Positions 1-59,808 of a DNA stretch of 59,808 nt are shown here, in pieces. The position numbers and the translations under genes are program-made. The DNA comes from a virus. The stretch lies in IMG/VR virus record IMGVR_UViG_3300033150_001833, positions 1 to 59,808 of that record; one strand, 5' to 3'. The first letter of the stretch is position 1. Each line of letters starts with the position of its first letter. Below the pieces are notes generated by a model. That model was given only the letters and a program-made list of their open reading frames with translations. It was not told the DNA's origin and did not search any database.

Positions 1-2
1 TT

Positions 3-458
3 GATTTGGCAAAATTGTTTCATGATAAATATGGAGGGTTTAAGCTTAGCGCAGTTGAAGATGCATTTTGTGGTTCTTTTGCTGATGCAAATTGGAGAGA
101 TTCTATTCTTAATAGATATGTTTTTTATGGTGATTTCAAGTTGATTTTTTCAATATATGCTCCACCAAGATTTTGGGAAGCTGCTGAAGCTCATACAATT
201 AATTTGGTTCCAGAGAGAATGAATGACCAGGAGTTTTTTCCCCCGATGCAAGATGGAGTTCACTATATAACTTATAAAGAGGACTTTTCAGACCTGCGCG
301 ATGTGTGTAATATTAACAAAGAAAAATTTCAGTACATCACACATAATTGTTTTGAGTTGTATGATACATGGATAAATAAACAAGATATCCATAGAGTCTC
401 GCCAAATTTATTAGCTTATATATTAAGTGAAATCGAGGCTGCGCATGGAAGTTTATGA
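3..458 (+). CDS. 5'-truncated protein, possibly glycosyltransferase-like
   Basis: The reading frame is open to the left window edge, so the N-terminus is missing; about 151 residues are visible. The segment around GVHYITYKEDFSDLRDV resembles the C-terminal part of CgeB/GT1-type glycosyltransferases, where a similar stretch follows the sugar-nucleotide fold, but no catalytic motif is visible. The stop overlaps the start of the following methyltransferase gene (ATG at 445), so the two are probably translationally coupled. A sugar-transfer role is inference from this resemblance and from the neighbour; it could equally be an unrelated head-region gene. Confidence 0.4.
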   Translation, partial: DLAKLFHDKYGGFKLSAVEDAFCGSFADANWRDSILNRYVFYGDFKLIFSIYAPPRFWEAAEAHTINLVPERMNDQEFFPPMQDGVHYITYKEDFSDLRDVCNINKEKFQYITHNCFELYDTWINKQDIHRVSPNLLAYILSEIEAAHGSL

Positions 459-1070
459 TTATGATTATTTCGAAAATGGCATTGAATCTGGGAAAAGCAA
501 TTACAGTCGGTACCGATGGATACCAGAGAGCTAACAATTCCGATGGCCATGACAATAATTGATTATCTCGGAATAAGGCAGGAGCATACAGTATTAGATT
601 TTGGTTGTTCAAAAGGATATCTTGTTAAAGCTATGCGGTGGCTTAATAGACAATGTTATGGAGTTGATATTAGTAAATACGCCATTAATAATTGTGATAA
701 TGAAGTTGCCAAATATTTAAGTCATAATCTTGGCACTAGACGGTTCGATTTTTGCATAGCAAAAGATGTATTTGAACATATTGAACTTTCTGAACTTGGT
801 TGTTTTTTAAAACAGTCCGTTGCAAAAAAATATTTTGTCATTATTCCGTTAGGTGAAAATGGCAAATACAGAGCCCCAGCAAATAATATGGATATAACTC
901 ATATTAATTGTATGACAGAAAATGAGTGGATAGATTTTTTTTCAAAATATCTTGATGTTGATGAGTTTACATTTTGTGTTAATGGAATCAAGGATAATTA
1001 TTATAATAAATTTCCGGAAGCGCACGGTTTTTTTACTCTAAAAAATGGGGGAGGTTTAAATCATGATTAA
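445..1070 (+). pseudogene. class I SAM-dependent methyltransferase, interrupted by a 2-bp frameshift
   Basis: The ATG at 445 starts a 29-codon frame (YDYDYFENGIESGKSNY...RWIPES) that stops at 532; the rest continues in another frame from 516 (LTIPMAMTIIDYLGI, then VLDFGCSKGYLVKAM). Removing one AG from the AGAGAG run at 525-530 joins them into one protein of about 208 residues beginning with the DYFENG...RWIPELTIP segment typical of this methyltransferase family. Motif I is LDFGCSKGY, the acidic loop is YGVDIS, and FCIAKDVFEHI is the post-motif II region. The acceptor is unknown. It overlaps both neighbours and may act with them in sugar or surface modification. The frameshift may be a real lesion or a sequencing error. 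Confidence 0.75.
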
Positions 1071-1461
1071 AATATCATTATTTTTGTTGAAATCTGGGGC
1101 AGAAAACGCTGATATTGAAGAAGCTGTAAGATCAGTTACAAATAAAAACGTTGTGCCTGTCTATTTTTATCATATAAATTCAATAAGCGAGATTAACGAA
1201 ATTGAAAAACAAACTGATTGGTTTGTTGTTATGTATGATAATGAAACTATTAGTCCAGGGTTAATGGATGTACTTTCAATATATTTAGAACACTCAAAAC
1301 GAGATGCTCTTGTTTTATTTAAGAAAAAAAATTTAACGCTTACCAAGGCGCCAAGAGTGTTCAGGCGGCATATTGAATTGATGCCTGATAATCTACTACC
1401 AGTAGATACAACAACAGTATTTGAAGTAGTATTAGACGGATGGGTTAAGGAGCTGAGTTGA
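1063..1461 (+). CDS. hypothetical protein, weakly GT2-like
   Basis: A 132-residue protein overlapping the methyltransferase stop by 8 bases. The segment DWFVVMYDNETISPGLMDVL, followed by a stretch ending KAPRVFRRHIELMP, is reminiscent of the nucleotide-sugar region of short GT-A (family 2) glycosyltransferases, with YDNE in the place of a DxD-like motif. The match is weak and the protein is much shorter than a full GT2 enzyme. Its position beside the methyltransferase supports a shared modification role, but this is inference. Confidence 0.4.
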   Translation: MIKISLFLLKSGAENADIEEAVRSVTNKNVVPVYFYHINSISEINEIEKQTDWFVVMYDNETISPGLMDVLSIYLEHSKRDALVLFKKKNLTLTKAPRVFRRHIELMPDNLLPVDTTTVFEVVLDGWVKELS

Positions 1462-1652
1462 TGGATAAAATAAAGGTGGGAGATTGGGTTAGGGTATTCG
1501 GTGAGGGATATGACGCTTTCCAGGTTGAGTGGATTAATGGGGACATTGTTGGAGTAAATGGTGATGCTGAGTCACTATCAAAAGTTACAAAGCTTGATTT
1601 GAATAAATATGGCATTCATACATTTGTTCATCATATGTGGTATGAAAAATGA
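1461..1652 (+). CDS. small hypothetical protein, SH3/KOW-like
   Basis: A 63-residue protein. The ATG at 1461 is preferred over the TTG at 1458 because AAGGAG lies 8 bases upstream. The N-terminal half (VGDWVRVFG...FQVEWINGDIVGV) has the alternating pattern of a small SH3- or KOW-type beta barrel. The stop codon overlaps the ATG of the next gene (ATGA), indicating coupling within the neck/tail operon. Function unknown. Confidence 0.55.
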   Translation: MDKIKVGDWVRVFGEGYDAFQVEWINGDIVGVNGDAESLSKVTKLDLNKYGIHTFVHHMWYEK

Positions 1653-2166
1653 TTCAATTACAATTTAATCCAGTAGATTACAGGCGGTATATGGGAGCAT
1701 TAAACAGAATATTGTCTCGATCAAAAAGGATTGCAATGCCTTGAATTTTCATACCTTGCTGATTGATAATATTTATAATGCAGATGCTAAATATGGGTTT
1801 CCCGGGAATGCACCATATAATCATAGATATGCAGCATGGAAAAAATCATGGGGTAATTTTTGGGTATTATATGGAGATCTTGTTAATAACATCGTTAAGA
1901 AGAGAACAACGAATGGATGGGCTGTCGGTATTCCAAAAGGGAAAATGGATTCGGGTGGAAAATCATGGTTCGGTAAAACAAAAACTCATCCGGCGCCACT
2001 AGGTGAATCAAGAGAAATAGCAATGTACGCTTATTATTTGGAATACGGGAGAAAGGGCCAAAAACCAAGACCAATTGTTGGTCCGACTAGAACAGAATAT
2101 GCTGAGAATGGTTGGCAAAAAACTGGTGTTAAGGTATTAAATAGCATAAAGATGCAGTGGAGATAA
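1649..2166 (+). pseudogene. HK97 gp10-like neck/head-tail joining protein, frameshifted
   Basis: A first frame starts at 1649 (IQLQFNPVDYRRYMGALNRI, then LSRSK) and stops at 1742; the body continues in the -1 frame from 1741 to 2166. Adding one A to the A5 run at 1723-1727 gives a continuous protein reading SRSKKDCNALNFHTLL. The C-terminal half contains YYLEYGRKGQKPRPIVGP, matching the Y(V/L)E(F/Y)G...(R/K)P signature of HK97 gp10-like proteins that join head and tail. Location just before the tail terminator and tail tube genes fits. Without the correction only a 141-residue product from a TTG start would be made. Confidence 0.6.
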
Positions 2167-2167
2167 A

Positions 2168-2401
2168 ATGAAAGTCTTAAACATTCATCCTAAAGACGTT
2201 CATGTTGTAATTGAATTGTCATTAACGGAAATCGTTTATATTTTGGAGTACCTAAGTGTAAGTGTTGCAAACCCTGATAGATCTGGATATGAGAAATTTA
2301 ATGATGCCAAGGAATTTATAGAAAAAGATTTTTTCCCTGGACTCGACAAACTAACGGAGCACATTAATAATGAGTTTGGACCCGACAGCGCGCAGAGCTA
2401 A
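2168..2401 (+). CDS. hypothetical protein in neck region
   Basis: A 77-residue acidic protein with no recognised domain; helices are likely in YILEYLSVSV and in the C-terminal DKLTEHINNEF stretch. It starts 2 bases after the gp10-like gene and its 3' end overlaps the next start by 32 bases, so it is cotranslated with the neck genes. Function unknown. Confidence 0.5.
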   Translation: MKVLNIHPKDVHVVIELSLTEIVYILEYLSVSVANPDRSGYEKFNDAKEFIEKDFFPGLDKLTEHINNEFGPDSAQS

Positions 2402-2831
2402 TATTAAAGATTCCGTAAAACGGTTTTTTCGCAGTACATATTCAGGAGAATTAACCTTTGATAAATCTTTATCTTCACCCGATTTAATGAATACTAAAGC
2501 AGTAGATCGGTGGGTTAATATTGATATTGGGGAAGTTGACCGAGGTTACATAACAACAGTCTCTCTTGAAATAATGTGTGCATCCAGAAAAGACCCAGAG
2601 GGGTTCAAGCTAGCACAATTAACTGACACTGTAATGGGGCTTATAACAGATACAACAATGTCAGATGGTATGAAGCGGATTCCGTTTTATCGTAGCATGA
2701 TTACCGGTGAATGGCCGTTGTTGGGCGCTTTTGTCGTACAGGATGTTTTTGAATCAAAAGAAATGTATGCTCCCGATAATACTAAATATATTATTTTATC
2801 TGCTATTTTAAAAACAGCATCAAAAATTTAG
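2370..2831 (+). CDS. putative tail terminator / tail completion protein
   Basis: A 153-residue protein. GGAG lies about 10 bases before the chosen ATG. The N-terminus is helical (RANIKDSVKRFF), followed by alternating strands (VNIDIGEVDRGYITTVSLEIMCASRK) and a late ILSAILKTASKI strand, the alpha/beta layout of tail terminator proteins. Size and place, after a gp10-like protein and before the tail tube gene, match the usual siphophage order. No signature motif was seen, so the call rests on size, fold impression and synteny. Confidence 0.5.
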   Translation: MSLDPTARRANIKDSVKRFFRSTYSGELTFDKSLSSPDLMNTKAVDRWVNIDIGEVDRGYITTVSLEIMCASRKDPEGFKLAQLTDTVMGLITDTTMSDGMKRIPFYRSMITGEWPLLGAFVVQDVFESKEMYAPDNTKYIILSAILKTASKI

Positions 2832-2839
2832 AGGCAGTT

Positions 2840-3103
2840 ATGAGTTCTAATTACGTTCATTGTTCGTTGTGTGGTAAGGTACTCTTGGAACGTCAAGCAA
2901 ATGGTTTGTGGCGGTTTATTTTTGGTCGAGATAAAATTCATGGATTTGCTGTTGTTGATATTCAAATTTATGGATCAATTAAAATGAGATGTTTAAGGCG
3001 CCGGTGTAGAGCGGAACATCCTAATCACTGGAATGTCTTTAATTTTTTCCCAAATCAGGAATTTCCTCAGTCGGCACTGCCGAATCAATCAACTTCTAGT
3101 TGA
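2840..3103 (+). CDS. small zinc-ribbon protein (Com-like)
   Basis: An 87-residue basic protein with CSLCGKVLLE near the N-terminus and a second cysteine cluster MRCLRRRCRAEHPNHWNVF, separated by a basic beta-rich segment (LWRFIFGR...VDIQIYGSIK). The pattern resembles short Com-like zinc ribbons found in phages, which can bind nucleic acid. It lies between the tail terminator and the tail tube genes. Its role here is unknown. Confidence 0.5.
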   Translation: MSSNYVHCSLCGKVLLERQANGLWRFIFGRDKIHGFAVVDIQIYGSIKMRCLRRRCRAEHPNHWNVFNFFPNQEFPQSALPNQSTSS

Positions 3104-3148
3104 ATCTTCGCCAATCAAGTTAAATCAATAAGAAGGAGGTGATATAGT

Positions 3149-3733
3149 ATGGCTCGTAAAGGACCTGTTACAAAAGATACGACTACTATTGCGTTAGGGT
3201 TGGCTCAGATTCGTGTTCTTGAATCAGCTACAAATATAGCCAGTGTTGATGCTGTTGGTAGTAGTAGTGATTCGATTGGTTCTCTTGCAAGTACCAAGTT
3301 TACTGGTAGCGCTGAGTATTATAATTTGGAAGGTGGTTTTCCGTTAATTCCTGAGTTTACTACAGCAATCAGAGAAGCTGCTAGCATGGAGTGCTCGTGG
3401 CGTGAATTAACTCCGTTTAATGTAGCGATGTCTTATGGCATTGATCCTACTTCCGGGTATGATGCCGCTCATTCTGGGGAGGTTGCTCTTGGCGGTAGGG
3501 TTGCGCCTGCATATGTTCGTATGGAGGCATTATATACGTATCCAGATGGTACGAGTAAGATGCATATTATTTTCCCGAGAGCCCAGGTTAAGTCATCTCT
3601 TGAATTGGACCTTCAATCAGAAGATTCGGTTGCAGTGCCAGTGACATTTGAAGCGATGAACGCATCCAGTGATGTTTCTGGCGGCGATGCTGCATGGGAT
3701 GATAAACCTTTGGGCAGAATTTATTGGGAATAA
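3149..3733 (+). CDS. major tail tube protein (putative)
   Basis: A 194-residue protein preceded by a very strong ribosome site (AAGGAGGTGATATAGT before ATG), as expected for an abundant virion protein. Sequence is beta-rich with low charge (LASTKFTGSAEYYNLEGGFP, ALYTYPDGTSKMHIIFPRA, and VPVTFEAM near the end), like tail tube/major tail proteins. It lies directly upstream of the frameshifting chaperone genes and the tape measure gene, the canonical siphophage order. The call rests on context plus composition. Confidence 0.7.
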   Translation: MARKGPVTKDTTTIALGLAQIRVLESATNIASVDAVGSSSDSIGSLASTKFTGSAEYYNLEGGFPLIPEFTTAIREAASMECSWRELTPFNVAMSYGIDPTSGYDAAHSGEVALGGRVAPAYVRMEALYTYPDGTSKMHIIFPRAQVKSSLELDLQSEDSVAVPVTFEAMNASSDVSGGDAAWDDKPLGRIYWE

Positions 3734-3763
3734 CCTTTAACTAACCTGAAAAGGAGTATTATT

Positions 3764-4249
3764 ATGGCGGAGAATGATAGACTTAATCCGCAGATTACGG
3801 AAATTGAAGTTGGCACACGTAATCTGCGGAGCATTACTGTTTACCCGATGTCTTTGGCCGATGAAAAACTTTTTGGAGACGTTATTCAAAAAGCGCTACA
3901 GAAATATTTTGATCAGAAAGTCGGTGAAGAGGAAGCTGAGATTGTTGGATTTGTTGATTTTTTATTTAAACTGATTGAAAAAAACCTTATTAAAATACTT
4001 AGTTTAATTACCGATGAAGATAACCCAGAGAAAACTCTTGAAGAAATGACCAATTTTCAGCTCAGTGAGCTTATAATGACTATATATAAAGTAAACTTTG
4101 AGCAACCAGTAAAAAACGCCGAGAGCCTTCTCGACAAAGCGAAGAACTTACTGTTACGATCGAGGGGGCTATCACCACAGTCATCGAGCGATATCCTCAA
4201 TACGGACTTGACCACTTCTACAGACGAAGTTTCAAAGACGGAGGATTAA
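3764..4249 (+). CDS. tail assembly chaperone, short product (gpG-like)
   Basis: A 161-residue acidic helical protein (LADEKLFGDVIQKAL, FVDFLFKLIEKNLIKIL) between the tail tube and tape measure genes, with AAGGAG 8 bases before ATG. In siphophages this position holds a chaperone that coats the tape measure during tail assembly and is made in two forms by ribosomal frameshifting. The frameshift site is at 4111-4117 (separate entry). This entry is the zero-frame product. Confidence 0.75.
   Translation: MAENDRLNPQITEIEVGTRNLRSITVYPMSLADEKLFGDVIQKALQKYFDQKVGEEEAEIVGFVDFLFKLIEKNLIKILSLITDEDNPEKTLEEMTNFQLSELIMTIYKVNFEQPVKNAESLLDKAKNLLLRSRGLSPQSSSDILNTDLTTSTDEVSKTED
4111..4117 (+). promoter_or_regulatory. 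programmed -1 ribosomal frameshift slippery site (A AAA AAC)
   Basis: In the reading frame of the chaperone gene the codons are GTA AAA AAC, giving the classical X XXY YYZ heptamer A AAA AAC. A -1 slip moves ribosomes into a frame open from 4117 to 4539. This is the same arrangement as lambda G/GT and is conserved in tailed phages. Nothing else in the overlap offers a better slip site. Confidence 0.8.
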
Positions 4250-4539
4250 CCAGAAGTCAATTTTTAGTATTGTACGAAGAAACTCAAAAAAGAGAAGAAC
4301 TTCAAATGAAATTCATGGCTGCTATTCATGGCATTAATCTTGATGAGCAAAATGAATCATTAATCGCTCCTGCATCGTCGGAGATTGCTGGAACAAAAAA
4401 ACAGTCTGGTGGTTTTATGTTTAAGGCCCCTGGAGCATATAGCAATATGACGCAAGAAGAAAAGGAAAGAGAGACGCAACGCATGAAAGGAATGCATAAA
4501 CAGTGGGCTCTAAATAAGGCAAAAGTAATGGGGACCTGA
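4117..4539 (+). CDS. tail assembly chaperone C-terminal extension made by -1 frameshift (gpGT-like)
   Basis: This frame has no convincing start of its own but continues the chaperone after the slip at 4111-4117; the fusion would be about 258 residues. The extension contains VIERYPQYGLDHFYRRSF and DGGLTRSQFLVLYEET, a well-formed conserved-looking segment that starts upstream of any plausible start codon, so it is read only through frameshifting. By analogy with lambda GT the T domain recruits the tail tube protein to the chaperone-coated tape measure. The stop lies 1 base before the tape measure gene start. Confidence 0.75.
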   Translation, partial: RREPSRQSEELTVTIEGAITTVIERYPQYGLDHFYRRSFKDGGLTRSQFLVLYEETQKREELQMKFMAAIHGINLDEQNESLIAPASSEIAGTKKQSGGFMFKAPGAYSNMTQEEKERETQRMKGMHKQWALNKAKVMGT

Positions 4540-4540
4540 T

Positions 4541-7500
4541 ATGGCTGATAAAACACTAACGCTTGGAACAGTCTTTACTGCTAATATTAGTAGTGTTACC
4601 GCTGCTATTGGAACATTGAGGAATGAAATGGCGCTCCTTAATAAAGGAATGACCAGTATTGGATCTCAAGCTTCAGGTGCGTCCAAAAAAGTTTCATCGA
4701 TGACCAGTCAGCTAAGTAAGGCGAGCGCTGGTACAAAAAAATTAGGCAATGCTCAAGCATGGACTGGTAAACAGATAGGTAAAGTTACTGGAGCATGGGA
4801 AAAACTGAAATCAGCTATGAAAGTCACTGCGTCATATGGCCTTGCATCCATGGCTATTTATGGTATTTACCAAGCGCTGCAATCAGGCATCACCGAAATT
4901 ATCAACTTTGACCAGGGTCTTAAAAATCTGCAAGCTATTTCTGGCGCAACAGCAGCACAAGTAATGGTAATGGGTGACGCTATCAAAAGCGTTGCTAAAG
5001 AAACCAAGTTTTCAACCGTTGAAGTTGCTGATGGAATGGTGTTACTTACTCAAGCTGGTTTTTCAGCCACCGAAGCCATGGCTGCTATAAGGTCTGTATC
5101 TTTATTAGCAACTGGTACCTTATCAAGCCTTCAGGTTACTTCTGATTTACTTACTACCACGATCAGGGCGTTTAGTCTTGAAGCCACGGAAGCTACTCGT
5201 GTAGCTGACGTCATGGCTAACGCCATTAATAAATCAAAATTAACAATTGATAAACTTAGAATATCCTTTAATTTTGTTGGTTCAGTAGCTGCTCAAACTG
5301 GTTTGTCTCTGGAACAGACAGCTGCATCAATGATGGTGCTTGCTAATAGTGGTTTACGGGCAAGCACAATTGGTACCGGGCTCAGGCAAGTGTTAGCTAG
5401 ATTAATGGCTCCTACTGGTAAGCTCCGGGAAGCATTTGAACAACACAATATTGAATTAGCTAAGGTAAATCCACGATTAGTTGGGTTTGAAACAGCGATT
5501 AAAAACCTTCTCCCCGTCATGTGGGATAGCGAGAAAGGCGCTGTCAATATGGCAAAAGCATTCGCGCTTTTTGGTTTGCGAGGGTCCCAGGCTGCGGGGA
5601 TACTTGTGAAGGCTTTTGCTGGATCTGAGTATGCGACCATGCTTGAAAAAGTATATGAGGTTGGTGCTTCGGAAGCAATGGCCGGTATTCAGGCAGAAGG
5701 TTTGGGTGTTAAACTTAAAAATTTGGCTGATAGATTTAAACTTGTGGCAGTTGCTTCAGGAGAAGCTGGCGTTGCTCATGCAATTGGATTGCTGATAGAT
5801 GTTCTTAGAAGCGCTGCTGGTTTAATGGAGGCATTTGCAAAGAATGTTGTTGGCTCCACACTTGTTGCATGGGGCGCATGGTCTCTTGTAATTGTTGGTA
5901 TTATAAAAAGTTTTAGAGTTTTAAAGTCTGTTATGAAAAGTATTGCTGTGTGGACTGGATTTCGAGCAGCAATAGGTACTATGATCTTTCAGTTTAAAAT
6001 GCTGAATGCGACGCTTCTTGTTTCAAATAATTATGTTAGAGGATTAAAAGCTGCGTGGATGGCATTTACATCTATGATTGCAAATATGTCGGTAATGGGT
6101 AAACTTGTTTTGATCTTTGGATTGGCGGCAACGGCCATTGGTCTTTTATCGGGCAGAACTAAAAAATATATTGAAAAGCTTGCAAAAACTGTTGAAACAA
6201 ACAGGGCGGCTATTGATTCAATCAGGCAGTATTCAGATTCGCTGGAAAACTTGAATGAAAAATTACAAAGGGGCGAGGATGTTACAGCTCAATATACTAC
6301 TACAATTGAACGTCTAAAGAAGGATCATAAAGATTTGGCTTTGTATGTTGATTTTAACACTGCTAGTCATGAGCAACTTAATCAGGCTATGATGGATATG
6401 CAGTGGGATAAATTCAATGCTGGCCTCGACGATTTAACTAAATTGGTTATTGCTCAGTCAGAACGTGTTGAACATCTTCGTACAGTCTTTGCTAATCTTG
6501 ATACAGATATTGCCCTTACTAGTCTTGGAATAGTGGGTCCTGATATAAAAGATGATGAGAATGTTGTTAAAAAAACATTTGAAACATGGGCCATGGGTCG
6601 GCAGGCATTGGTAGATTTAGCTAATACTCAACAATCATATATCGCGGCCATGGTATATTTTACAAAAATAGAAAAACAGAGCGCTGATGAAGCAAGAGAA
6701 AAGATCAAAATATATTTTGCAAAACACAATGCTATTGAAAAAGTAACGGATGCGCTCAATCAATTTAATAAAGCTCTTGAGAAATCATCAAAAATTGATC
6801 CTACTATAAACTTGAAAGATATTACAAAAGAATATGAATCATATTATAACACGCTCGACCTTCTTGGACAGGCGCATTTAGTTCAGGAAACAGCCAGCTC
6901 AATGTTGGCACAAAAACATCTTGAAGCTAATCTTCAGAAAAAAATAGGGACCCATAAAGATGCATGGAAAATTATTGGGGCTTTGATTGGAGAAAGTCAA
7001 GCCAAGATTTTGATGAAGCAAATAGATACCAACAAAAAAGAAAAAATGAGTGCAAGTGAATTAGTTGAATTTAAAAAAAGTGAGCTGAAAAAATATATTG
7101 ATGCTGTTGAGGCCGCTTATGAAAAAAGTGTTGTGTCCGAGAAGGATTCATATAAAGATTCAATCGCTGTTATAAAAGAAACATCTGATACAAAACTCGC
7201 CAATGAAAAACTGACCACTATTCAGCGAAACAATATTATTGCGCAATCTCTTGCGAAAGAAAAGAAATTAACAGAAAAGCACAACAAAACTCTTGAGGAT
7301 ATGGCGCAAAAGCATGAAGGCGTAATGATAGGCATTAAATCTGCCGGCGCTCAACTTGCAATTGATGATAAATCCGCAGATATTGCTACATTAAAAGCAA
7401 AGAAAAAACAAGCGGATATGGAGATAGCTATTGAATTAAGCAAGAGTAAGGCAATTCTTGAGATTAAAAAACGGGCAAGCATTGATGATATTGCTACGAT

Positions 7501-8626
7501 GGAAGCAATCAACAAAGAGGAGCGTGATCTTGAATTACAGGCTATGAAAAAAAGCCTGAAAAACTATCAAGAATATTATGAAGACCTGAAAAAAACCGAC
7601 AGTGTGTCTAAAACAGAGTTGCTTGCTGCTGCTCTTAAGCTTAACAAGATGATAGAAGCAGTAGAGGATAAAAAAACAAGCAACATGAAAGACGATACAA
7701 AAGACCGGAATGTTGCAGAAAAAAAAGCTTTTGATGAAAGTCTTGCAAATACTCAACTATATTCAGATGAATGGGTAACCATTATTAGGGAAATGTACTT
7801 GAAGGGGATGATAGGTCCTGCTGAATATAGAGATCAGATGACACAATATTTAGATGATCTTGCAGAGCAATGGAAGAAAGGTATAGTTCCGGTAGAAGAA
7901 TATTTGGCGGCTGTTAAGAAAGCGTTATTGGAAACAGCGATCAGTGAAGAAGATGCTAATGAAAGAAGAATAAGGGCAAACGGAACTTTTTGGGAAGCTT
8001 TAAAATGGGGATTTGAAAACAGTAAAACAGATCTTCTTTCCTGGCAGGATATTGTAATAGAGGTAGGACAAGGGTTCGTTAAACAGTTTGCTAATAATGC
8101 AGCAGGCGCATTGATGGATTTTGTCGATGGGACGAAATCAGCAAAAGAAGCATTTCAAGATTTTGCGCGCAGCACGCTTCGGTGGATTGCTGAGTTGATA
8201 ATCAAACTTACAATTATGAAGGCTCTGCAATCAATGGGTCTGGGTAGTAGCCTTGATGCTAGCGCCGGACTTGGAGCTGCTTGGGATACGGTTTCGTCGT
8301 GGGGCAGCGGCGGGATTATAGGAGTAACGCCCCAGCCTGTAAGAATTGTTAATCCCAATATATTTGCAAATGCTAAACACTATCAAAGTGGTGGTATAAT
8401 TGGCAATGAAGTTCCTATTATTGCTCATAAAAATGAGGGTATTTTCACTCCTGAACAAATGGCGGCAATGGGCGGCGGTCAAACAACAGTAGAATTAACC
8501 AACGTTAATATAGTAGATGACAGAGCATTGTCGCAATTGTTATCAACATCAAAGGGCAAATCAGCGATGTTGAATTTTATTGGAGAAAACGCAACCATGG
8601 TTAAAAAAGTATTGGGGAGTCGCTAA
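4541..8626 (+). CDS. tail tape measure protein (TP901 family)
   Basis: A 1361-residue protein, the largest in the window. Residues about 120-300 hold the TP901-type core (INFDQGLKNLQAISGATAAQ, LLTQAGFSATEAMAAIRS and TGLRQVLARLMAPTGKLREA). Hydrophobic segments follow (VAWGAWSLVIVGIIKSF near 445 and MGKLVLIFGLAATAIGLLSG near 525), then long lysine-rich coiled-coil stretches and a glycine-rich C-terminus. It sets tail length and is probably ejected with DNA; the hydrophobic part may cross the inner membrane. The ATG is coupled to the chaperone stop, and the TAA overlaps the next ATG. Confidence 0.93.
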   Translation: MADKTLTLGTVFTANISSVTAAIGTLRNEMALLNKGMTSIGSQASGASKKVSSMTSQLSKASAGTKKLGNAQAWTGKQIGKVTGAWEKLKSAMKVTASYGLASMAIYGIYQALQSGITEIINFDQGLKNLQAISGATAAQVMVMGDAIKSVAKETKFSTVEVADGMVLLTQAGFSATEAMAAIRSVSLLATGTLSSLQVTSDLLTTTIRAFSLEATEATRVADVMANAINKSKLTIDKLRISFNFVGSVAAQTGLSLEQTAASMMVLANSGLRASTIGTGLRQVLARLMAPTGKLREAFEQHNIELAKVNPRLVGFETAIKNLLPVMWDSEKGAVNMAKAFALFGLRGSQAAGILVKAFAGSEYATMLEKVYEVGASEAMAGIQAEGLGVKLKNLADRFKLVAVASGEAGVAHAIGLLIDVLRSAAGLMEAFAKNVVGSTLVAWGAWSLVIVGIIKSFRVLKSVMKSIAVWTGFRAAIGTMIFQFKMLNATLLVSNNYVRGLKAAWMAFTSMIANMSVMGKLVLIFGLAATAIGLLSGRTKKYIEKLAKTVETNRAAIDSIRQYSDSLENLNEKLQRGEDVTAQYTTTIERLKKDHKDLALYVDFNTASHEQLNQAMMDMQWDKFNAGLDDLTKLVIAQSERVEHLRTVFANLDTDIALTSLGIVGPDIKDDENVVKKTFETWAMGRQALVDLANTQQSYIAAMVYFTKIEKQSADEAREKIKIYFAKHNAIEKVTDALNQFNKALEKSSKIDPTINLKDITKEYESYYNTLDLLGQAHLVQETASSMLAQKHLEANLQKKIGTHKDAWKIIGALIGESQAKILMKQIDTNKKEKMSASELVEFKKSELKKYIDAVEAAYEKSVVSEKDSYKDSIAVIKETSDTKLANEKLTTIQRNNIIAQSLAKEKKLTEKHNKTLEDMAQKHEGVMIGIKSAGAQLAIDDKSADIATLKAKKKQADMEIAIELSKSKAILEIKKRASIDDIATMEAINKEERDLELQAMKKSLKNYQEYYEDLKKTDSVSKTELLAAALKLNKMIEAVEDKKTSNMKDDTKDRNVAEKKAFDESLANTQLYSDEWVTIIREMYLKGMIGPAEYRDQMTQYLDDLAEQWKKGIVPVEEYLAAVKKALLETAISEEDANERRIRANGTFWEALKWGFENSKTDLLSWQDIVIEVGQGFVKQFANNAAGALMDFVDGTKSAKEAFQDFARSTLRWIAELIIKLTIMKALQSMGLGSSLDASAGLGAAWDTVSSWGSGGIIGVTPQPVRIVNPNIFANAKHYQSGGIIGNEVPIIAHKNEGIFTPEQMAAMGGGQTTVELTNVNIVDDRALSQLLSTSKGKSAMLNFIGENATMVKKVLGSR

Positions 8627-9231
8627 TGTTTATTCTTGAACCGGCTGAAACATGCTGCGCATTCTTCCCTCGATGGGATAATGACGTTATTTTAAAAAGA
8701 CGGTTTGTTACTGTTATTGTTGCCGCTGAGGAAGGCGACGAACAAAGAAGCGGAATTCACCCCACGCCTGCTCATTCTTTGTCGTATAATTTAATTACCA
8801 GGAATATTGCTGAAACTACTTATTTAAAGAGAAGGTTTAACAAATATATTAATAAAGTATGGGCTGTGCCAGTATGGCCGTACAATATGGAATTAACATC
8901 CGAGGCAACTGCAGGGTCGAACGTTTTAAATGTTAACAGCGCTTTTTACAGAGAGTTGGATAGTATTAGTTCAAATAATGAATATGCAGATGTCATTTTG
9001 GTGGCTGATTATAAAACAACAGAGTCGGGGGAAATCGTGTCTTTTGATGAAACAAGCATTATACTAGCTCAACCTTTAAGTTCTACATGGAAACAAGGCT
9101 CTAAATTATATCCGCTAATGAAAGCAACTTTAAATTATGCCATTAATCTTGAATCTCTGACCCCTGATAACGCAAAGATAAATTTTGAATTTCATGAGTC
9201 ATTCAGGTCGATTGTCTCTGGTGAGGTGTGA
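8626..9231 (+). CDS. distal tail / baseplate protein (putative)
   Basis: A 201-residue protein whose ATG overlaps the tape measure stop (TAATG). The motif RNIAETTYLKRRFNKYINK followed by WAVPVWPYNMEL, and a beta-rich C-terminal half, resemble tail proteins placed between the tape measure and tip genes. Its C-terminal region resembles the segment used near the C-termini of the next two proteins (ALWFP...DFVLTSDIGASDTILNIED), suggesting a shared ring-forming domain. No catalytic motif seen. Confidence 0.5.
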   Translation: MFILEPAETCCAFFPRWDNDVILKRRFVTVIVAAEEGDEQRSGIHPTPAHSLSYNLITRNIAETTYLKRRFNKYINKVWAVPVWPYNMELTSEATAGSNVLNVNSAFYRELDSISSNNEYADVILVADYKTTESGEIVSFDETSIILAQPLSSTWKQGSKLYPLMKATLNYAINLESLTPDNAKINFEFHESFRSIVSGEV

Positions 9232-11414
9232 TGTCTACTATAATTACATTTAGCATTGATCATACTAAAATTGACGCTACATTAACAGATTTCCCAGTAA
9301 TGATTAAACTGGATGATTTGAATGATGTTTGGGCTGAAATTGTTTCTAATAATGATCGGAAAAAGCTGAAAGTTAAAACTTCGCCCGGAGATGTAGAGTG
9401 CTATGTTGAAATAGAGCATTTCGATGTTAGCAGCAAAAAAGGTGTCCTGTGGACTAAAATACCTTCTATTTCAAGTTCGGCAGATACTAAGTTTACCCTT
9501 GAAGTTGGCTTGGTTTCGGATAACACATCTTATGTTGGTGATACCGGAGACGCTCCAGCAAAAGATGTATGGGATTCTAATTTTATTGGCGTTTGGCATA
9601 TGGCTCAGGACCCGAACGGGGATGTTGCGGATGCCATAAAAGATTCAACAAGCAATAGCAATCACGGCACTCCAGCCGGATCTATGACTTCTGCTGATTT
9701 GATTGATGGGAAGATTGGCAAAGCAATTGATTTTGATGGGGGTGATGACGAGATAAATTGTGGAGTAGACGCATCATTGGATCTTACAACAAATTTTACT
9801 TTGGAAGCCTCTATTAAAACAGACCATGATTGGGTTCCGTCTAATCAAAAATATTATAACATTCTTGCCAAACATAGTTTGTTTGCTTCCGGTACTTATG
9901 GACTGCGTATTTATGAAAGATCAACAAATTCTGAATTACATGTTCAGTGTGGAACACGCAATAGTGAGAGAGCATCAACTACTTTAGCTTTGAAAGATGT
10001 ATCATTTGCTAATGGTGTCTGGAATCATATAGTTGGGACCATGTTGGAAGCAGGAAAAATCAATCTTTTTATTAATGGTGTGGAAGATTGGGATGCCCAA
10101 GATGATGCTATAATTATAAACAATATTACAGGAGAACCACTAAAGATTGGATCATCTACTATTGAGGATGCTGCTGATTTAAGATGGAAAGATCAAATAG
10201 ATGAAGTACGAATTTCAGATATTGCTCGTTCTGCTGCCTGGATAAAAGCTACATACTATAGTAATTGGGACATGCTTATTACGATACCAGCTCCTGTAGC
10301 AGCATTCACATCGGACGAAACTGGTGGTGAGATTCCTTTAACTATTAACTTTACCGATCAAACAACCGGGGACGTGACTTCTTGGAGCTGGTCTTTCGGA
10401 GATGGTGGAGTTAGTGAGCTTCAAAATCCAAGTCATGAATACACTATTGCCGGCACATACACTGTCAGTCTCACCGTGACTAGCCCCGGTGGTGAAGACA
10501 CGGAAACTAAGGTTGATTATATTACTGTTACGGCTCCCCCGGCGCCAGTGGCAGAGTTTACAACAGATGAAACCAGTGGGGTGGTTCCGCTCACAGTGAA
10601 TTTTACCGATCAAACAACCGGAAATGTAACTTCTTGGAGCTGGTCTTTTGGAGATGGCGGAGTTAGTGAGCTTCAAAATCCAAGTCATACTTATTATGAT
10701 GCTGGTGTATACACCGTTAGTCTTACCGCAACCGGCCCAGGTGGCTCTGATAAAGTCTCCAAAACCATAACAGCAATAGCAACTGGTGATGTTGATGGTT
10801 TTGATACACTCAGGGGAAAATATATTTTCTCTAAGTTTCCTTATTGGTCATGGAATCCGCAAGAAGATTTTTACCATAAAAATGATGCTTTTAATCCGAT
10901 TGGTTTGTCCTTTGATGAAGAAATAGTTCAATACCCAAGGTATCAATCTGCATTCAGGCTTATTTATAATACCAAGGCACTAATTAGTTTGATAAATAAA
11001 TTCTTCGATTATCATTTAGGGCAATTAACAGCTTTATGGTTTCCATCATTTAAAAACGATTTTGTTCTGACATCCGATATCGGGGCGAGCGACACCATAC
11101 TCAATATTGAAGATATAAAATACGATAATTTTTATCCGCAGACACCCGGAACAGGCCGCTACATCTTCATATACGTTAATGACAACACATGGTTTGTGAG
11201 AAAGGTTATTGAAGCTCCGACATCAACATCCTTATTAATAGACAGAGCGCTTGAAATGAATATATCAGTATCACAAATTAAGACGATTTCCATTTTGTAT
11301 TTGGGTCGATTTAGTATCGATGAAATAGAATGGACATATATTACTCCTGATGTCGCTTATACTACATTGTATTTTGTTGAACTACCAGAAGAATATGCAA
11401 ATTTACCGTGGTGA
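9231..11414 (+). CDS. tail protein with LamG-like and two PKD domains (receptor-binding type)
   Basis: A 727-residue modular protein; ATG overlaps the upstream TGA. The first ~100 residues resemble a DUF2341-type beta domain, then a concanavalin/LamG-like domain (FIGVWHMAQDPNGDVADAIKD ... about 110-330) of the carbohydrate-binding kind. Two near-identical PKD domains follow (SWSWSFGDGGVSELQNPSH in both). The last ~200 residues (GKYIFSKFPYWSWNP onward) are shared with the next gene and probably anchor the protein to the tail tip. It likely contacts surface glycans of the host. PKD copies are nearly identical at DNA level, indicating recent duplication. Confidence 0.7.
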   Translation: MSTIITFSIDHTKIDATLTDFPVMIKLDDLNDVWAEIVSNNDRKKLKVKTSPGDVECYVEIEHFDVSSKKGVLWTKIPSISSSADTKFTLEVGLVSDNTSYVGDTGDAPAKDVWDSNFIGVWHMAQDPNGDVADAIKDSTSNSNHGTPAGSMTSADLIDGKIGKAIDFDGGDDEINCGVDASLDLTTNFTLEASIKTDHDWVPSNQKYYNILAKHSLFASGTYGLRIYERSTNSELHVQCGTRNSERASTTLALKDVSFANGVWNHIVGTMLEAGKINLFINGVEDWDAQDDAIIINNITGEPLKIGSSTIEDAADLRWKDQIDEVRISDIARSAAWIKATYYSNWDMLITIPAPVAAFTSDETGGEIPLTINFTDQTTGDVTSWSWSFGDGGVSELQNPSHEYTIAGTYTVSLTVTSPGGEDTETKVDYITVTAPPAPVAEFTTDETSGVVPLTVNFTDQTTGNVTSWSWSFGDGGVSELQNPSHTYYDAGVYTVSLTATGPGGSDKVSKTITAIATGDVDGFDTLRGKYIFSKFPYWSWNPQEDFYHKNDAFNPIGLSFDEEIVQYPRYQSAFRLIYNTKALISLINKFFDYHLGQLTALWFPSFKNDFVLTSDIGASDTILNIEDIKYDNFYPQTPGTGRYIFIYVNDNTWFVRKVIEAPTSTSLLIDRALEMNISVSQIKTISILYLGRFSIDEIEWTYITPDVAYTTLYFVELPEEYANLPW

Positions 11415-11420
11415 ATTATA

Positions 11421-12896
11421 ATGGGTTTTGTTGGAACCAAATGGAATTCTGCTGATAAAGCATCGGACATAACTCTATCTGACGGTGATTTAACGGTTTC
11501 CGGTAACTCCAGTGGATTTGTTCGTACAGTAGATGGTAAATCCAGTGGTAAATGGTATTGGGAAATTACTATTTCTGCCAGAGGAGATTATGATAGCCCG
11601 AGAATTGGAATTGCTACAATAGGCGCTGATCGTGATGATGATCTTGGCAAGACTGATAGTTGGGTGTTTTATGGCTATGATGCTACTAAGTCTATAAGAA
11701 TGACCAATTCAAATAGTTATTTTTATTGCGGCGGCATAAGTGTATCTGATATTATTGGAACTGCGCTTGATCTTGATGCAGGTAAAATTTGGTGGTCGAT
11801 AAATGGAGTGTGGTGCGAAGGTGGAGATCCAGCCGCCGGGACTGGTGAAGCATATTCAGGTATCAGCGGAACTATTCATCCTGCTCACCAACCTGCTAGT
11901 CCATCTTCAACATGTACTGCTAATTTTGGAAATTCAGCATTAACATATTCACCTCCCTCCGGGTTTACTGCTGGTTTTGGCGAGGAAGTGCCTCCCCCTA
12001 CAGCAGCGTTTACATCAGACAAAACCAGCGGTGAGATTCCGTTGACTATTAATTTTACAGACCAAACAACTGGAAATGTAACTTCTTGGAGTTGGTCTTT
12101 TGGAGATGGCGGGGATAGCGAGCTTCAAAATCCAAGTTATGAATACACTAAAGTAGGTATATATACTGTTGTTCTTACAGCAACTGGGCCTGGTGGCTCC
12201 AGCCAGGACTCAGGGACCATCACGGCGATGCCGGTTGGTATTAGCGGGTTTGGAACATATAGAGGGAAGCATATTTTTACTAAAATTCCTCACTGGTCCG
12301 AAAACCCGCAGGAAAACTTTTATCGCAAGGATGATGTTTTTGCTCCAATTGGTTTTTCATTTACTGAAGAGGTGGTTTCGTGTTCAAGATATAAAACCAT
12401 GTTTAAATATAGTTGCCACATGAAATCTCATATCGCAGCGGTTAATGAATTCTTCGATTATCATTTGAAATCTCATATCGCAGCGGTTAATGAATTCTTC
12501 GATTATCATTTGGGGCAATTAGTATCACTATGGTTTCCATCATCTAAAAATGATTTTATTCTGACATCTGATATCGGGGCGACAGACACTACGCTTAATA
12601 TTGAAGATGTTGAGTATAATGATTTCTATTCGCAACTTTCAGGTACGGGGCACCATATTTTTATATATGTGAATGTTAATACCTGGTTTGCGAGAAAGAT
12701 TGTCGGGGCTCCGACATCAACATCTTTGTTAATAGATGAAGCGCTTGGAGTAAACGTGCTAATGTCACAAGTTAAAATGATTTCCATCTTATATTTAGGT
12801 AGGTTTGATATGGATGAAATAGAATGGACATACATCACTCCTGATGTTGCTTCTACCAAGCTAAGTTTTGTTGAATTACCGGAGGAATACGTATGA
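11421..12896 (+). CDS. tail protein with SPRY-like and PKD domains, paralogue of the preceding gene
   Basis: A 491-residue protein: residues 1-190 form a SPRY/B30.2-like domain (GKWYWEITISARGDYDSPRI, IWWSINGVWCEGG), then one PKD domain (SWSWSFGDGGDSELQNPSYEY), then the same C-terminal anchor as the upstream protein (GKHIFTKIPHWSENP onward, ending YLGRFDMDEIEWTYITPDV). The N-terminal binding module has therefore been swapped while the tail-attachment part is kept. A 45-bp exact tandem duplication at 12423-12512 adds 15 residues in frame. Confidence 0.7.
   Translation: MGFVGTKWNSADKASDITLSDGDLTVSGNSSGFVRTVDGKSSGKWYWEITISARGDYDSPRIGIATIGADRDDDLGKTDSWVFYGYDATKSIRMTNSNSYFYCGGISVSDIIGTALDLDAGKIWWSINGVWCEGGDPAAGTGEAYSGISGTIHPAHQPASPSSTCTANFGNSALTYSPPSGFTAGFGEEVPPPTAAFTSDKTSGEIPLTINFTDQTTGNVTSWSWSFGDGGDSELQNPSYEYTKVGIYTVVLTATGPGGSSQDSGTITAMPVGISGFGTYRGKHIFTKIPHWSENPQENFYRKDDVFAPIGFSFTEEVVSCSRYKTMFKYSCHMKSHIAAVNEFFDYHLKSHIAAVNEFFDYHLGQLVSLWFPSSKNDFILTSDIGATDTTLNIEDVEYNDFYSQLSGTGHHIFIYVNVNTWFARKIVGAPTSTSLLIDEALGVNVLMSQVKMISILYLGRFDMDEIEWTYITPDVASTKLSFVELPEEYV
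12423..12512 (+). repeat. 45-bp exact tandem duplication inside the PKD/SPRY tail gene
   Basis: Two adjacent identical 45-bp copies encode KSHIAAVNEFFDYHL twice in frame. The paralogue at 9231-11414 has the corresponding segment only once (ALISLINKFFDYHLGQL), so the duplication is an addition in this copy. It may be a real slippage event or an assembly artefact. Confidence 0.9.
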
Positions 12897-13720
12897 GAAC
12901 ATCACCATCGACCGACTATACAGGATATGAGGAAGGATCAGAACGTCGGCCAGCGGAATTATACCATATCTGGAGAGGTGAAAGTAACTGGTATTATACC
13001 AGCGGCCGTAAAAATATTTCGTACGGTGGTAATACATACACCCATGCCCCTATTCAGAGAGGAGCAATTCAGCATGATTCCGAAATTAATGCGTCAACAG
13101 TCGATATTGATTGTGCCAGAATCATGCCTCCGTTAGATGAATATACAACGTACAATCTTGTGGATGTAATATGGATTACGGTTTATAATGTTTTCTGGAA
13201 TCAAGATCCAATTGAAGCTATTCCAATATTCTCGGGTATGGTTGAAAAAACCACTAACCAGGGTCCAGCAACTCGCATGCATTGCGTGTCTCTGGAATAT
13301 TTATTAAACAGAAACATCCCACGATATCGGTATCAATCGGGCTGCAATCATACTCTCTACGGCGATCGTTGTGGTATAATAGAGGCAGACTATCAAACAA
13401 CAGCGACAGTCGATGCAATAAGCACTAATCAATTTACACTGACCCTTTCTGGCGCTACGTTTGAAAGCAATGCTTCACCGTATTATCTGTACGGGAATGT
13501 ATATTTTGGGAGTCACTTACGCATGATCGTCGGCCATACCGGTTTAACTATTACGATGAGATATGCAATCGAACCCCTGCAAGTTGGCGATGAAGTTCTG
13601 GTATCCGCAGGTTGCGACAAAACCAAAGAAACATGTTATACAAAATTTAATAACATCGATAATTTTTTTGGATTTCCGTATATTCAGTTTAAAAACCCAA
13701 TTCTAAAGGCGGCAATGTGA
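12893..13720 (+). CDS. minor tail protein, BR0599/DUF2163-like
   Basis: A 275-residue protein; ATGA overlap with the upstream stop. The cysteine-bearing C-terminal part (SGCNHTLYGDRCGI ... GCDKTKETCYTKF, then NIDNFFGFPYIQFKNP) matches the conserved GC..T...C..+F.N..NF.G.P pattern of the BR0599 C-terminal family found in tail modules of siphophages and gene transfer agents, next to a P60-type peptidase as here. It is probably a tail-tip component. Confidence comes from the C-terminal motif plus neighbours. Confidence 0.75.
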   Translation: MRTSPSTDYTGYEEGSERRPAELYHIWRGESNWYYTSGRKNISYGGNTYTHAPIQRGAIQHDSEINASTVDIDCARIMPPLDEYTTYNLVDVIWITVYNVFWNQDPIEAIPIFSGMVEKTTNQGPATRMHCVSLEYLLNRNIPRYRYQSGCNHTLYGDRCGIIEADYQTTATVDAISTNQFTLTLSGATFESNASPYYLYGNVYFGSHLRMIVGHTGLTITMRYAIEPLQVGDEVLVSAGCDKTKETCYTKFNNIDNFFGFPYIQFKNPILKAAM

Positions 13721-14208
13721 TGCGTTGGTATTTTGAAGATATAAACAGGCAATTACGATTAAAGGCTATTATTGATTCATGGATAGGCACGCCATTTAGG
13801 CATAGATGCGCTGTTAAGGGCAAACAGGGCGGAGTGGACTGTATTCATTTTGTTGCTGAGGTTTTTAAGGAACTGGGCGTAATTCAAGATTATACTGTGC
13901 CTGAATATGAGCATGATTGGCATCTTCATAAATCTGAGGAAAAATTACTCCGTAGCATTTTTAAATTTGCTGAGGCTCTAAAAGATAAAGGTTCTTTGAA
14001 AAATGTTGGGTTTAATGATCCGAAAAACGGAGATATTATTATGTTTCAGTTTGGAAGAACTGTATCGCATGCTTCGATTTATTATGACAAACGCATTTAT
14101 CAGTCCTTAACAGGCATGCGTGTTGAACCAAGACCGTTCCATGATAAATCAACTGATTTTAGAAAAAAATATGAATTTAGAATTTTCGAAAGGATTACTA
14201 CGCCATGA
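13720..14208 (+). CDS. NlpC/P60-family tail peptidase
   Basis: A 162-residue protein; ATG at 13720 overlaps the upstream TGA. The catalytic cysteine lies in GKQGGVDCIHFVAEVF and the histidine in FGRTVSHASIYYD, with PKNGDIIMFQF between them, the standard NlpC/P60 layout. The N-terminal WIGTPFRHR also fits this family. In tail modules this enzyme cleaves peptidoglycan cross-links or stems to help DNA entry. Stop overlaps the next ATG. Confidence 0.88.
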   Translation: MRWYFEDINRQLRLKAIIDSWIGTPFRHRCAVKGKQGGVDCIHFVAEVFKELGVIQDYTVPEYEHDWHLHKSEEKLLRSIFKFAEALKDKGSLKNVGFNDPKNGDIIMFQFGRTVSHASIYYDKRIYQSLTGMRVEPRPFHDKSTDFRKKYEFRIFERITTP

Positions 14209-15143
14209 GTGGTTTATGGGGAAATATGGGGATAGCCACTATGATAGGAGCCGTAGCATTTTTTGCAAGTGGCGGTAATCCTTATGTTGGCATGTTAGCA
14301 TTTACTTTAACGGCTGGCGTTATGTCATACATAAATCCGGTTACTCCGGATATTGACTCCCCTGGCCAACCTGAGATCGGCGAGTTTAGAATATCATCAG
14401 CTACAGAGGGAGCTGTGATTCCCGATCTTCTTGGAACTACAAAATGCACCGGAAATATTTTTTATTATTTTGGTGAACGAGCTGTAGAGCAGACCGAAAC
14501 AGCAGAAGGTGGAAAGGGGATGGGTAGCAGTCAAGAATATGTTACTGGATACAAATATTATTTATCATGGTGCATGGGGATGTGTTTAGGTCCTGTAGAT
14601 ACGCTATATTCAGTATATGCCGGCGAAGAATTAGTGTGGAATGGAGTTTTAGAAGTAAATGAATTTGGTTACGAAACCATCACTCTTGATAATTTAGGGT
14701 CCATGACTTTTTATTTTGGGACCGACAATCAACCTGCAAATGATACTGTTGGTGAGTCTTTAATTGACCCTAACTTAAATCCAGCATATAGAGGGCTTTG
14801 TTATGCATTCTTTGATGATGTTTGTGTTGGGCGAACTCCAAGTTGTCCTGTTATGCGGTTTGTTTTAGGTAAAAGACCGAAGTTTGGATTTAATATTGAT
14901 GAAGAAATTGGATTGGATTGTAATCCGGCTCATGCAATATGTCATATTCTTACTGATGAAATGTTGGTTGGTTTGGATGAAAGCATGGTAGATAATACTA
15001 CGTTTTCTGATGTTGCTGATACTGCATACAATGAAGGTCGAGGTATCAGTTTATTAATGGACATGCAACAACCAGCAACTACATATATTGAATCTATATT
15101 AACCCATGTTGGAGGAATGTTAAGCAGTAGCGCTGACGATTAA
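14205..15143 (+). CDS. tail tip protein, N-terminal part of a J/TipJ-like assembly
   Basis: A 312-residue protein. Two hydrophobic segments near the start (MGIATMIGAVAFFASGG, MLAFTLTAGVMSYI) are followed by EGAVIPDLLGTTKCTGNIFYY and a cysteine-containing region ending ILTHVGGMLSSSADD, corresponding to the part of J-like hub proteins just before their GK(F/L)KL module. In typical J proteins the chain continues; here a TAA stop intervenes and the next gene, 2 bases on, begins with that module (AHSFKLSLLRG). The tip protein is thus split into separate chains. Confidence 0.6.
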   Translation: MSGLWGNMGIATMIGAVAFFASGGNPYVGMLAFTLTAGVMSYINPVTPDIDSPGQPEIGEFRISSATEGAVIPDLLGTTKCTGNIFYYFGERAVEQTETAEGGKGMGSSQEYVTGYKYYLSWCMGMCLGPVDTLYSVYAGEELVWNGVLEVNEFGYETITLDNLGSMTFYFGTDNQPANDTVGESLIDPNLNPAYRGLCYAFFDDVCVGRTPSCPVMRFVLGKRPKFGFNIDEEIGLDCNPAHAICHILTDEMLVGLDESMVDNTTFSDVADTAYNEGRGISLLMDMQQPATTYIESILTHVGGMLSSSADD

Positions 15144-15145
15144 TT

Positions 15146-15613
15146 ATGGCACATTCATTTAAACTTTCTTTGTTGCGCGGAACAATCAGCTTGGATGATA
15201 TTCCGGATGTTCCGGATAAGGCATTAACAGGGCCGCCAACAATTTCACGAGCATCGCTGATAAAATGTATTAATGATGTCAGATTAAATTTTGCATTGAG
15301 AGTAAATACATATATGTCAGGAGAAATTGTTGATCCTCTCGAATGGGATTATGAAGAAAGTGATAAGTCTATTAATCCAGGCGAATCATGCAATATTGCT
15401 GTAATTGGAGATGGCACTCCATTTATGTGGGAAATTAAAGCTGACGGGTTTTTCCTCGATGCTGACCACTTAACGCAATCAGGAGAAACCACAGAGGTAT
15501 CAAGGACTCTCTATTGCGATGAAAATGCTTATGGGTCATGCGCTATTAAAGTCACTGACACTAACGGTTTAAATACTTTTGGATATGTAACCTGCACGAA
15601 AGATTGGATATGA
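15146..15613 (+). CDS. tail tip protein, middle segment of J-like assembly with inserted beta domain
   Basis: A 155-residue protein. The first ~50 residues (FKLSLLRGTISLDDIPDVPD ... CINDVRLNF) match the J-type segment following the hub domain; residues 60-150 are an inserted beta-rich, Ig-like part (INPGESCNIAVIGDG ... SCAIKVTDTNG). The stop overlaps the ATG of the next gene. A paralogue of the first 50 residues begins the gene at 16983, showing domain recombination. Confidence 0.55.
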   Translation: MAHSFKLSLLRGTISLDDIPDVPDKALTGPPTISRASLIKCINDVRLNFALRVNTYMSGEIVDPLEWDYEESDKSINPGESCNIAVIGDGTPFMWEIKADGFFLDADHLTQSGETTEVSRTLYCDENAYGSCAIKVTDTNGLNTFGYVTCTKDWI

Positions 15614-16980
15614 ATATTAGAGAAGCGGTAGTAATGTCTGAAGACACCGCAAGCAAACAAGCAGTGGGTGTTAATCATAAATCTGTTCGATTTATGATGT
15701 TTACAAATGTTCAGAATGCTCAGTGGGCGGCGGACAGGATAATATCTGAAAGTTCGTATCCACTGGCTACTGTTGCGTTTGAAAGCAATAGGAAATTATT
15801 TCGATATCTACCAGGCGATGTCGTAAAATTAACTTATAGCAGATACTCAGAAAGTATTATTTGTAGAATAACAAACATCCATGAAGAAGATTTATTAACA
15901 GGCAAAATTATTGTATCCGCCATAGAAGACGCAAATTATGCTGGAAGACTGCCTATTAGCGGAACTTCACCTGTTTCAGATGACCCACCGGACCCCGTTG
16001 CCGTAGTCCCGTTAACTCATTTCGGAATTATGGAAGCGCCATATGCTGTCTGCGGAGATGATATTCAGATAATCGTAACCGCTGCCAGAGAGGTTGGTGT
16101 TGAAGTCGGATATTTATTATACATGTCTCTGGATGGATCTACATATACTGAAATCAAGAATGTTCATAAATTTGCAACACACGGAGTTTTGGCATCTGAG
16201 TATCCCGCAGAAACTAATATTATAGATGACGATACGGGTTTTGATATTACTGTAACCATGGATTCAAGTTTTTTACAAAGTTGCTCCAGAAATCAATTAT
16301 TTACAGCCACGAATATGGCAATCCTTGGTGAAGAAATTATTACGTTTCAAACTGTTACTCCTTATGGGGTTGACAATAAATATAAAATAGAAGGTATTTA
16401 TAGGATGAGGTTTGGAACTCGTCAAGTTACTCACAACATCGGGGAGGACTTTTATTTTGTTGGCACAAGCAAATATGAGGTTGTGGAGAACGTTGAATTT
16501 AATATGGGTACTACTTTATATTTTAAAGTAGTCCCGTATTCAACAACTACATCGGGGAGTATTGCTGATGCTGAGGCAGAAGAAATCACTTTTACCGGAT
16601 TCGCAAGAGAGCCCTACGATCCGACTAATTTAACCGTGAATGATGTGGCTGTTAATCCGTCATACACCACCGATTGTGATCTTGCATGGAATCCAAGAGT
16701 AAGAGGTGTTGGCGCAGGGCTTGAGAACCCGGATTATTATACCGATGAAGAAGATGTATGGGAAGGATTATTTGAAGTGCAAGTTTATGTTTCGGATGCG
16801 CTGGTAAGAACCGTAACTGATATTGACAATGATCATTTTATATACACTGAAGCTATGAATATATCTGATAACGGAAGTTTAGCTAGTAAGATTGATTTTA
16901 AGCTTAGGAATTATATTGATGCGGGCGGTGGACAGATTTTTTATTCTGACTGGGTATTAATAACCGCTATAAAGGTATAG
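15610..16980 (+). CDS. tail tip protein, C-terminal segment of J-like assembly
   Basis: A 456-residue protein; ATG at 15610 overlaps the upstream TGA (ATGA), preferred over a TTG at 15604. The N-terminal part (NAQWAADRIISESSYPLATV, LFRYLPGDVVKLTYSRYSE) matches the A...A...YP.A....N....+.PGD.V.L segment of J-type hub proteins. The C-terminal half has fibronectin-like strands (YDPTNLTVNDVAVNP). It likely forms the central tip with the two upstream chains. Confidence 0.6.
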   Translation: MNIREAVVMSEDTASKQAVGVNHKSVRFMMFTNVQNAQWAADRIISESSYPLATVAFESNRKLFRYLPGDVVKLTYSRYSESIICRITNIHEEDLLTGKIIVSAIEDANYAGRLPISGTSPVSDDPPDPVAVVPLTHFGIMEAPYAVCGDDIQIIVTAAREVGVEVGYLLYMSLDGSTYTEIKNVHKFATHGVLASEYPAETNIIDDDTGFDITVTMDSSFLQSCSRNQLFTATNMAILGEEIITFQTVTPYGVDNKYKIEGIYRMRFGTRQVTHNIGEDFYFVGTSKYEVVENVEFNMGTTLYFKVVPYSTTTSGSIADAEAEEITFTGFAREPYDPTNLTVNDVAVNPSYTTDCDLAWNPRVRGVGAGLENPDYYTDEEDVWEGLFEVQVYVSDALVRTVTDIDNDHFIYTEAMNISDNGSLASKIDFKLRNYIDAGGGQIFYSDWVLITAIKV

Positions 16981-16982
16981 GA

Positions 16983-18305
16983 ATGGCAACATCATTTAAA
17001 TTAAAACTTTTCAGAGATGATATTAATATTGAGGATATCCCTGAAATATCTAATGACAACGCAATTATAGGCGCTCCGTCATTTAAAAGAGACCAGGCAA
17101 GTAATATTAATGATGTTCGAGTCAATTATAGTCATGCAGACCCATGCCCTGAATCTAACATCATATTTGTTGCTACAGGGGGCGGGACAGTGTGTACCTT
17201 TGAAATAGGAGATTATTCCCATAATGTAGGCACTATACTTGACAGCGTTGAGTATGACGTTTATTCGCAAGCTGGATATGAAGCTTCGAAATTTAGTCAA
17301 ATTATTCATGCATCTGGTAATATTTATGTAATTGTTTACCGTAGCAGAAATGCCTATAATTACATCCAAACGTTACATATAGGTGACGGGACAAACGATG
17401 ACAAAGGTATTATTACTCTGATCGAGGATTTGCGCATAGCTGATTGTGCTTATTCTGGTGGAGTAATCAAAACTTCTCCTGGTCATTTTACAACTCCGTA
17501 TGCTATTCGTTACGGATCACTACAATATTGTACATTTACAATTGATGATGACGGCGCAATTGCTAATAATAGTGTATCAAATATTTGGCCCAACGGAGCT
17601 ACTGGACAGGTTCTTCCCGGAGCTATGTGCTGCGATAAACTTTTTTTCTCCGGGCCGGAGCCAGATCATTGGGTGCCAGGCGCTTTATGTATATGTGATT
17701 TACCACCAATTTGGTATTTAGCAGGTGAGCCGCCTACTTGGCATTTAAGATACGAAGAAATTGAACCAATAGATACTGCATTATATGGCAGGATGGTAGA
17801 GGTTGATAGTCGTACCAATCTTGGGGATATAAAAGTTTTATATTATAAAAGGCTTGACCCAACTCGTTTCACTATGACTATCCCTGGTTATGACAAAATA
17901 GATATTGAAACATCAATCGATGTTGATCCTTATTATGCCAGTGCACTTAGTTTGGAAGGTTATCCAAAAATTGCAGTTGCGTATACTGTATCTGGATATT
18001 ACCCTCTACGATTAAAAACTTATTATGTATATGTAACGCAAGTTAGCGGATTTTGGGTAGCCCAATTAATATCATCCGATTCCAAAACTTTTCCTCCTGA
18101 GGATTCAGGATTTAGTTCTATGCAAACAGTTATAACACATAAAAACAGGGATAAATATTTAATCGGAGTTGGTCGCTATGTTCATACTATCAGGATAAAG
18201 AATGACGGAACAATAGGTGATCCTCTTAATACAATAGATTTCGGTAGTATTATCAGCTTAAATCATATTCTTAAAATAGAGCTGCCTGAAATACCAGAGG
18301 AGTAA
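16983..18305 (+). CDS. tail tip-associated protein with duplicated J-segment and propeller-like domain
   Basis: A 440-residue protein. It opens with SFKLKLFRDDINIEDIPEIS and NDVRVNYS, paralogous to the start of the gene at 15146, then diverges into a beta-rich region with repeated strand patterns (e.g. TLHIGDGTNDDKGIITLIED, GFWVAQLISSD, YVHTIRIKNDGTIG) that looks like a beta-propeller. The shared N-terminus probably attaches it to the tip; the C-terminal part may bind host surface. Function inferred from position. Confidence 0.5.
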   Translation: MATSFKLKLFRDDINIEDIPEISNDNAIIGAPSFKRDQASNINDVRVNYSHADPCPESNIIFVATGGGTVCTFEIGDYSHNVGTILDSVEYDVYSQAGYEASKFSQIIHASGNIYVIVYRSRNAYNYIQTLHIGDGTNDDKGIITLIEDLRIADCAYSGGVIKTSPGHFTTPYAIRYGSLQYCTFTIDDDGAIANNSVSNIWPNGATGQVLPGAMCCDKLFFSGPEPDHWVPGALCICDLPPIWYLAGEPPTWHLRYEEIEPIDTALYGRMVEVDSRTNLGDIKVLYYKRLDPTRFTMTIPGYDKIDIETSIDVDPYYASALSLEGYPKIAVAYTVSGYYPLRLKTYYVYVTQVSGFWVAQLISSDSKTFPPEDSGFSSMQTVITHKNRDKYLIGVGRYVHTIRIKNDGTIGDPLNTIDFGSIISLNHILKIELPEIPEE

Positions 18306-18308
18306 TAT

Positions 18309-18752
18309 ATGGCAACGGACAAGTACGGACTAGTAACAGTTGATTTTGGAACAACAGGCTGGAACGGAATTCTTAAAACTTCCATCGAACAAATTGATGC
18401 GTATATGCAAACATATGCCAGGTTCAAGGTTGGTCCTGCTGCATCAATAGCGCCGTATAAACCGGTATGTTTGCAAGATGGCGTATGGGAGCTTGCCAAA
18501 GAAGGCACAAACCAGATGCCTGTTGTTGGTATTTCCATAGAACCTTCGACAAAAACCAGTGGGGAGTATTTGCGTGCTCAAAGAGCCGGCTTAGTCACCA
18601 ATACTGACTGGTCGTGGAACCCTCCATCTGGGGAAATATGGTGCAATTCAGACGGAGATCTGGTGCAAAATATTTCTGGTGAAGAATGGATGACTCGCCA
18701 GGCACGAGTTGGATGTGTGCATAGCGCTACAAAAATATTCGTGCAGCTATGA
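18309..18752 (+). CDS. fibre/decoration-like structural protein
   Basis: A 147-residue protein. The segment PVVGISIEPSTKTSGEYLRA with QRAGLVTNTDWSW and GEIWCNSDGDLVQN matches a common phage pattern (VVGIA...GE...+...G.+TN..W.W.PG..+) seen in the distal part of tail-fibre or decoration proteins. It is four bases downstream of the preceding gene and overlaps the next. Virion location is likely; precise role unknown. Confidence 0.5.
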   Translation: MATDKYGLVTVDFGTTGWNGILKTSIEQIDAYMQTYARFKVGPAASIAPYKPVCLQDGVWELAKEGTNQMPVVGISIEPSTKTSGEYLRAQRAGLVTNTDWSWNPPSGEIWCNSDGDLVQNISGEEWMTRQARVGCVHSATKIFVQL

Positions 18753-19096
18753 TTGTGAATGACTTAAATTTGGTAATAGAAGCTTTGGTTGAATTCAAAG
18801 AACAAACCGATGCCGGCAACGCTAATATTGATGGATGTCCTTTTAGTCTTATGGAAAACTTTACCAAAAGTGGTTATGTAGGTCCGTTCTGGAAGTGCAG
18901 CGTATGTAGATTTCTGTTCCCAGAAATCAGAACAAATAATATTTATGCCACAGAGGGGTGCCCGTGTCAGAAATTGGGTTGTGATTATGTTAGAAACATT
19001 GTCTATGAGTTTCTATATGACATTGATATTCTTCATCAATATCAGATTGCTTGTTCAGATAATGTTGAGCACACAAAAACCGGTTGCCTTTCATAA
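18749..19096 (+). CDS. cysteine-rich hypothetical protein
   Basis: A 115-residue protein; ATG overlaps the previous stop (ATGA-type coupling). It has CSVCRFLFPEIRT and CPCQKLGCDYVRNIVYEF, a possible zinc site. It is the last rightward gene before the strand switch, and its last ~107 bases overlap a leftward gene ending at 18990. Function unknown. Confidence 0.5.
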   Translation: MIVNDLNLVIEALVEFKEQTDAGNANIDGCPFSLMENFTKSGYVGPFWKCSVCRFLFPEIRTNNIYATEGCPCQKLGCDYVRNIVYEFLYDIDILHQYQIACSDNVEHTKTGCLS

Positions 19097-19292
19097 CCTG
19101 ATTTTTACATCCTGGAACACTGCATATTTTACGGGTTTTTTTATGATCGTGGTATCTTAATTTAATTTCATTGTATCGACATTCAATGCAACAATATTTT
19201 TGATTGCTCTGCTTGGGAATAAAGATTGTATCGCAATTTCTAGCTGCGCATATTTTCGATGTTGGAGACATTTTGTTATCCTTTATTTCCAT
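18990..19292 (-). CDS. zinc-finger protein
   Basis: A 100-residue basic protein with CAARNCDTIFIPKQSNQKYC followed by C (CxxxxC...CCxxxC) and a second cluster ICSVPGCKNQVM ... LCAQHYL; such paired clusters are typical of small phage zinc-finger or HNH-related proteins. The 3' third overlaps the convergent gene ending at 19096. It starts 10 bases inside the next upstream minus-strand gene. Confidence 0.5.
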   Translation of the reverse strand: MEIKDNKMSPTSKICAARNCDTIFIPKQSNQKYCCIECRYNEIKLRYHDHKKTRKICSVPGCKNQVMKGNRFLCAQHYLNKQSDIDEEYQCHIETHRQCF

Positions 19293-19606
19293 GGTGATTT
19301 TCTTTTTTCAAACTTGGGACATTGATAGCACTTCATATCTTCACCACCATGTTTGGTTAATGCAGCCTTACTCAGGCAATCATGATAGTGAATGCACAAT
19401 TCTGATGCATAAATCCTGGCTTTAGTATTTAGCGCTACACTCGTTATTTTTGTTTTTTTGCGTGTTAATTGATGATTCTGCCTTCTTAATTCTGCGCATT
19501 TAATACATCGACCGAACTTTTTATATCGCAAACTTTTGCCGGTATTTTTATAATCGTGACCATGAACACATAACTTACCCAAATATTTATTGTCATCAAT
19601 TTTCAT
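19283..19606 (-). CDS. zinc-binding, HNH-like small protein
   Basis: A 107-residue basic protein. LCVHGHDYKNTGKSLRYKK and CIKCAELRR match the C.HGH....G...R.....C..C pattern of short HNH-associated zinc ribbons; a second cluster (ELCIHYHDCL, KCYQCPKF) follows. No clear HNH catalytic triad is seen, so it could be a DNA-binding accessory. Starts just inside the preceding gene's end. Confidence 0.45.
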   Translation of the reverse strand: MKIDDNKYLGKLCVHGHDYKNTGKSLRYKKFGRCIKCAELRRQNHQLTRKKTKITSVALNTKARIYASELCIHYHDCLSKAALTKHGGEDMKCYQCPKFEKRKSPWK

Positions 19607-19958
19607 TTTTTTTGTATATACCCTTTTCTTTAATCAGATAATCATTCACCATATCAAATCGAATTTTTTCATCGGTATCGCAAATCATGTCGAGCAGCGT
19701 GGCCCACCTATTAGCAACTGCGAACCGTTTTCGTTCTTCGGACAAAGTGTTTTGAAGCATATGGATTGTTGTATTTAAAGTTTCGGTTCTAAGTTTCAAT
19801 ACCTTGGTTGCTTTTTTATGATCAGGCATACTTATAAATACAGAGTAAATCCCGATGCAACAAAAACCCAATATCGCTACGATAGTTGCCAGAATTGCAG
19901 CATTCGCAATGAATGTAATTCGTTTTTTGTAAGTCTCAGCTCTTGTTAAATAGCTCAT
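19596..19958 (-). CDS. single-pass membrane protein with coiled coil
   Basis: A 120-residue protein. The start at 19958 is chosen because AAGGAGA lies 7 bases upstream; an earlier frame-compatible codon overlaps the helicase end. One transmembrane segment (ANAAILATIVAILGFCCIGIY) is followed by a charged helical region (KVLKLRTETLNTTIHMLQNT). Spanin- or holin-related roles are possible, but no motif decides. Confidence 0.5.
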   Translation of the reverse strand: MSYLTRAETYKKRITFIANAAILATIVAILGFCCIGIYSVFISMPDHKKATKVLKLRTETLNTTIHMLQNTLSEERKRFAVANRWATLLDMICDTDEKIRFDMVNDYLIKEKGIYKKNEN

Positions 19959-21448
19959 ATTATCATCTCCTTTTCGGCCATTCAAAATATGTTGCCGGGC
20001 ACCCTGATGGAGGTAGTGCCGGCGAGCATAATATTAATGTTTCGCGGCTTCTGGTAACTGCAACATAAAACATTCTACGTATTGCATCTTGATTATTTTT
20101 TTCCATATATGCCGCCCTGCTAAGATCCGGAAATACAACAACACAGTCTGCCTCTCCCCCTTTCACCGAATGGACAGTTCCAATAATAAGTTTCGGTTTT
20201 TTGCGCAAAGTATCAGCTCCACAATATTTAAGAACAGACATAGGATAATTTAAACTATTCATCCTGGATTTTACAACGTTATTTTTAAGCCATTGTATAT
20301 CTCTGCTTAATGCAGCATTAACAGCAGCTGGCGATAATATATCATTAAGAACTTCACGAGTAGTGTGAAGACCCATTGCATGTTCATCAACCGCCTTTTC
20401 CAAAACTGCTAAAGCTTTCTTTCCTTTTTTCTTGATCAGGCCGGTTTCTCCAACTTTAATAAACCTGGCCCACTTTAAAAATTGCGGAACACTCCAATAA
20501 GCATCATCAGATTTATCAAGAAAATTTATATCATATCTTTGCAATCGATATGGATTATGAAATGGGATACCCTTAGCTCGTAATAAGTGCTTTAACGGTT
20601 CAAGCATATAGGAACATGATGCCAAAAACATAACATTTTTATCTTGTTTTATATATTGAAGAGCAAGCTCCAAAACTCCATCTGGAGCTTTGAAATTATC
20701 ATTATGATAAATAACTTCACCAGGAACCGGATCAAGATTATCATCCATGCGAGCCCTATATTCTTTTGGTTCCCTGATAGTAACTTTTGAGATTATTTTA
20801 TTGGCAACCTTTAAAACCGTTTCTGGAACTCTCCAACTTTGTTTTAATACCGTTTTAAATTCTTTTGATATGGGCGGATTAATAAGAGATTTAACATCAG
20901 CGCCTATCCATTCATATAATGTTTGATCATCATCAGCGCACATAACAAACCACTCCATCGCTGCGCCCCATGATCTGATCAGTTTAAATTGCACTGGTGT
21001 GAAGTCTTGGGCTTCATCTAAAAACATAACAGCAGGATTATTAGGAGCAATTGGAAACTCCTCGATTGCATTTTCAATTAAATCTTCAAAATCAACAACA
21101 TTAAGTTCTTTTTTGAATCCATCCCATGCTTTCTTAAAACTTCTAAGGCTAACCCTCCATGTACTTTCTGGAATCATCTTGGCTTTCAAAATCTGGATTT
21201 CAGACAAAACTTTATCACCGTTATTTTGTGGATTAAAACAATCATCATATTCATCTGCTGACTTCCCGCTCCCTGATAATAACCAACGAGGATTTTCAGT
21301 ATTCCATTCTTTAATATGCTTAATTGCAAGGTCCGGCTGGCCAAACGCTCGATAACATAAACTATGAAGAGTGCCTACGTTTCGTTCATCAACCTTAATA
21401 TCCCTAGAAGCAATTTCTTTGGCCGCTGCCCTGGTAAATGATGCAACC

Positions 21449-21464
21449 ATAACTTTATAACTTT
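21449..21464 (-). repeat. 8-bp tandem duplication causing a frameshift in the helicase
   Basis: On the plus strand ATAACTTT occurs twice in direct succession. Deleting one copy makes GHDKV-MVASFTRAAAKEI continuous; with both copies the frame runs to a stop at 21375. Confidence 0.85.
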
Positions 21465-21530
21465 ATCATGACCGTATTTTTCAATTGCTCGGGGAACATG
21501 CCGGCGGGCTAGTACTCGGGTTTTGCCTGT

Positions 21531-21950
21531 GTTATGAACAATGAATTCATTAGCTACATAATTATGATACGGAGAAGCCATCGCCACAGCAAAGGTCGGT
21601 CCTTTACCAACATACTCAATGCGTTTAATGGTATCTTTAGCAGGAAAAACACATCCATCATAAACATTAACAACACTCCCGGGTTTTAAATTGGCTAACT
21701 CAACAAATTCACCCGGAGTTTTAAATGGATGATCTATCGTTGTTGTTATTGATCTGCCGGATATTGTAGTTGTTTTATATAATTTTTGAATTTTGCTGTA
21801 TGAAATATATAAAATATCATGGGGTCCGATTAACTCACCCTGCAATGATAATAACTGTTTAGGAATAGTCATACAGTTAATTTTAAAGTATGCCATTTCT
21901 ATTGTATATGGTCTTCCGCTGATATTTAAAATAGTATCAACAGCCAAACA
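21531..21950 (-). other. mini-intein (140 residues) inserted in the Walker A motif of the helicase
   Basis: The insert begins with Cys12 (CLAVDTILNISGRPYTIE) and ends YHNYVANEFIVHN, followed by Thr as the first C-extein residue, so splicing would restore GPPG-TGKT. Block B is visible as TTTIDHPFKT (T..HPF), and the C-terminal block F/G as YHNYVANEFIVHN. At about 140 residues there is no room for a homing endonuclease; it is a minimal splicing domain. P-loop insertion is a known intein habit in phage and cellular ATPases. Confidence 0.9.
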
Positions 21951-21994
21951 TCCTGGCGGACCGAATATACGGTATTCTTTCATAATGCTTCAAC

Positions 21995-22249
21995 CTATTT
22001 AAGTGGCAATTCAATTTGTTTTTCCTGAACAGACACGGTATATTTCTCTGATTTCAGCTTGGGTTCTGGGTAGAACTCCAAGCTTGGTGTAATTTCGACC
22101 TGTTCGTTGTTGCCATCTAGGTTCAGTTTGATTGTCAAATTTAGATCATAGCCACTTTTCTCAAAAGCTGTAGCGATGTTCTGATGATAATTATTAATTA
22201 GATTTGCCACTTCTTTTAAAATTTGTTCAATTGTTCTGTCTAAGTTCAT
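21995..22249 (-). CDS. hypothetical protein
   Basis: An 84-residue protein: a helical N-terminal half (TIEQILKEVANLINNYHQNI) and strand-forming C-terminal half (LNLTIKLNLDGNNEQVEITP). It overlaps the upstream gene by 23 bases and lies just before the helicase, so it is probably in the same operon. No family recognised. Confidence 0.5.
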   Translation of the reverse strand: MNLDRTIEQILKEVANLINNYHQNIATAFEKSGYDLNLTIKLNLDGNNEQVEITPSLEFYPEPKLKSEKYTVSVQEKQIELPLK

Positions 22250-22433
22250 GGTTTTCCTCCTCCAATTTCTGTGCCCGTGCTTTCCATATTCTCAATTCCT
22301 GTCTTAATTTTAACAACTCAGCTGCTCGATTGCCTATTGTCGCAGCATGATGAATGCCGTAACCGGCAAAAACGATAATCAAAATAGAGAAAAATGATAT
22401 TACTATTACCATTATGTCATGGGTTCCCGGCAT
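22227..22433 (-). CDS. small membrane protein with coiled coil
   Basis: A 68-residue protein with one membrane segment (MVIVISFFSILIIVFAGYGI) followed by a charged helix (LLKLRQELRIWKARAQKLEE). Topology resembles i-spanin-like or other phage inner-membrane proteins. Overlaps the next gene downstream. Function unknown. Confidence 0.5.
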   Translation of the reverse strand: MPGTHDIMVIVISFFSILIIVFAGYGIHHAATIGNRAAELLKLRQELRIWKARAQKLEEENHELRQNN

Positions 22434-22664
22434 TTAGACCTCCTTCGCATCCAGAAGACACTCCTCTTCTAATTCTGCGTACATAGTTTCATAAACATAG
22501 TTAGCCATAGCCAGCGGTAAATCAATATTCTGAAATTGTATTTTATTTATCTCCGCCCGCTCTCTACACGGTTCTTCGTGCCTCGACCCCGGAATTTCCG
22601 GCGCAATCTCATAAAAAACCCTGACCGGAATCTTGATTTCTGTATCAATATAATTCTGCACCAT
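22434..22664 (-). CDS. hypothetical protein
   Basis: A 76-residue acidic protein (IKIPVRVFYEIAPEIPGSRH ... LEEECLLDAKEV). Phage proteins with a (I/V)xVxVxY.I.P...G.R pattern are common, but none with assigned function is recognised. Stop abuts the start of the next gene. Confidence 0.5.
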   Translation of the reverse strand: MVQNYIDTEIKIPVRVFYEIAPEIPGSRHEEPCRERAEINKIQFQNIDLPLAMANYVYETMYAELEEECLLDAKEV

Positions 22665-22679
22665 TATTCCCCCCCCAAT

Positions 22680-22811
22680 TTAATTTTTATCCTCTTTGAT
22701 CATCTTGTTTAGCTCATCAATGAGCTTTTTTGGTGTCCTGGCACTCCGACACCCTTCTTCTATTTTGATTTTTCTTGTTCGCTTTCTTTGTTTTTTAATT
22801 CGTGCTCCCAT
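22680..22811 (-). CDS. small basic protein
   Basis: A 43-residue lysine/arginine-rich protein (GARIKKQRKRTRKIKIEEG ... KKLIDELNKM). AAGGAGG sits 9 bases before the ATG at 22811; another ATG at 22820 abuts the ribosome site and is too close to be used. A nucleic-acid-binding role is plausible from charge only. Confidence 0.5.
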   Translation of the reverse strand: MGARIKKQRKRTRKIKIEEGCRSARTPKKLIDELNKMIKEDKN

Positions 22812-22825
22812 ATTGTTCATCCTCC

Positions 22826-23178
22826 TTAAAATAAAATATCCATTACATCAGCGGCGCTCCTGGTGGTATGCTTGTGATCTAAGGAAGTAATTTCTTTCCT
22901 CATAGCAAAAACAACATCACCAAAAGCTTCTATTATTGTTTCTGCAGTAGTGCTATCTGCCGCCATTGCCATAGCACGCCACTTAATAAATTTTTCGACT
23001 ACATCGTCAGAAGCAATAACCATCATATTCAATCCGATTCTTTGCAATTTAATAGCCATTGCTTTCACTTTCCCCTGATTTAATTTCGAGGACCCTGATT
23101 TAATTTCGAGGATGCAAGCATGTCCATAACCACACCAATAAACTCTGAATACAGCTCTACCTTTTTAGTCTGTGTCAT
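22826..23178 (-). pseudogene. hypothetical helical protein, frameshifted by a 20-bp tandem duplication
   Basis: A frame from 23178 (TQTKKVELYSEFIGVVMDML) ends early at 23080, and a second frame to 22826 begins within the same sequence. Removing one copy of the exact 20-bp repeat at 23073-23112 fuses them as ASSKLNQGKVKAMAIKLQRI into one protein of about 110 residues. Without the repair only the shorter part from an internal ATG (MKAMAIKLQRIGLNMMVIAS) would be made. Function unknown. Confidence 0.6.
23073..23112 (-). repeat. 20-bp exact tandem duplication (frameshifting)
   Basis: CCCTGATTTAATTTCGAGGA is present twice back to back. Its length, not a multiple of three, breaks the gene it lies in; one copy would restore the frame. 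Confidence 0.92.
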
Positions 23179-23200
23179 AAATTTCTCCTTTCTTCTTTAA

Positions 23201-23449
23201 TTAGCGAACTCCTTCTTCACTATACCATTTCACAAATGTATCTAAGTCCAATCCTTCAACCTCAATCTCCCCAACATCAACAAGCAATGTTGCTGTTGCC
23301 CACTCACCTTTCATTAAATTGATTTTGACTCCCCGCACTACATTCGAGATATCTATGCCAGTCTCCATATGCTCAACTTTTACATGATCTGATATTGCCA
23401 CAAACGGGTGGCTATCAGCAGCCGGCTTCAGTGTTATCTTCAATCCCAT
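23201..23449 (-). CDS. hypothetical protein
   Basis: An 82-residue acidic, beta-rich protein (ITLKPAADSHPFVAISDHVK, WATATLLVDVGEIEVEGLDL, YSEEGVR at the end). AAGGAGG lies 4 bases before ATG. No family recognised. Confidence 0.5.
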   Translation of the reverse strand: MGLKITLKPAADSHPFVAISDHVKVEHMETGIDISNVVRGVKINLMKGEWATATLLVDVGEIEVEGLDLDTFVKWYSEEGVR

Positions 23450-23603
23450 ACAACCTCCTTACAACTAACGAGAAAATTACTCGCTCTTTTTAGTCATGTG
23501 AATTTCATAAATGACGGTTCTTCCAACCTTCATGCTCCAAAACTCTGTGATGTTGAATGAAAAAGTTTCATTATCTTAGCTTTGGCCTTATAGTATAGGT
23601 TTT

Positions 23604-23622
23604 CCCTATATTACATATAGGG
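23604..23622. promoter_or_regulatory. inverted repeat CCCTATAT-N3-ATATAGGG
   Basis: A perfect 8-bp inverted repeat with 3-base spacer in the gap between 23449 and 23635. The same half-site occurs in a 12-bp palindrome at 51834-51845 (CCTATATATAGG), so a common DNA-binding protein is possible; a weak terminator is the alternative. The rest of this gap (23450-23634) holds only very short frames. Confidence 0.4.
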
Positions 23623-23634
23623 GATGTCTGATTA

Positions 23635-24168
23635 CTAAGGAAATATTCGAATATCCTCATTAGATTTCCTCTTTTTTAATTGATAATTTAGCTGTCGTTT
23701 AATAACATGCAATGGCCAAAAAGGTTTACCACATTCGTCGCAGCTTATCGAAGCCAACAATCCCGAATGCGCGACACCACAATGGGGACATACTATCGCT
23801 CCATGTGGAAGAATAGCCTGGTATGATTGTTCAGGTGATTGTTTTGATATTTCTGTTTTATCATCACCATTTTCGGTCCCGCTTGATGCACCATCTTTAT
23901 AGGCACGCAACAGAGGTTCGGCTGTTTGAAAACTGTTAATCGCTCGAATATTATAAAGACCATATTTCACGCAATACCGCTCGCCAGGACCAACATATTC
24001 GCCGCATTCCGAACATGGCCCACCTTCAGCCTCAATTTTGAACTCAAGAAGCTCGTGCCAAATAGCACAAGCATCGCATGGATTATCATTCAGTCCCCTG
24101 CCTCCGCATGAACAATAATTATTGATAATGTTCATTAGCTGGTCTTCGCTTATTATTATCTTATACAT
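23635..24168 (-). CDS. cysteine-rich zinc-ribbon protein
   Basis: A 177-residue protein with four cysteine clusters: CSCGGRGLNDNPCDAC (~19-34), CSECGEYVGPGERYC (~52-66), CPHCGVAHSG (~128) and CDECGKPFWP (~144). These are treble-clef or ribbon-type zinc sites. The C-terminus is basic (RQLNYQLKKRKSNED). Nucleic-acid or protein binding is likely. It is the first gene beyond the end of the cassette array (to its right lies the attC-like site at 24183). Confidence 0.55.
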   Translation of the reverse strand: MYKIIISEDQLMNIINNYCSCGGRGLNDNPCDACAIWHELLEFKIEAEGGPCSECGEYVGPGERYCVKYGLYNIRAINSFQTAEPLLRAYKDGASSGTENGDDKTEISKQSPEQSYQAILPHGAIVCPHCGVAHSGLLASISCDECGKPFWPLHVIKRQLNYQLKKRKSNEDIRIFP

Positions 24169-24182
24169 TTATACCTCCTATC

Positions 24183-24234
24183 GTTTTTAGTTGGTCTGCA
24201 CTACTTTTTGGCGTTAGAGTCCAACGTTGTTGCC
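24183..24234 (-). repeat. attC-like site 1 (after gene 24201-24449)
   Basis: Leftmost site of the array, read on the minus strand. It shows CAACAACGTTGGACTC, the common core ACGCCAAAAAGTAG and a GACCAACT right end. The upstream gene reads into it, ending in LDSNAKK. The outer boxes are weaker than in other sites. Confidence 0.6.
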
Positions 24235-24449
24235 ACAAACCATTCACGCCACACTTCAGTTATCTGCCAGAACATAGCTCTAATATTTGTAAATATCATG
24301 CGAGCATTCTTACGTTTGTAATGTTTTACAGCCGACATAAAAAAAGCCAGCGCACCATTGATGTGAAACCACACCAGGAAGTATTTAGCTTTAGGATTTC
24401 TCGACATTTTCCTAAACACAAGATAATATGTTTTAGTGATAAGATTCAT
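24201..24449 (-). CDS. small hydrophobic-region hypothetical protein (cassette gene)
   Basis: An 82-residue basic protein with a likely membrane-associated stretch (YFLVWFHINGALAFFMSAV). The ATG at 24449 is preferred over the GTG at 24464, which lies inside the attC-like site upstream. The last residues (ATTLDSNAKK) are encoded by the following attC-like site. No family recognised. Confidence 0.5.
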   Translation of the reverse strand: MNLITKTYYLVFRKMSRNPKAKYFLVWFHINGALAFFMSAVKHYKRKNARMIFTNIRAMFWQITEVWREWFVATTLDSNAKK

Positions 24450-24452
24450 AAT

Positions 24453-24540
24453 GTCTGAACTCACCAGTGGGCAGGAAACTCAAAATGTCGATTTACTCCG
24501 ATAGCCGACCCTGCCCATCTGCGTGCAGCGCCTGGTTATC
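24453..24540 (-). repeat. attC-like site 2 (after gene 24562-24726)
   Basis: A longer site. The left box is GATAACCAGGCGCTGCACG; the arms GATGGGCAGG and CCTGCCCA can pair over 8 bp around a ~35-base loop; the right end is GAGTTCAGAC. Layout is that of a folded attC. Confidence 0.7.
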
Positions 24541-24561
24541 AAAATATCGTTTTTCAGTTTT

Positions 24562-24726
24562 CTATTTTGCAATTTTCAATGTCTGATATGGTCCTATGCC
24601 AATGTCGGAATCATAATACATCGGATAAATATACCATCCGTCTGATTCTCGGCATATCCCGCCATATTTCAGATGCGTATACCATCCAGATTCTTCTTTT
24701 CTCCATTCAAAATGACTGCCACTCAT
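24562..24726 (-). CDS. small hypothetical protein (cassette gene)
   Basis: A 54-residue protein rich in Trp, Tyr and Gly (MSGSHFEWRKEESGWYTHLK, ICRESDGWYIYPMYYD). It lies alone between two attC-like sites (24453-24540 and 24749-24798), an exact single-gene cassette. No good ribosome site is seen, as in many cassettes. Function unknown. Confidence 0.55.
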   Translation of the reverse strand: MSGSHFEWRKEESGWYTHLKYGGICRESDGWYIYPMYYDSDIGIGPYQTLKIAK

Positions 24727-24748
24727 AATCTAAATTCCTTTTATAACC

Positions 24749-24798
24749 ACATTAGTTTAGCAGGCGGCTATTCGCTCCGCTGGAACGCTTTGTTATGC
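24749..24798 (-). repeat. attC-like site 3 (after gene 24793-24973)
   Basis: Minus-strand sequence starts GCATAACAAAGCGTTCC, followed by AGCGGAGCGAATAGCCGCCT (self-pairing AGCGG/CCGCC) and CTAAACTAATG. The stop codon of the upstream gene lies within the left box (ATAGCATAAC), as in classical cassettes. Confidence 0.8.
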
Positions 24799-24973
24799 TA
24801 TCCTCTCAATCGCCTTAGCTAACGGCAACCATTTCGATACACGTCCCCCACATTTGGCGCATATATATCCGTGATCGTCTGTATACACTTTTCCATATTT
24901 TTTACATGCGGGGTTGTCCAGGTTGCAATACCTGCCTCCAGGCTTCTCAAATTTTATTTTGTTTTTTTTTCAT
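24793..24973 (-). pseudogene. zinc-ribbon cassette protein, frameshifted in an A-run
   Basis: The ATG at 24973 is followed by nine A residues and soon reaches a stop. If the run had eight A, the frame would continue through KFEKPGGRYCNLDNPACKKY, YICAKCGGRVSKWLPL and IERIA, a clean zinc ribbon of about 59 residues ending in the attC-like site. Either the gene is inactivated by one base or the run length is a sequencing error. Confidence 0.55.
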
Positions 24974-24987
24974 TTTTTCCTCAAAGC

Positions 24988-25046
24988 ATAAAACTTAGCT
25001 GACCTGCGGCTGCTTTTTACCATCAGAGTCGAGCAACTGGTTGTGC
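24988..25046 (-). repeat. attC-like site 4 (after gene 24995-25240)
   Basis: Minus strand: CACAACCAGTTGCTCGACTC, then AAAAAGCAGCCGCAGGTCAG and CTAAG. Closely related to sites 13, 21, 25 and 27 (shared CGCTCGACTCTGACGG and AAAAAGCAGC blocks). The upstream gene ends within it. Confidence 0.85.
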
Positions 25047-25240
25047 TGTATATGTATATTATCTTCCAAATCCAAGCCACATTTCTTGCAGGAATTGTCA
25101 ATTCCATTATTTACATAGTAATGGGCAAAGGTTTTTTCGAGCAAGCTTATCCTTTTCTCGTTTTTTGTTGGTGTGTCAGGATAGCAAACATGACAAGAAA
25201 CTTTATATTCTGTCCCGCATTTTTTACATATTACACCCAT
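24995..25240 (-). CDS. zinc-ribbon protein (cassette gene)
   Basis: An 81-residue protein; the ATG at 25240 is chosen because AAAGGAG lies 5 bases upstream. It has CKKCGTEYKVSCHVC near the N-terminus and CKKCGLDLED further on, three Cys pairs in all. The C-terminal NQLLDSDGKKQPQVS is encoded by the attC-like site, a tail shared with other cassette proteins here. Confidence 0.6.
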   Translation of the reverse strand: MGVICKKCGTEYKVSCHVCYPDTPTKNEKRISLLEKTFAHYYVNNGIDNSCKKCGLDLEDNIHIQHNQLLDSDGKKQPQVS

Positions 25241-25274
25241 AATTACTCCTTTCACTCGTCGGCCGCCACATTGT

Positions 25275-25502
25275 TTATAAAAGTTTAAGCTCGTTCGGCC
25301 ATACTAGGCATTTATGATTCCCCATATTATATCTTACATCTGGCTTTATATCAGTGTAAATAATATATGCAGCTACATGCTTACTATCTATTGATGATTT
25401 TATTATTTTTTCTACTGTAGCATTACCCAAATAATCATGGACAACCCTATCACCAATTTTAAACTTTTCCGCTTTTTTCATTTTTTTCTTTAAGTTTAGC
25501 AA
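25275..25502 (-). CDS. hypothetical protein (cassette region)
   Basis: A 75-residue basic protein. FKIGDRVVHDYLGNATVEKI is a small SH3/KOW-like beta motif (fluid binding loop followed by YIIYTDIKPDVRY). Its start overlaps the end of the upstream gene (25459-25722), so both form one two-gene unit. A weak AT-rich partial attC may follow at 25256-25282. Confidence 0.5.
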   Translation of the reverse strand: MLNLKKKMKKAEKFKIGDRVVHDYLGNATVEKIIKSSIDSKHVAAYIIYTDIKPDVRYNMGNHKCLVWPNELKLL

Positions 25503-25722
25503 TTACAAGGCCAACGGCATAATCATTAACCCATCTGGGGTCATCCATGAATGCCATGACTGTCGCTCGGTCACGATTAAGATCATACAAAATCCCCTCG
25601 GCAGGTTGTTTTATAAACTCCTCTATGTCTGCCTCTTTTGGTCCGTCCAATGTCATAAAAACAATTTTACCTTCTTTTTCTTTTTGAAGGACCAACTCTT
25701 TTAATTTCTCTTTATCAGTCAT
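25459..25722 (-). CDS. hypothetical protein (cassette region)
   Basis: An 87-residue charged protein (KEKLKELVLQKEKEGKIVFM, DGPKEADIEEFIKQPAEGIL). The ATG follows the upstream TGA by 3 bases with AAGGGGATGA as ribosome site, implying coupling with the 55-residue gene at 25726-25893. No family recognised. Confidence 0.5.
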   Translation of the reverse strand: MTDKEKLKELVLQKEKEGKIVFMTLDGPKEADIEEFIKQPAEGILYDLNRDRATVMAFMDDPRWVNDYAVGLVIAKLKEKNEKSGKV

Positions 25723-25725
25723 GGT

Positions 25726-25893
25726 TCATCCCCTTATCGCTATCAATTTAACTGAAGAAATATCCTTCACTTTACATGTACAGCTTTGTTGTTTTAAAGA
25801 ATAAGCGTCTTCCGCTTGGTTCCATGCCCATGATTGGGCAGGTGGAATCTTAGCTCTTTTACAATATTTCATTTTCCATCGCCATTTGTACAT
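25726..25893 (-). CDS. small cysteine-containing protein (cassette gene)
   Basis: A 55-residue protein (YKWRWKMKYCKRAKIPPAQS, then WAWNQAEDAYSLKQQSC). Begins just after the attC-like site at 25902-25952 and is translationally coupled to two downstream small genes, so this cassette carries three genes. Function unknown. Confidence 0.55.
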   Translation of the reverse strand: MYKWRWKMKYCKRAKIPPAQSWAWNQAEDAYSLKQQSCTCKVKDISSVKLIAIRG

Positions 25894-25901
25894 ATTTACC
25901 C

Positions 25902-25952
25902 CTCTAATCAGCCGCCGTGCTCTTTTCGGTCAGCTGCATTGCTTGATTATGC
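25902..25952 (-). repeat. attC-like site 6 (after gene 25904-26116)
   Basis: Minus strand: GCATAATCAAGCAATGCAGC, TGACCG, AAAAGAGCACGGCGGCTGA, TTAGAGG. The left core has AATC instead of AAC, so it may be weakened. The upstream gene ends in it (QAMQLTEKSTAAD). Confidence 0.65.
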
Positions 25953-26116
25953 TTTTTAGCAGAAAACCTATGAATATAAGTATCGCCTCCAGTATATGTT
26001 ATCCTACAATCTTCTCTTCGATCTCTGTGCATTGCCCTATGACGTGTAATTCCAAGATAGTGAAAACTTTTTTTACAGGTATGGCAATAACAATTTTTAA
26101 ACCTCGTCACTTTCAT
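25904..26116 (-). CDS. C2H2 zinc-finger protein (cassette gene)
   Basis: A 70-residue protein. The start at 26116 has AAAGGG 4 bases upstream; an in-frame ATG at 26134 is less likely. It contains YCHTCKKSFHYLGITRHRAM, a classical C2H2 finger (CxxC...HxxxH), unusual in bacteria. Likely binds DNA. The C-terminus reads into attC-like site 6. Confidence 0.65.
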   Translation of the reverse strand: MKVTRFKNCYCHTCKKSFHYLGITRHRAMHRDRREDCRITYTGGDTYIHRFSAKKHNQAMQLTEKSTAAD

Positions 26117-26130
26117 TTTACCCTTTTGAA

Positions 26131-26184
26131 GCATAACAGATTAAGTCAGCAACGTTTTTCAATCTGCCAGGACAACTGATTATC
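26131..26184 (-). repeat. attC-like site 7 (after gene 26146-26421)
   Basis: Minus strand: GATAATCAGTTGTCCTGGCA, AAAAACGTTGCTGACTTAAT, CTGTTATGC. The right end GCTGACTTAATCTGTTATGC is a textbook attC right half (GTTATGC is the Vibrio-type core). Confidence 0.8.
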
Positions 26185-26421
26185 TGTCTCATCTTTCACC
26201 AATTCTGGTTTACCGATAAAAAGTGCTGCACTTCTAAAAGCATCAAAACATTGATCATGTACGCCGTCTTCGTCATTGGCCCAAATAATGATTCCTTTCA
26301 ATAATGCTTCAATATGGTTTTTAGCTTCTTGTTCCACATTGTAGTGTGGACAGTTAGGGTGATGTTGTGTAAGTAACAACACATTATCACGTGCCCAATT
26401 TTTACATTCGCAATCTATCAT
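26146..26421 (-). CDS. phage/cassette family protein with CxC...HHPxCxHY motif
   Basis: A 91-residue protein. The N-terminus DCECKNWARDNVLLLTQHHP followed by NCPHY matches a family of short phage proteins (C.C..W......LT.HHP.C); zinc binding is likely. KNHIEALLKGIIIWANDEDG and DAFRSAALFIGKP complete the helical remainder. The C-terminus is encoded by the attC-like site. Biochemical role unknown. Confidence 0.6.
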   Translation of the reverse strand: MIDCECKNWARDNVLLLTQHHPNCPHYNVEQEAKNHIEALLKGIIIWANDEDGVHDQCFDAFRSAALFIGKPELVKDETDNQLSWQIEKRC

Positions 26422-26435
26422 ATTGCTCCTTCCCC

Positions 26436-26475
26436 GATAACGATTGAATTAAGCGATACGCCCACAAATCGGGGA
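26436..26475 (-). repeat. partial attC-like site 8
   Basis: Only a right half is clear: CGCTTAATTCAATCGTTATC, inside a 7-bp inverted repeat CCCCGAT...ATCGGGG. The upstream gene ends in it. May be a decayed attC. Confidence 0.4.
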
Positions 26476-26685
26476 TACCAAATCATAGCCAAGCGGATCG
26501 GGCTTCATGTCTTTGCAGCACGGATTTCTCACATCTGCTTTAACGGGTTGGTATCGCCAACCCGTTTGTGTTTGATACCAATCACACATTCTTGTGTTCC
26601 CATAACAGCGCATGCAAAACTTAGAGTCTATGCCATTGCATATTGGACAACCCTTTTTCCTTTTGTCTTCTGATAATGATTTCAT
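26449..26685 (-). CDS. cysteine-rich protein (cassette gene)
   Basis: A 78-residue protein with CPICNGIDSKFCMRCYG and several further cysteines (MCDWYQTQTGW, RNPCCKD, SPICGRIA). Resembles a zinc-ribbon/DnaJ-type CxxCxG cluster. Function unknown. Confidence 0.5.
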   Translation of the reverse strand: MKSLSEDKRKKGCPICNGIDSKFCMRCYGNTRMCDWYQTQTGWRYQPVKADVRNPCCKDMKPDPLGYDLVSPICGRIA

Positions 26686-26719
26686 TTTTTACCTGTTTGT
26701 TTTTTTTGTTATACTGTTT

Positions 26720-26944
26720 TTATATTTTTAAAACTTCTCGCATAAGGCCATGTTTTTCACATATTTCTCGGCACCTTAAAAAATGAGTGGTTAAGTCCAT
26801 CATTTCTGTAGCACGGCCGCCTGTAATTTCTTTTGATGTTTTTATTAACATCGCAAGCGTTTCAACAAAATCCTTATTATGCACTTTTTTGCCAGCTATT
26901 AATGCTCCTTCCAACGGCTCTTTATAATCCCGTCCACTGAACAC
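26720..26944 (-). CDS. hypothetical protein, start uncertain (cassette region)
   Basis: The frame is open up to 27031, but its first ~29 codons are an out-of-frame copy of the Lar gene. Candidate starts are GTG at 26944, TTG at 26914 and GTG at 26884; none has a good ribosome site. The visible protein (KKVHNKDFVETLAMLIKTSK, TTHFLRCREICEKHGLMREV) is helical. No family recognised. Confidence 0.4.
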   Translation of the reverse strand: MFSGRDYKEPLEGALIAGKKVHNKDFVETLAMLIKTSKEITGGRATEMMDLTTHFLRCREICEKHGLMREVLKI

Positions 26945-26956
26945 AGGGGTTATCCG
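26907..26956 (-). repeat. possible attC-like site 9 (after the Lar gene)
   Basis: Minus strand: GATAACCCCTGTGTTCAGTG, GACGG, ending AGAGCCGTTGG. Left half resembles other sites; right half is weak. Confidence 0.35.
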
Positions 26957-27131
26957 ATGTTCTTTGTTGCCAAAGACGGTTAGCTTCCATGCCGTCTTTT
27001 GATATTGGCCCTTGCGCGCCGCATGAAACACATTTTATTGCTTTCCACGGTTTGCCTTTTGTTGTTGATAAAAGTGTTAGTTTCAGATTCTCGGTTTCTC
27101 CGCAAAAAGGACATTTTACCAAATGATCCAC
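26922..27131 (-). CDS. Lar-family restriction-alleviation protein
   Basis: A 69-residue protein with a GTG start and GGAGG 9 bases upstream. CPFCGETENLKL, IKCVSCGAQGP and MEANRLWQQR match the Lar consensus (CPFCG...L......V.C..CGA.GP......EA...WN.R). Lar of Rac prophage modulates type I restriction in favour of modification; phage relatives are thought to counter host restriction. It sits in the cassette array, a mobile setting for an anti-restriction gene. Confidence 0.82.
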   Translation of the reverse strand: MDHLVKCPFCGETENLKLTLLSTTKGKPWKAIKCVSCGAQGPISKDGMEANRLWQQRTSDNPCVQWTGL

Positions 27132-27155
27132 TTTTTATTTCCTCCAGGATATAAT

Positions 27156-27206
27156 ATACTTAGATTAGCCGCCCATTCTTTGAGTCAGATAGATTTACTT
27201 GTTAGT
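27156..27206 (-). repeat. attC-like site 10 (after gene 27202-27327)
   Basis: Minus strand: ACTAACAAGTAAATCTATCT, GACTCAAAGAATGGGCGGCT, AATCTAAG. The upstream gene's TAA is in the left box. Confidence 0.7.
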
Positions 27207-27327
27207 TTTTTTGCTTCTTTATAATCATGCCGTACGTGCCTTTTTGATCTTCTATATATTTTCTTTGGCGATGAGAATAATCCCCGTAAATCATTTTTCT
27301 TATTTTTTTTGATTTCTTGCCATTCAT
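27202..27327 (-). CDS. small basic protein (cassette gene)
   Basis: A 41-residue basic protein (NGKKSKKIRKMIYGDYSHRQ, DQKGTYGMIIKKQKN). AAGGAG lies 6 bases before ATG. It occupies a cassette alone between sites 10 and 11. Function unknown. Confidence 0.55.
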   Translation of the reverse strand: MNGKKSKKIRKMIYGDYSHRQRKYIEDQKGTYGMIIKKQKN

Positions 27328-27342
27328 CTTTGTCTCCTTAAA

Positions 27343-27393
27343 AACTAACGTTTAATTAAGCAGCTTTTGTCTGCCTGAATTTCTTGGTTATGT
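27343..27393 (-). repeat. attC-like site 11 (after the non-coding insert)
   Basis: Minus strand: CATAACCAAGAAATTCAGGC, AGACAAAAGCTGCTTAATTA, AACGTTAGTT. Complete in layout: both core boxes (TAAC/GTTA), CAGGCAGAC and GCTGCTTAAT arms. One of the clearest sites. Confidence 0.85.
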
Positions 27394-27470
27394 GTCGCCC
27401 CCACTCTGGAATCAAACCAGTAGGCTGAAGACTAGGACAGCCAGCCCGCCCATCAGGGATCAGGAGGGCA
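27394..27470 (-). ncRNA. gene-free cassette insert with cloverleaf-like fold (tRNA-like remnant?)
   Basis: About 77 bases between two attC-like sites contain no start-to-stop frame. On the minus strand the ends can pair (TGCCCTC with GGGGGCG), and three hairpins lie inside: CCC-TGAT-GGG, GGCTG-N10-CAGCC and CTGG-TTTGATT-CCAG, the last resembling a T-arm. The 10-base central loop and missing D-arm consensus argue against a working tRNA. It may be a tRNA-derived or other structured RNA carried as a cassette. Confidence 0.3.
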
Positions 27471-27527
27471 CATAACACTAAACTGAGCCGCCGAAGTTTT
27501 TATTGATCGCCCCCAGTGACTTGTTGG
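27471..27527 (-). repeat. attC-like site 12 (after gene 27500-27754)
   Basis: Minus strand: CCAACAAGTCACTGGGGGCG, AAAAACTTCGGCGGCTCAG, TTTAGTGTTATG. The upstream gene ends VTGGDQ in the site's left half. Confidence 0.75.
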
Positions 27528-27754
27528 AAGGAAATTTTTGGTATATTAATTTCCTTTATAGTTTTTTTTGCTAAATCGATTTCATAAAGATGACCAACAT
27601 AACTTTCTGGCTCAAAATTAGAAACCGACTGTTCTCTTTCCCAAAGTAAAATTGCTGCCTGTTTTGGCGATGAAACAACTTTTTGAGTTACTGGCATATT
27701 TTTTATGCCAGTAAAATAATGAGACATTAAAATAATAAATAATAGTATTTTCAT
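27500..27754 (-). CDS. secreted or membrane-anchored small protein (cassette gene)
   Basis: An 84-residue protein with an N-terminal hydrophobic signal-like segment (MKILLFIILMSHYFTGI), then a soluble part (KQAAILLWEREQSVSNFEPE, IKEINIPKISFQQVTGG). GGAAGGAAA precedes the ATG within the attC-proximal region. The role could be membrane or periplasmic, e.g. exclusion, but no motif supports this. Confidence 0.5.
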   Translation of the reverse strand: MKILLFIILMSHYFTGIKNMPVTQKVVSSPKQAAILLWEREQSVSNFEPESYVGHLYEIDLAKKTIKEINIPKISFQQVTGGDQ

Positions 27755-27767
27755 AACAAATTTCCTT

Positions 27768-27827
27768 CCAACAATTTAGCTGACCGATGCTACTTTTTGG
27801 TGTCAGAATCTAGCAGCTTGTTATCTG
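27768..27827 (-). repeat. attC-like site 13 (after gene 27790-27981)
   Basis: Minus strand: GATAACAAGCTGCTAGATTC, TGACACCAAAAAGTAGCATC, GGTCAGCTAAATTGTTGG. Strong left half and shared ACACCAAAAAGTAGC core; upstream protein ends NKLLDSDTKK in it. Confidence 0.85.
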
Positions 27828-27981
27828 TCTTCGGTATTTTTACTGTGGGCATAGGAATTCGTGGACATTTAATAGCTGGTTCCTTGTAATTACATCCCCA
27901 TCGAACACAATGAGAAGAGCCAAAAATGTCAGCAGTGTCAAAATATAGCCGATGCCCAAAAATTTTACATAATATATTCAC
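27790..27981 (-). CDS. small protein, GTG start (cassette gene)
   Basis: A 63-residue protein (NILCKIFGHRLYFDTADIFG, HCVRWGCNYKEP). GTG at 27981 has AAGGAG 6 bases upstream. The first part resembles short phage proteins with C.(L/I)FGH..........C.RC, probably zinc binding. The C-terminal tail DNKLLDSDTKK comes from the attC-like site. Confidence 0.55.
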   Translation of the reverse strand: MNILCKIFGHRLYFDTADIFGSSHCVRWGCNYKEPAIKCPRIPMPTVKIPKTDNKLLDSDTKK

Positions 27982-27997
27982 AACAAACTCCTTTATG

Positions 27998-28042
27998 TAT
28001 GAATCAGCGTTGAGTGTTCATCCGCCGGACCGGCTTGTTAAG
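27998..28042 (-). repeat. attC-like site 14 (after gene 28004-28282)
   Basis: Minus strand: CTTAACAAGCCGGTCCGGCG, GATGAACACTCAACGCTGAT, TC. Left half is good; the right core box is missing or degenerate. Confidence 0.6.
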
Positions 28043-28282
28043 TGTTTTATAATTATTAAGTAAAACTGTTGAACATTTTGTGCCACGTTGAACACTCGAT
28101 TGCACGGTAACACCCTCAACAGCTAAATCCCTATCTCGAATAGAGGCTAAAATATGCTCTAATGTCGCGGATATTATTAAGGTTCCGTCATTATGGACAA
28201 GTTCCGCATAGATGGTATTTGGTCTCAGCTGACCATGTTCGTTTCCATCCATTCTAATATTTTGTAAATGATATATTTCCAT
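28004..28282 (-). CDS. hypothetical protein (cassette gene)
   Basis: A 92-residue protein (LRPNTIYAELVHNDGTLIIS, ATLEHILASIRDRDLAVEGV) with an alpha/beta pattern. Overlaps the upstream gene end by 29 bases, so the pair 28254-28604 and this gene are cotranslated. The last residues (LNKPVRRMNTQR) come from the attC-like site. Confidence 0.5.
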   Translation of the reverse strand: MEIYHLQNIRMDGNEHGQLRPNTIYAELVHNDGTLIISATLEHILASIRDRDLAVEGVTVQSSVQRGTKCSTVLLNNYKTLNKPVRRMNTQR

Positions 28283-28604
28283 TTTTTTCTTCTTTCTTTG
28301 ATTCCGGTGCTATGATTTTAGAATAACGAATATAATTCTCATCAATATTCACTTCCACTATTATAAAACCTGGAATAGTAGTTTGAATTATTTTTTTTAT
28401 CATAGCAGTCTTATCAGTTGACTTTGATCCACTTATTGAGACTGTAATAGTTTTTTCCCAAATATCTTGATTGATAATCATAAATTTTGCTTCTATATAA
28501 TTCAATAGATCCTGAACATCTTTGTTTGGCATGTCCAATTTGGGATTTATTTCTTTTATGTATTCAAAAAAATCACGCCTGTCTTCTTCTGTTAAAAAAT
28601 TCAT
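28254..28604 (-). CDS. hypothetical protein (cassette region)
   Basis: A 116-residue protein; N-terminal helices (FLTEEDRRDFFEYIKEINPK, DVQDLLNYIEAKFMIINQDI) and C-terminal strands (GFIIVEVNIDENYIRYSKII). GGGGGAAAT precedes the ATG, in a leader like those at 44-49 kb. No family recognised. Confidence 0.5.
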   Translation of the reverse strand: MNFLTEEDRRDFFEYIKEINPKLDMPNKDVQDLLNYIEAKFMIINQDIWEKTITVSISGSKSTDKTAMIKKIIQTTIPGFIIVEVNIDENYIRYSKIIAPESKKEEKNGNISFTKY

Positions 28605-28640
28605 ATTTCCCCCTTTTCCGCTATCCCGACAACATGGAAA

Positions 28641-28919
28641 TCAGCAATCTTCTATCTTTGGTTTTGGCAGATTTCCAACATTATCTAATTCGGCGGCCAG
28701 CTTATGAAAATAAATTGCACACATATCACCGTAATCATCAACAGGACTGCCGTCCTCGTCAAGAATATTACTAAATTCTTCCGGGTTTTCGGAGTATCTC
28801 CTTGCCCATTCGTTAAAAATAATAGCCATTCTTTTGTGAGTAATGCTTGTTGTTGGTGGTGCCTTTGGCGCATCGGGCTTTACCGCGTTTGCTGGTCTTA
28901 CATTACTTGCTTTTTTCAT
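28641..28919 (-). CDS. hypothetical protein (cassette region)
   Basis: A 92-residue protein. The ATG at 28919 has GGAGG 8 bases upstream and is chosen over 28934. A basic, proline/alanine-rich N-terminus (KKASNVRPANAVKPDAPKAP) precedes a helical body (HKRMAIIFNEWARRYSENPE, CAIYFHKLAAELDN). No family recognised. Confidence 0.55.
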   Translation of the reverse strand: MKKASNVRPANAVKPDAPKAPPTTSITHKRMAIIFNEWARRYSENPEEFSNILDEDGSPVDDYGDMCAIYFHKLAAELDNVGNLPKPKIEDC

Positions 28920-28937
28920 AGTGATTACCTCCAACGA

Positions 28938-29147
28938 TTATTTATTATTAGATTCCCAGTGAGTCACTTCAACATAAGCCTCGTCATGTGTATCAATATC
29001 CCACATAGGCTTTCCAATTACATCATTCATCCCTAAAAACTCCGCTTCAATTTCTTCTGTAGAAGAAACACTTCCAAACCGCCAATAATTTACACGGCAC
29101 CGTGTTTTTTGACCAACGCTGGGCAACTTTTCTTCAACTGAAATCAT
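28938..29147 (-). CDS. DUF551-like protein
   Basis: A 69-residue protein beginning ISVEEKLPSVGQKTRCRVNY and ending YVEVTHWESNNK. The ISV..RLP start and VTHW end are the two conserved ends of DUF551 proteins, common in phages and prophages, with no known biochemical function. It lies just upstream of other small cassette-region genes. Confidence 0.65.
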   Translation of the reverse strand: MISVEEKLPSVGQKTRCRVNYWRFGSVSSTEEIEAEFLGMNDVIGKPMWDIDTHDEAYVEVTHWESNNK

Positions 29148-29177
29148 AATATATCCCTCCGATATTTACCTTTTTTG

Positions 29178-29387
29178 TTATATTTTATCCCAAAGCTCAT
29201 CAGGCAGTCATATATTATTGTCTTTTTTTTCAAAAGCGCTCCCAGCAGTAAAAACAAGCTCAATTTCCTGATCTTCAATAGACCTTAGAAAGGCTATAGT
29301 TTTATATCCTTCTTCTTGCGCTTCAATTTCTCCAGGTAAAATATTTCTATATCGTTCAATTAGATTATCTTTCATTTTTACTTTCAT
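29178..29387 (-). CDS. hypothetical protein with an in-frame TGA near its end
   Basis: The ATG at 29387 (AGAGGG 5 bases upstream) gives 59 residues (KDNLIERYRNILPGEIEAQE, RSIEDQEIELVFTAGSAF) to a TGA at 29208. After the TGA the frame continues LPDELWDKI to a TAA at 29178, a typical C-terminus, so the full form would be 69 residues. The TGA may be a new nonsense mutation; readthrough cannot be shown. Confidence 0.5.
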
Positions 29388-29404
29388 ACTACCCTCTCTT
29401 CAGA

Positions 29405-29448
29405 ATGTAACAGTTTAATCTCCTTAAGACGGCGCCCAGGTCTTTAAC
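29405..29448 (-). repeat. weak attC-like site 15
   Basis: Minus strand: GGTTAAAGACCTGGGCGCCG, TCTTAAGGAGATTAAACTG, TTAC. Inverted core letters are present but boxes are poor; it may also be an ordinary intergenic spacer with AAGGAG. Confidence 0.3.
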
Positions 29449-29510
29449 CTGGAACGGATAGATATCTTTTCGTTTCCACTTTTATTGCGCCGTAAAAGTT
29501 TACGTGTCAT
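29424..29510 (-). CDS. small basic peptide (possible cassette gene)
   Basis: A 28-residue arginine/lysine-rich peptide (MTRKLLRRNKSGNEKISIRS ending LKTWAPS) with GGAAAG 5 bases before ATG. The same frame stays open upstream but that part crosses attC-like site 16. Coding status uncertain. Confidence 0.3.
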   Translation of the reverse strand: MTRKLLRRNKSGNEKISIRSRLKTWAPS

Positions 29511-29569
29511 TATATCTTTCCGTCGTATGCTTTTTGGCGGCGCCACCTCACATACACGCCGGCTTAAGA

Positions 29570-29630
29570 AGACTAACGTAGAGTTGGAGCTGTAAGCATA
29601 ACGAATCAGCTGAAACGGTTTGTTATAAAC
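29570..29630 (-). repeat. attC-like site 16 (after gene 29623-29817)
   Basis: Minus strand: TTATAACAAACCGTTTCAGC, TGATTCGTTATGC, ACAGCTCC, CTACGTTAGTC. The upstream TAA lies in the left box; arms CAGCTG/CAGCT can pair. A second GTTATGC inside may mark a rearranged site. Confidence 0.65.
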
Positions 29631-29817
29631 CCTCATAACGCCAAGGATTCTGTAAACAAATTTGCCACCGACCACCGTTTTTAATTATATTTAACGCTGC
29701 TTCTTTAGTTTTTGGATTGTGCTTCAATCCTTTAACACTATCAAATCTGTCCAATTTACAATTTATGCCCCTATTAGTATTTATTGGGCCAGAACAAAAT
29801 TTCTTACAAGGTATCAT
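29623..29817 (-). CDS. small cysteine-containing protein (cassette gene)
   Basis: A 64-residue protein (IPCKKFCSGPINTNRGINCK, NIIKNGGRWQICLQNPWRYE). AAAGGGGGC lies 4 bases before ATG. Ends at the left box of attC-like site 16 (GGT TTA TAA C). The three cysteines near the start may bind metal. Function unknown. Confidence 0.55.
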   Translation of the reverse strand: MIPCKKFCSGPINTNRGINCKLDRFDSVKGLKHNPKTKEAALNIIKNGGRWQICLQNPWRYEGL

Positions 29818-29832
29818 AATAGCCCCCTTTGG

Positions 29833-29914
29833 GTTTATAACGTTAAACTGACTTGATCATTTGCAATTTCCGAATTATAATATGCTTGTTATGTGCAAAT
29901 GTAATTTGTTATGC
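29833..29914 (-). repeat. attC-like site 17 (after a gene-free insert)
   Basis: Minus strand: CGCATAACAAATTACATTTG, right end CAAGTCAGTTTAACGTTATA. The arms CATTTGC/GCAAATG pair perfectly over 7 bp; loop about 35 bases. Right end is like site 21. Confidence 0.75.
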
Positions 29915-30043
29915 GGTGTTGACCCTGGATCATATTTTTTATTCAACGTTTTCGTGCTGTAGGTAGCATTGACATTATAATGAATGCTCTTACCGATATT
30001 TTCATATCAGACCTTCACACTTCCAGCGATTTCAAAGAAAGCC
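29915..30043 (-). pseudogene. cassette insert with no intact gene
   Basis: Between sites 17 and 18 a long frame (RYAAFFEIAGSVKV, then TGA, then YENIGKSIHYNVNATYSTKT and KKYDPGSTPHNK) lacks a start codon and is cut by one TGA. It reads like a decayed short coding region; alternatively the insert is non-coding. No promoter seen. Confidence 0.35.
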
Positions 30044-30091
30044 GCATAACGTTTGCCTTCACCTGACCAGACCGAAAAACTTTGTTATCCA
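30044..30091 (-). repeat. attC-like site 18 (after gene 30112-30522)
   Basis: Minus strand: GGATAACAAAGTTTTTCGG, TCTGGTC, GGCAAACGTTATGC. Left and right cores (TAAC and GTTATGC) are both present, with the gene stop about 20 bases before. Confidence 0.7.
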
Positions 30092-30111
30092 CCTGTTAAT
30101 TTACTGCTGCA

Positions 30112-30522
30112 TCATATCCCCCTGTATAAATTAACAGAGTCTTCTAAGAACAATCGAACCAGTCGGTGTTTCGTCCCCTGCGGAAGAGTTGTCTTTATTG
30201 CGGAAAAAATTTTATTTGCATCTTCATTGTACAGGGTTTGTGCTTCTTCCAAAGTGTCCGTTTGTGGTAAGTCTGTGTTTATTTCAATCACTATCCCATT
30301 GATAGATTCCTCTTTTCTTATCGGGTCTGCTTTATGTACAATAATTGTATGGTTCATAATTCCTCCGTAAAATAACAATTTTACCTTTTCCCAGTCAGTA
30401 CACGTCTCAGTATCCTCATGCACATCTTTTTTGTGCAGTTCACACCATTTCCATTCACCCAACGGGTCGAGTTCGTGGTGTCTATCGCTGCAATGTTTAC
30501 AATTATTGCAAAACTCTTTCAT
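30112..30522 (-). CDS. zinc-cluster protein fused in frame to a second small protein
   Basis: A 136-residue frame. Residues 1-55 are cysteine/histidine-rich (CNNCKHCSDRHHELD, WCELHKKDVHEDTETCTDW), typical of short phage zinc proteins. From residue 56 (MNHTIIVHKADPIRKEESIN ... LFLEDSVNLYRGI) the character changes, and an internal ATG at 30357 is preceded by ACGGAGGAATT, a strong ribosome site. So two genes have become one frame, or both the fusion and the short product are made. Confidence 0.5.
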   Translation of the reverse strand: MKEFCNNCKHCSDRHHELDPLGEWKWCELHKKDVHEDTETCTDWEKVKLLFYGGIMNHTIIVHKADPIRKEESINGIVIEINTDLPQTDTLEEAQTLYNEDANKIFSAIKTTLPQGTKHRLVRLFLEDSVNLYRGI

Positions 30523-30523
30523 G

Positions 30524-30580
30524 TCATAACCGCCCGCATCACAGGCTTATCCTATGTGTGTTGCTACTGCCTGATCTGTA
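30524..30580 (-). repeat. weak attC-like site 19
   Basis: Minus strand right end GGGCGGTTATGAC is core-like, but the left box (AGATCAGGCAGTAGC) lacks AAC. The end of the upstream gene lies in it. Confidence 0.35.
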
Positions 30581-30749
30581 ATTTAAAATTTTGCGCCGGC
30601 ATCCTAAAAAGATTTTCAAACATACCTTGATTTTCAACATCTTTGGGCCATTTCTGAAAATATACCTGTCCTTTTTTGATCATATGTACATGAATAGCTA
30701 TGCTGTTTCTCTCAATTACCATTCCTGGTTTTATATTAATCATTTTCAT
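30564..30749 (-). CDS. hypothetical protein (cassette region)
   Basis: A 61-residue protein (INIKPGMVIERNSIAIHVHM, KGQVYFQKWPKDVENQGMFE) with a small beta-barrel look. Its ATG overlaps the stop of the upstream gene (CAATGA), which itself reads through attC-like site 20. Function unknown. Confidence 0.5.
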   Translation of the reverse strand: MKMINIKPGMVIERNSIAIHVHMIKKGQVYFQKWPKDVENQGMFENLFRMPAQNFKLQIRQ

Positions 30750-31132
30750 TGTAGGCCCCTAACGTCTGGACTCACGGGCGGTGGTCTTTTGCCATCCCCT
30801 GGCTTGTTATGTATTTTGCGTAGCATTAATTCAAGCCTCGATAACGCATTCCATGCTAAGTGCGCTTGATGCAATAACCCAGAATCTTTGTCTTGATCCT
30901 CATGGCGTTCAGCGAGAAGATGACGCCAGAGTGCGTCTGTGTATCGAATAAAGCCATTCTCTACGCTTTGCCACCCGCCACGAGAGTATTTAATTGCTCC
31001 AAAAGTCCCTACTTTGGCAACCTCCGTTAAGGCTAAAGAAAAATCAGAAAGAACACCTGCAAGGACTTTACCAGCATCCAGCTTTGCGCCTTGTTCGTGT
31101 TGATTTAAACCATTTGGATCTTGTTCATGCAT
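30746..31132 (-). CDS. dATP/dGTP diphosphohydrolase-like protein (DUF5664 type)
   Basis: A 128-residue protein. LDAGKVLAGVLSDFSLALTE with VAKVGTFGAIKYSRGGWQSV, then RYTDALWRHLLAERHEDQDK and HLAWNALSRLELML match the conserved core of phage DUF5664/dATP-dGTP diphosphohydrolase N-terminal proteins, a MazG-like all-helical fold with acidic metal-binding residues (H..A...ED.D...G..H..H...N...L). It probably adjusts the dNTP pool during infection. The last ~20 residues are encoded by an attC-like site. Confidence 0.7.
   Translation of the reverse strand: MHEQDPNGLNQHEQGAKLDAGKVLAGVLSDFSLALTEVAKVGTFGAIKYSRGGWQSVENGFIRYTDALWRHLLAERHEDQDKDSGLLHQAHLAWNALSRLELMLRKIHNKPGDGKRPPPVSPDVRGLQ
30757..30812 (-). 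repeat. attC-like site 20, read through by the gene at 30746-31132
   Basis: Minus strand: CATAACAAGCCAGGGGATGG, CAAAAGACCACCGCCCGTGA, GTCCAGACGTTAGGGGC. Both cores are complete. The upstream coding frame crosses the whole site, adding RKIHNKPGDGKRPPPVSPDV and a few more residues. Confidence 0.8.
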
Positions 31133-31147
31133 ATTGTTCCTTTATGG

Positions 31148-31208
31148 TATAACGGTTAAGCTGACTTGCCGCTGCTTTTTGTCGTCAAGTCCAGCGGCTT
31201 GTTAGCTG
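31148..31208 (-). repeat. attC-like site 21 (after gene 31156-31359)
   Basis: Minus strand: GCTAACAAGCCGCTGGACTT, GACGACAAAAAGCAGCGGC, AAGTCAGCTTAACCGTTATA. All four boxes are recognisable, GCCGCTG/CAGCGGC pair over 7 bp. One of the best attC matches in the window. Confidence 0.9.
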
Positions 31209-31359
31209 CTTTAACCAATGTTTGCATATCTTGCTCAATATCTCTTAAGGCAAATACAATTGCAATCCAACCGCAAACAAGCCTTAAAGCCGGGCCATCA
31301 AACTCAAACTTCCATCCGCCATATTTCCCGACACAAAAATAAAAAGTAAACCCATTCAT
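31156..31359 (-). CDS. small phage protein (GKYGGW/F family-like, cassette gene)
   Basis: A 67-residue protein: FYFCVGKYGGWKFEFDGPAL then RLVCGWIAIVFALRDIEQDM. It resembles short phage/prophage proteins with GKYGG(F/W).FE...LR+.LGW+AI. The C-terminal ANKPLDLTTKSSGKSA is encoded by attC-like site 21. Function unknown. Confidence 0.6.
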   Translation of the reverse strand: MNGFTFYFCVGKYGGWKFEFDGPALRLVCGWIAIVFALRDIEQDMQTLVKAANKPLDLTTKSSGKSA

Positions 31360-31376
31360 TTTTTATCCTTTCAGCC

Positions 31377-31500
31377 AGCTAACGTCCTAATAACCTGCAT
31401 GTAGGGCTTGCACACCCCTTAAAAGAGCACTCCCACCCATCTTCCCCTGGCAATTATCGACTCTTACCGACAAGCCGACCCTACGCGTCAGAGTTTGTTT
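31377..31500 (-). repeat. long attC-like site 22 (~124 bp)
   Basis: Minus strand: left CAAACAAACTCTGACGCG, a long pairing arm GTAGGGTCGGCTTG with CAAGCCCTAC, right GGACGTTAGCTGGC. Internal ~70 bases (GATAATTGCCAGGGGAAGAT, GGGTGGGAGTGC) recur in sites 23 and 30. The upstream gene ends in its left box (NQTNSDA). Confidence 0.75.
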
Positions 31501-31732
31501 GATTGATTATACGTTTCTGCTTCATCAACCCCCGGATCATCTTCTTGACATCATCCATACAGTCTATGTTGAACACACAGCGAGACGATGGCCAAAAGCA
31601 GTATTGACGCCATGCTCCATACCACTTGATTTGCCCAAGCACGAGACCGGAAGACTTCGATAAAATATTCCATATTTCGGTTTTGCCGGTTTCTCCAACT
31701 TTATCAAATTCCATGTAACGGCTTTCAATCAT
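31481..31732 (-). CDS. phage/cassette protein with KWYGAWRQYCFWP motif
   Basis: An 83-residue protein: WNILSKSSGLVLGQIKWYGA, WRQYCFWPSS, FNIDCMDDVKKMIRGL. It matches a widespread family of short phage and mobile-element proteins (LG.IKWY..WR.Y.F.P......CL.DI..F+..L) with no known function. Ends in attC-like site 22. AAGGAGGGAA precedes the ATG. Confidence 0.7.
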   Translation of the reverse strand: MIESRYMEFDKVGETGKTEIWNILSKSSGLVLGQIKWYGAWRQYCFWPSSRCVFNIDCMDDVKKMIRGLMKQKRIINQTNSDA

Positions 31733-31748
31733 GTTCCCTCCTTAGAAA

Positions 31749-31837
31749 TATAACGTCCTAATAACTTGCATGTAGGGCTTGCACACCCCTTAAAAGAGCC
31801 CTCCCACCCGTCATCCCCTGGCAATTATCGACTCTTC
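31749..31837 (-). repeat. attC-like site 23, long type, possibly truncated on its gene side
   Basis: Minus strand: shares GTCGATAATTGCCAGGGGA, GGGTGGGAG and GGGGTGTGCAAGCCCTACAT with site 22, ends AGGACGTTATAT. The left box and arm of site 22 are replaced by coding sequence of the upstream gene. Confidence 0.6.
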
Positions 31838-31990
31838 CTCAACCTGAACGGTCACGGAAATCGTCAGAGTGTGTGTTTGTGTGCACACTGGACACTTCAC
31901 ATGTTTAATTACTTCCAAACCGAAGCAGGGCTTAATTTCGACTTCAAAACCCTGCATGCATCTGCCGCATGGGATGATTATTTTATACAC
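31811..31990 (-). CDS. zinc-ribbon protein, GTG start (cassette gene)
   Basis: A 59-residue protein: YKIIIPCGRCMQGFEVEIKP, then KCPVCTQTHTLTISV, giving two CxxC pairs. GTG at 31990 has GGAGG 5 bases upstream. The last ~8 residues (ESIIARG) are encoded by the attC-like repeat. Function unknown. Confidence 0.55.
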   Translation of the reverse strand: MYKIIIPCGRCMQGFEVEIKPCFGLEVIKHVKCPVCTQTHTLTISVTVQVEEESIIARG

Positions 31991-32051
31991 CTACGCCTCC
32001 ATTTGTTCACGAATTTTGGGATGAGCAACTTTTAAGTGTCAAGTTAAGTAC

Positions 32052-32216
32052 CTAATTACCCTCTATATTGTTATACAAACATATTGCCAAACAAAACCAA
32101 AGTACAACAACAAACCAATCACAAACAGCACTTAAATCTTTTTCAAGCAAATTTATAACAAGATTAGTAAGAGTTATAAATACACATAAAATAATTGCAG
32201 ATATATATATATTCAT
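32052..32216 (-). CDS. small double-membrane-span protein (cassette gene)
   Basis: A 54-residue protein with two hydrophobic segments (YISAIILCVFITLTNLVINL and CDWFVVVLWFCLAICLY). AGAGAAG is the only ribosome-site candidate. Could be a membrane toxin, holin-like or exclusion peptide; nothing decides. Sits between attC-like sites 23 and 24. Confidence 0.5.
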   Translation of the reverse strand: MNIYISAIILCVFITLTNLVINLLEKDLSAVCDWFVVVLWFCLAICLYNNIEGN

Positions 32217-32238
32217 ATTTTTAAACTTCTCTGTAAAA

Positions 32239-32286
32239 AGTTGTGCAGTAGCTGCCTTAAACTCCGTTGTAAGGATTTATTAGCAT
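32239..32286 (-). repeat. weak attC-like site 24 (after the RNA ligase gene)
   Basis: Minus strand: GCTAATAAATCCTTACAACG, GAGTTTAAGGCAGCTACTGC, ACAACTTT. Left core is AAT rather than AAC. Confidence 0.45.
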
Positions 32287-32288
32287 TC

Positions 32289-32912
32289 CTACCTAAAATC
32301 TTTTGCTTTGATTTTGGCAATGACCCGTTCTCCTCTTCGATTAAACAATTCAACTTTTGGACGCATAACAAGCCCTTCAGGTAACATTTTTCGTAACTTC
32401 GATTCGTACCCACCTTTGACCATTGCAACACCTTCAAGCAACGTGCCCTCACCAATAACGGGTACTGTCTTAATCATAAGCTTCTCACCGATATCCTTAA
32501 CGTTGTGATGTTCAAGCCACATACCATTAATATTCACATCGAAAAGGATAAAACTAACGCCGTTTGAAATGTAATTGCCACCACCTTTTTGGATTTTGGC
32601 TCCATAACCTTCACCATACAAACATAATGGAGGCAACTCATTAGTTATGAAGATTTCAGGATAAAAAAGTGCAGCAAGTTTATCAAGGAGGAATTTTGGA
32701 ATATCTGCCCGGTCTGTTTTCCCGGCGAAAGTAACGTGTTCACCGTTCCACTTCACACGGATATTCGTGCCATCTACTTTCTCGGTAAATATCCATATAT
32801 TATTCTTGAGATAGTCGAACTCAGGCTTTGCAAATTGACCTTCCAGTAATGTTTTATGCTTCGTCGCAGGATCACGTAAATATACTGTTTGAATTTTATG
32901 ATACTCTTTCAT
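32289..32912 (-). CDS. RNA ligase (Rnl2-like nucleotidyltransferase)
   Basis: A 207-residue protein. ATG at 32912 has GGAG 9 bases upstream and is preferred over the GTG at 32939. Motif I is FTEKVDGTNIRV (Lys is the adenylation site), motif III CLYGEGYG, motif IV EGLVMRPK, motif V ERVIAKIKAKDF, the ordered signature of the RNA ligase/DNA ligase superfamily. It is shorter than T4 Rnl2, lacking the C-terminal domain. Such ligases repair host-cleaved RNA during phage infection. It shares a cassette with the gene at 32942. Confidence 0.88.
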   Translation of the reverse strand: MKEYHKIQTVYLRDPATKHKTLLEGQFAKPEFDYLKNNIWIFTEKVDGTNIRVKWNGEHVTFAGKTDRADIPKFLLDKLAALFYPEIFITNELPPLCLYGEGYGAKIQKGGGNYISNGVSFILFDVNINGMWLEHHNVKDIGEKLMIKTVPVIGEGTLLEGVAMVKGGYESKLRKMLPEGLVMRPKVELFNRRGERVIAKIKAKDFR

Positions 32913-32941
32913 TTTGTAATTTCTCCATTTGTCAACCACAA

Positions 32942-33406
32942 TTATTTATACAGTATCTCGGTCATTTCTTCATCTGCTGATTTTTTTATCTTTTCCACTC
33001 TTTCCTTTAACAACATCTTGGTTTTTTGTTGTTCTTTTTCATAAATTTCAGCAATTATTTCTTCCTCTGCTAATTTTTCTATCTTTTCCACTCTCGCCTT
33101 TAACATTCCTTCTAATAAAATTAGATAATTGATAGAATAGCCGATCTTTTTGTCAATCATTGCGTCTGTTAACTTCTCAGGCGAACGATCTGACATTTCA
33201 ACTAAATCTAACACTGAAACAATATGTTCTACCCACATACCGACCAGGGCTTTTTCTGGTGTCGTGTCTAATATTCTCGCCGCAATGTTAAAATTATGGT
33301 ATCTATCACAACCCATCGCATATTCTTTAGCCTTTTCTGATAATACAGACCGGATTGATTCTATTCGGTCATCCACTATTTCATCAAACTGTGTATCGTA
33401 TTTCAT
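32942..33406 (-). CDS. MazG-like helical phage protein
   Basis: A 154-residue protein; ATG at 33406 has AGGAGG 5 bases upstream, formed by the right end of attC-like site 25. VLSEKAKEYAMGCDRYHNFN, ALVGMWVEHIVSVLDLV and MIDKKIGYSINYLILLEGML match short phage proteins (K..EYa...DR..NF.......s......M.+H..S..D+......E+++D..NY..LL) regarded as MazG-like. The C-terminal third repeats RVEKI-K-A-EE twice and is coiled coil. Confidence 0.6.
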   Translation of the reverse strand: MKYDTQFDEIVDDRIESIRSVLSEKAKEYAMGCDRYHNFNIAARILDTTPEKALVGMWVEHIVSVLDLVEMSDRSPEKLTDAMIDKKIGYSINYLILLEGMLKARVEKIEKLAEEEIIAEIYEKEQQKTKMLLKERVEKIKKSADEEMTEILYK

Positions 33407-33414
33407 AAACACCT

Positions 33415-33489
33415 CCTAACGCAAAGTTCACTTATCGGAAAGCCGACAAGGATAGTTTTTTGCCGTCAGAGTCGAGCGACTGATTATGC
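33415..33489 (-). repeat. attC-like site 25 (after gene 33432-33662)
   Basis: Minus strand: GCATAATCAGTCGCTCGACT, CTGACGGCAAAAAACTATCC, right GCGTTAGGAGG. The right box supplies the ribosome site (GGAGG) of the next gene. Upstream protein ends NQSLDSDGKKLSLSAFR. Confidence 0.85.
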
Positions 33490-33662
33490 TGTTCCAATAC
33501 CTTGATTCGCTTCTGTAGCAACATGTTTTCAGCTTCGAGATTGTTTATTTTAGCTTGTTGTTCATGCCGCTCATTTATTTCCATCTGTCGAGAAATCCAT
33601 TCACATTCTTTAGGATTAAAACAATCTCTACCAATTACACCTCCACAACTGTTACATATCAT
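33432..33662 (-). CDS. zinc-ribbon/coiled-coil protein (cassette gene)
   Basis: A 76-residue protein. The ATG at 33662 lies 8 bases after GGAG; earlier in-frame starts fall in the attC-like site. N-terminal ICNSCGGVIGRDCFNPKECE holds paired cysteines, then a coiled coil (KINNLEAENMLLQKRIKVLE). The tail NQSLDSDGKK is encoded by site 25. Confidence 0.55.
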   Translation of the reverse strand: MICNSCGGVIGRDCFNPKECEWISRQMEINERHEQQAKINNLEAENMLLQKRIKVLEQHNQSLDSDGKKLSLSAFR

Positions 33663-33688
33663 AATCATTTCTCCTTTCCCCAAAAAGA

Positions 33689-33741
33689 CATAATATCTAA
33701 GCTGAACCACCGGTATCAGTCGGCTCAAGCGGCTGGTTAGA
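33689..33741 (-). repeat. attC-like site 26 (after gene 33737-33937)
   Basis: Minus strand: TCTAACCAGCCGCTTGAGCC, GACTGATACCGGTGGTTCAG, CTTAGATATTATG. Stop TAA of the upstream gene lies in the left box. Confidence 0.8.
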
Positions 33742-33937
33742 TTTCATCCCCATAATCCTGCATATCACGTTCCCGTTCGGCTAATATGCATTGACTCACA
33801 TGATAGGAATTATGAAGCTCCGCAAGTAGCCAATCGGGGGTATATTTAGGATTCACCCTCTTAAGAATTCTTTCAATACTATCTACAACAGATTTTGCCT
33901 GAGTCCGATGATACTTTCTTGCTGACTTTGCTCCCAA
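33737..33937 (-). CDS. hypothetical protein, TTG start (cassette gene)
   Basis: A 66-residue protein (AKSARKYHRTQAKSVVDSIE, LLAELHNSYHVSQCILAERE), helical. TTG at 33937 is supported by AGGAGG 6 bases upstream. Its TAA is inside attC-like site 26. Function unknown. Confidence 0.5.
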   Translation of the reverse strand: MGAKSARKYHRTQAKSVVDSIERILKRVNPKYTPDWLLAELHNSYHVSQCILAERERDMQDYGDEI

Positions 33938-33954
33938 AATAACCTCCTTTAAAA

Positions 33955-34014
33955 ATCTAACGTCTTAGCTGACCTGCGGCGACTTTTGGCGTCCGCTCAA
34001 GCGGCTGGTTATAT
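33955..34014 (-). repeat. attC-like site 27 (after the MT-A70 gene)
   Basis: Minus strand: TATAACCAGCCGCTTGAGCG, GACGCCAAAAGTCGCCGCAG, GTCAGCTAAGACGTTAGAT. All boxes are in place; this is the closest to a textbook attC. The gene stop (ATATAA) is in the left box. Confidence 0.92.
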
Positions 34015-34545
34015 AGGTAAGTTCACTGTTGATTTAACTTCATTACCCCAAACATCCCAGCCATCTCGCACTTGCCGTGCAAAGATATCGGCTCTATTCT
34101 CAGCTAAAGATTTTATCATCTCATAAAATTTATTTGGTTTTTGGGAATGCTTAATATTTGGTGCTGAAAAAGCTAAAGGGATTAACGGTCGTTTTGGCCA
34201 TAAATCAGGTTTTTCCTTATATCCAACCAATATGAATTCAACATTCCATCTAAAACCAAACAATGGCATCCCTGCAGATTTACCATAAGTTTTTTTCCAT
34301 ACACCTGTAACAAGGTGACTAAACCCCCATGTCTCTAATACCTCTTTAGCATCAAAGAGATGCTTTTGGGTAGCCCACAAGAATAACCAACAATTGTCAT
34401 CTGCAATACTATCTATAGGCAATGATTTGATTTGTTCTATGCTCATAGTTTTGTAATCCATTGTCACCTGTTTTGGCCGTACCTTGCGTGTAAGCTTCTT
34501 TACTGGCCAGGGAGGATCAACAACAATTAATCCATATTTTTTCAT
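34009..34545 (-). CDS. MT-A70 family DNA N6-adenine methyltransferase
   Basis: A 178-residue protein; ATG at 34545 follows AGGAGA by 4 bases. KYGLIVVDPPWPVK carries the DPPW catalytic motif; LFLWATQKHLFDAKEVLETW, WKKTYGKSAGMPLFGFRWNV and HSQKPNKFYEMIKSL match MT-A70 proteins. It transfers a methyl group from SAM to adenine N6, probably protecting phage DNA from restriction. It is an intact cassette gene ending in attC-like site 27. Confidence 0.88.
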   Translation of the reverse strand: MKKYGLIVVDPPWPVKKLTRKVRPKQVTMDYKTMSIEQIKSLPIDSIADDNCWLFLWATQKHLFDAKEVLETWGFSHLVTGVWKKTYGKSAGMPLFGFRWNVEFILVGYKEKPDLWPKRPLIPLAFSAPNIKHSQKPNKFYEMIKSLAENRADIFARQVRDGWDVWGNEVKSTVNLPI

Positions 34546-34567
34546 AAGGTCTCCTATACGAAATGCC

Positions 34568-34625
34568 ATATAACATTTAGTTTAACAGGCAAGCTTTTCC
34601 GCTCTGCTGCAATGACTGGTTATAT
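34568..34625 (-). repeat. attC-like site 28 (after the 26-residue gene)
   Basis: Minus strand: ATATAACCAGTCATTGCAGC, AGAGCGGAAAAGCTTGCCTG, TTAAACTAAATGTTATATG. Both core boxes present (TAACC and GTTATAT). Confidence 0.75.
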
Positions 34626-34662
34626 TTTTCCACTTCAAAATAGCTCTGCAATAGTTGCACAC
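34582..34662 (-). CDS. 26-residue cysteine peptide (mini-cassette)
   Basis: GTG at 34662 with AGGGGAT upstream gives VCNYCRAILKWKNITSHCSR and a short tail, a CxxC...C motif; the frame is also open further upstream (YYSSKRRGDK) but without a start codon. The second half is encoded by attC-like site 28. The cassette is only ~130 bp long. Coding status moderate. Confidence 0.4.
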   Translation of the reverse strand: MCNYCRAILKWKNITSHCSRAEKLAC

Positions 34663-34694
34663 TTTATCCCCTCTACGTTTAGATGAATAATATA

Positions 34695-34743
34695 AAGCTA
34701 ACTTGTGCTGTCTTTTGGCGTCAAGTTGAGCGACTTGTTAGCA
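34695..34743 (-). repeat. attC-like site 29 (after gene 34698-34955)
   Basis: Minus strand: TTGCTAACAAGTCGCTCAAC, TTGACGCCAAAAGACAGCAC, AAGTTAGCTT. GCTAAC and GTTAGC form a perfect outer pair. Upstream protein ends ANKSLNLTPKDSTS in it. Confidence 0.9.
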
Positions 34744-34955
34744 ATTTTTGTGAGATCATCTAACACAGATAAATCATTATTTAGAAAGCGCGTGATTATG
34801 GTGGCAGGATCAATAGTACAACTATGTACTAATTTATCGCTATTGCAATAAGGACAACTTGTCTTATGATCAAAATACGAAGCATGCCATTTTTTACAAG
34901 AACGGCAGCAATAGACAAAGGTTACGTGCATACTATAGTTATATTTCAATTTCAT
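34698..34955 (-). CDS. zinc-ribbon protein (cassette gene)
   Basis: An 85-residue protein: FVYCCRSCKKWHASYFDHKT followed by SCPYCNSDKLVHSC, a ribbon with three Cys pairs, then PATIITRFLNNDLSVLDDLT. The C-terminal tail comes from attC-like site 29. First ordinary cassette at the right end of the array. Confidence 0.6.
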   Translation of the reverse strand: MKLKYNYSMHVTFVYCCRSCKKWHASYFDHKTSCPYCNSDKLVHSCTIDPATIITRFLNNDLSVLDDLTKIANKSLNLTPKDSTS

Positions 34956-35015
34956 CCTAATAATCCTTTATGGTTATATTAATGATTTGGAAAACTTGAA
35001 AACTTCCACAACACC

Positions 35016-35106
35016 TCCTCCAATAAGGTTTGCACACCCCTCAGAAAGGCACTCCCACCTGTCTTCCCCTGGCAATTACTGGACCCTACCGACAGCCCAA
35101 CCCTAT
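35016..35106 (-). repeat. attC-like long repeat 30 (array right boundary)
   Basis: Third copy of the long element of sites 22 and 23: GGGTTGGGCTGTCGGTAGGG, CAGTAATTGCCAGGGGAAG, GTGGGAGTGCC, GGGGTGTGCAA. No gene directly precedes it except 35156-35434 about 50 bases away, and core boxes are poor. It marks the edge of the array. Confidence 0.5.
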
Positions 35107-35155
35107 ACAGTATTCTTTGATTTTAATTATAATTTCTCCAAAAAATTAAACTCCT

Positions 35156-35434
35156 TTAGATTGCTTGAGCAACAATCAGCTCCTGTGTTGTTACAATCCC
35201 TCCATCTATACATTTCACCAAATCTTTTTTTGTTATTCGTTTACCGTATTTATTATAGTTTGCATATATAGTTTGTTTGGATTCAGAAATTCCGAAGTGC
35301 TCCCGAATTTCACGCTGTTTCCATCTACCTTTTGTTAGCTTAATCATTGCTCTTAATCGTTCTCCTACAAACTTAGTAATTTTTATAAATAGCTCTTCTT
35401 TTTCAGAGTCCAGCATTTTCTCTGGATTTTTCAT
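35156..35434 (-). CDS. helix-turn-helix DNA-binding protein
   Basis: A 92-residue protein. Three consecutive ATGs follow GAGGAG; the third (35434, 7 bases away) is chosen. WKQREIREHFGISESKQTIY is a clear HTH (sigma-like recognition of AIREHFGIS), followed by RITKKDLVKCIDGGIVTTQE. It overlaps the 3' end of the primase gene by 32 bases and is probably cotranslated. It could regulate early genes, including the adjacent cassette array. Confidence 0.6.
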   Translation of the reverse strand: MKNPEKMLDSEKEELFIKITKFVGERLRAMIKLTKGRWKQREIREHFGISESKQTIYANYNKYGKRITKKDLVKCIDGGIVTTQELIVAQAI

Positions 35435-37136
35435 CATCATGCTCCTCGCTTGGCTGTGGCCCGATTTCTCTGGGAACCCGAAACGCAGAACGTGATGTTC
35501 TTTCATGGTTATCAAGAACAACATTAAACTTCTGATTTATACATCCCAACCTTCTAATCAAGGTTCCCAATTGTCTTTGTCGTATGTCAGCACCCTTTTT
35601 TATTTTAGTCCATAATGAAAAATTATCTAAAAATATATACCAACACCCATTATGTATAAACGGCTGCTTATCAATAACAGCCTCATCTAATGTAAGCTTG
35701 TTGGAGCTTTCCAGATAATCTTCTATCCAATATTTAACCACTCCCTTATCACTAACTTCCTCCCCTATTTCTCGAACATTTTCTTCTGCTAATATTAACA
35801 ACTGTTGAATATGATTATCCCATTCTTTTGGTTTAAACCGGGTAATAATTTTACCTGTTGTAGCTGCAATTTTATTTCTAAACTGAGGTTGTGATGTAAA
35901 ATGTTGGATTTTTAAGGTGATTTCTTCTACCTTGCCGTTATATTCAATATGAATTACATAATCCGGGTCTTCAGATAAATATTTCTCAATCTTAATAATC
36001 TTAACTCCCATCCGGATACTTACATCTTTACGTAATTTTTCTGATGGGCTATCTTCTTCAGATGGATTTAATTCCTCAGATAATTGAAGATTTTTAATGT
36101 CCTGCTGAATTTCAAATGATTCGGAAATTGCGTCGTCTCTTGCATTGATAATTGTACGAGCATAATATTGAGTATTATTAAATTTTAGATCATGACCATG
36201 ATATTCACGATGGGCTATTAAAAGATCAACTATTTCTTGCGGTTTCCATTTTGCTCTGGCTGCAAACCCAGCCAGCGCCATATCGTAACCACTTGGGCTA
36301 GTATCATTTAAATCTCCTTGCCTCTGATTTTCCCATGTTGCCTGAAACTTTCCGAATATTGCCCACAACTGCGCGAACTTGGCTGGCGGCGGCTGGCGAT
36401 TTTTTGCAAGAATAAATCTTTTGCCAGCCAGATTGATTTTACTCGAATCGGTTGAGCGGTTATCGTTTGTATCGTCAGGCAAAAATTCCTCAAGATCACC
36501 AGGATTATACCTCAGATCGTTAAATTCTATTATTTTAACAATAACAGGATCTTTCTTGCAATTATAACTCTCCGGGGGCCGTAAGATTCTAACGAGATCT
36601 TGGACACTATCAATGCTCCATCCTTGTTGCATTGCAATAGTGTGAAAACAAAGTTTGATACGACGCAAAAACTTCATTGCACTGATACGATCTTCAGGAG
36701 TCTTGAGTTCCCACATTTCTTTGAACACCCAATATGCCTGAAGGCCATGCCCAGAATGCACAACCACAGTTGGGTCAAACCCATGACCGTGGATAACGCT
36801 CATAGCGTCGTCTAATGTAGGCGGATATCTTTTGCTTTTATGATGACCACAAGTTCCAAAATCAATATCAGCAAAGACAGCCGGCAATGCTATTACCGGC
36901 CTGCCCTTGCTTTCATCAAGATGACAACGTTGATCTTTTTTGTATTTTTTACCCGATAAACCAACCTGAAAATATTGATCTCTCTTTGGGTTTTTTAAAA
37001 TAAAATCAACAGCCTGATCGATATCAGGCGTCCAAAAAGAACTGCCACCCCTTTTCTTCCCGGGTCTCCATATTAACAGGTGTGATCCATCAGGCTTATC
37101 ATCATAAAGCAACCTGAAAAAATCACAAAGATTCAT
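35403..37136 (-). CDS. primase, AEP/RepB type (PrimPol-like)
   Basis: A 577-residue protein. Residues ~85-165 include LPAVFADIDFGTCGHHKSKR (catalytic DxD) and DPTVVVHSGHGLQAYWVFKE, matching the RepB/AEP-type primase palm. DMALAGFAARAKWKPQEIVD with LLIAHREYHG looks like the PriCT region. The remainder (YVIHIEYNGKVEEITLKIQH ...) is unknown and may be a partner-binding domain. It would prime phage DNA replication. No helicase motif in this protein; helicase is separate. Confidence 0.75.
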   Translation of the reverse strand: MNLCDFFRLLYDDKPDGSHLLIWRPGKKRGGSSFWTPDIDQAVDFILKNPKRDQYFQVGLSGKKYKKDQRCHLDESKGRPVIALPAVFADIDFGTCGHHKSKRYPPTLDDAMSVIHGHGFDPTVVVHSGHGLQAYWVFKEMWELKTPEDRISAMKFLRRIKLCFHTIAMQQGWSIDSVQDLVRILRPPESYNCKKDPVIVKIIEFNDLRYNPGDLEEFLPDDTNDNRSTDSSKINLAGKRFILAKNRQPPPAKFAQLWAIFGKFQATWENQRQGDLNDTSPSGYDMALAGFAARAKWKPQEIVDLLIAHREYHGHDLKFNNTQYYARTIINARDDAISESFEIQQDIKNLQLSEELNPSEEDSPSEKLRKDVSIRMGVKIIKIEKYLSEDPDYVIHIEYNGKVEEITLKIQHFTSQPQFRNKIAATTGKIITRFKPKEWDNHIQQLLILAEENVREIGEEVSDKGVVKYWIEDYLESSNKLTLDEAVIDKQPFIHNGCWYIFLDNFSLWTKIKKGADIRQRQLGTLIRRLGCINQKFNVVLDNHERTSRSAFRVPREIGPQPSEEHDDEKSRENAGL

Positions 37137-37137
37137 A

Positions 37138-37863
37138 TCAGGCGCCAGTATCTTGTGTTAAATCATTTACAATCTCTTCAGCAGTCGCCTGAAGCATCGG
37201 AGCAATTTTTTCAGAATACTCTTTCCAGAAACCAGGATTCGGCACTGGCCCTGCTACACTGAATTTTGCTTTAGAAAACTTAACACCATCAGCATTCTTG
37301 TCTGGCTCCAACTCAATCCTGGTGATTCTCTCATAAAAATTAATGCCATTGGAAGCAAGTCGTAGTAAATATTTCTTAGCTGAATTCAAACTTGTAGGTG
37401 GAAGATTTATCACATACGGAAGAGCCGCGTCCGGCATCACGATAAAAATAAACCTTCTTTCCCGGCAAGCCTGAGACCTGGTATTTGGAGCACTCCCAAA
37501 TTCAGATAATGGACATTGCAAACATAGTCCACCGGGCTCTCCTCTGCCGTGTATAAGATCCACAGATACACAGTCAGGGGGTGCACCCCCTCCAGATTCA
37601 TCGTATGATATTGACCAATACACCCGTGCCGTAGCAGTATATACGATAATGCCCTCAATATGTTTGGCATCTTTCTCGCCGTCGATAGTATCATAAGTCC
37701 ATATTTTCCCACCCCCGGCAGGTATGCTAATTTTATCCAAATCCAACGGATTGATCTTAACATTTCCGAGATTTGCCTTGATGATTGAGGTAATATCAAC
37801 GTTCATGGTTACTGCCGCATACTCCGTGGCTTCTGTTGCCACAACTACTTCTCTTTTTTCCAT
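37138..37863 (-). CDS. conserved phage protein, probably ssDNA/recombination related
   Basis: A 241-residue protein. GLCLQCPLSEFGSAPNTRSQ and ACRERRFIFIVMPDAALPYV form a cysteine-containing core seen in phage proteins next to primases; the C-terminal half (RITRIELEPDKNADGVKFSK) is beta-rich. It lies 1 base upstream of the primase gene. A single-stranded DNA-binding or annealing role is plausible from context but not shown by any motif. Confidence 0.5.
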   Translation of the reverse strand: MEKREVVVATEATEYAAVTMNVDITSIIKANLGNVKINPLDLDKISIPAGGGKIWTYDTIDGEKDAKHIEGIIVYTATARVYWSISYDESGGGAPPDCVSVDLIHGRGEPGGLCLQCPLSEFGSAPNTRSQACRERRFIFIVMPDAALPYVINLPPTSLNSAKKYLLRLASNGINFYERITRIELEPDKNADGVKFSKAKFSVAGPVPNPGFWKEYSEKIAPMLQATAEEIVNDLTQDTGA

Positions 37864-37878
37864 GTCCCATCCTCCGTG

Positions 37879-38286
37879 TTATTTGGTTCTGATTAAATTA
37901 AACTTCTCCGATGGTTCAATAACCTTAATTAAATGTGGGGGAAGCGAATCCCCCGCTCTTTCCACCTCTCTCACATATGCCGCAAACGCATTGGCGTTAT
38001 AGTTTTCCTTGAGAAAGTCTTCAGCAATACCGTCCTCTTTCATGGCTCGTATCACATCGACACGGGTTTTACCATCCTTAAACTTAGGCCATATTTGAGA
38101 TCGAACATACAAAGTTCCAAGACCATCTAATGTCATTTTGCTCACGCCTGCCATCGACATCTGCTCCAACAATATTTGTTCCACCTTCGCTTTTGTGTTT
38201 TTAATTGATTTGATCTGTGCCTCAAGATCTTTTTGTTTTTTATCCAGTTCAGCGTACTGAACCATCATTGCTATATCAACGGTCAT
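37879..38286 (-). CDS. conserved phage protein with coiled-coil N-terminus
   Basis: A 135-residue protein. Residues 10-50 form a coiled coil (LDKKQKDLEAQIKSIKNTKA); DGLGTLYVRSQIWPKFKDGK and VEQILLEQMSMAGVSKM, then NANAFAAYVREVERAGDSLP, match a frequent phage family beside replication and host-nuclease-inhibition genes (Gam-like in layout). No direct functional evidence. In the same operon as the primase. Confidence 0.5.
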   Translation of the reverse strand: MTVDIAMMVQYAELDKKQKDLEAQIKSIKNTKAKVEQILLEQMSMAGVSKMTLDGLGTLYVRSQIWPKFKDGKTRVDVIRAMKEDGIAEDFLKENYNANAFAAYVREVERAGDSLPPHLIKVIEPSEKFNLIRTK

Positions 38287-38338
38287 ATTATACCCCTCTT
38301 TATAATAAATTGATGCTGTTAATGGATTCTTGCTTTAT

Positions 38339-39739
38339 TCACGATGTCCTTAATTGCGTTAATACATATTCCACAACGGCCTTTTTCTTGGATAGGCTGT
38401 TATACACATCGGTATCAACAGTACCCTCGGCCAATAAATGATAATATGTTACCGGGGTGGTTTGACCAGGCCTATCGACTCTTGCAAGAGATTGTTCATA
38501 ATCTCTAAGACTATATCCAGTAGAAAAATAAATACAATATCGAGCCCTTGTCAGGTCAATCCCAACACTACCTGACTTAATAATCTGACTTACAATAGTA
38601 TTAAATTTACCATCTTTCCATTCTTTTAGTTGCTTTATCTGCCCGGATAATTCTGCGGCCGGACGACCCATTTTCTCAGATAGTTTTTTAATTCGCTGGA
38701 TCTCATTAGTAAATCGTGCGAAAATAACAATCGGTTCATCAATAGGCAAATCTTCAAATATATCTGCAAGAACATTCAATTTTGCATTGCAAATAATTTT
38801 TGATTCCCCACTATCTAATTTAACAAAACCACCAGTTATCTGCCCAAGTCTAAGTAGCTTAACAAGAACATTAGCCGCTGTAATTTTATCCCCAATTTCA
38901 TCAAGCCACGCAACAAACTCAACCTTCAAACTATTATAAATCTTTTGCGCTTCTCTTGAAAGCCGGCACGTCCGTATCTCGTGCATAACCGATGGAAGAT
39001 CAAGGACATCATTCTTCTTAACGCGGTGTGCTCTCGTATAAAATATGGCCCTTAGTTCCTCCTCTCGTTGATAACCGACAACTTTTTTGAAGTCACCCAT
39101 GTCCTTTATAATAGCATATCGATTTCTAAACTGTGTGAAATTTTTATTATATATATTAAAGTTCATAAATCTGAATTGACCATAAATATCTAATGGCGTA
39201 TCCATGGGGGTACCGGTTAAACATAGTCTGAATTTTGCTCTCCCTAATTTTGCGATCTGATAATTAAACCACGAGGTTTTTGATCTAGGTGACGCTAATC
39301 GGTGAGATTCATCAGCAATAACCATATCCCACATAGTTGATAGAATAACACCCTTGTTTATAATTCTATTCTTTTTATTATAATCAGGCCCCAACCCAGG
39401 GCGCCAAGCTGATTCATAATTAACAATAACAGCCAACCTGTGTGAGGTGATGCGTTGCAATTCCAAAGCACTGCTAAGAATTTGAGCTTTTTTCTTAACA
39501 CTACCTTTGTTTAATACCAAACACTTCCATTTTTCTTTTGAGTGTTTTGCGAATTGCTCCGGCCAAACATCCATAACAGATACCGGGCATTGAATTAATA
39601 TTTTTCGGGCTTCTTTTCTGTTAGCCAATTCGATAGCTTCATAAGTTTTCCCACACCCCATATCGTGGGCAAACATGAACTCTGTAAACGGCATAGCCAT
39701 CCTAATGGCTTCTTCCTGGTGTTCCCATGTTTGTGTCAA
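38339..39739 (-). CDS. SNF2-like DEAD/DEAH-type helicase
   Basis: A 466-residue protein. Motif I FAHDMGCGKTYEAIELA, motif II MVIADESHRL (DESH), motif III LTGTPMDTP, then VIFARFTNEI, motif V IIKSGSVGIDLTRARYCIYF, motif VI EQSLARVDRPGQTTPV. The order and VDRPGQ sequence are typical of SNF2/Rad54-type translocases that are common in siphophage replication modules. It likely unwinds or remodels DNA at replication or recombination. Begins 18 bases after the repressor-like gene. Confidence 0.88.
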   Translation of the reverse strand: MTQTWEHQEEAIRMAMPFTEFMFAHDMGCGKTYEAIELANRKEARKILIQCPVSVMDVWPEQFAKHSKEKWKCLVLNKGSVKKKAQILSSALELQRITSHRLAVIVNYESAWRPGLGPDYNKKNRIINKGVILSTMWDMVIADESHRLASPRSKTSWFNYQIAKLGRAKFRLCLTGTPMDTPLDIYGQFRFMNFNIYNKNFTQFRNRYAIIKDMGDFKKVVGYQREEELRAIFYTRAHRVKKNDVLDLPSVMHEIRTCRLSREAQKIYNSLKVEFVAWLDEIGDKITAANVLVKLLRLGQITGGFVKLDSGESKIICNAKLNVLADIFEDLPIDEPIVIFARFTNEIQRIKKLSEKMGRPAAELSGQIKQLKEWKDGKFNTIVSQIIKSGSVGIDLTRARYCIYFSTGYSLRDYEQSLARVDRPGQTTPVTYYHLLAEGTVDTDVYNSLSKKKAVVEYVLTQLRTS

Positions 39740-39756
39740 AATATATACTCCCCCAC

Positions 39757-40014
39757 TTATTTATTGACAAATTCAACGAGCACCGATCCGTCTTCCTTTA
39801 TTAAATTATTCTCGCTGAGTAATGTTTTGGTGAGCAAGTCACCAACATTGATATATCCATCCGACTCTTTAAAAATAATCAATGCAGTAAGCAAGCTCGG
39901 GACTTTTTCTTTTTTTTTTAACCTCGAAATATACGACGGGTGTCGCCTTATCTTATTAGCGAAATCCACATTTTTCATCCTCACCTCGTCTAAGTAATTC
40001 TGAATACTCATCAT
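39757..40014 (-). CDS. Cro/CI-like helix-turn-helix regulator
   Basis: An 85-residue protein. MKNVDFANKIRRHPSYISRL is an XRE-type HTH (DFA.KI..HPSYIS.L); the C-terminal part is helical (ALIIFKESDGYINVGDLLTK). Transcribed leftward from a region that carries a 20-bp palindrome and divergent -35 boxes. Likely the repressor or Cro-like protein that binds that palindrome. Its own early operon follows (helicase, primase). Confidence 0.72.
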   Translation of the reverse strand: MMSIQNYLDEVRMKNVDFANKIRRHPSYISRLKKKEKVPSLLTALIIFKESDGYINVGDLLTKTLLSENNLIKEDGSVLVEFVNK

Positions 40015-40041
40015 ATTTTCATCCTTTCTGATTTTTCGATG

Positions 40042-40107
40042 AGGATATATTATTTTTGATACATAGTCAAGAAATTTCTTGACTAATATGCATTTTTATT
40101 TAATAAG
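40042..40107. promoter_or_regulatory. divergent promoters with a shared 20-bp palindromic operator
   Basis: The palindrome AGTCAAGAAATTTCTTGACT (40065-40084) is perfect. Its right half supplies the rightward -35 TTGACT (40079-40084; -10 TAATAA about 16 bases on) and its left half supplies the leftward -35 TTGACT (rc of 40065-40070; -10 TATCCT, 17 bases on). One protein bound to the palindrome would block both promoters. The neighbouring HTH protein is the obvious candidate. Confidence 0.7.
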
Positions 40108-40131
40108 TATGAAAAATACCACGGAGGACCA

Positions 40132-40374
40132 ATGAAAAAAATTAAAGGCATTTCATTGTCGATATCAGACGAAGAAGTTTCATATAATCCAGGATATATT
40201 ATCAGGGATTCGCCATTTATTCTTATTCAAGAATTTGTCAATGGGAATTCATCTCTGCGCGATGAGATTATTAATCTTATTAAAAAAATCCCAGATCCAA
40301 ACAAACATGAAACTTATATTGGTAAAAAAGAACTCAAACTTCTAAAACAAGCATGGAGAAAAATTGATGGGTAA
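40132..40374 (+). CDS. hypothetical early protein
   Basis: An 80-residue protein (KIKGISLSISDEEVSYNPGY, KELKLLKQAWRKIDG). GGAGG lies about 4 bases before ATG, and it is the first gene right of the divergent operator. Its stop overlaps the next gene's start region. No family recognised. Confidence 0.5.
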   Translation: MKKIKGISLSISDEEVSYNPGYIIRDSPFILIQEFVNGNSSLRDEIINLIKKIPDPNKHETYIGKKELKLLKQAWRKIDG

Positions 40375-40948
40375 AATATTTTGGTTCGATACAGAAACTA
40401 CGGGGCTTAACCCTGCGATCCACGGAATCACAGAGCTGTCAGCCCTAATTGAGATCGACGGAAACATAGTTGAAGAATTAACTTATTATATTAAACCTCA
40501 TGACAAGGCTGAGATTGATACAACGGCCATAGAAGTACAAGGCAAAACGCTGGATGAAATTTACCAGCGCGGTGAAAACGAAAGAACCGTGTATTTAAAT
40601 CTTAAAAAAAAGCTTGCCAAATATGTTAATAAATTTAACAAAACAGATAAGTTTGTACAAGCAGGTTATAATACAAACTTCGATGATGGATTCCTCCGTG
40701 AATTATTTGCCCGCAACAATGATAAATATTATGGTAGTTGGTTTATAAATGCAAGAATCGACGTTTTAACCCTAGTTGCCATAGCCTGCTCAATCCATAA
40801 ATATCCAGTCAATAATTTCAAACTTACTACAATAAGCAATTATTATGAAATTCCATTAAATGCCCACAGAACTCTAGACGATATCGTGGCTACCAGAACA
40901 TTATATAACATTTTAATAAAGGAGATTAAAGATGGGTGTCCGCATTAG
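40367..40948 (+). CDS. DnaQ-like 3'-5' exonuclease
   Basis: A 193-residue protein; the ATG at 40367 overlaps the previous gene's end. FWFDTETTGLNPAIHGITEL is Exo I (DxE), AGYNTNFDDGFLRELF holds Exo II Asp, and AHRTLDDIVATRTLYNI holds the HxxxxD of Exo III, making it a DEDDh exonuclease like DnaQ or RNase T. It may proofread or process DNA ends. In an operon with a VRR-NUC nuclease. Confidence 0.88.
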   Translation: MGKIFWFDTETTGLNPAIHGITELSALIEIDGNIVEELTYYIKPHDKAEIDTTAIEVQGKTLDEIYQRGENERTVYLNLKKKLAKYVNKFNKTDKFVQAGYNTNFDDGFLRELFARNNDKYYGSWFINARIDVLTLVAIACSIHKYPVNNFKLTTISNYYEIPLNAHRTLDDIVATRTLYNILIKEIKDGCPH

Positions 40949-41261
40949 TGAAGATTCAATAGTTAAAGCCAGCATAAAATGGCTGAAATCACTACCCAAT
41001 TGTAAAGCCAGAAAACGAAGAGGTGGTATATCAAACAGGGGCGAACCTGATATTTATGGCTGCATTGATGGGCGCCATTTCGAAATAGAGATCAAAGCTC
41101 CAGGAAACTCACCAACTAAACATCAAGAAGTTCTATTAGAAGAATGGAAAAACACTGGCGCCATTGCCGGAGTATCGTATTGTCTCGATGACACCAAAGA
41201 AATTATACACGCTGGGCTGCGCCGCTCAGTGCCTTTCGATGCTCCGAAACCCATTTCTTAA
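40932..41261 (+). CDS. VRR-NUC domain nuclease
   Basis: A 109-residue protein overlapping the previous gene by 17 bases. RRGGISNRGEPDIYGCIDGR and HFEIEIKAPGNSPTKHQEV show the G(V/E)PD(L/I)...EIEIKAPG...S..Q pattern of VRR-NUC single-domain nucleases, with the D-(E)xK active site. Such phage proteins are thought to resolve DNA junctions or process flaps. The 3' end overlaps a convergent gene by 59 bases. Confidence 0.85.
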   Translation: MGVRISEDSIVKASIKWLKSLPNCKARKRRGGISNRGEPDIYGCIDGRHFEIEIKAPGNSPTKHQEVLLEEWKNTGAIAGVSYCLDDTKEIIHAGLRRSVPFDAPKPIS

Positions 41262-41502
41262 CCTTTTCTTTGCTCCCCCAACATTTGCTTGGAGCATAGT
41301 TATACAAAAAGTGTACGTAAGCCGGAATATTTAACATATTTTCCTTATCAGCATATCCAACAGCATTGCTTAAATCGTTCTCAAAAACCGCTGTAAGAAA
41401 GTTACCGGCCGGGACACCCTTCTCAATATAACGTACCAAAGAAGGCCGCATTCTTTTCGGAATTTCGTAGACAACACCAGTATAAACAAATTTAAACTTC
41501 AT
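41203..41502 (-). CDS. hypothetical protein
   Basis: A 99-residue protein (KFVYTGVVYEIPKRMRPSLV, FENDLSNAVGYADKENMLNI). It matches the pattern of small phage proteins with FLTAVLENDL.EA...AD, a DUF-type helical protein of unknown function often found near integrases. Its end overlaps the VRR-NUC gene; its start overlaps the integrase end by 11 bases. Confidence 0.5.
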   Translation of the reverse strand: MKFKFVYTGVVYEIPKRMRPSLVRYIEKGVPAGNFLTAVFENDLSNAVGYADKENMLNIPAYVHFLYNYAPSKCWGSKEKVKKWVSEHRKALSGAAQRV

Positions 41503-42418
41503 CTTCTACCCCCTTTTGCCTTTTCCCCCACCACATTGATTGGTTCACCCTGCGCTGCAACATCTTAGCAGTTGGATGAATGTAAAAGCGTTGAATTGTT
41601 GAGGGTGTATCCCCCAACAGGAACGCAATATCCATAATACTCATACCACCCTCATAGTGCAGCCATGTCGCTACATAATGTCTGAAGGCATGAGGCCCAC
41701 GACCGTCGGCGCCGCGTTTAAGTCCAAGATCAATCAGCATAATATCAACTAGCGCCTTAATCGCTCTAACAGACGGAAATAAAACTATATCCTTTACAGT
41801 AGCAGGAAATAGTTTATATCTTATTGTCATTGTTCTCATTCTGATATATTCTGATAATATATCCTTGGTCCTATCAGAAAAAAAGACCGAACGAGGTTCA
41901 GTCTTTGAGTCACTAATAAATACAGTATTTTCATCGAGGTTGATATCGTTTAATCGAATGCGACTTATTTCTTTACACCTTGCGCCGGTATCAATCAAGA
42001 GGTTCACGATTACTTGATTTCTAATCCAGTTCTGAGCTTTTGGAAACGTATAGTTCCTGCATGCTTCAATTTCTTCATCAGTAAACCATCGTTTTGCAGC
42101 CCTGATTTTTGCCGCTTTCTTATCAGCGTACTGAATTCGATACCGATACTTACTTTCAAAATTCAAAGATGCTCTGAAAAATATCCTCAGAATGGTCAGA
42201 TATAGTTGAATTGTCTTACCTGAACATCCGGTATCTTTTAAATGCTTAACATAATGTTCAACAAGATAATCTATTTCAACACCGTAAGATTCAACATGAT
42301 TGCAATAATCCGCGAATCTTTGAAGGGCTTTCCGATATGACATCCTTGTGGCAGGTGCCAAATGTTTACGCGTTTTCAAAAAACCCTCCATTTTTTTGTG
42401 GTGCGCGTACCATTTCAC
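41492..42418 (-). CDS. tyrosine recombinase / integrase
   Basis: A 308-residue protein; GTG at 42418 has GGAGG 7 bases upstream and overlaps the upstream stop (GTGA). An N-terminal SAM-like domain (RMSYRKALQRFADYCNHVES) is followed by the catalytic domain: DTGARCKEISRIRLNDI (Arg I), DSKTEPRSVFF (Lys), HAFRHYVATWLHYEG (HxxR) and LGDTPSTIQRFYIHPT (second His and nucleophilic Tyr). It resembles phage XerC/D-like integrases and lacks the extra segment that marks integron integrases. Probably integrates the prophage. Confidence 0.88.
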   Translation of the reverse strand: MKWYAHHKKMEGFLKTRKHLAPATRMSYRKALQRFADYCNHVESYGVEIDYLVEHYVKHLKDTGCSGKTIQLYLTILRIFFRASLNFESKYRYRIQYADKKAAKIRAAKRWFTDEEIEACRNYTFPKAQNWIRNQVIVNLLIDTGARCKEISRIRLNDINLDENTVFISDSKTEPRSVFFSDRTKDILSEYIRMRTMTIRYKLFPATVKDIVLFPSVRAIKALVDIMLIDLGLKRGADGRGPHAFRHYVATWLHYEGGMSIMDIAFLLGDTPSTIQRFYIHPTAKMLQRRVNQSMWWGKRQKGVEDEV

Positions 42419-43053
42419 ACTGCTCCACCTCCTATTTTTACTACAGTATCGGGGTCCGGGCAAATATATCCGTCATAAACCCAAATTTCTTTTCTGGAAA
42501 AAACAAAACAATAAACTTGATCGCTCCAGTCTTGCGCAATCAGATTAATTGCTCTGTAGTCCGGCGAATAAGCATTATGTTTATTTGCTAATTCAACCAA
42601 GAGCTTATTACTTTCAGCATGGAATTTATTCCCCCTTTCCCAAATCTTATCACCCTCAGCCAAAAGCTTATTAGCCTCCATCCAAAGCTCATTTCCCCTA
42701 TTCCAAAGCTTATCACTTTTCGCCCAAAGCTTGTCCCCTTCAAGCAAAAACTTGTTACTTTTAGATAGAAATCTTTTTTCGTTATTACCTTTAATTATAA
42801 GCCTGTTTCCTTCAGCTTGAAGTTTATTTATTTCAGCTAAGATTTCGTTTCTTTCAATCCAGAGATTACTACCTTTGTCCCAAAACTTACTTGCTTCATC
42901 CCAGCATTCGTTCTCCCTATCCAAAAACTTATTTGCTTTATCCCACAACTTAAAACTATAGGACGATTCGTCAAATATCTTTTCTGCCAAAGCAATAGCC
43001 TGTTTTTCGTTTATGGCTGCTACTCCAACATATATACCAGATGCTTCTTTCAT
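42415..43053 (-). CDS. tryptophan-rich heptad-repeat protein
   Basis: A 212-residue protein; ATG at 43053 has GGGGAG 8 bases upstream. Residues ~25-165 consist of 7-residue repeats of the form (K/N)(L/F/W)WxxxN or KLLxEGD (for example KLWAKSDKLWNRGNELWMEA, NKLLAEGDKIWERGNKFHAE), about 18 of them, forming one very long helix with a regular Trp/Leu stripe. The N-terminus is short and the C-terminus has a small beta part (YCFVFSRKEIWVYDGYIC). Its stop overlaps the integrase start. Function unknown. Confidence 0.6.
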   Translation of the reverse strand: MKEASGIYVGVAAINEKQAIALAEKIFDESSYSFKLWDKANKFLDRENECWDEASKFWDKGSNLWIERNEILAEINKLQAEGNRLIIKGNNEKRFLSKSNKFLLEGDKLWAKSDKLWNRGNELWMEANKLLAEGDKIWERGNKFHAESNKLLVELANKHNAYSPDYRAINLIAQDWSDQVYCFVFSRKEIWVYDGYICPDPDTVVKIGGGAV

Positions 43054-43081
43054 AATTTTGTCTCCCCGCGCCGTTGTTTGA

Positions 43082-43189
43082 TTAAACATTCTCTATGCCC
43101 AAACAAGCTGTGACACTTTCCCCACACACCTCACACGGGGCGTGTCTTGCAGAACCTGCCCCCGTTGAAAATAGCTCATATCGGTACAT
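43082..43189 (-). CDS. small cysteine peptide
   Basis: A 35-residue protein (MYRYELFSTGAGSARHAPCE, VCGESVTACLGIENV) with AAGGAGAG 7 bases upstream of ATG. CEVCGESV suggests a zinc knuckle. The longer in-frame extension to 43264 overlaps the next gene and lacks a ribosome site. Confidence 0.45.
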   Translation of the reverse strand: MYRYELFSTGAGSARHAPCEVCGESVTACLGIENV

Positions 43190-43202
43190 AACTATTCTCT
43201 CC

Positions 43203-43628
43203 TTAATCCCGAATTTTAATCCGTAGTTTTTGCACGGCCCGCGGCTGCATTCCCTTAAACACACACCCGGGGTCGATGCCCAAAGCTTGTGTAAAATTAG
43301 CCAGCTTCAAAGCACACATCGGGCATACTTTCACATCGGGAGTATATTCCTGGGTGTTCGGATCAATCCGCGAGCTACAGAAATAACAGCCCCCGGCAGC
43401 TTCTTCATAGATATTATCTATTTGATCAAATATAATCAAATCCTCATCATCGTCATCTAAACTTATTAGACCCAACCCAATTCTTACCTCCAACATTACA
43501 CAGGTCAGTGCATACATAATAATCCGCGCGGCAACATCATCAGGAATGCTGTTGATAGCCCTAATACCATCACTGCTCCAATCTGCTTTTCTGGCCTTTA
43601 AAATAGATGTTAAATCAATTACTGACAC
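43203..43628 (-). CDS. hypothetical protein with CxxC pairs
   Basis: A 141-residue protein with a GTG start and AGAGGGGATT before it. Helical N-terminal part (LTSILKARKADWSSDGIRAI, ALTCVMLEVRIGLGLISLDD), then GGCYFCSSRIDPNTQEY and VCPMCALKLANF, a pair of CxxC motifs. Overlaps the next gene's stop. Function unknown. Confidence 0.5.
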   Translation of the reverse strand: MSVIDLTSILKARKADWSSDGIRAINSIPDDVAARIIMYALTCVMLEVRIGLGLISLDDDDEDLIIFDQIDNIYEEAAGGCYFCSSRIDPNTQEYTPDVKVCPMCALKLANFTQALGIDPGCVFKGMQPRAVQKLRIKIRD

Positions 43629-43785
43629 AATCCCCTCTCTTCCATTGTCTTCTTTCCAATATTCCCATTATCTCAAGAAAACCATCCGGCCCCAGTATTT
43701 TAAATATCTCCATAGCAGTTGACAAATCAACGCCGTATTCTTCAGCCACAGACGTAACATAATTAATTATTTGTTTTTTTGTCAT
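43615..43785 (-). CDS. small helical protein
   Basis: A 56-residue protein (TKKQIINYVTSVAEEYGVDL, MEIFKILGPDGFLEIMGILE). AGGAGA lies 8 bases before this ATG (another ATG is 3 bases earlier). Its stop lies inside the next gene, so the two are coupled. The LGPDGFLEI segment is common in small phage proteins of unknown role. Confidence 0.55.
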   Translation of the reverse strand: MTKKQIINYVTSVAEEYGVDLSTAMEIFKILGPDGFLEIMGILERRQWKRGDCVSN

Positions 43786-43789
43786 CATA

Positions 43790-44014
43790 TTATTCTCCTA
43801 TAATTGAATCCTCCAGCCAGTCAATCATAACCGGCTGAACATCTGCTGGAGCACAGTCTATTGTGCGCCAGACTTCTTCCTCTATAGCTTCATCGCTGAC
43901 ACATTCATTTCGTGCCGCAAGTCCCTCGAAAAATTCGGGCTCGAACTCCCTAAGAAATTCGGCCAGACGCCCGGCCCTTTTTTCTATCACTTCATCTATT
44001 AGTTGGTTAATCAT
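43790..44014 (-). CDS. small acidic protein
   Basis: A 74-residue protein (INQLIDEVIEKRAGRLAEFL, EEEVWRTIDCAPADVQPVMI). GGAGGGGG precedes the ATG by 4-6 bases, deciding this start over an earlier frame-compatible one. Acidic and helical. Function unknown. Confidence 0.5.
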   Translation of the reverse strand: MINQLIDEVIEKRAGRLAEFLREFEPEFFEGLAARNECVSDEAIEEEVWRTIDCAPADVQPVMIDWLEDSIIGE

Positions 44015-44054
44015 AAGTGCCCCCTCCCTGCATGGGCCGGATGTTATTAGTTGA

Positions 44055-44333
44055 TCATTTAAAACAATCGGCTGTTTGAATTTTATGTTGTGCCATAACA
44101 GCGGCGGTATTTGCGCTGATAATAACGCCAACAGGGCTATTAATCTCATACAAAATTGATGTCGTCGGGAACTGAAGAACCCCCAAACCAGTGCTTAAAG
44201 CTTTTTCTGTTTTCAGCTCACCCCGTGCCCCCATAATGCCAGCTCGTACACCTGCCATATAAGCATCTGCAATTGCAGATTCTATATCACCTTTTTTGTA
44301 ACTTCTAAGATTAAAAACTGTTTTTGGATTCAT
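44055..44333 (-). CDS. hypothetical protein
   Basis: A 92-residue protein (KTVFNLRSYKKGDIESAIAD, AYMAGVRAGIMGARGE) ending in a more hydrophobic stretch (SILYEINSPVGVIISANTAA). Preceded by the leader GGCACAGCCGGGGAAGGTGG common to several genes at 44-49 kb. No family recognised. Confidence 0.5.
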   Translation of the reverse strand: MNPKTVFNLRSYKKGDIESAIADAYMAGVRAGIMGARGELKTEKALSTGLGVLQFPTTSILYEINSPVGVIISANTAAVMAQHKIQTADCFK

Positions 44334-44360
44334 GCTCCCACCTTCCCCGGCTGTGCCAGA

Positions 44361-44552
44361 TTATTTCAGAATTTCAACAAGGTCGTCCAATTCATCTATG
44401 TTGAGATCCTTTCCCAGCCAGTGTTCAATATCTACCACCAACTCGGAAAAATCTTCCATTTCATGGAGTTTGGGGAGATATGAACTTCCCCCATCGGCGG
44501 TTATCCGGCCTGAATGATTTTCAAGCCCAAAGTAAGATTCTGTGTGTCTCAT
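44361..44552 (-). CDS. small acidic protein
   Basis: A 63-residue acidic protein (ITADGGSSYLPKLHEMEDFS, GKDLNIDELDDLVEILK). GGGGGAGG lies upstream of ATG, in the common leader. Function unknown. Confidence 0.5.
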   Translation of the reverse strand: MRHTESYFGLENHSGRITADGGSSYLPKLHEMEDFSELVVDIEHWLGKDLNIDELDDLVEILK

Positions 44553-44584
44553 GATTTTTTTTCCTCCCCCAGTCTATGCCGATG

Positions 44585-44809
44585 TTAATATTTCCGCAGA
44601 TATGCTGCCCACCAACGGCGGCATATTCGTTCAAAATCTTCCTGATCATCACACGTAGTCCCTATTGTAGACCCCAATAGGGAGCCAGAATCACAAATTT
44701 GCTGGCCTAATGTACCTGGTTTCCCATTGAGATCAACATAGACATAATATGGCCCGGGCCGTGAAAATGTAACAGGACCGCATTTTTTACTGTTTATCGT
44801 GAATTCCAT
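44585..44809 (-). CDS. hypothetical protein
   Basis: A 74-residue protein (EFTINSKKCGPVTFSRPGPY, YVYVDLNGKPGTLGQQIC, then EDFERICRRWWAAYLRKY). Resembles small phage proteins with PG..YIYVDLNG.PG..G.QIC. Leader GGCTGGGAAAGG precedes the ATG. Function unknown. Confidence 0.55.
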   Translation of the reverse strand: MEFTINSKKCGPVTFSRPGPYYVYVDLNGKPGTLGQQICDSGSLLGSTIGTTCDDQEDFERICRRWWAAYLRKY

Positions 44810-44842
44810 AATCTTGTTCCTTTCCCAGCCTGCGCCGGTTTG

Positions 44843-45079
44843 TTAAATATTAAGTGCTTTATTCAGCATTCCATCTCTATATCCATTTGCCATTTTGACG
44901 GTACCCCAACCGTAAAAGTGGGATCTTGGGTCTGCTTTATATCCCTCTTTTCGAGCTGGTTCTACCATGTTAAGTGCTTCTTGATGAGTTTTAAATGGCC
45001 CTGCTACAATATTAAAATGATCACCATCGATTATTGACACGTAAAAACATTCCGTGTCTGTCCAGTTACCTCTTTGCAT
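44843..45079 (-). CDS. hypothetical protein, SPOR-like fragment
   Basis: A 78-residue protein: CFYVSIIDGDHFNIVAGPFK, THQEALNMVEPARKEGYKAD, then HFYGWGTVKM. The GPF.T..EA....+.A...+.+ pattern is like SPOR domains, though it is a common small phage family by itself. Function unknown. Confidence 0.55.
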   Translation of the reverse strand: MQRGNWTDTECFYVSIIDGDHFNIVAGPFKTHQEALNMVEPARKEGYKADPRSHFYGWGTVKMANGYRDGMLNKALNI

Positions 45080-45106
45080 TATTATATCCCCTATGTTTTG
45101 TTGTTA

Positions 45107-45241
45107 TTAATAAATAACAATTTGTTTCACTGTCATCATATCTTGTGCCCAAACAATGGCACGAGGTGCGTTAAAAATAATCCAATTATTCGGAATATCT
45201 ACTGGTCTCTGCCCAATGATATAAATTTTTTTTGTTTTCAT
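45107..45241 (-). CDS. 44-residue protein
   Basis: Encodes MKTKKIYIIGQRPVDIPNNW then IIFNAPRAIVWAQDMMTVKQ and IVIY, a plausible small beta/alpha protein. AAAAAGG lies 6 bases upstream. Too short to identify. Confidence 0.5.
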   Translation of the reverse strand: MKTKKIYIIGQRPVDIPNNWIIFNAPRAIVWAQDMMTVKQIVIY

Positions 45242-45258
45242 ATTAATACCTTTTTCTT

Positions 45259-45534
45259 TTACAACCAGTCACCATATTTTTCGATGATATGCATCGGATT
45301 TTTACATATCTCCCATTCAGCATCCGGCTCTAATTCAGATGTTGTTTCAAATTTAACAAAATCATTGCCGCTATCATGCCGTAACATAATTATATCATGA
45401 TAGTTACCGCCGTTATTGTGCCGTATCATGGAACCACAATCGCATGGTTCACAGATGCATAATTTGCCAGTTCCCCGGTAGTTTTTTTGCGCTTTTGCGA
45501 CTTTGTTTTTTCTTACACTCGGTAGCAAATGCAT
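45259..45534 (-). CDS. hypothetical protein with CICEPCDCG motif
   Basis: A 91-residue protein; GTGKLCICEPCDCGSMIRHN is a probable metal-binding loop, followed by IIMLRHDSGNDFVKFETTSE. Function unknown. Confidence 0.5.
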   Translation of the reverse strand: MHLLPSVRKNKVAKAQKNYRGTGKLCICEPCDCGSMIRHNNGGNYHDIIMLRHDSGNDFVKFETTSELEPDAEWEICKNPMHIIEKYGDWL

Positions 45535-45554
45535 TGCACCCTCCTTTTTGTTGT

Positions 45555-45785
45555 TTATAGTTTTGTGCTTACAATCATAGCAGTTATAGAATCATCACAT
45601 ACCTGGTATGCTATGCTCGGAAGCCGGTCTAAAACGTAACCAGTTTTAATTTTCTTCTGCAATGTTTCAATAATATTATTGATGGACTGTTCTTTGGGAT
45701 TATACCCGGTTAGAATTGCATTTGACACGTCTCTTTTTTGTGTTCGTGGGTTCATGTAACTAATTTTTACTGCAATAGCTTGCAT
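45555..45785 (-). CDS. hypothetical protein
   Basis: A 76-residue protein (AIAVKISYMNPRTQKRDVSN, NIIETLQKKIKTGYVLDRLP). Alpha/beta pattern. GGAGGTAAC precedes ATG. No family recognised. Confidence 0.5.
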   Translation of the reverse strand: MQAIAVKISYMNPRTQKRDVSNAILTGYNPKEQSINNIIETLQKKIKTGYVLDRLPSIAYQVCDDSITAMIVSTKL

Positions 45786-45797
45786 GTTGTTACCTCC

Positions 45798-46121
45798 TTA
45801 GTTATTATTTCGTCTCTCAATTTCAGCCAACAAATCATCAGTCGAAAATTTAGCCAACGGATTGCTGCCGGCACCAACGGGGACATAATCCGGGACGTTA
45901 ATGCGTTTTCCCTTATTTTCTGCGATTTGTGCAGCGAGTTTGTATCTATCTGTGCGCAATGCACGCGGGTCATTGTTATTTTCCCATTGTTCAACCAACC
46001 AACACGCCAGACAGTCCATGCCTGCGGCACGTGCAACCTGCGCATCTCTGCTGGAACTTTTGCCGTAGAGTTGCATTTCGCCAACGTGTCCACAACCCCA
46101 TTCTGTTTTTGTCCATGCCAT
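45798..46121 (-). CDS. conserved phage protein with zinc-like CxxC
   Basis: A 107-residue protein (KTEWGCGHVGEMQLYGKSSS, ARAAGMDCLACWLVEQWENN, YKLAAQIAENKGKRINVPDY). The CGH..E...G....R......A....C..C layout suggests zinc binding and is common in phages and mobile elements. GGAGGTAAC precedes ATG. Function unknown. Confidence 0.6.
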   Translation of the reverse strand: MAWTKTEWGCGHVGEMQLYGKSSSRDAQVARAAGMDCLACWLVEQWENNNDPRALRTDRYKLAAQIAENKGKRINVPDYVPVGAGSNPLAKFSTDDLLAEIERRNNN

Positions 46122-46136
46122 TTTGTTACCTCCTGC

Positions 46137-46478
46137 TTACTTTATATTTTTCTTCCTTAAATTTTCCCCAATGTCTGCCCCTCTCAGGTGCGCTTCTCTC
46201 AAGTTTTCCTTATCCCTATTTGAGTCAGTAAACTCTTTGACTGTTTTTAATCCCCCATAAAAATACTGCTCACCATTGTTATAAAACGAATCATAAACTG
46301 CCTCACCATTATTATTATGAAAGGCGACCGTACCTACCAGAAAACCGTAGTCTCTCATAATTCGAGGCGGCACAACTTCAAGGAAATAAAAATATATTTC
46401 ATCGTTGATCTCATCTTCTGGGTTTACATACTTTCCGAAATCGCCACCTTGTTTTTTCCATCCATTAAGAGTTTTCAT
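46137..46478 (-). CDS. hypothetical protein
   Basis: A 113-residue protein. IYFYFLEVVPPRIMRDYGFL and YNNGEQYFYGGLKTVKEFTD form a beta-rich body; the C-terminal LREAHLRGADIGENL looks like the start of a pentapeptide repeat (AxLRGAD). GGAGG lies upstream of ATG. Function unknown. Confidence 0.5.
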   Translation of the reverse strand: MKTLNGWKKQGGDFGKYVNPEDEINDEIYFYFLEVVPPRIMRDYGFLVGTVAFHNNNGEAVYDSFYNNGEQYFYGGLKTVKEFTDSNRDKENLREAHLRGADIGENLRKKNIK

Positions 46479-46495
46479 GTATCCTCCTTTCCCAG

Positions 46496-46690
46496 CTATT
46501 GATGGATCGTTGTGTTTGCCAGTTTCGATATCATTTTCGACGTTTTCCTGGCCATAATAAACTCATTTAATCCAATTTGATAAGCAACGGGATCACCTTT
46601 TTCTAATAAAAAGCTATAATCCTCAATTCCTGCCCTTCCTATCTCATCAAGATAATTATTATATAACTTCTTAATTTCCTCTTCATCCAT
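46496..46690 (-). CDS. small acidic helical protein
   Basis: A 64-residue protein (EEEIKKLYNNYLDEIGRAGI, DPVAYQIGLNEFIMARKTSK). AAGGAG precedes ATG in the common leader with CTCGG. Function unknown. Confidence 0.5.
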   Translation of the reverse strand: MDEEEIKKLYNNYLDEIGRAGIEDYSFLLEKGDPVAYQIGLNEFIMARKTSKMISKLANTTIHQ

Positions 46691-46737
46691 TTTATTATCT
46701 CCTTTTCCCCGTTAAACCGAGTAATTAAAATGAAAAC

Positions 46738-46923
46738 TTATCTTAAATATTTTTTAATAATTACAAGTCGAGTATTGTCAGATTTTTTACATTTTTTATC
46801 CCTGCCTTTAAAAATAATATCAGCCAGCTCTAAAATACCATCCACAGTACCACCGGGAGAATCAATGTCTAATACAATACTAGTTATATAATCATGTATA
46901 ATAATAACATCCTTCTTCTTCAT
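46738..46923 (-). CDS. 61-residue protein containing an S49/SppA-type DSPGG motif (fragment)
   Basis: SIVLDIDSPGGTVDGILELA followed by DIIF is nearly identical to the LDIDSPGG(T)VDG...LA segment of S49-family (SppA/head maturation) peptidases. The rest of that domain, including the catalytic Ser and Lys, is missing. It may be a fragment of a head protease moved to this region, or a small domain reused. Expression is uncertain. Confidence 0.4.
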   Translation of the reverse strand: MKKKDVIIIHDYITSIVLDIDSPGGTVDGILELADIIFKGRDKKCKKSDNTRLVIIKKYLR

Positions 46924-47014
46924 AATATACTTCCTAATCTTTTATAGTGTCAGGTTTACACAAGATTGACTCACATTCAGCATCAAACCTAATTGATGGC
47001 TTGTTTTATTATAC

Positions 47015-47728
47015 TTAATCTGCTGTTGGACGTGCAAACTCGTGATAATCGGCTCGGTTCCCAACCATGATTTTATACCAGCCGATTCCTTTTTGTGTCG
47101 GGTGCTGACGTTTCATGTGTCGCAATGTTGGATTATAAGCATAAATCTTTTTTCCGTTAAACCGGATCTCCCGGCTATATATATAATGAGAGTCAACGAT
47201 CTTTTGCATTCCGGTACGTATTTCAACGTTTTTTTTCGGTACTGATTTTACCGGAATCATGGCAACATCGCCATTGCGCAATATCGTACCAAGCTGTTCC
47301 GGTTTTATACCCCATATCCACGCCCTGGCTGCTTGAACAACATAATCAATTGAATCATCTTTTTTTATAGCAGCGTGAACCATATGAGCACTGATCGGGT
47401 GTGCAAAGGGGTTGCCATTTTCGTTATATCCGATCATAAAATAATTTTTTCGGATATTTGCATATCCGTTGGCATACCGTTTTTCATATTGCCGAACCTG
47501 GACAACGTACAATTTTTCCCGATGATCAATACCGTAAACATCAACATTGATGGATGAGCCCCGGCCTTTTCTATCGAATTCGGCGCCAGATTCCCAACCG
47601 CCATGTTCGTCAAATCCCTGGGATTCAATCGCTAAAATACAGTTTCGAGCGGCCTCATAATGATCCTGAGATTCTTTATCAACAGGTGGGATGATTTGAC
47701 CATAAAAACCACGTTCATATTGTTTCAT
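47015..47728 (-). CDS. hypothetical protein (larger)
   Basis: A 237-residue protein. SSINVDVYGIDHREKLYVVQ, VRQYEKRYANGYANIRKNYF, GYNENGNPFAHPISAHMVHA, then HPTQKGIGWYKIM near the end. It is a compact alpha/beta protein seen in phages as a conserved hypothetical, without known function. It follows the leader CCGGTCCAGGCCGGGGAAGG. Confidence 0.55.
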   Translation of the reverse strand: MKQYERGFYGQIIPPVDKESQDHYEAARNCILAIESQGFDEHGGWESGAEFDRKGRGSSINVDVYGIDHREKLYVVQVRQYEKRYANGYANIRKNYFMIGYNENGNPFAHPISAHMVHAAIKKDDSIDYVVQAARAWIWGIKPEQLGTILRNGDVAMIPVKSVPKKNVEIRTGMQKIVDSHYIYSREIRFNGKKIYAYNPTLRHMKRQHPTQKGIGWYKIMVGNRADYHEFARPTAD

Positions 47729-47766
47729 AATTTTTTTCCTTCCCCGGCCTGGACCGGAACCTATGA

Positions 47767-47961
47767 TTAATAAATGTTACCGATAATTGTATTAAATACT
47801 AAATGGCTTTCATCCAATAGATACGGCGGAACCTCTCTATTTGCAGCGATCCAACGATTAATTTCATTTTGTATTCTGTTATAGCGTTGACAATCCAATT
47901 TTGTTAATATTTTGCCGTTATATGCTCTATATCCTGGCGTTAATGTTTTTCGTGGTTTCAT
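47767..47961 (-). CDS. small hypothetical protein
   Basis: A 64-residue protein (KTLTPGYRAYNGKILTKLDC, REVPPYLLDESHLVFNTIIG). The YNGKILT...C segment is regular. AGGAGATAATAACATG gives its start. Function unknown. Confidence 0.5.
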   Translation of the reverse strand: MKPRKTLTPGYRAYNGKILTKLDCQRYNRIQNEINRWIAANREVPPYLLDESHLVFNTIIGNIY

Positions 47962-47972
47962 GTTATTATCTC

Positions 47973-48278
47973 CTAAAAGGAAGGCTTCAAGGTTTCTGTA
48001 AGCGGAACGCCTTTACCTTTTCTTGCGTTCTCAAAGGCTTCCTCGATCGTTTTCCCCCAATAAATGCTGTCCTCTGCACCTTCGCCAGGAGTAAACCAGC
48101 CCCGTGTTGTTGTTTTACCCTTTGCTTCTCCTCTTAATATAGTCCGATTACCCTGAAGCGGCTTAATGCCAACTTCTTCTAATCGTTTGCGAGCCCACCT
48201 TTCAGGGTTTATCAAATCAAGTTCCGCAAAAACGGGTTGATCAAACAGTGGAGCTGCTGGCTTAGACATAGTAAACAT
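47973..48278 (-). CDS. hypothetical protein
   Basis: A 101-residue protein; ATG at 48278 has GGGGAAATC upstream and is preferred over the longer frame. PAAPLFDQPVFAELDLINPE, WARKRLEEVGIKPLQGNRTI. Basic to neutral, helical and turn-rich. Function unknown. Confidence 0.5.
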   Translation of the reverse strand: MFTMSKPAAPLFDQPVFAELDLINPERWARKRLEEVGIKPLQGNRTILRGEAKGKTTTRGWFTPGEGAEDSIYWGKTIEEAFENARKGKGVPLTETLKPSF

Positions 48279-48307
48279 GATTTCCCCTTTCCCGGATTGT
48301 GCCAGTG

Positions 48308-48526
48308 TTATTTTTGTGTAGTTTTTTGTTTGCGTGTCAATGTGAAAACTTCCCCCCAGTCCCTGACACTCCATCCAGACAGGTTGGCATATCGGCGAAA
48401 ATTTTTTTCTGTTGTGAAAATTTCATTTTTATGCACATCCCAGCCGTGCTGTTGTGCATTTTGTTTCATGTTACCCAAATTTCCGAATGTTTCATTGTAA
48501 ATCCGTTGAAATTCATTTTGTTTCAT
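48308..48526 (-). CDS. hypothetical protein
   Basis: A 72-residue protein; ATG at 48526 follows GGGGGAAATC. KQNEFQRIYNETFGNLGNMK, HKNEIFTTEKNFRRYANLSG. Helical. Function unknown. Confidence 0.5.
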   Translation of the reverse strand: MKQNEFQRIYNETFGNLGNMKQNAQQHGWDVHKNEIFTTEKNFRRYANLSGWSVRDWGEVFTLTRKQKTTQK

Positions 48527-48566
48527 GATTTCCCCCATGTTTTAGGATTTCCATTTTCCCGAGTAA

Positions 48567-48875
48567 TTAAAATGAAAACTCATTTTGAATCTTCTTGAAC
48601 AATTCCAAGTCAAATGTTGCTGGTGGCTTTTCCCCATTTTCTACATTTGTCCAGTCCAGTTTATCAAGTTGTTTGACGGCACGATATAACTGCTCGATTG
48701 TTGCCGTTAGAATAATAGCAACCCCAGTAGGGATATGAGTTAAGGTTTTATATTTTTTATATTTCTCTTTATTAGTTATAAAATCATGTATGGCAAAAAT
48801 GCCTTTACATTTTGCATCAACAACCTTCTCCCCATCATGTGTTTGGATAGTGATTTTAGTATTTACCCATTTCAT
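48567..48875 (-). CDS. hypothetical protein
   Basis: A 102-residue protein; ATG at 48875 follows GGGGAAATC. WVNTKITIQTHDGEKVVDAK, KYKTLTHIPTGVAIILTATI, AVKQLDKLDW. Alpha/beta pattern. Function unknown. Confidence 0.5.
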   Translation of the reverse strand: MKWVNTKITIQTHDGEKVVDAKCKGIFAIHDFITNKEKYKKYKTLTHIPTGVAIILTATIEQLYRAVKQLDKLDWTNVENGEKPPATFDLELFKKIQNEFSF

Positions 48876-48915
48876 GATTTCCCCTTTCCCGGCTTGGACC
48901 GGAATTAATTGGCCG

Positions 48916-48933
48916 GCCCCGCCAAAGCGGGGC
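48916..48933 (-). terminator. GC-rich hairpin between genes
   Basis: GCCCCGC-CAAA-GCGGGGC, a perfect 7-bp stem right after gene 48940-49215 (minus strand). No T-run follows, so it may be a weak terminator or an mRNA processing/stability element. Confidence 0.45.
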
Positions 48934-48939
48934 AGTTGT

Positions 48940-49215
48940 TTAGATCTCCAATTTCGCAATGTAATTAGCAACAATATCCGAGTCACAGTCGCGTTCATTG
49001 GTGATTAACCATTTAGCCGCAAATTCATCGCTGACCAATTCCCATGTCTCAGTAGTACCAGGGTACTGACTCCATGAATTCAACACCCATTTACCGAAAT
49101 GGGTCCTATAGAGTCCCTCATGATCAGTTTTTCGATCCCAGCCTTCATCGAAAAACTCAGCTTTATCTTTATCAAACCATCTTCCGCTATCATCCGTTAG
49201 CGCGATTCTTTTCAT
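48940..49215 (-). CDS. hypothetical protein
   Basis: A 91-residue protein (KRIALTDDSGRWFDKDKAEF, GLYRTHFGKWVLNSWSQYPG, LVSDEFAAKWLITNERD). This family, with 'WFD...A..+.E......G..+S..T....E.+.L+.T..G.W+L..WS.+..G', is common in phages. Function unknown. Confidence 0.6.
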   Translation of the reverse strand: MKRIALTDDSGRWFDKDKAEFFDEGWDRKTDHEGLYRTHFGKWVLNSWSQYPGTTETWELVSDEFAAKWLITNERDCDSDIVANYIAKLEI

Positions 49216-49227
49216 ACTTCCCCCTTT

Positions 49228-50454
49228 CTAACATCTCACACCCATAACTATGGACCGAAAATCTCCATCACTGAAGAATACAGGCTTTTCCTGATTAGTG
49301 ATTCCGATCTTGACTGTTTTTCCCACATGGTTGAGCGTCTTTTTAATACAAGCGGCGTCCATAAAAATTTGCACCTCTGGGCTCACAGACCCCTCTTTAA
49401 ACGGAAGCCTGCATTTCTGGTATTCGCCCTTGTCATAATCAGCGGCTTTTATACTTAGGTGCCCGTTAAATACAAACTCCGCAAGCTCACTGATCAGCAA
49501 TACCTGGTCTACAGACGCTTTTAAAACTTCGCCATCCACGATAATTTCATTTTCGCTCTTGGCTTCCAGGATGCCGATATATGACGGAAAATCTACATCG
49601 ACATTACGGAATATAACGCTTAGGTTGTCGCGGGAAAACATAACATGTGCGTTGTTGTGTGCAACGCTTATTGTATAATCGTCTGCTCCCGCCATCTTCC
49701 CCAAAACCCGCAAACCGCGGGCTTTTAATGTCAGATTATCCTGACACTTAAACTTCAACGCTTGCACATGTAGACCTGCCCCATCAGTGGCAACCATCTG
49801 CTGCTCTTTCGAATCAAACAAAACCACCTGATAATGAGGTCTGCACTCTCCCAAATTACACCTATCGGCTACACTCGCCAATGACTTCGCCGATACGTGC
49901 CCCACGTTATCCCATCCGTGAATTTCCGGTATAATTGGAAATTCCTCCGGATTTTCCAGTGGAATTTTCCTGAAATGTTCTCCAACTGACAACATATCCA
50001 TCTCTGGCTGGAGTTCTATTGTCTCACCTTTTTCTGAAGAAACGATTTTTAGAAGCAATCCCGGATTAATCAGAAAACTTTCTTCTGTCTTTATTTTGGA
50101 TAAACGGTTCTCTTCTGTTTGAGCGGATGCTGCAGAAGCCTCAAAAATTGCTCTGACCATATCTTTTTTCTTTTTTCCAGCCAAAACCCCTGCATATTCA
50201 CATAAATTCCTCAGCTGGGGAACTGTCAGCTCGGCGAGATCTTCTTCAATGGGATGAATCACAGTATTATTGATATCCCGCTGATAATCTCCCAGACAAA
50301 TGGAAACCTCGGCGAAAGTGCTCAAATCCGTGGCCTGAATTTTTTGGCCCGGGCCATCAATATATACGTTTTTAGTAATTGGAAACGAACTTCCATCTGT
50401 AAAACCCTTGATTGTTTTTAGAGCTTTAATTAACTCAAGTCTATCTGCTTTCAT
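49228..50454 (-). CDS. DnaN-like sliding clamp with inserted SAP-like domain
   Basis: A 408-residue protein; ATG at 50454 has AAGGAGGT 6 bases upstream. The three-domain clamp fold is suggested by VLKASVDQVLLISELAEFVF, NGHLSIKAADYDKGEYQKCR and the end KPVFFSDGDFRSIVMGVRC, matching DnaN ends (P..F.....+.IV+PVR). Residues ~70-105 are IEEDLAELTVPQLRNLCEYA then GVLAGKKKKDMVRAIFEA, a SAP-type DNA-binding motif. A clamp would give processivity to a polymerase; the SAP insert could add DNA binding. No DNA polymerase gene is visible in the window. Confidence 0.7.
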   Translation of the reverse strand: MKADRLELIKALKTIKGFTDGSSFPITKNVYIDGPGQKIQATDLSTFAEVSICLGDYQRDINNTVIHPIEEDLAELTVPQLRNLCEYAGVLAGKKKKDMVRAIFEASAASAQTEENRLSKIKTEESFLINPGLLLKIVSSEKGETIELQPEMDMLSVGEHFRKIPLENPEEFPIIPEIHGWDNVGHVSAKSLASVADRCNLGECRPHYQVVLFDSKEQQMVATDGAGLHVQALKFKCQDNLTLKARGLRVLGKMAGADDYTISVAHNNAHVMFSRDNLSVIFRNVDVDFPSYIGILEAKSENEIIVDGEVLKASVDQVLLISELAEFVFNGHLSIKAADYDKGEYQKCRLPFKEGSVSPEVQIFMDAACIKKTLNHVGKTVKIGITNQEKPVFFSDGDFRSIVMGVRC

Positions 50455-50458
50455 ATAT

Positions 50459-50917
50459 TTACCTCCTTGTTTGTATACCGGCGAGACTGCCGGCGTCACT
50501 ATTTGCACCTACAATTACATGATCATGCATAGATGCCCCTATCACATCTGTTGCTATTGATATTAGTTTCGTTATCATCACATCTTCCTTGGAAGGCGCT
50601 GGGTCACCAGATGGATGGTTATGGCTACACACAATCCCTGTGGCTTGCGTTGCTATAATTTTCTTAACGATTTCTCGTGGATATACGGCAGCGTTGCCAA
50701 TAGTACCTGTGAACATCTTAGTGATATCCAAAATCTTGGTTTTAGTATCCATAAATATAACCCAAAATTGCTCCACATCCGGCTCGGCTGCCATCAGTGG
50801 CTTCATCGTATTAAAAACTTCTTTCGATGTTCTTATGGTTTCGCCGCGGGTATTTTCTTTCACCATGTTAGCGAACTTACCCGTGACTAAGTCACGGTAA
50901 AACCGTTTTTTGTTCAT
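50459..50917 (-). CDS. radC: RadC/JAB-domain protein
   Basis: A 152-residue protein. FTGTIGNAAVYPREIVKKII followed by IVCSHNHPSGDPAPSKEDVM gives the JAB1/MPN+ metal motif H.HPSGD..PS..D of RadC (DUF2466). It lacks the N-terminal HhH of full RadC and is a typical phage/mobile-element short form. Its stop is 4 bases upstream of the clamp ATG. Proposed roles include DNA repair or anti-defence, unproven. Confidence 0.85.
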   Translation of the reverse strand: MNKKRFYRDLVTGKFANMVKENTRGETIRTSKEVFNTMKPLMAAEPDVEQFWVIFMDTKTKILDITKMFTGTIGNAAVYPREIVKKIIATQATGIVCSHNHPSGDPAPSKEDVMITKLISIATDVIGASMHDHVIVGANSDAGSLAGIQTRR

Positions 50918-50979
50918 TATTTTCCTCCAGTAAGTGCAGCCAGCCTATGGCTGGGCTGGCTGCTGTGAAGACACAGGGG

Positions 50980-51162
50980 CTATTTTTTATAAATATTCAA
51001 ACCCATAATAGCGTCGGTGCCTTCTATGGGCTTGTTCCCCTTTGTGCTGGCTATAATTGTTGTTTTGCCAGACTTGGACTTCCCGAAATCTTTTGCAAGA
51101 TCAACTTCGATGATTAATTTTGTACCTTTTACTGTTGATTTCACATTCATCATGGTTTTCAC
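50980..51162 (-). CDS. small hypothetical protein
   Basis: A 60-residue protein (MNVKSTVKGTKLIIEVDLAK, SGKTTIIASTKGNKPIEGTD, IMGLNIYKK). Strand-rich and basic; phages often encode it near replication genes (LT I.VDL.K..G.S.SGK.). AAAAAAAGGAGG precedes ATG. Function unknown. Confidence 0.6.
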   Translation of the reverse strand: MKTMMNVKSTVKGTKLIIEVDLAKDFGKSKSGKTTIIASTKGNKPIEGTDAIMGLNIYKK

Positions 51163-51174
51163 CTCCTTTTTTTC

Positions 51175-51203
51175 TTGACATTGATTATTCCGTGATATAT
51201 TCT
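51175..51203 (+). promoter_or_regulatory. sigma-70-type promoter, rightward
   Basis: TTGACA (51175-51180), 17-base spacer, TATTCT (51198-51203). The -35 is consensus and the spacing ideal. It points into the repeat region; the first ATG downstream is at 51210. Confidence 0.5.
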
Positions 51204-51209
51204 CTCATT

Positions 51210-51299
51210 ATGAAACTTCAAACATTCCAAGACGAAATTCACAAGGAGTCAAACAACACCCCGCAAAGTAGTAAAAAACGCCAAAATGTTGACGTTTAG
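51210..51299 (+). CDS. 29-residue peptide frame after promoter (uncertain)
   Basis: ATG at 51210 opens KLQTFQDEIHKESNNTPQSS, then KKRQNVDV. It would be read from a nearly leaderless transcript (start about 7 bases before ATG) and has no ribosome site. It may be only the 5' end of an untranslated origin transcript. Confidence 0.25.
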   Translation: MKLQTFQDEIHKESNNTPQSSKKRQNVDV

Positions 51300-51327
51300 T
51301 CAATCCTTCTAACTTACCGAAATAACT

Positions 51328-51640
51328 CAATGAGTAAGATGAGTAAGAGTGAGTAAGAACTTTTTGAAAGTTCTTACTCATGCATAACCTCTTGATATTA
51401 TTAGAAAAAACACCCACTTTTTTTCAAACCTAAAAAAGAAGTTACTCACACTTAACCTTCAGATATCCTTGGGAAAAATCGCAAAAAATCGCAAATGAGT
51501 AACTTAATAGAGGAATTTTTGTCGAAATTTTGCTAGAGTAAGATACTCTCTTACTCATGAATGATTTCAATAGGTTACGTGATGAAGTGTCTTACTCTTA
51601 TATACTCATCTTACTCATTGAATAATTTCAGTGAGTTATA
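51328..51640. repeat. iteron-like (A/G)TGAGTAAG / CTTACTCA(T/C) repeats
   Basis: About ten copies of GAGTAA/TTACTC in both orientations, for example at 51331-51359 (three in tandem), 51373-51380, 51441-51450, 51494-51501, 51533-51560, 51590-51620. A perfect 13-bp inverted repeat (GAGTAAGAACTTT-TTG-mirror, 51351-51379) lies inside. No conserved gene is present on either strand in 51300-51920. Repeats, AT-rich DNA and adjacent ParB suggest an origin or partition site. Confidence 0.6.
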
Positions 51641-51658
51641 AGTTTTTTGGTCGGTTTT

Positions 51659-51676
51659 AGTGAGCGTACGCTCACT
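51659..51676. promoter_or_regulatory. 18-bp perfect palindrome AGTGAGCGTACGCTCACT
   Basis: Self-complementary, with the half-site AGTGAGC resembling the repeat family to its left. A dimer-binding site (operator, or a parS-like site for the nearby ParB-like protein) is likely. A second small palindrome, CCTATATATAGG, lies at 51834-51845. Otherwise nothing recognisable lies in 51680-51920. Confidence 0.6.
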
Positions 51677-51920
51677 ATAGAAAAAAAACGTAAAAAAAAT
51701 TTCCGAAAGGGGTCAGATCTACGCTTAGTGTGAACTTTGACTAGTTTCGGCGGTTTTTTTTCACATAAAGGATAGTCATCGGCGTTTTGATTTGCGTCTC
51801 GGTCGTTTTTTAGAACTCAAAAATTACATCTTCCCTATATATAGGAAAATTCTGTGAAATGTAATAATTTCAGGGGGTTAGATAAATTGTTTAGGTGACA
51901 CTTCTCGAAAATAGCAGTAA

Positions 51921-52055
51921 TTACAACAGGTTGTGTTTTAATTTATAGATTTTTTCGAGCATTCCGTTGCTTGAAAGAATAAATTTATCCAGTTTGGTTA
52001 ATTGATTTGGTTTTTTATTGAGCAAACTGAAATATTGGTTCTCGATGTAGTCCAT
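51921..52055 (-). CDS. 44-residue protein
   Basis: AGGAGG lies 6 bases before ATG at 52055, followed by DYIENQYFSLLNKKPNQLTK, LDKFILSSNGMLEKIYKLK. Short, helical and well formed. Lies between the ParB-like gene and the iteron region. Function unknown. Confidence 0.5.
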   Translation of the reverse strand: MDYIENQYFSLLNKKPNQLTKLDKFILSSNGMLEKIYKLKHNLL

Positions 52056-52150
52056 AATAATCCTCCTAATGGTGATCAAACCGGGCGGGGAAACAATTCC
52101 CCCGTCCGGTGATAGAGCCGAGTGAGCAACAACTCGGCGGAGGGCCGATG

Positions 52151-53056
52151 TTAAATTACGGCTGATTTTTCTCTGGCTTTGAAGGCTTTTAGTTCTGCTA
52201 GAAGTTTATTGGCGATTTTTTCCATGGTTTTGGCGGTTTTTTCAATTTGTTCTGTTTTTGCTGCATTTGCAGCGATTAATAATTCTGTTTTACTGGTTAA
52301 TAGCGGTGAACTTGCTACCGTTGTCATACATTTAAATATTTTTCCAAACAGGACCCTGGCGTCCTTCTTTTCTTTCCCAGTGGTCGTTCGTAGGGCTTGT
52401 GAAAATACGTCGAGCTGCATTGTAGCAGTGACGTATGCTCTGATTTTTGTGAGCATTGCATCGCTTGTTTTGCCGTTGACGCACCACTCATATGCGTGTA
52501 TATGTTGCCGGGCTGGCAGGCTCGCAATTTTTCGCGCCACAACTTTCGGTAATTTCCCGGAATCCCACGCTGCTTTGATATTCGCAGGCAGCGTAAGAAT
52601 CGGCAAATCTGCCTTAATTGTTTCTGCGGAAATGCCAAAGGCTTTGGCACATTCTTCCACTGAAAAATTTTCTAACAGTCTGGAAATACTTTCCAGTGTT
52701 TCCAATGGACCCATCTCTAACCGCATTACATTATCCATTATTTGGTTCTTTAGGATTTCCCCCGATTCCGTGAAGTCTCGGACGATGCAATCGACAGTGA
52801 ACTCACCATCATCATAAGACCATCCGTGTTTTGGCTTCCCGTCCCAATATTCTTTAATGAATAGGAATGAGGTCCACCTACATTCTCCATTGATAATGAT
52901 GAAACCTCCATCATCAGGATTTTCTCTAACGATGATTGGATTGTTCAATCCTTCATTAGCGATACTTTCTGCTAATGCCCTTAGATGGGCTTCGGGTTTG
53001 TTTTTTCTTGGCTGATTTGGGTCTGGCACTAAGTCAGATATTTTAATTTTTTCCAT
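52151..53056 (-). CDS. ParB/Spo0J-like protein
   Basis: A 301-residue protein; ATG at 53056 has GGAGGG 6 bases upstream. IKISDLVPDPNQPRKNKPEA, LAESIANEGLNNPIIVREN, GGFIIINGECRWTSFLF are the ParB N-terminal motifs (GE(R)R box), and FSVEECAKAFGISAETIKAD with LPKVVARKIASLPARQHIHA form the HTH (KorB/Spo0J) domain. The C-terminal third is a coiled coil. No ParA is visible, so a role in transcription or packaging control is as likely as partition. It could bind the palindrome or repeats nearby. Confidence 0.78.
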   Translation of the reverse strand: MEKIKISDLVPDPNQPRKNKPEAHLRALAESIANEGLNNPIIVRENPDDGGFIIINGECRWTSFLFIKEYWDGKPKHGWSYDDGEFTVDCIVRDFTESGEILKNQIMDNVMRLEMGPLETLESISRLLENFSVEECAKAFGISAETIKADLPILTLPANIKAAWDSGKLPKVVARKIASLPARQHIHAYEWCVNGKTSDAMLTKIRAYVTATMQLDVFSQALRTTTGKEKKDARVLFGKIFKCMTTVASSPLLTSKTELLIAANAAKTEQIEKTAKTMEKIANKLLAELKAFKAREKSAVI

Positions 53057-53170
53057 GGGATTGCCCTCCATAGTTGAATTATGGTTTTCTTATGAAAACC
53101 GATGGCGGGCAAAACTTTCGTCATCGCTTTCCATAGATAGGGCAGATTTTCCTATGGTTTTTTTCTTAAA

Positions 53171-53195
53171 GCAGGCCGGCAATGAACCGGCCTGC
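53171..53195. terminator. strong hairpin GCAGGCCGG / CCGGCCTGC
   Basis: A perfect 9-bp GC-rich stem with a 7-base loop. No U-run follows on either strand, so it may act as an attenuator or transcript-stabilising element between the ParB gene (leftward) and the region to the right. Confidence 0.45.
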
Positions 53196-53329
53196 AAAGA
53201 GGTTGAAATTAAGACTGATATTTTCCAGACAATACTTAAGATGGTGGGGATGAATATATTTTCCAAGCCCTTCTGCTTAGGTTAACTTCCTGCCCATTAT
53301 GCCCGGCTCGAATAACAACACCTTTAGCT

Positions 53330-53596
53330 TTATCGGCGCTCGGGTACACAAAATATATTCAACCCGGATGTTACCATCCAGTATGTGACCGGAAAATCCA
53401 GCCGCTTACGATTGACCCCATAAGCGAGGCCCCGCCTTTTAAAATGTTGTGGGATCATTGAGGGTCTTTCGCCCACAGTCAGCACGGTATTAATGTGCAA
53501 CTGGTTAGGCATGATAAGCCTAACCCCGTTAATGTGATAGGCACACAGTCCGCTGTTTTGGGTCAGAGGACAACCACCTCGTCGCAAGAAACCCAT
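53330..53596 (-). CDS. possible protein in a compositionally distinct region (uncertain)
   Basis: An 88-residue frame (MGFLRRGGCPLTQNSGLCAY, PNQLHINTVLTVGERPSMIP). GGAAGG is far from the ATG (about 13 bases). The region 53290-53860 is richer in G+C than its surroundings and has no good gene on either strand; a second frame (MPNDELSCDIMLLGAWNTDN ...) precedes. Could be non-coding RNA or transferred DNA. Confidence 0.3.
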   Translation of the reverse strand: MGFLRRGGCPLTQNSGLCAYHINGVRLIMPNQLHINTVLTVGERPSMIPQHFKRRGLAYGVNRKRLDFPVTYWMVTSGLNIFCVPERR

Positions 53597-53967
53597 AAAA
53601 AACAGAGTTCCTTCCAGGGCAAGCCCGACGTTGCTATACCCATCTCACTTCTGCCATATAATGGCCAATATTATCCGTATTCCAGGCTCCTAACAACATG
53701 ATATCGCAAGACAATTCATCGTTAGGCATATTCATAAGGTTAGCATCATGGCCAGTGTTCCGGCTCCGCTGTCTTACATCCCAGTCCCGAGTGACACGCC
53801 AGCCTAATAAAAATCAATTACAGGCGGGCTAATATCGAAAATATGGGGACTTCGGCCATATAGTCGATATCTTAGTCATACAAATTACAAACCTGAATAT
53901 GGGCAGGTTAGAGCCTATTCAGTGCGTGATTTGTACTGGCTGATAAATCATAGATGTCTAAGACAGA

Positions 53968-54097
53968 TATCCAAGATGTCTATCCAAGATATCTATCCAA
54001 GATATCTATCCAAGATATCTATCCAAGATATCTATCCAAGATATCTATCCAAGATGTCTATCCAAGATGTCTATCCAAGATGTCTATCCAAGATGTC
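53968..54097 (+). repeat. 10 tandem copies of a 13-bp repeat TATCCAAGAT(A/G)TC
   Basis: Ten direct, head-to-tail copies (units 1, 7-10 end GTC; units 2-6 end ATC). As 13 is not a multiple of three, any reading frame through it changes every copy, so this is a DNA element, not a gene. Iteron arrays of this kind are binding sites for replication initiators or regulators. It lies 270 bases upstream of the HTH gene start. Confidence 0.85.
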
Positions 54098-54281
54098 TAT
54101 AACATCTATTTTTTTTGAATTCACAAAAATTAAAAAACTTTTTTTGCTTCTCACAAACATAGACGGAAAAACCTATTTTTTTACCAATTTTTTTTAATCT
54201 TTTTTACTTTTAATTTTTAGTCGAATGAAATCAATAGGTTATGGCAGAAAAAAAAATAAATAAAAAAAACGAAAAAAAAGC

Positions 54282-54310
54282 TTGACATCCAGTCAATTAA
54301 TGTATATAAT
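54282..54310 (+). promoter_or_regulatory. consensus sigma-70 promoter for the HTH gene / packaging operon
   Basis: TTGACA (54282-54287), exact 17-base spacer, TATAAT (54305-54310): a perfect match on both boxes. The gene start is 60 bases downstream. Poly-A and poly-T stretches lie just upstream (54110-54280), typical of an AT-rich UP element. Confidence 0.85.
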
Positions 54311-54369
54311 ATTATATATGGTAAAAATATTTAATATTATCAACCATCTATAAAAAAGGGGGGCATGAC

Positions 54370-55308
54370 ATGAAGGCGAAAAAATACTATCAGTACGATG
54401 AAAAAGGCAATGGAGCGCAAATCACAGACACGCAAACCATTGAAATTCTTAGACTTTACGAAAAAAAGATAAGAAACGCCAGTCCACTAAAACAAGCGGT
54501 CTTACAAGAAACTGCAATAAAATTAATGAGTTATAATAACATCGGGGAGGGAAAAATAGAAAACCTTTGGAACAAAATCGAACGGAATACTACAGTTGAT
54601 AAGTGGCGCAACAGCGAAAAAGATAATCATATCACGGAGTTGTGGGATGATTATACTGCTGAGCAGCGGTTTACACTGGGGTATTGCGACTATCGCGATA
54701 TTGTGCAGTATATATGTAGTAGATTGACAAATGCGGAATGCCAAATATTTGCGCAGTATCACGTTGCGGGAAAAAAACAAGATGTTGTTGCTAAAAAAAT
54801 GGGGGTATCACAACAAACGATATCCAATCATATCAGGAGGTTGAACGCCAAATTACATAGAATGAAAATTAAAGAGCTGTACAGGATAGATTATGTTGCG
54901 CCTGTCAATCGTGATAAGAAAATGCCCCAATATCGTGATGCTAAACTAGTTGATGCTGCCCCCGTTCAGCGTGAACAGGGACCATGGCGGGGGAAGGTGT
55001 GTTATATATATAGTATGCCAGTCAGCCAAAAGAAAAAGTATGAAAACAGACAGGTCAAATATGTTGCTCCAAAAAAAGTCCATAACATGGAGCAACTCCC
55101 AGACAATTTTGTGCCGACCGAATATTTTGCGCCAACACGCCCAAAGTCGGAATATGATTGTATTGACATCACTCCAGTTGTCTACGGCAAACGTGGCGTT
55201 AGGTATGTTGTGAGAAAAAGATCGATATCGTTTCAGGGTGATTTGAATAACAGATATGGCGCGTGTTACAATTACGGCAAAATGAGTCGATTCTACCAGA
55301 CACCATAA
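54370..55308 (+). CDS. HTH (sigma-70 region 4-like) regulator
   Basis: A 312-residue protein with GGGGGG 6 bases before ATG. Residues ~120-165 contain LTNAECQIFAQYHVAGKKQD with VVAKKMGVSQQTISNHIRRL, a region-4/LuxR-type HTH. The N-terminal half is helical; the C-terminal half is Tyr/Pro-rich and basic (VPTEYFAPTRPKSEYDCIDI). Position between the repeats and the packaging genes suggests a late regulator or a DNA-recognition protein for packaging. Strong promoter upstream, terminator downstream. Confidence 0.65.
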   Translation: MKAKKYYQYDEKGNGAQITDTQTIEILRLYEKKIRNASPLKQAVLQETAIKLMSYNNIGEGKIENLWNKIERNTTVDKWRNSEKDNHITELWDDYTAEQRFTLGYCDYRDIVQYICSRLTNAECQIFAQYHVAGKKQDVVAKKMGVSQQTISNHIRRLNAKLHRMKIKELYRIDYVAPVNRDKKMPQYRDAKLVDAAPVQREQGPWRGKVCYIYSMPVSQKKKYENRQVKYVAPKKVHNMEQLPDNFVPTEYFAPTRPKSEYDCIDITPVVYGKRGVRYVVRKRSISFQGDLNNRYGACYNYGKMSRFYQTP

Positions 55309-55318
55309 TATAATATAT

Positions 55319-55355
55319 AAGGTGATATGCTTCTGCATATCACCTTATTTTTTTT
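55319..55355 (+). terminator. rho-independent terminator after the HTH gene
   Basis: AAGGTGATATGC-TTCT-GCATATCACCTT followed by ATTTTTTTT. A 12-bp stem with T-tract; a clear intrinsic terminator that isolates the HTH gene from the packaging genes. Confidence 0.9.
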
Positions 55356-55360
55356 GAGCA

Positions 55361-55670
55361 CCTTATTAGTAATGATTACTATTAGCGTTTACGGCTTTCA
55401 GTGCACCTGTCACTATTTGTTATACTAATAGTCATACTATTAGTCATACCGTCCGTCATACCGTCCGTCATACCATTTGTCATACCATTAGTCATACCGT
55501 CTGTCATACTATTTATCATACCGTTTTGTCATACTATCTATCATACCATTTTGTCATACCATTTTGTCATACCATTTTGTCATACTATTTATCATACCAT
55601 TAGTGGTGACGGCCTGTTATATCTGATATCGGGTTTTCCGATAACCTTATTAGTAATGGTTACTATTAGC
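55361..55670. repeat. degenerate 12-13-bp tandem repeats flanked by 26-bp direct repeats
   Basis: Fourteen units built on (T/A/C)(G/A)TCATAC(C/T) with 12-13-bp spacing occupy 55425-55603. On each side is CCTTATTAGTAATG(A/G)TTACTA-TTAGC (55361-55386 and 55645-55670, one mismatch), itself an inverted repeat around AGTAAT. No plausible gene; the Ile/Val-rich frame through it is repeat-driven. Being directly upstream of the terminase genes, it is a candidate pac/cos or regulatory site. Confidence 0.75.
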
Positions 55671-55709
55671 ATATCAGTATTATTACGTTCTGTAACCGAC
55701 ACGGGATAG

Positions 55710-55974
55710 GTAAAAACGCAATCATTTCAAGGACTTACGGGCTAATAATTAAAGTAACACTTCACTGGGTGCCCTCACTGGATATGCTGCGCAAGTATCT
55801 GTAATTATTGAATAAATATAATTGACCTCCCCCCTGCCCGATTCTTAGACCTTCCCCCCCCTGTAATTTGGCTGGTGGGTCCTGCCCGCAAGTTTTTTGC
55901 ACTTTTTCCGGCGTGAAAGCTCCTTTTTTTATAAACTCCTTGACTTAATAACAATTTACATGTTATTTTTAATT
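55710..55974 (+). other. non-coding leader before the packaging genes
   Basis: No convincing gene on either strand. A possible promoter (TTGACT at 55940-55945, 17-base spacer, TTATTT) ends about 7 bases before ATG 55975. A C-rich tract (CCTCCCCCCTGCCCG, CCTTCCCCCCCCTG) lies at 55826-55863. Confidence 0.4.
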
Positions 55975-56507
55975 ATGGGAAAAAACATAGTCCGAAAACC
56001 CTGATACAGGATGCCAAAATTTGGGATAAACTTCGCAAATGTAACGGCATTGATTGTCGTTTTGCCTCGATATGCCCTCACAGATGCGCCAAGACAATTC
56101 CCCAACCGGGGGCGGTGTGTCTTGTGGAGAGTCATTATATTACTGCCAATCTTGACCCCATGTTAAAATTAATTGACCGATCGAAAGATCCGTTTGTAAT
56201 GCAATGGATTGGGATGCACTTAGTTCCTTTATATTTAGATTTGGTTCAACTAAAATTAGAAAAACTATTATTAGAAGAAATAGTGTATAAGGACGGGAAA
56301 GGTCAGATCAGAGTTCATCCAATTTTTGATGAAATAAGGAAGACCCACAGGGAGATTTTTACCGTGTGGAAGACCTCCGGCCTACGCGCAATAGCGGATT
56401 CATGCGGTTTTTTTAAACCTCCTGTTGATTTAAGTTTAGATTTCGGTGATTCTGATAGTTATGAAGAAATGCAGGGGGACTTCGATAATTATGATGGCGA
56501 ATCATAA
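55975..56507 (+). pseudogene. candidate small terminase subunit, frame broken at an A-run
   Basis: The ATG at 55975 runs GGGAAAAAACATAG (six A) and stops after nine codons; with seven A the frame joins HSPKTLIQDAKIWDKLRKCN then CRFASICPHRCAKTIPQPGA and the long part from 56115 (LDPMLKLIDRSKDPFVMQWI, EIRKTHREIFTVWKTSGLRA). The result is about 177 residues with a cysteine cluster near the N-terminus and helices, located directly before the large terminase gene as small terminases are. Without the change, translation could start at GTG 56115. Confidence 0.5.
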
Positions 56508-56711
56508 ATGTTATCAGGGAAAATTCTAAATATAAAATGGGCAGGCATGTGGCATGTGCAAATAGAGGGTGTAAGAAAGGTTTTTAATACTGAGTATGCC
56601 ATGAATACATGGTTGTGTTATATTTTTAAGAAGGTCAAAGACCCTGAGAAGAAAAAACTATTATCAAGAGACATGTCTTTAATAATAAAGAATGAAGAGA
56701 AAACCGAATAA
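56508..56711 (+). CDS. small hypothetical protein in packaging operon
   Basis: A 67-residue basic protein (SGKILNIKWAGMWHVQIEGV, DPEKKKLLSRDMSLIIKNEE). Starts right after the upstream stop and overlaps the large terminase start by 20 bases. Function unknown. Confidence 0.5.
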   Translation: MLSGKILNIKWAGMWHVQIEGVRKVFNTEYAMNTWLCYIFKKVKDPEKKKLLSRDMSLIIKNEEKTE

Positions 56712-58632
56712 ATATATTGGTTACCGCAAGGGCGGAGATGGGTTTATAAAATGGGCCGAGGATAATGTGTGGGTTTCTATCTATCCTGTTGGTCGTGAAT
56801 TTTCCGTATGGGTGCCACTTGGGTCTGAGGGCAATGGAAATATATGCTCAAAAACCAATGAGTCATACCATACTATGTGGGTTAAAGTACACCCCGAGAC
56901 CGGCAGGTCGTATAGTGGGATGTGGAAGAATCAAAAAGCGGTTTTACGCCAGGCTCTTGAAATGAATGCTGGTAAGTTTCGATATCGGCTTATAATTTTT
57001 TGTTGGCCGAGAGGCGAGGGAAAGTCATTATTAGCGGTATTATTGCAATTATGGAAGTGGTTTTGTTGGCCTCGGCAAGACATTAAGTTTTGCGCTAATA
57101 GTAAAGATCAGACAGATCATGCACATCTAAGCATCGCAAAGGAAATAATTTTAAATTCACCGAACCTGTTAAAAATAGTTGGGAAAAAAAATATTTTAGA
57201 ACATGAGATACGGAGGCGCAACAATTATGGGCATCTTGTGAGCAAGATTGAAATTATAACTACGTCGAGCGGTTTATTTTCTAATATTAATGGATATGCA
57301 TTTTCTGAAATATTTGAATTAAAGAACAAGATATTTTGGGAAAAGGTTGATGGAAACATTAGAAACATTCCTAACGCATTTGGGGTATTAGATTCAACAG
57401 TGTCGTCGAAAGATCATTTATTATATACACTGTATGACGGATTTATGAAGGGCGCTGATCCCTTAACTTTTTTTTCATATCGGTGCAGCGCTGGATTGGA
57501 TTATAAGGATTTTTGGCACCCGAATCAGACCCAAGCCCAGTTAGATTCGTACAAGGCTAAGCAACCGCTAACGTACGCCAAACAATTTAAGAATGTGTGG
57601 TCCGCTGGTGGCGAAAGAATTTTTTCAGCCGAGCAGGTTGATGCAGTGAATTATATTGGTGCAGAGGGGACTGTGAATCATAGTCGTGTTATTGAATTAA
57701 TACAGCGCAAATCTCAGATTATTGATAGTAAAGATAATTTTAGTAAGGATGGCGCCAGGGGGTTATTTGTAGATCACTCCATGGAATTAGAGCAGATAGA
57801 TTCGTTATTATGGTCTGTGGATGATGTTTACCAATTAGCGTTAACACATACGGGGTCTGTAATGGCTTCGAGCAATGCACTGGATATTTTGGGAGATATG
57901 TTTGATACTGAGTGGGCTGTGATTGCTGGTGTTGATAGGGCGCAGCCATTTAAGAAAAGAACCGGGGCAAGAACCATATATATAGTTTTGGCAAAGGGTT
58001 TGCCGGGTAGTCGGAGTAACCCGGATATTGGGATACACATCGCTGATGACTCAAGCAGCGACAATGTTAAAGGTTCTGAATATATGATTCGTGGTCCGGC
58101 ATATGTATATTTTTATTTACATGTTGCGGATATTATTGATCATTCATTAGAGGGGTTAAAGGCTGAAATTTTAATGACCCATGATGAATTTGGTGGGATT
58201 GACAGTATTGGTTCTGAGTCGTGGGGTGTATTTGATATGGCGGCATGGGCGGAGACGTTGGATATAAAAACAAATTTATGGGTTCCGACTTATGCGAGGC
58301 AGTTGGGAGCATTCACAGAATTGTTTACTTTGGTTGACGACGGTCGGATAAAAAGTCCGACTGTTTTTATTCCTGGAGCGAGGGGCGACGATATTTTAAT
58401 TGAGGAATTGCGTTATTTTGATCACGATGAGGATATTCGATGGTTTGGTAGTCCAGAAAAAAACGCGAGGCAGGGAGTACAAGACGATGTGATGTATGCT
58501 TCTGGGTGGGCGATCTATGGTGGTAGGGAATTAACGGTTCACGATTTCAGACCGAGGATAAAAAATTTATTTTTAGGCACTATTATTCAGCCAGATGGTT
58601 TATTAGGTAATTATTTTGTTGACATAAAATAA
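56692..58632 (+). CDS. terL: terminase large subunit
   Basis: A 646-residue protein. LIIFCWPRGEGKSLLAVLLQ is the Walker A-type P-loop (PRGEGKS); KIEIITTSSGLFSNINGYAF and FSEIFELKN are the coupling and Walker B regions. The nuclease part has AVIAGVDRAQPFKKRTGART (D), EILMTHDEFGGIDSIGSESW with GVFDMAAW (D) and QDDVMYASGWAIYGG (D). It packages DNA into the prohead using ATP and cuts it. Being longer than common TerLs, it may carry extra loops. Followed by an intrinsic terminator, then the portal gene. Confidence 0.88.
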   Translation: MKRKPNKYIGYRKGGDGFIKWAEDNVWVSIYPVGREFSVWVPLGSEGNGNICSKTNESYHTMWVKVHPETGRSYSGMWKNQKAVLRQALEMNAGKFRYRLIIFCWPRGEGKSLLAVLLQLWKWFCWPRQDIKFCANSKDQTDHAHLSIAKEIILNSPNLLKIVGKKNILEHEIRRRNNYGHLVSKIEIITTSSGLFSNINGYAFSEIFELKNKIFWEKVDGNIRNIPNAFGVLDSTVSSKDHLLYTLYDGFMKGADPLTFFSYRCSAGLDYKDFWHPNQTQAQLDSYKAKQPLTYAKQFKNVWSAGGERIFSAEQVDAVNYIGAEGTVNHSRVIELIQRKSQIIDSKDNFSKDGARGLFVDHSMELEQIDSLLWSVDDVYQLALTHTGSVMASSNALDILGDMFDTEWAVIAGVDRAQPFKKRTGARTIYIVLAKGLPGSRSNPDIGIHIADDSSSDNVKGSEYMIRGPAYVYFYLHVADIIDHSLEGLKAEILMTHDEFGGIDSIGSESWGVFDMAAWAETLDIKTNLWVPTYARQLGAFTELFTLVDDGRIKSPTVFIPGARGDDILIEELRYFDHDEDIRWFGSPEKNARQGVQDDVMYASGWAIYGGRELTVHDFRPRIKNLFLGTIIQPDGLLGNYFVDIK

Positions 58633-58714
58633 TTGGCATGGTATTTTTTAATAAAATTTATTTTAATGATACAAGATTGACACCATGCCCCCACAGCTCC
58701 GGTGTTTCCGAGGA

Positions 58715-58747
58715 AAGTCGAGTCTCGCTGAGGCTCGACTTTTTTTG
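58715..58747 (+). terminator. rho-independent terminator between terminase and portal
   Basis: AAGTCGAG-TCTCGCTGAGG-CTCGACTT followed by TTTTTT. The 8-bp stem plus T-tract is a clear terminator, unusual between two packaging genes; the portal gene then needs its own promoter or readthrough. Confidence 0.85.
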
Positions 58748-58765
58748 TTAATGAGTAGAGGTATA

Positions 58766-59808
58766 ATGGATTTTAAAGATATTCAGGAAAAAATTTTAGC
58801 GATTCCGGATGAAGTATTTATGCACTTACAGGCTTCGATGCCGTGGCAGCCGGGTGTTTTGTATGATTATACTAAAACCGACGTTGATGGTTGTCCGGCC
58901 GGTAGTTCTGATATTAAAGAGGAAGATTCTGTTGATCGGGAATATTTACAGAATGAGTGTTGGAGATTATTTAACAAAAATCCGCAGGTAAGGACATCTG
59001 TTCGTGGCGTTGCCGGTAGAATAACAGGCATGGGGTTTGAACCTACCTCTGAAATAATTAAAATTCAGGATGTTTTAAGAGAAATTGAGTATGATCCAAG
59101 GAACAGATTATATAATTATTGGTCAAAATATGTTGTTAGGGCATTAATTGAGGGTGAGTTGTTTTTAATTCTTACTTGTCACAAAGACGGTTTTATAGAA
59201 GTTGATTTTTTAGACCCGAGTCAGATAGACACATCCAAGGGTGATGAATCTTCGGGTATTATTTTTCATCCTACCAAGAAATTATTTCCACTATTTTATT
59301 GTATTCGGTCAAATTCCGTTACTCAGCAAATTCCGAGTATTAACATCGCCAGATATCCTGATTTGTTACAATTACTATCTGATAATCAATGGTACCGTAA
59401 AGAAGAAACGGCTCAGTCCCGGAGCGATGATATAAAATTCAAGAAAATTGGAGGGTTTTATCGGTTTATTGTTATGTGGGACCGCGGTTTTATGACTCGA
59501 AGAACAGTAAGTTATTTAAGAACTGTTTTAGAGTGGTTAAATCATTATGAATTATTAAAAAAATTTGAGATTGATCATAAAAAATCATGCGGGGCATATG
59601 CCTGGGAGATATCGTTTGAGGATGTGAAATCATTCAAACTATGGGTTAGTATGACTGACGATGAGCGGAAAAAAACTGCTTTGATGCAGCCGATAATTCC
59701 AGGGAGCAAGATATTTTTACCTCCGGGGATGACCCTAACAGCCAAAAGCCCGAACTTACCGAAAATAAGTGGGCAGGACACGGATGTGATGGAGATGGCT
59801 GTGTCTGG
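58766..59808 (+). CDS. portal protein (3'-truncated by window end)
   Basis: About 347 residues are visible. VRGVAGRITGMGFEPTSEII, LIEGELFLILTCHKDGFIEV, DFLDPSQIDTSKGDESSGII, RTVSYLRTVLEWLNHYELL, and IPGSKIFLPPGMTLTAKSPN (a PG..(I/V)...PG..+ motif) are typical of siphophage portal proteins; LDP.QI is a hallmark. ATG at 58766 has AGAGGT upstream; an in-frame ATG at 58751 lacks a ribosome site. It forms the 12-fold ring through which DNA enters. It follows terL as usual. Confidence 0.85.
   Translation, partial: MDFKDIQEKILAIPDEVFMHLQASMPWQPGVLYDYTKTDVDGCPAGSSDIKEEDSVDREYLQNECWRLFNKNPQVRTSVRGVAGRITGMGFEPTSEIIKIQDVLREIEYDPRNRLYNYWSKYVVRALIEGELFLILTCHKDGFIEVDFLDPSQIDTSKGDESSGIIFHPTKKLFPLFYCIRSNSVTQQIPSINIARYPDLLQLLSDNQWYRKEETAQSRSDDIKFKKIGGFYRFIVMWDRGFMTRRTVSYLRTVLEWLNHYELLKKFEIDHKKSCGAYAWEISFEDVKSFKLWVSMTDDERKKTALMQPIIPGSKIFLPPGMTLTAKSPNLPKISGQDTDVMEMAVS

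Follow-up and report, generated by a model that had tools for sequence, protein, structure and literature searches.

The Walker A loop of a UvrD-like helicase (phrog_1967) from a tailed phage is very probably interrupted by a class 1-type mini-intein, which would belong to a P-loop-inserting, HNH-associated family and would itself have lost its endonuclease; the reading frame of the helicase itself is broken. The phage is represented by a 59.8-kb virus record (the window, i.e., the whole stretch of DNA that was analysed), which includes tape measure, tail, terminase, integrase, primase and helicase genes. On its minus strand, an ORF of 202 amino acids (21983-21375) reads MKEYRIFGPPG/CLAVDT...NEFIVHN/TGKTRVLARRHVPRAIEKYGHDKV, where slashes mark the ends of the insert. 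The insert comprises exactly 140 codons, from 21950 down to 21531, and is located precisely between GPPG and TGKT (Table 1).

Table 1. Features of the interrupted helicase gene in the window
Feature	Position	Strand	Basis
N-extein MKEYRIFGPPG, helicase start and first half of Walker A	21951..21983	(-)	ORF; 10/11 residues identical to MKEYRIYGPPG of L002
Mini-intein, 140 aa, Cys1 to His139-Asn140	21531..21950	(-)	ORF, profiles, PDB matches, structure
Block B TxxH (T71-I-D-H74)	21729..21740	(-)	Thr/Ser71 and His74 kept in 53/53 aligned inteins
Block F position F:4, Ala121 replacing Asp	21588..21590	(-)	alignment, motif windows
Block G, His139 (penultimate) and Asn140 (last residue)	21531..21536	(-)	invariant in alignment
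+1 Thr, second nucleophile, first residue of Walker A TGKT	21528..21530	(-)	ORF, comparison with L002
Start of C-extein, TGKTRVLARRHVPRAIEKYGHDKV, followed by a tail that runs out of frame to a stop	21375..21530	(-)	ORF, comparison with L002
Perfect 8-bp tandem duplication ATAACTTT x2 (+ strand letters), breaks helicase frame	21449..21464	.	sequence; extra 8 bases absent in L002
Remainder of UvrD-like helicase from motif Ia on (495 aa), other frame	19963..21450	(-)	Pfam/PHROG, alignment

The host protein is UvrD-like, as the preliminary description had proposed: the downstream ORF (21450-19963) matches Pfam UvrD-helicase (E 1.4e-12), UvrD_C_2 (E 9e-11) and phrog_1967 (E 3e-49). According to Pfam, PHROG and alignment, the features of a UvrD-like SF1 helicase are present, i.e., Walker A, motif Ia, DEAQD and the UvrD C-terminal motifs, divided over two ORFs in two frames. 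Following the helicase on the minus strand (18990-19606) are two small Cys-rich ORFs with marginal similarity to NinG-like/HNH profiles; a free-standing homing endonuclease beside the helicase gene was rejected, as these ORFs (19606-18990) gave marginal matches only. Elsewhere, the window has arrays of 12-13-bp direct tandem repeats at 53979-54095 and 55443-55570 (TCTATCCAAGATA/G; TCATACCATTTTG and relatives), and a perfect 20-bp tandem duplication (CCCTGATTTAATTTCGAGGA) at 23073-23112.

The insert is identified as an intein by an empty site, profile and PDB matches, an intein at the same site in another virus, and the predicted fold. The helicase of the contig L002, which is 66% identical to that of the window, has MKEYRIYGPPGTGKTRVLARRHIPRAVEKYGPDKVMVTSFTR uninterrupted, and this is the exact empty site (MKEYRIYGPPG/TGKT). 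The loop is likewise uninterrupted in all of 80 distant phage relatives, as GPPGTGKT in 79 and as GPPGCGKT in one. The insert matches Pfam Intein_splicing with E 1.2e-4, under the gathering cut-off, and NCBIfam intein_Nterm (E 2.4e-4) and intein_Cterm (E 0.043), both slightly under their cut-offs; among PDB intein chains, the best match by sequence has E 2.8e-5. The profile matches are weak yet specific. Used alone as query, the window intein gave 12 pattern matches and no relatives in viral contigs, and weak partial matches only in phage records. AlphaFold2 run on an alignment of 53 inteins predicted a HINT fold for it (pLDDT 97.4, pTM 0.90; a first model from 5 sequences was poor, with pLDDT 62.8), and Foldseek placed the Npu DnaB and Mtu RecA inteins at the top, with TM 0.89-0.90, the Mtu RecA intein at 0.90.

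A DNA pattern for the junction at the intein C-terminus (xVHN/TGKT) turned up inteins abutting TGKT in other viruses; matches in L094, L096, L097, L100, L103, L105, L106, L112 and L113 were due to chance. L104 (IMGVR_UViG_3300025697_000110) resembles the window in that intein 1 of its UvrD-like helicase is a mini-intein (168 aa) at GPPG/TGKT in a phrog_1967 host protein; this intein is 34% identical to that of the window, and the L104 extein is 32% identical to the window helicase. L104 differs from the window in having the Asp at F:4, an intact helicase frame and a second intein at DDDQ/CLYEW. In the L104 gene (6020-8911), which encodes a UvrD-like phage helicase, the first intein thus lies in Walker A (GPPG/TGKT), and the second, of about 270 aa, in motif III (DDDQ/CLYEW). 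The preliminary description had claimed a mini-intein of 140 residues at GPPG/TGKT. Its boundaries and codon count are exact, and the intein profile and PDB matches, the exact empty site, the homologous inteins and the predicted HINT fold bear out its nature; the search that it proposed for intein blocks found A, B, F (without its Asp) and G.

The residues for splicing are present with one exception. The window intein has Cys1, T71/H74, His129/Asn130, His139, Asn140 and a +1 Thr. Thus, of the features of class 1 inteins, Cys/Ser at position 1, TxxH, and His-Asn followed by Thr at +1 were found; the Asp at F:4, which is typical and not a strict requirement, was not. Among the 53 aligned inteins, Ala at F:4 occurs only in that of the window, and Asp occupies this position in the 52 others (52/52); in block F/G windows from fetched loci, Asp is present in 153/156 and missing in 3/156. 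Some of the relatives had been collected with block F/G motifs, in which the F:4 residue plays no part. The window intein also departs from the consensus in two (G53K and D121A) of the twelve columns with the highest conservation, and is one of four rows with two such departures. According to reviews, the block-F Asp helps to activate both Cys1 and the +1 nucleophile (PMC4031507, PMC10663303); F:4 is described as less conserved than the other catalytic positions, with Asp as the most frequent residue, followed by Cys and then Trp (PMC4031507). Because a residue found in 52/52 relatives is replaced by Ala121, the splicing competence of the window intein appears doubtful, perhaps an even chance. 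It is rather unlikely that an intein with Ala at F:4 still splices in the helicase P-loop, or has become a C-terminal-cleaving element there, with compensation for the missing Asp. The window intein is a natural test of how far splicing needs that residue.

The nearest inteins by alignment (33-44% identity) are located in P-loops, and in a quick tree the window intein clusters with those of L110, L134, L104 and L093 (SH-aLRT 91), each of which is a P-loop intein. Those of L093 and L110 have weak HNH_3 matches in the stretch that separates block B from block F, which the inteins of the window and L104 lack; HNH regions occur in related P-loop inteins with lengths of 283-290 aa. The window intein is therefore likely to be an endonuclease-less descendant of HNH-bearing P-loop inteins. 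This agrees with the earlier claim that no homing endonuclease is present, since 140 amino acids leave no room for one and the HNH_3 region of L093 and L110 is missing. With the empty-site, same-site and HNH-bearing P-loop relatives at hand, the loss of the endonuclease becomes traceable. The same P-loop position, before [STC]GK[ST] or SAKT, holds inteins in L141, L145, L150, L155, L159, L187 and L190; further examples are L115, L116, L127, L131, L160 and L174. The ATPases concerned in this viral set apparently differ and most of the inteins fall in one clade, which suggests lineage-wide targeting of P-loops.

By the canonical route, Cys1 would attack the Gly-Cys bond, the +1 Thr (i.e., the Walker A Thr) would take over the N-extein, and Asn140 would cyclise, rejoining GPPG to TGKT and thereby creating the ATP site. 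Given the position of the intein in the P-loop, splicing would be required for ATP binding and ATPase activity of the helicase; a P-loop intein in RadA has been reported to disrupt ATPase activity (PMC6195587). The most likely product of the window copy would be a truncated peptide of P-loop and intein, which may splice slowly or be prone to cleavage; a full helicase would then not be made.

About 25 codons past the intein, after TGKT...GHDKV, the helicase frame is broken, and motif Ia onward is shifted to another frame. The preliminary description had hinted at a frame in need of restoring, and the intein ORF does leave the helicase frame, where 8 bp are perfectly duplicated in tandem. Perfect 8-mer tandem repeats also arise by chance in shuffled windows; this one gains its meaning solely from its place at the exact point of the frame break and from its absence in relatives, the aligned helicases of L002, Riverbug and MMP7 having no extra residues at the site. 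As the duplication breaks the frame after the intein, the sequence as given would encode no complete helicase even if the intein were spliced out. The 495-aa remainder is free of any other stop or frame break; being still open, it indicates that the break may be a recent loss of function, a minority variant or an assembly error, rather than old decay. Looking for further contigs of this virus that span the break yielded none, and a search with the window and L002 helicases recovered L002 alone. The break cautions against inferring function from the intein alone.

Several other readings can be set against a mini-intein in a broken helicase gene. The insert could be a chance extension of an ORF or some other inserted domain, given that the curated profile cut-offs were not reached; however, this has a negligible probability, as it is refuted by the exact empty site, the homologous inteins and the HINT fold. 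There is an appreciable chance, though well short of even, that the living virus has an intact helicase gene: the 8-bp duplication would then belong to a minority variant or stem from misassembly, and splicing would proceed normally despite Ala at F:4, giving an active helicase. The remainder is otherwise open over 495 codons with SF1 motifs, other large ORFs examined have no obvious frame break, and the lower conservation described for F:4 (PMC4031507) fits; yet the given sequence is broken at the duplication, the 52/52 aligned relatives have the Asp, and the search for a second contig gave none.

Bridging of the frames by ribosomal frameshifting, or a restart of translation from the ATG at 21450 that would make the helicase in two pieces, is most improbable: the break has no classical slippery heptamer, the ATG has no Shine-Dalgarno ahead of it, a product starting there would be without Walker A, and homologues read straight through, although an ATG does stand at the junction and the -1 frame leads into the helicase. 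The preliminary description had also raised a conditional switch. In a switch of the kind proposed for MsmDnaBi1, the intein would block helicase activity, and a redox cue or some other signal would have to permit splicing first. The P-loop logic is the same, Cys1 is accompanied by two more Cys inside the intein, and MsmDnaBi1 provides a precedent (PMC6195587). The broken frame and the Ala at the block-F Asp position argue against a working switch, the sequence has no sign of sensing, and insertion in the P-loop is what this intein family normally does. Thus, a switch is possible in general and unsupported, indeed improbable, for the window copy.

The mini-intein reading adds the window copy, in a phage UvrD-like helicase, to the P-loop inteins already known in helicases; inteins in helicases and terminases had been called known at the outset, and P-loop inteins are published for DnaB, PcrA and UvrD (PMC5874633) and are common in terminases of mycobacteriophages (PMC5050341). 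Mycobacterium smegmatis DnaBi1, a P-loop mini-intein with redox-dependent splicing (PMC6195587; PDB 6bs8), is likewise endonuclease-less and in a helicase Walker A, its +1 residue is also a P-loop residue, and both it and the predicted window intein have the HINT fold (TM 0.71-0.76). However, DnaBi1 is a class 3 intein in DnaB with a +1 Ser, whereas the window intein has Cys1 and Ala at F:4 and lies at G/TGKT of a UvrD-like helicase. The mycobacteriophage TerL1-a/b (PMC5050341) and UvrD/PcrA inteins (PMC5874633) share P-loop insertion in phage or repair ATPases; TerL1-a is described between Lys and Thr, whereas the window insertion precedes TGKT. SPO1-like phages, too, have an intein in a UvrD-like helicase, but at a different site (PMC3868849): that of SPO1/CampHawk spans Cys292-Asn576 and is larger than the window intein. 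The Mtu RecA and Npu DnaB inteins (PDB 3igd, 4o1r) share the HINT splicing fold (TM about 0.9), but are 19-25% identical to the window intein and reside in other host proteins.
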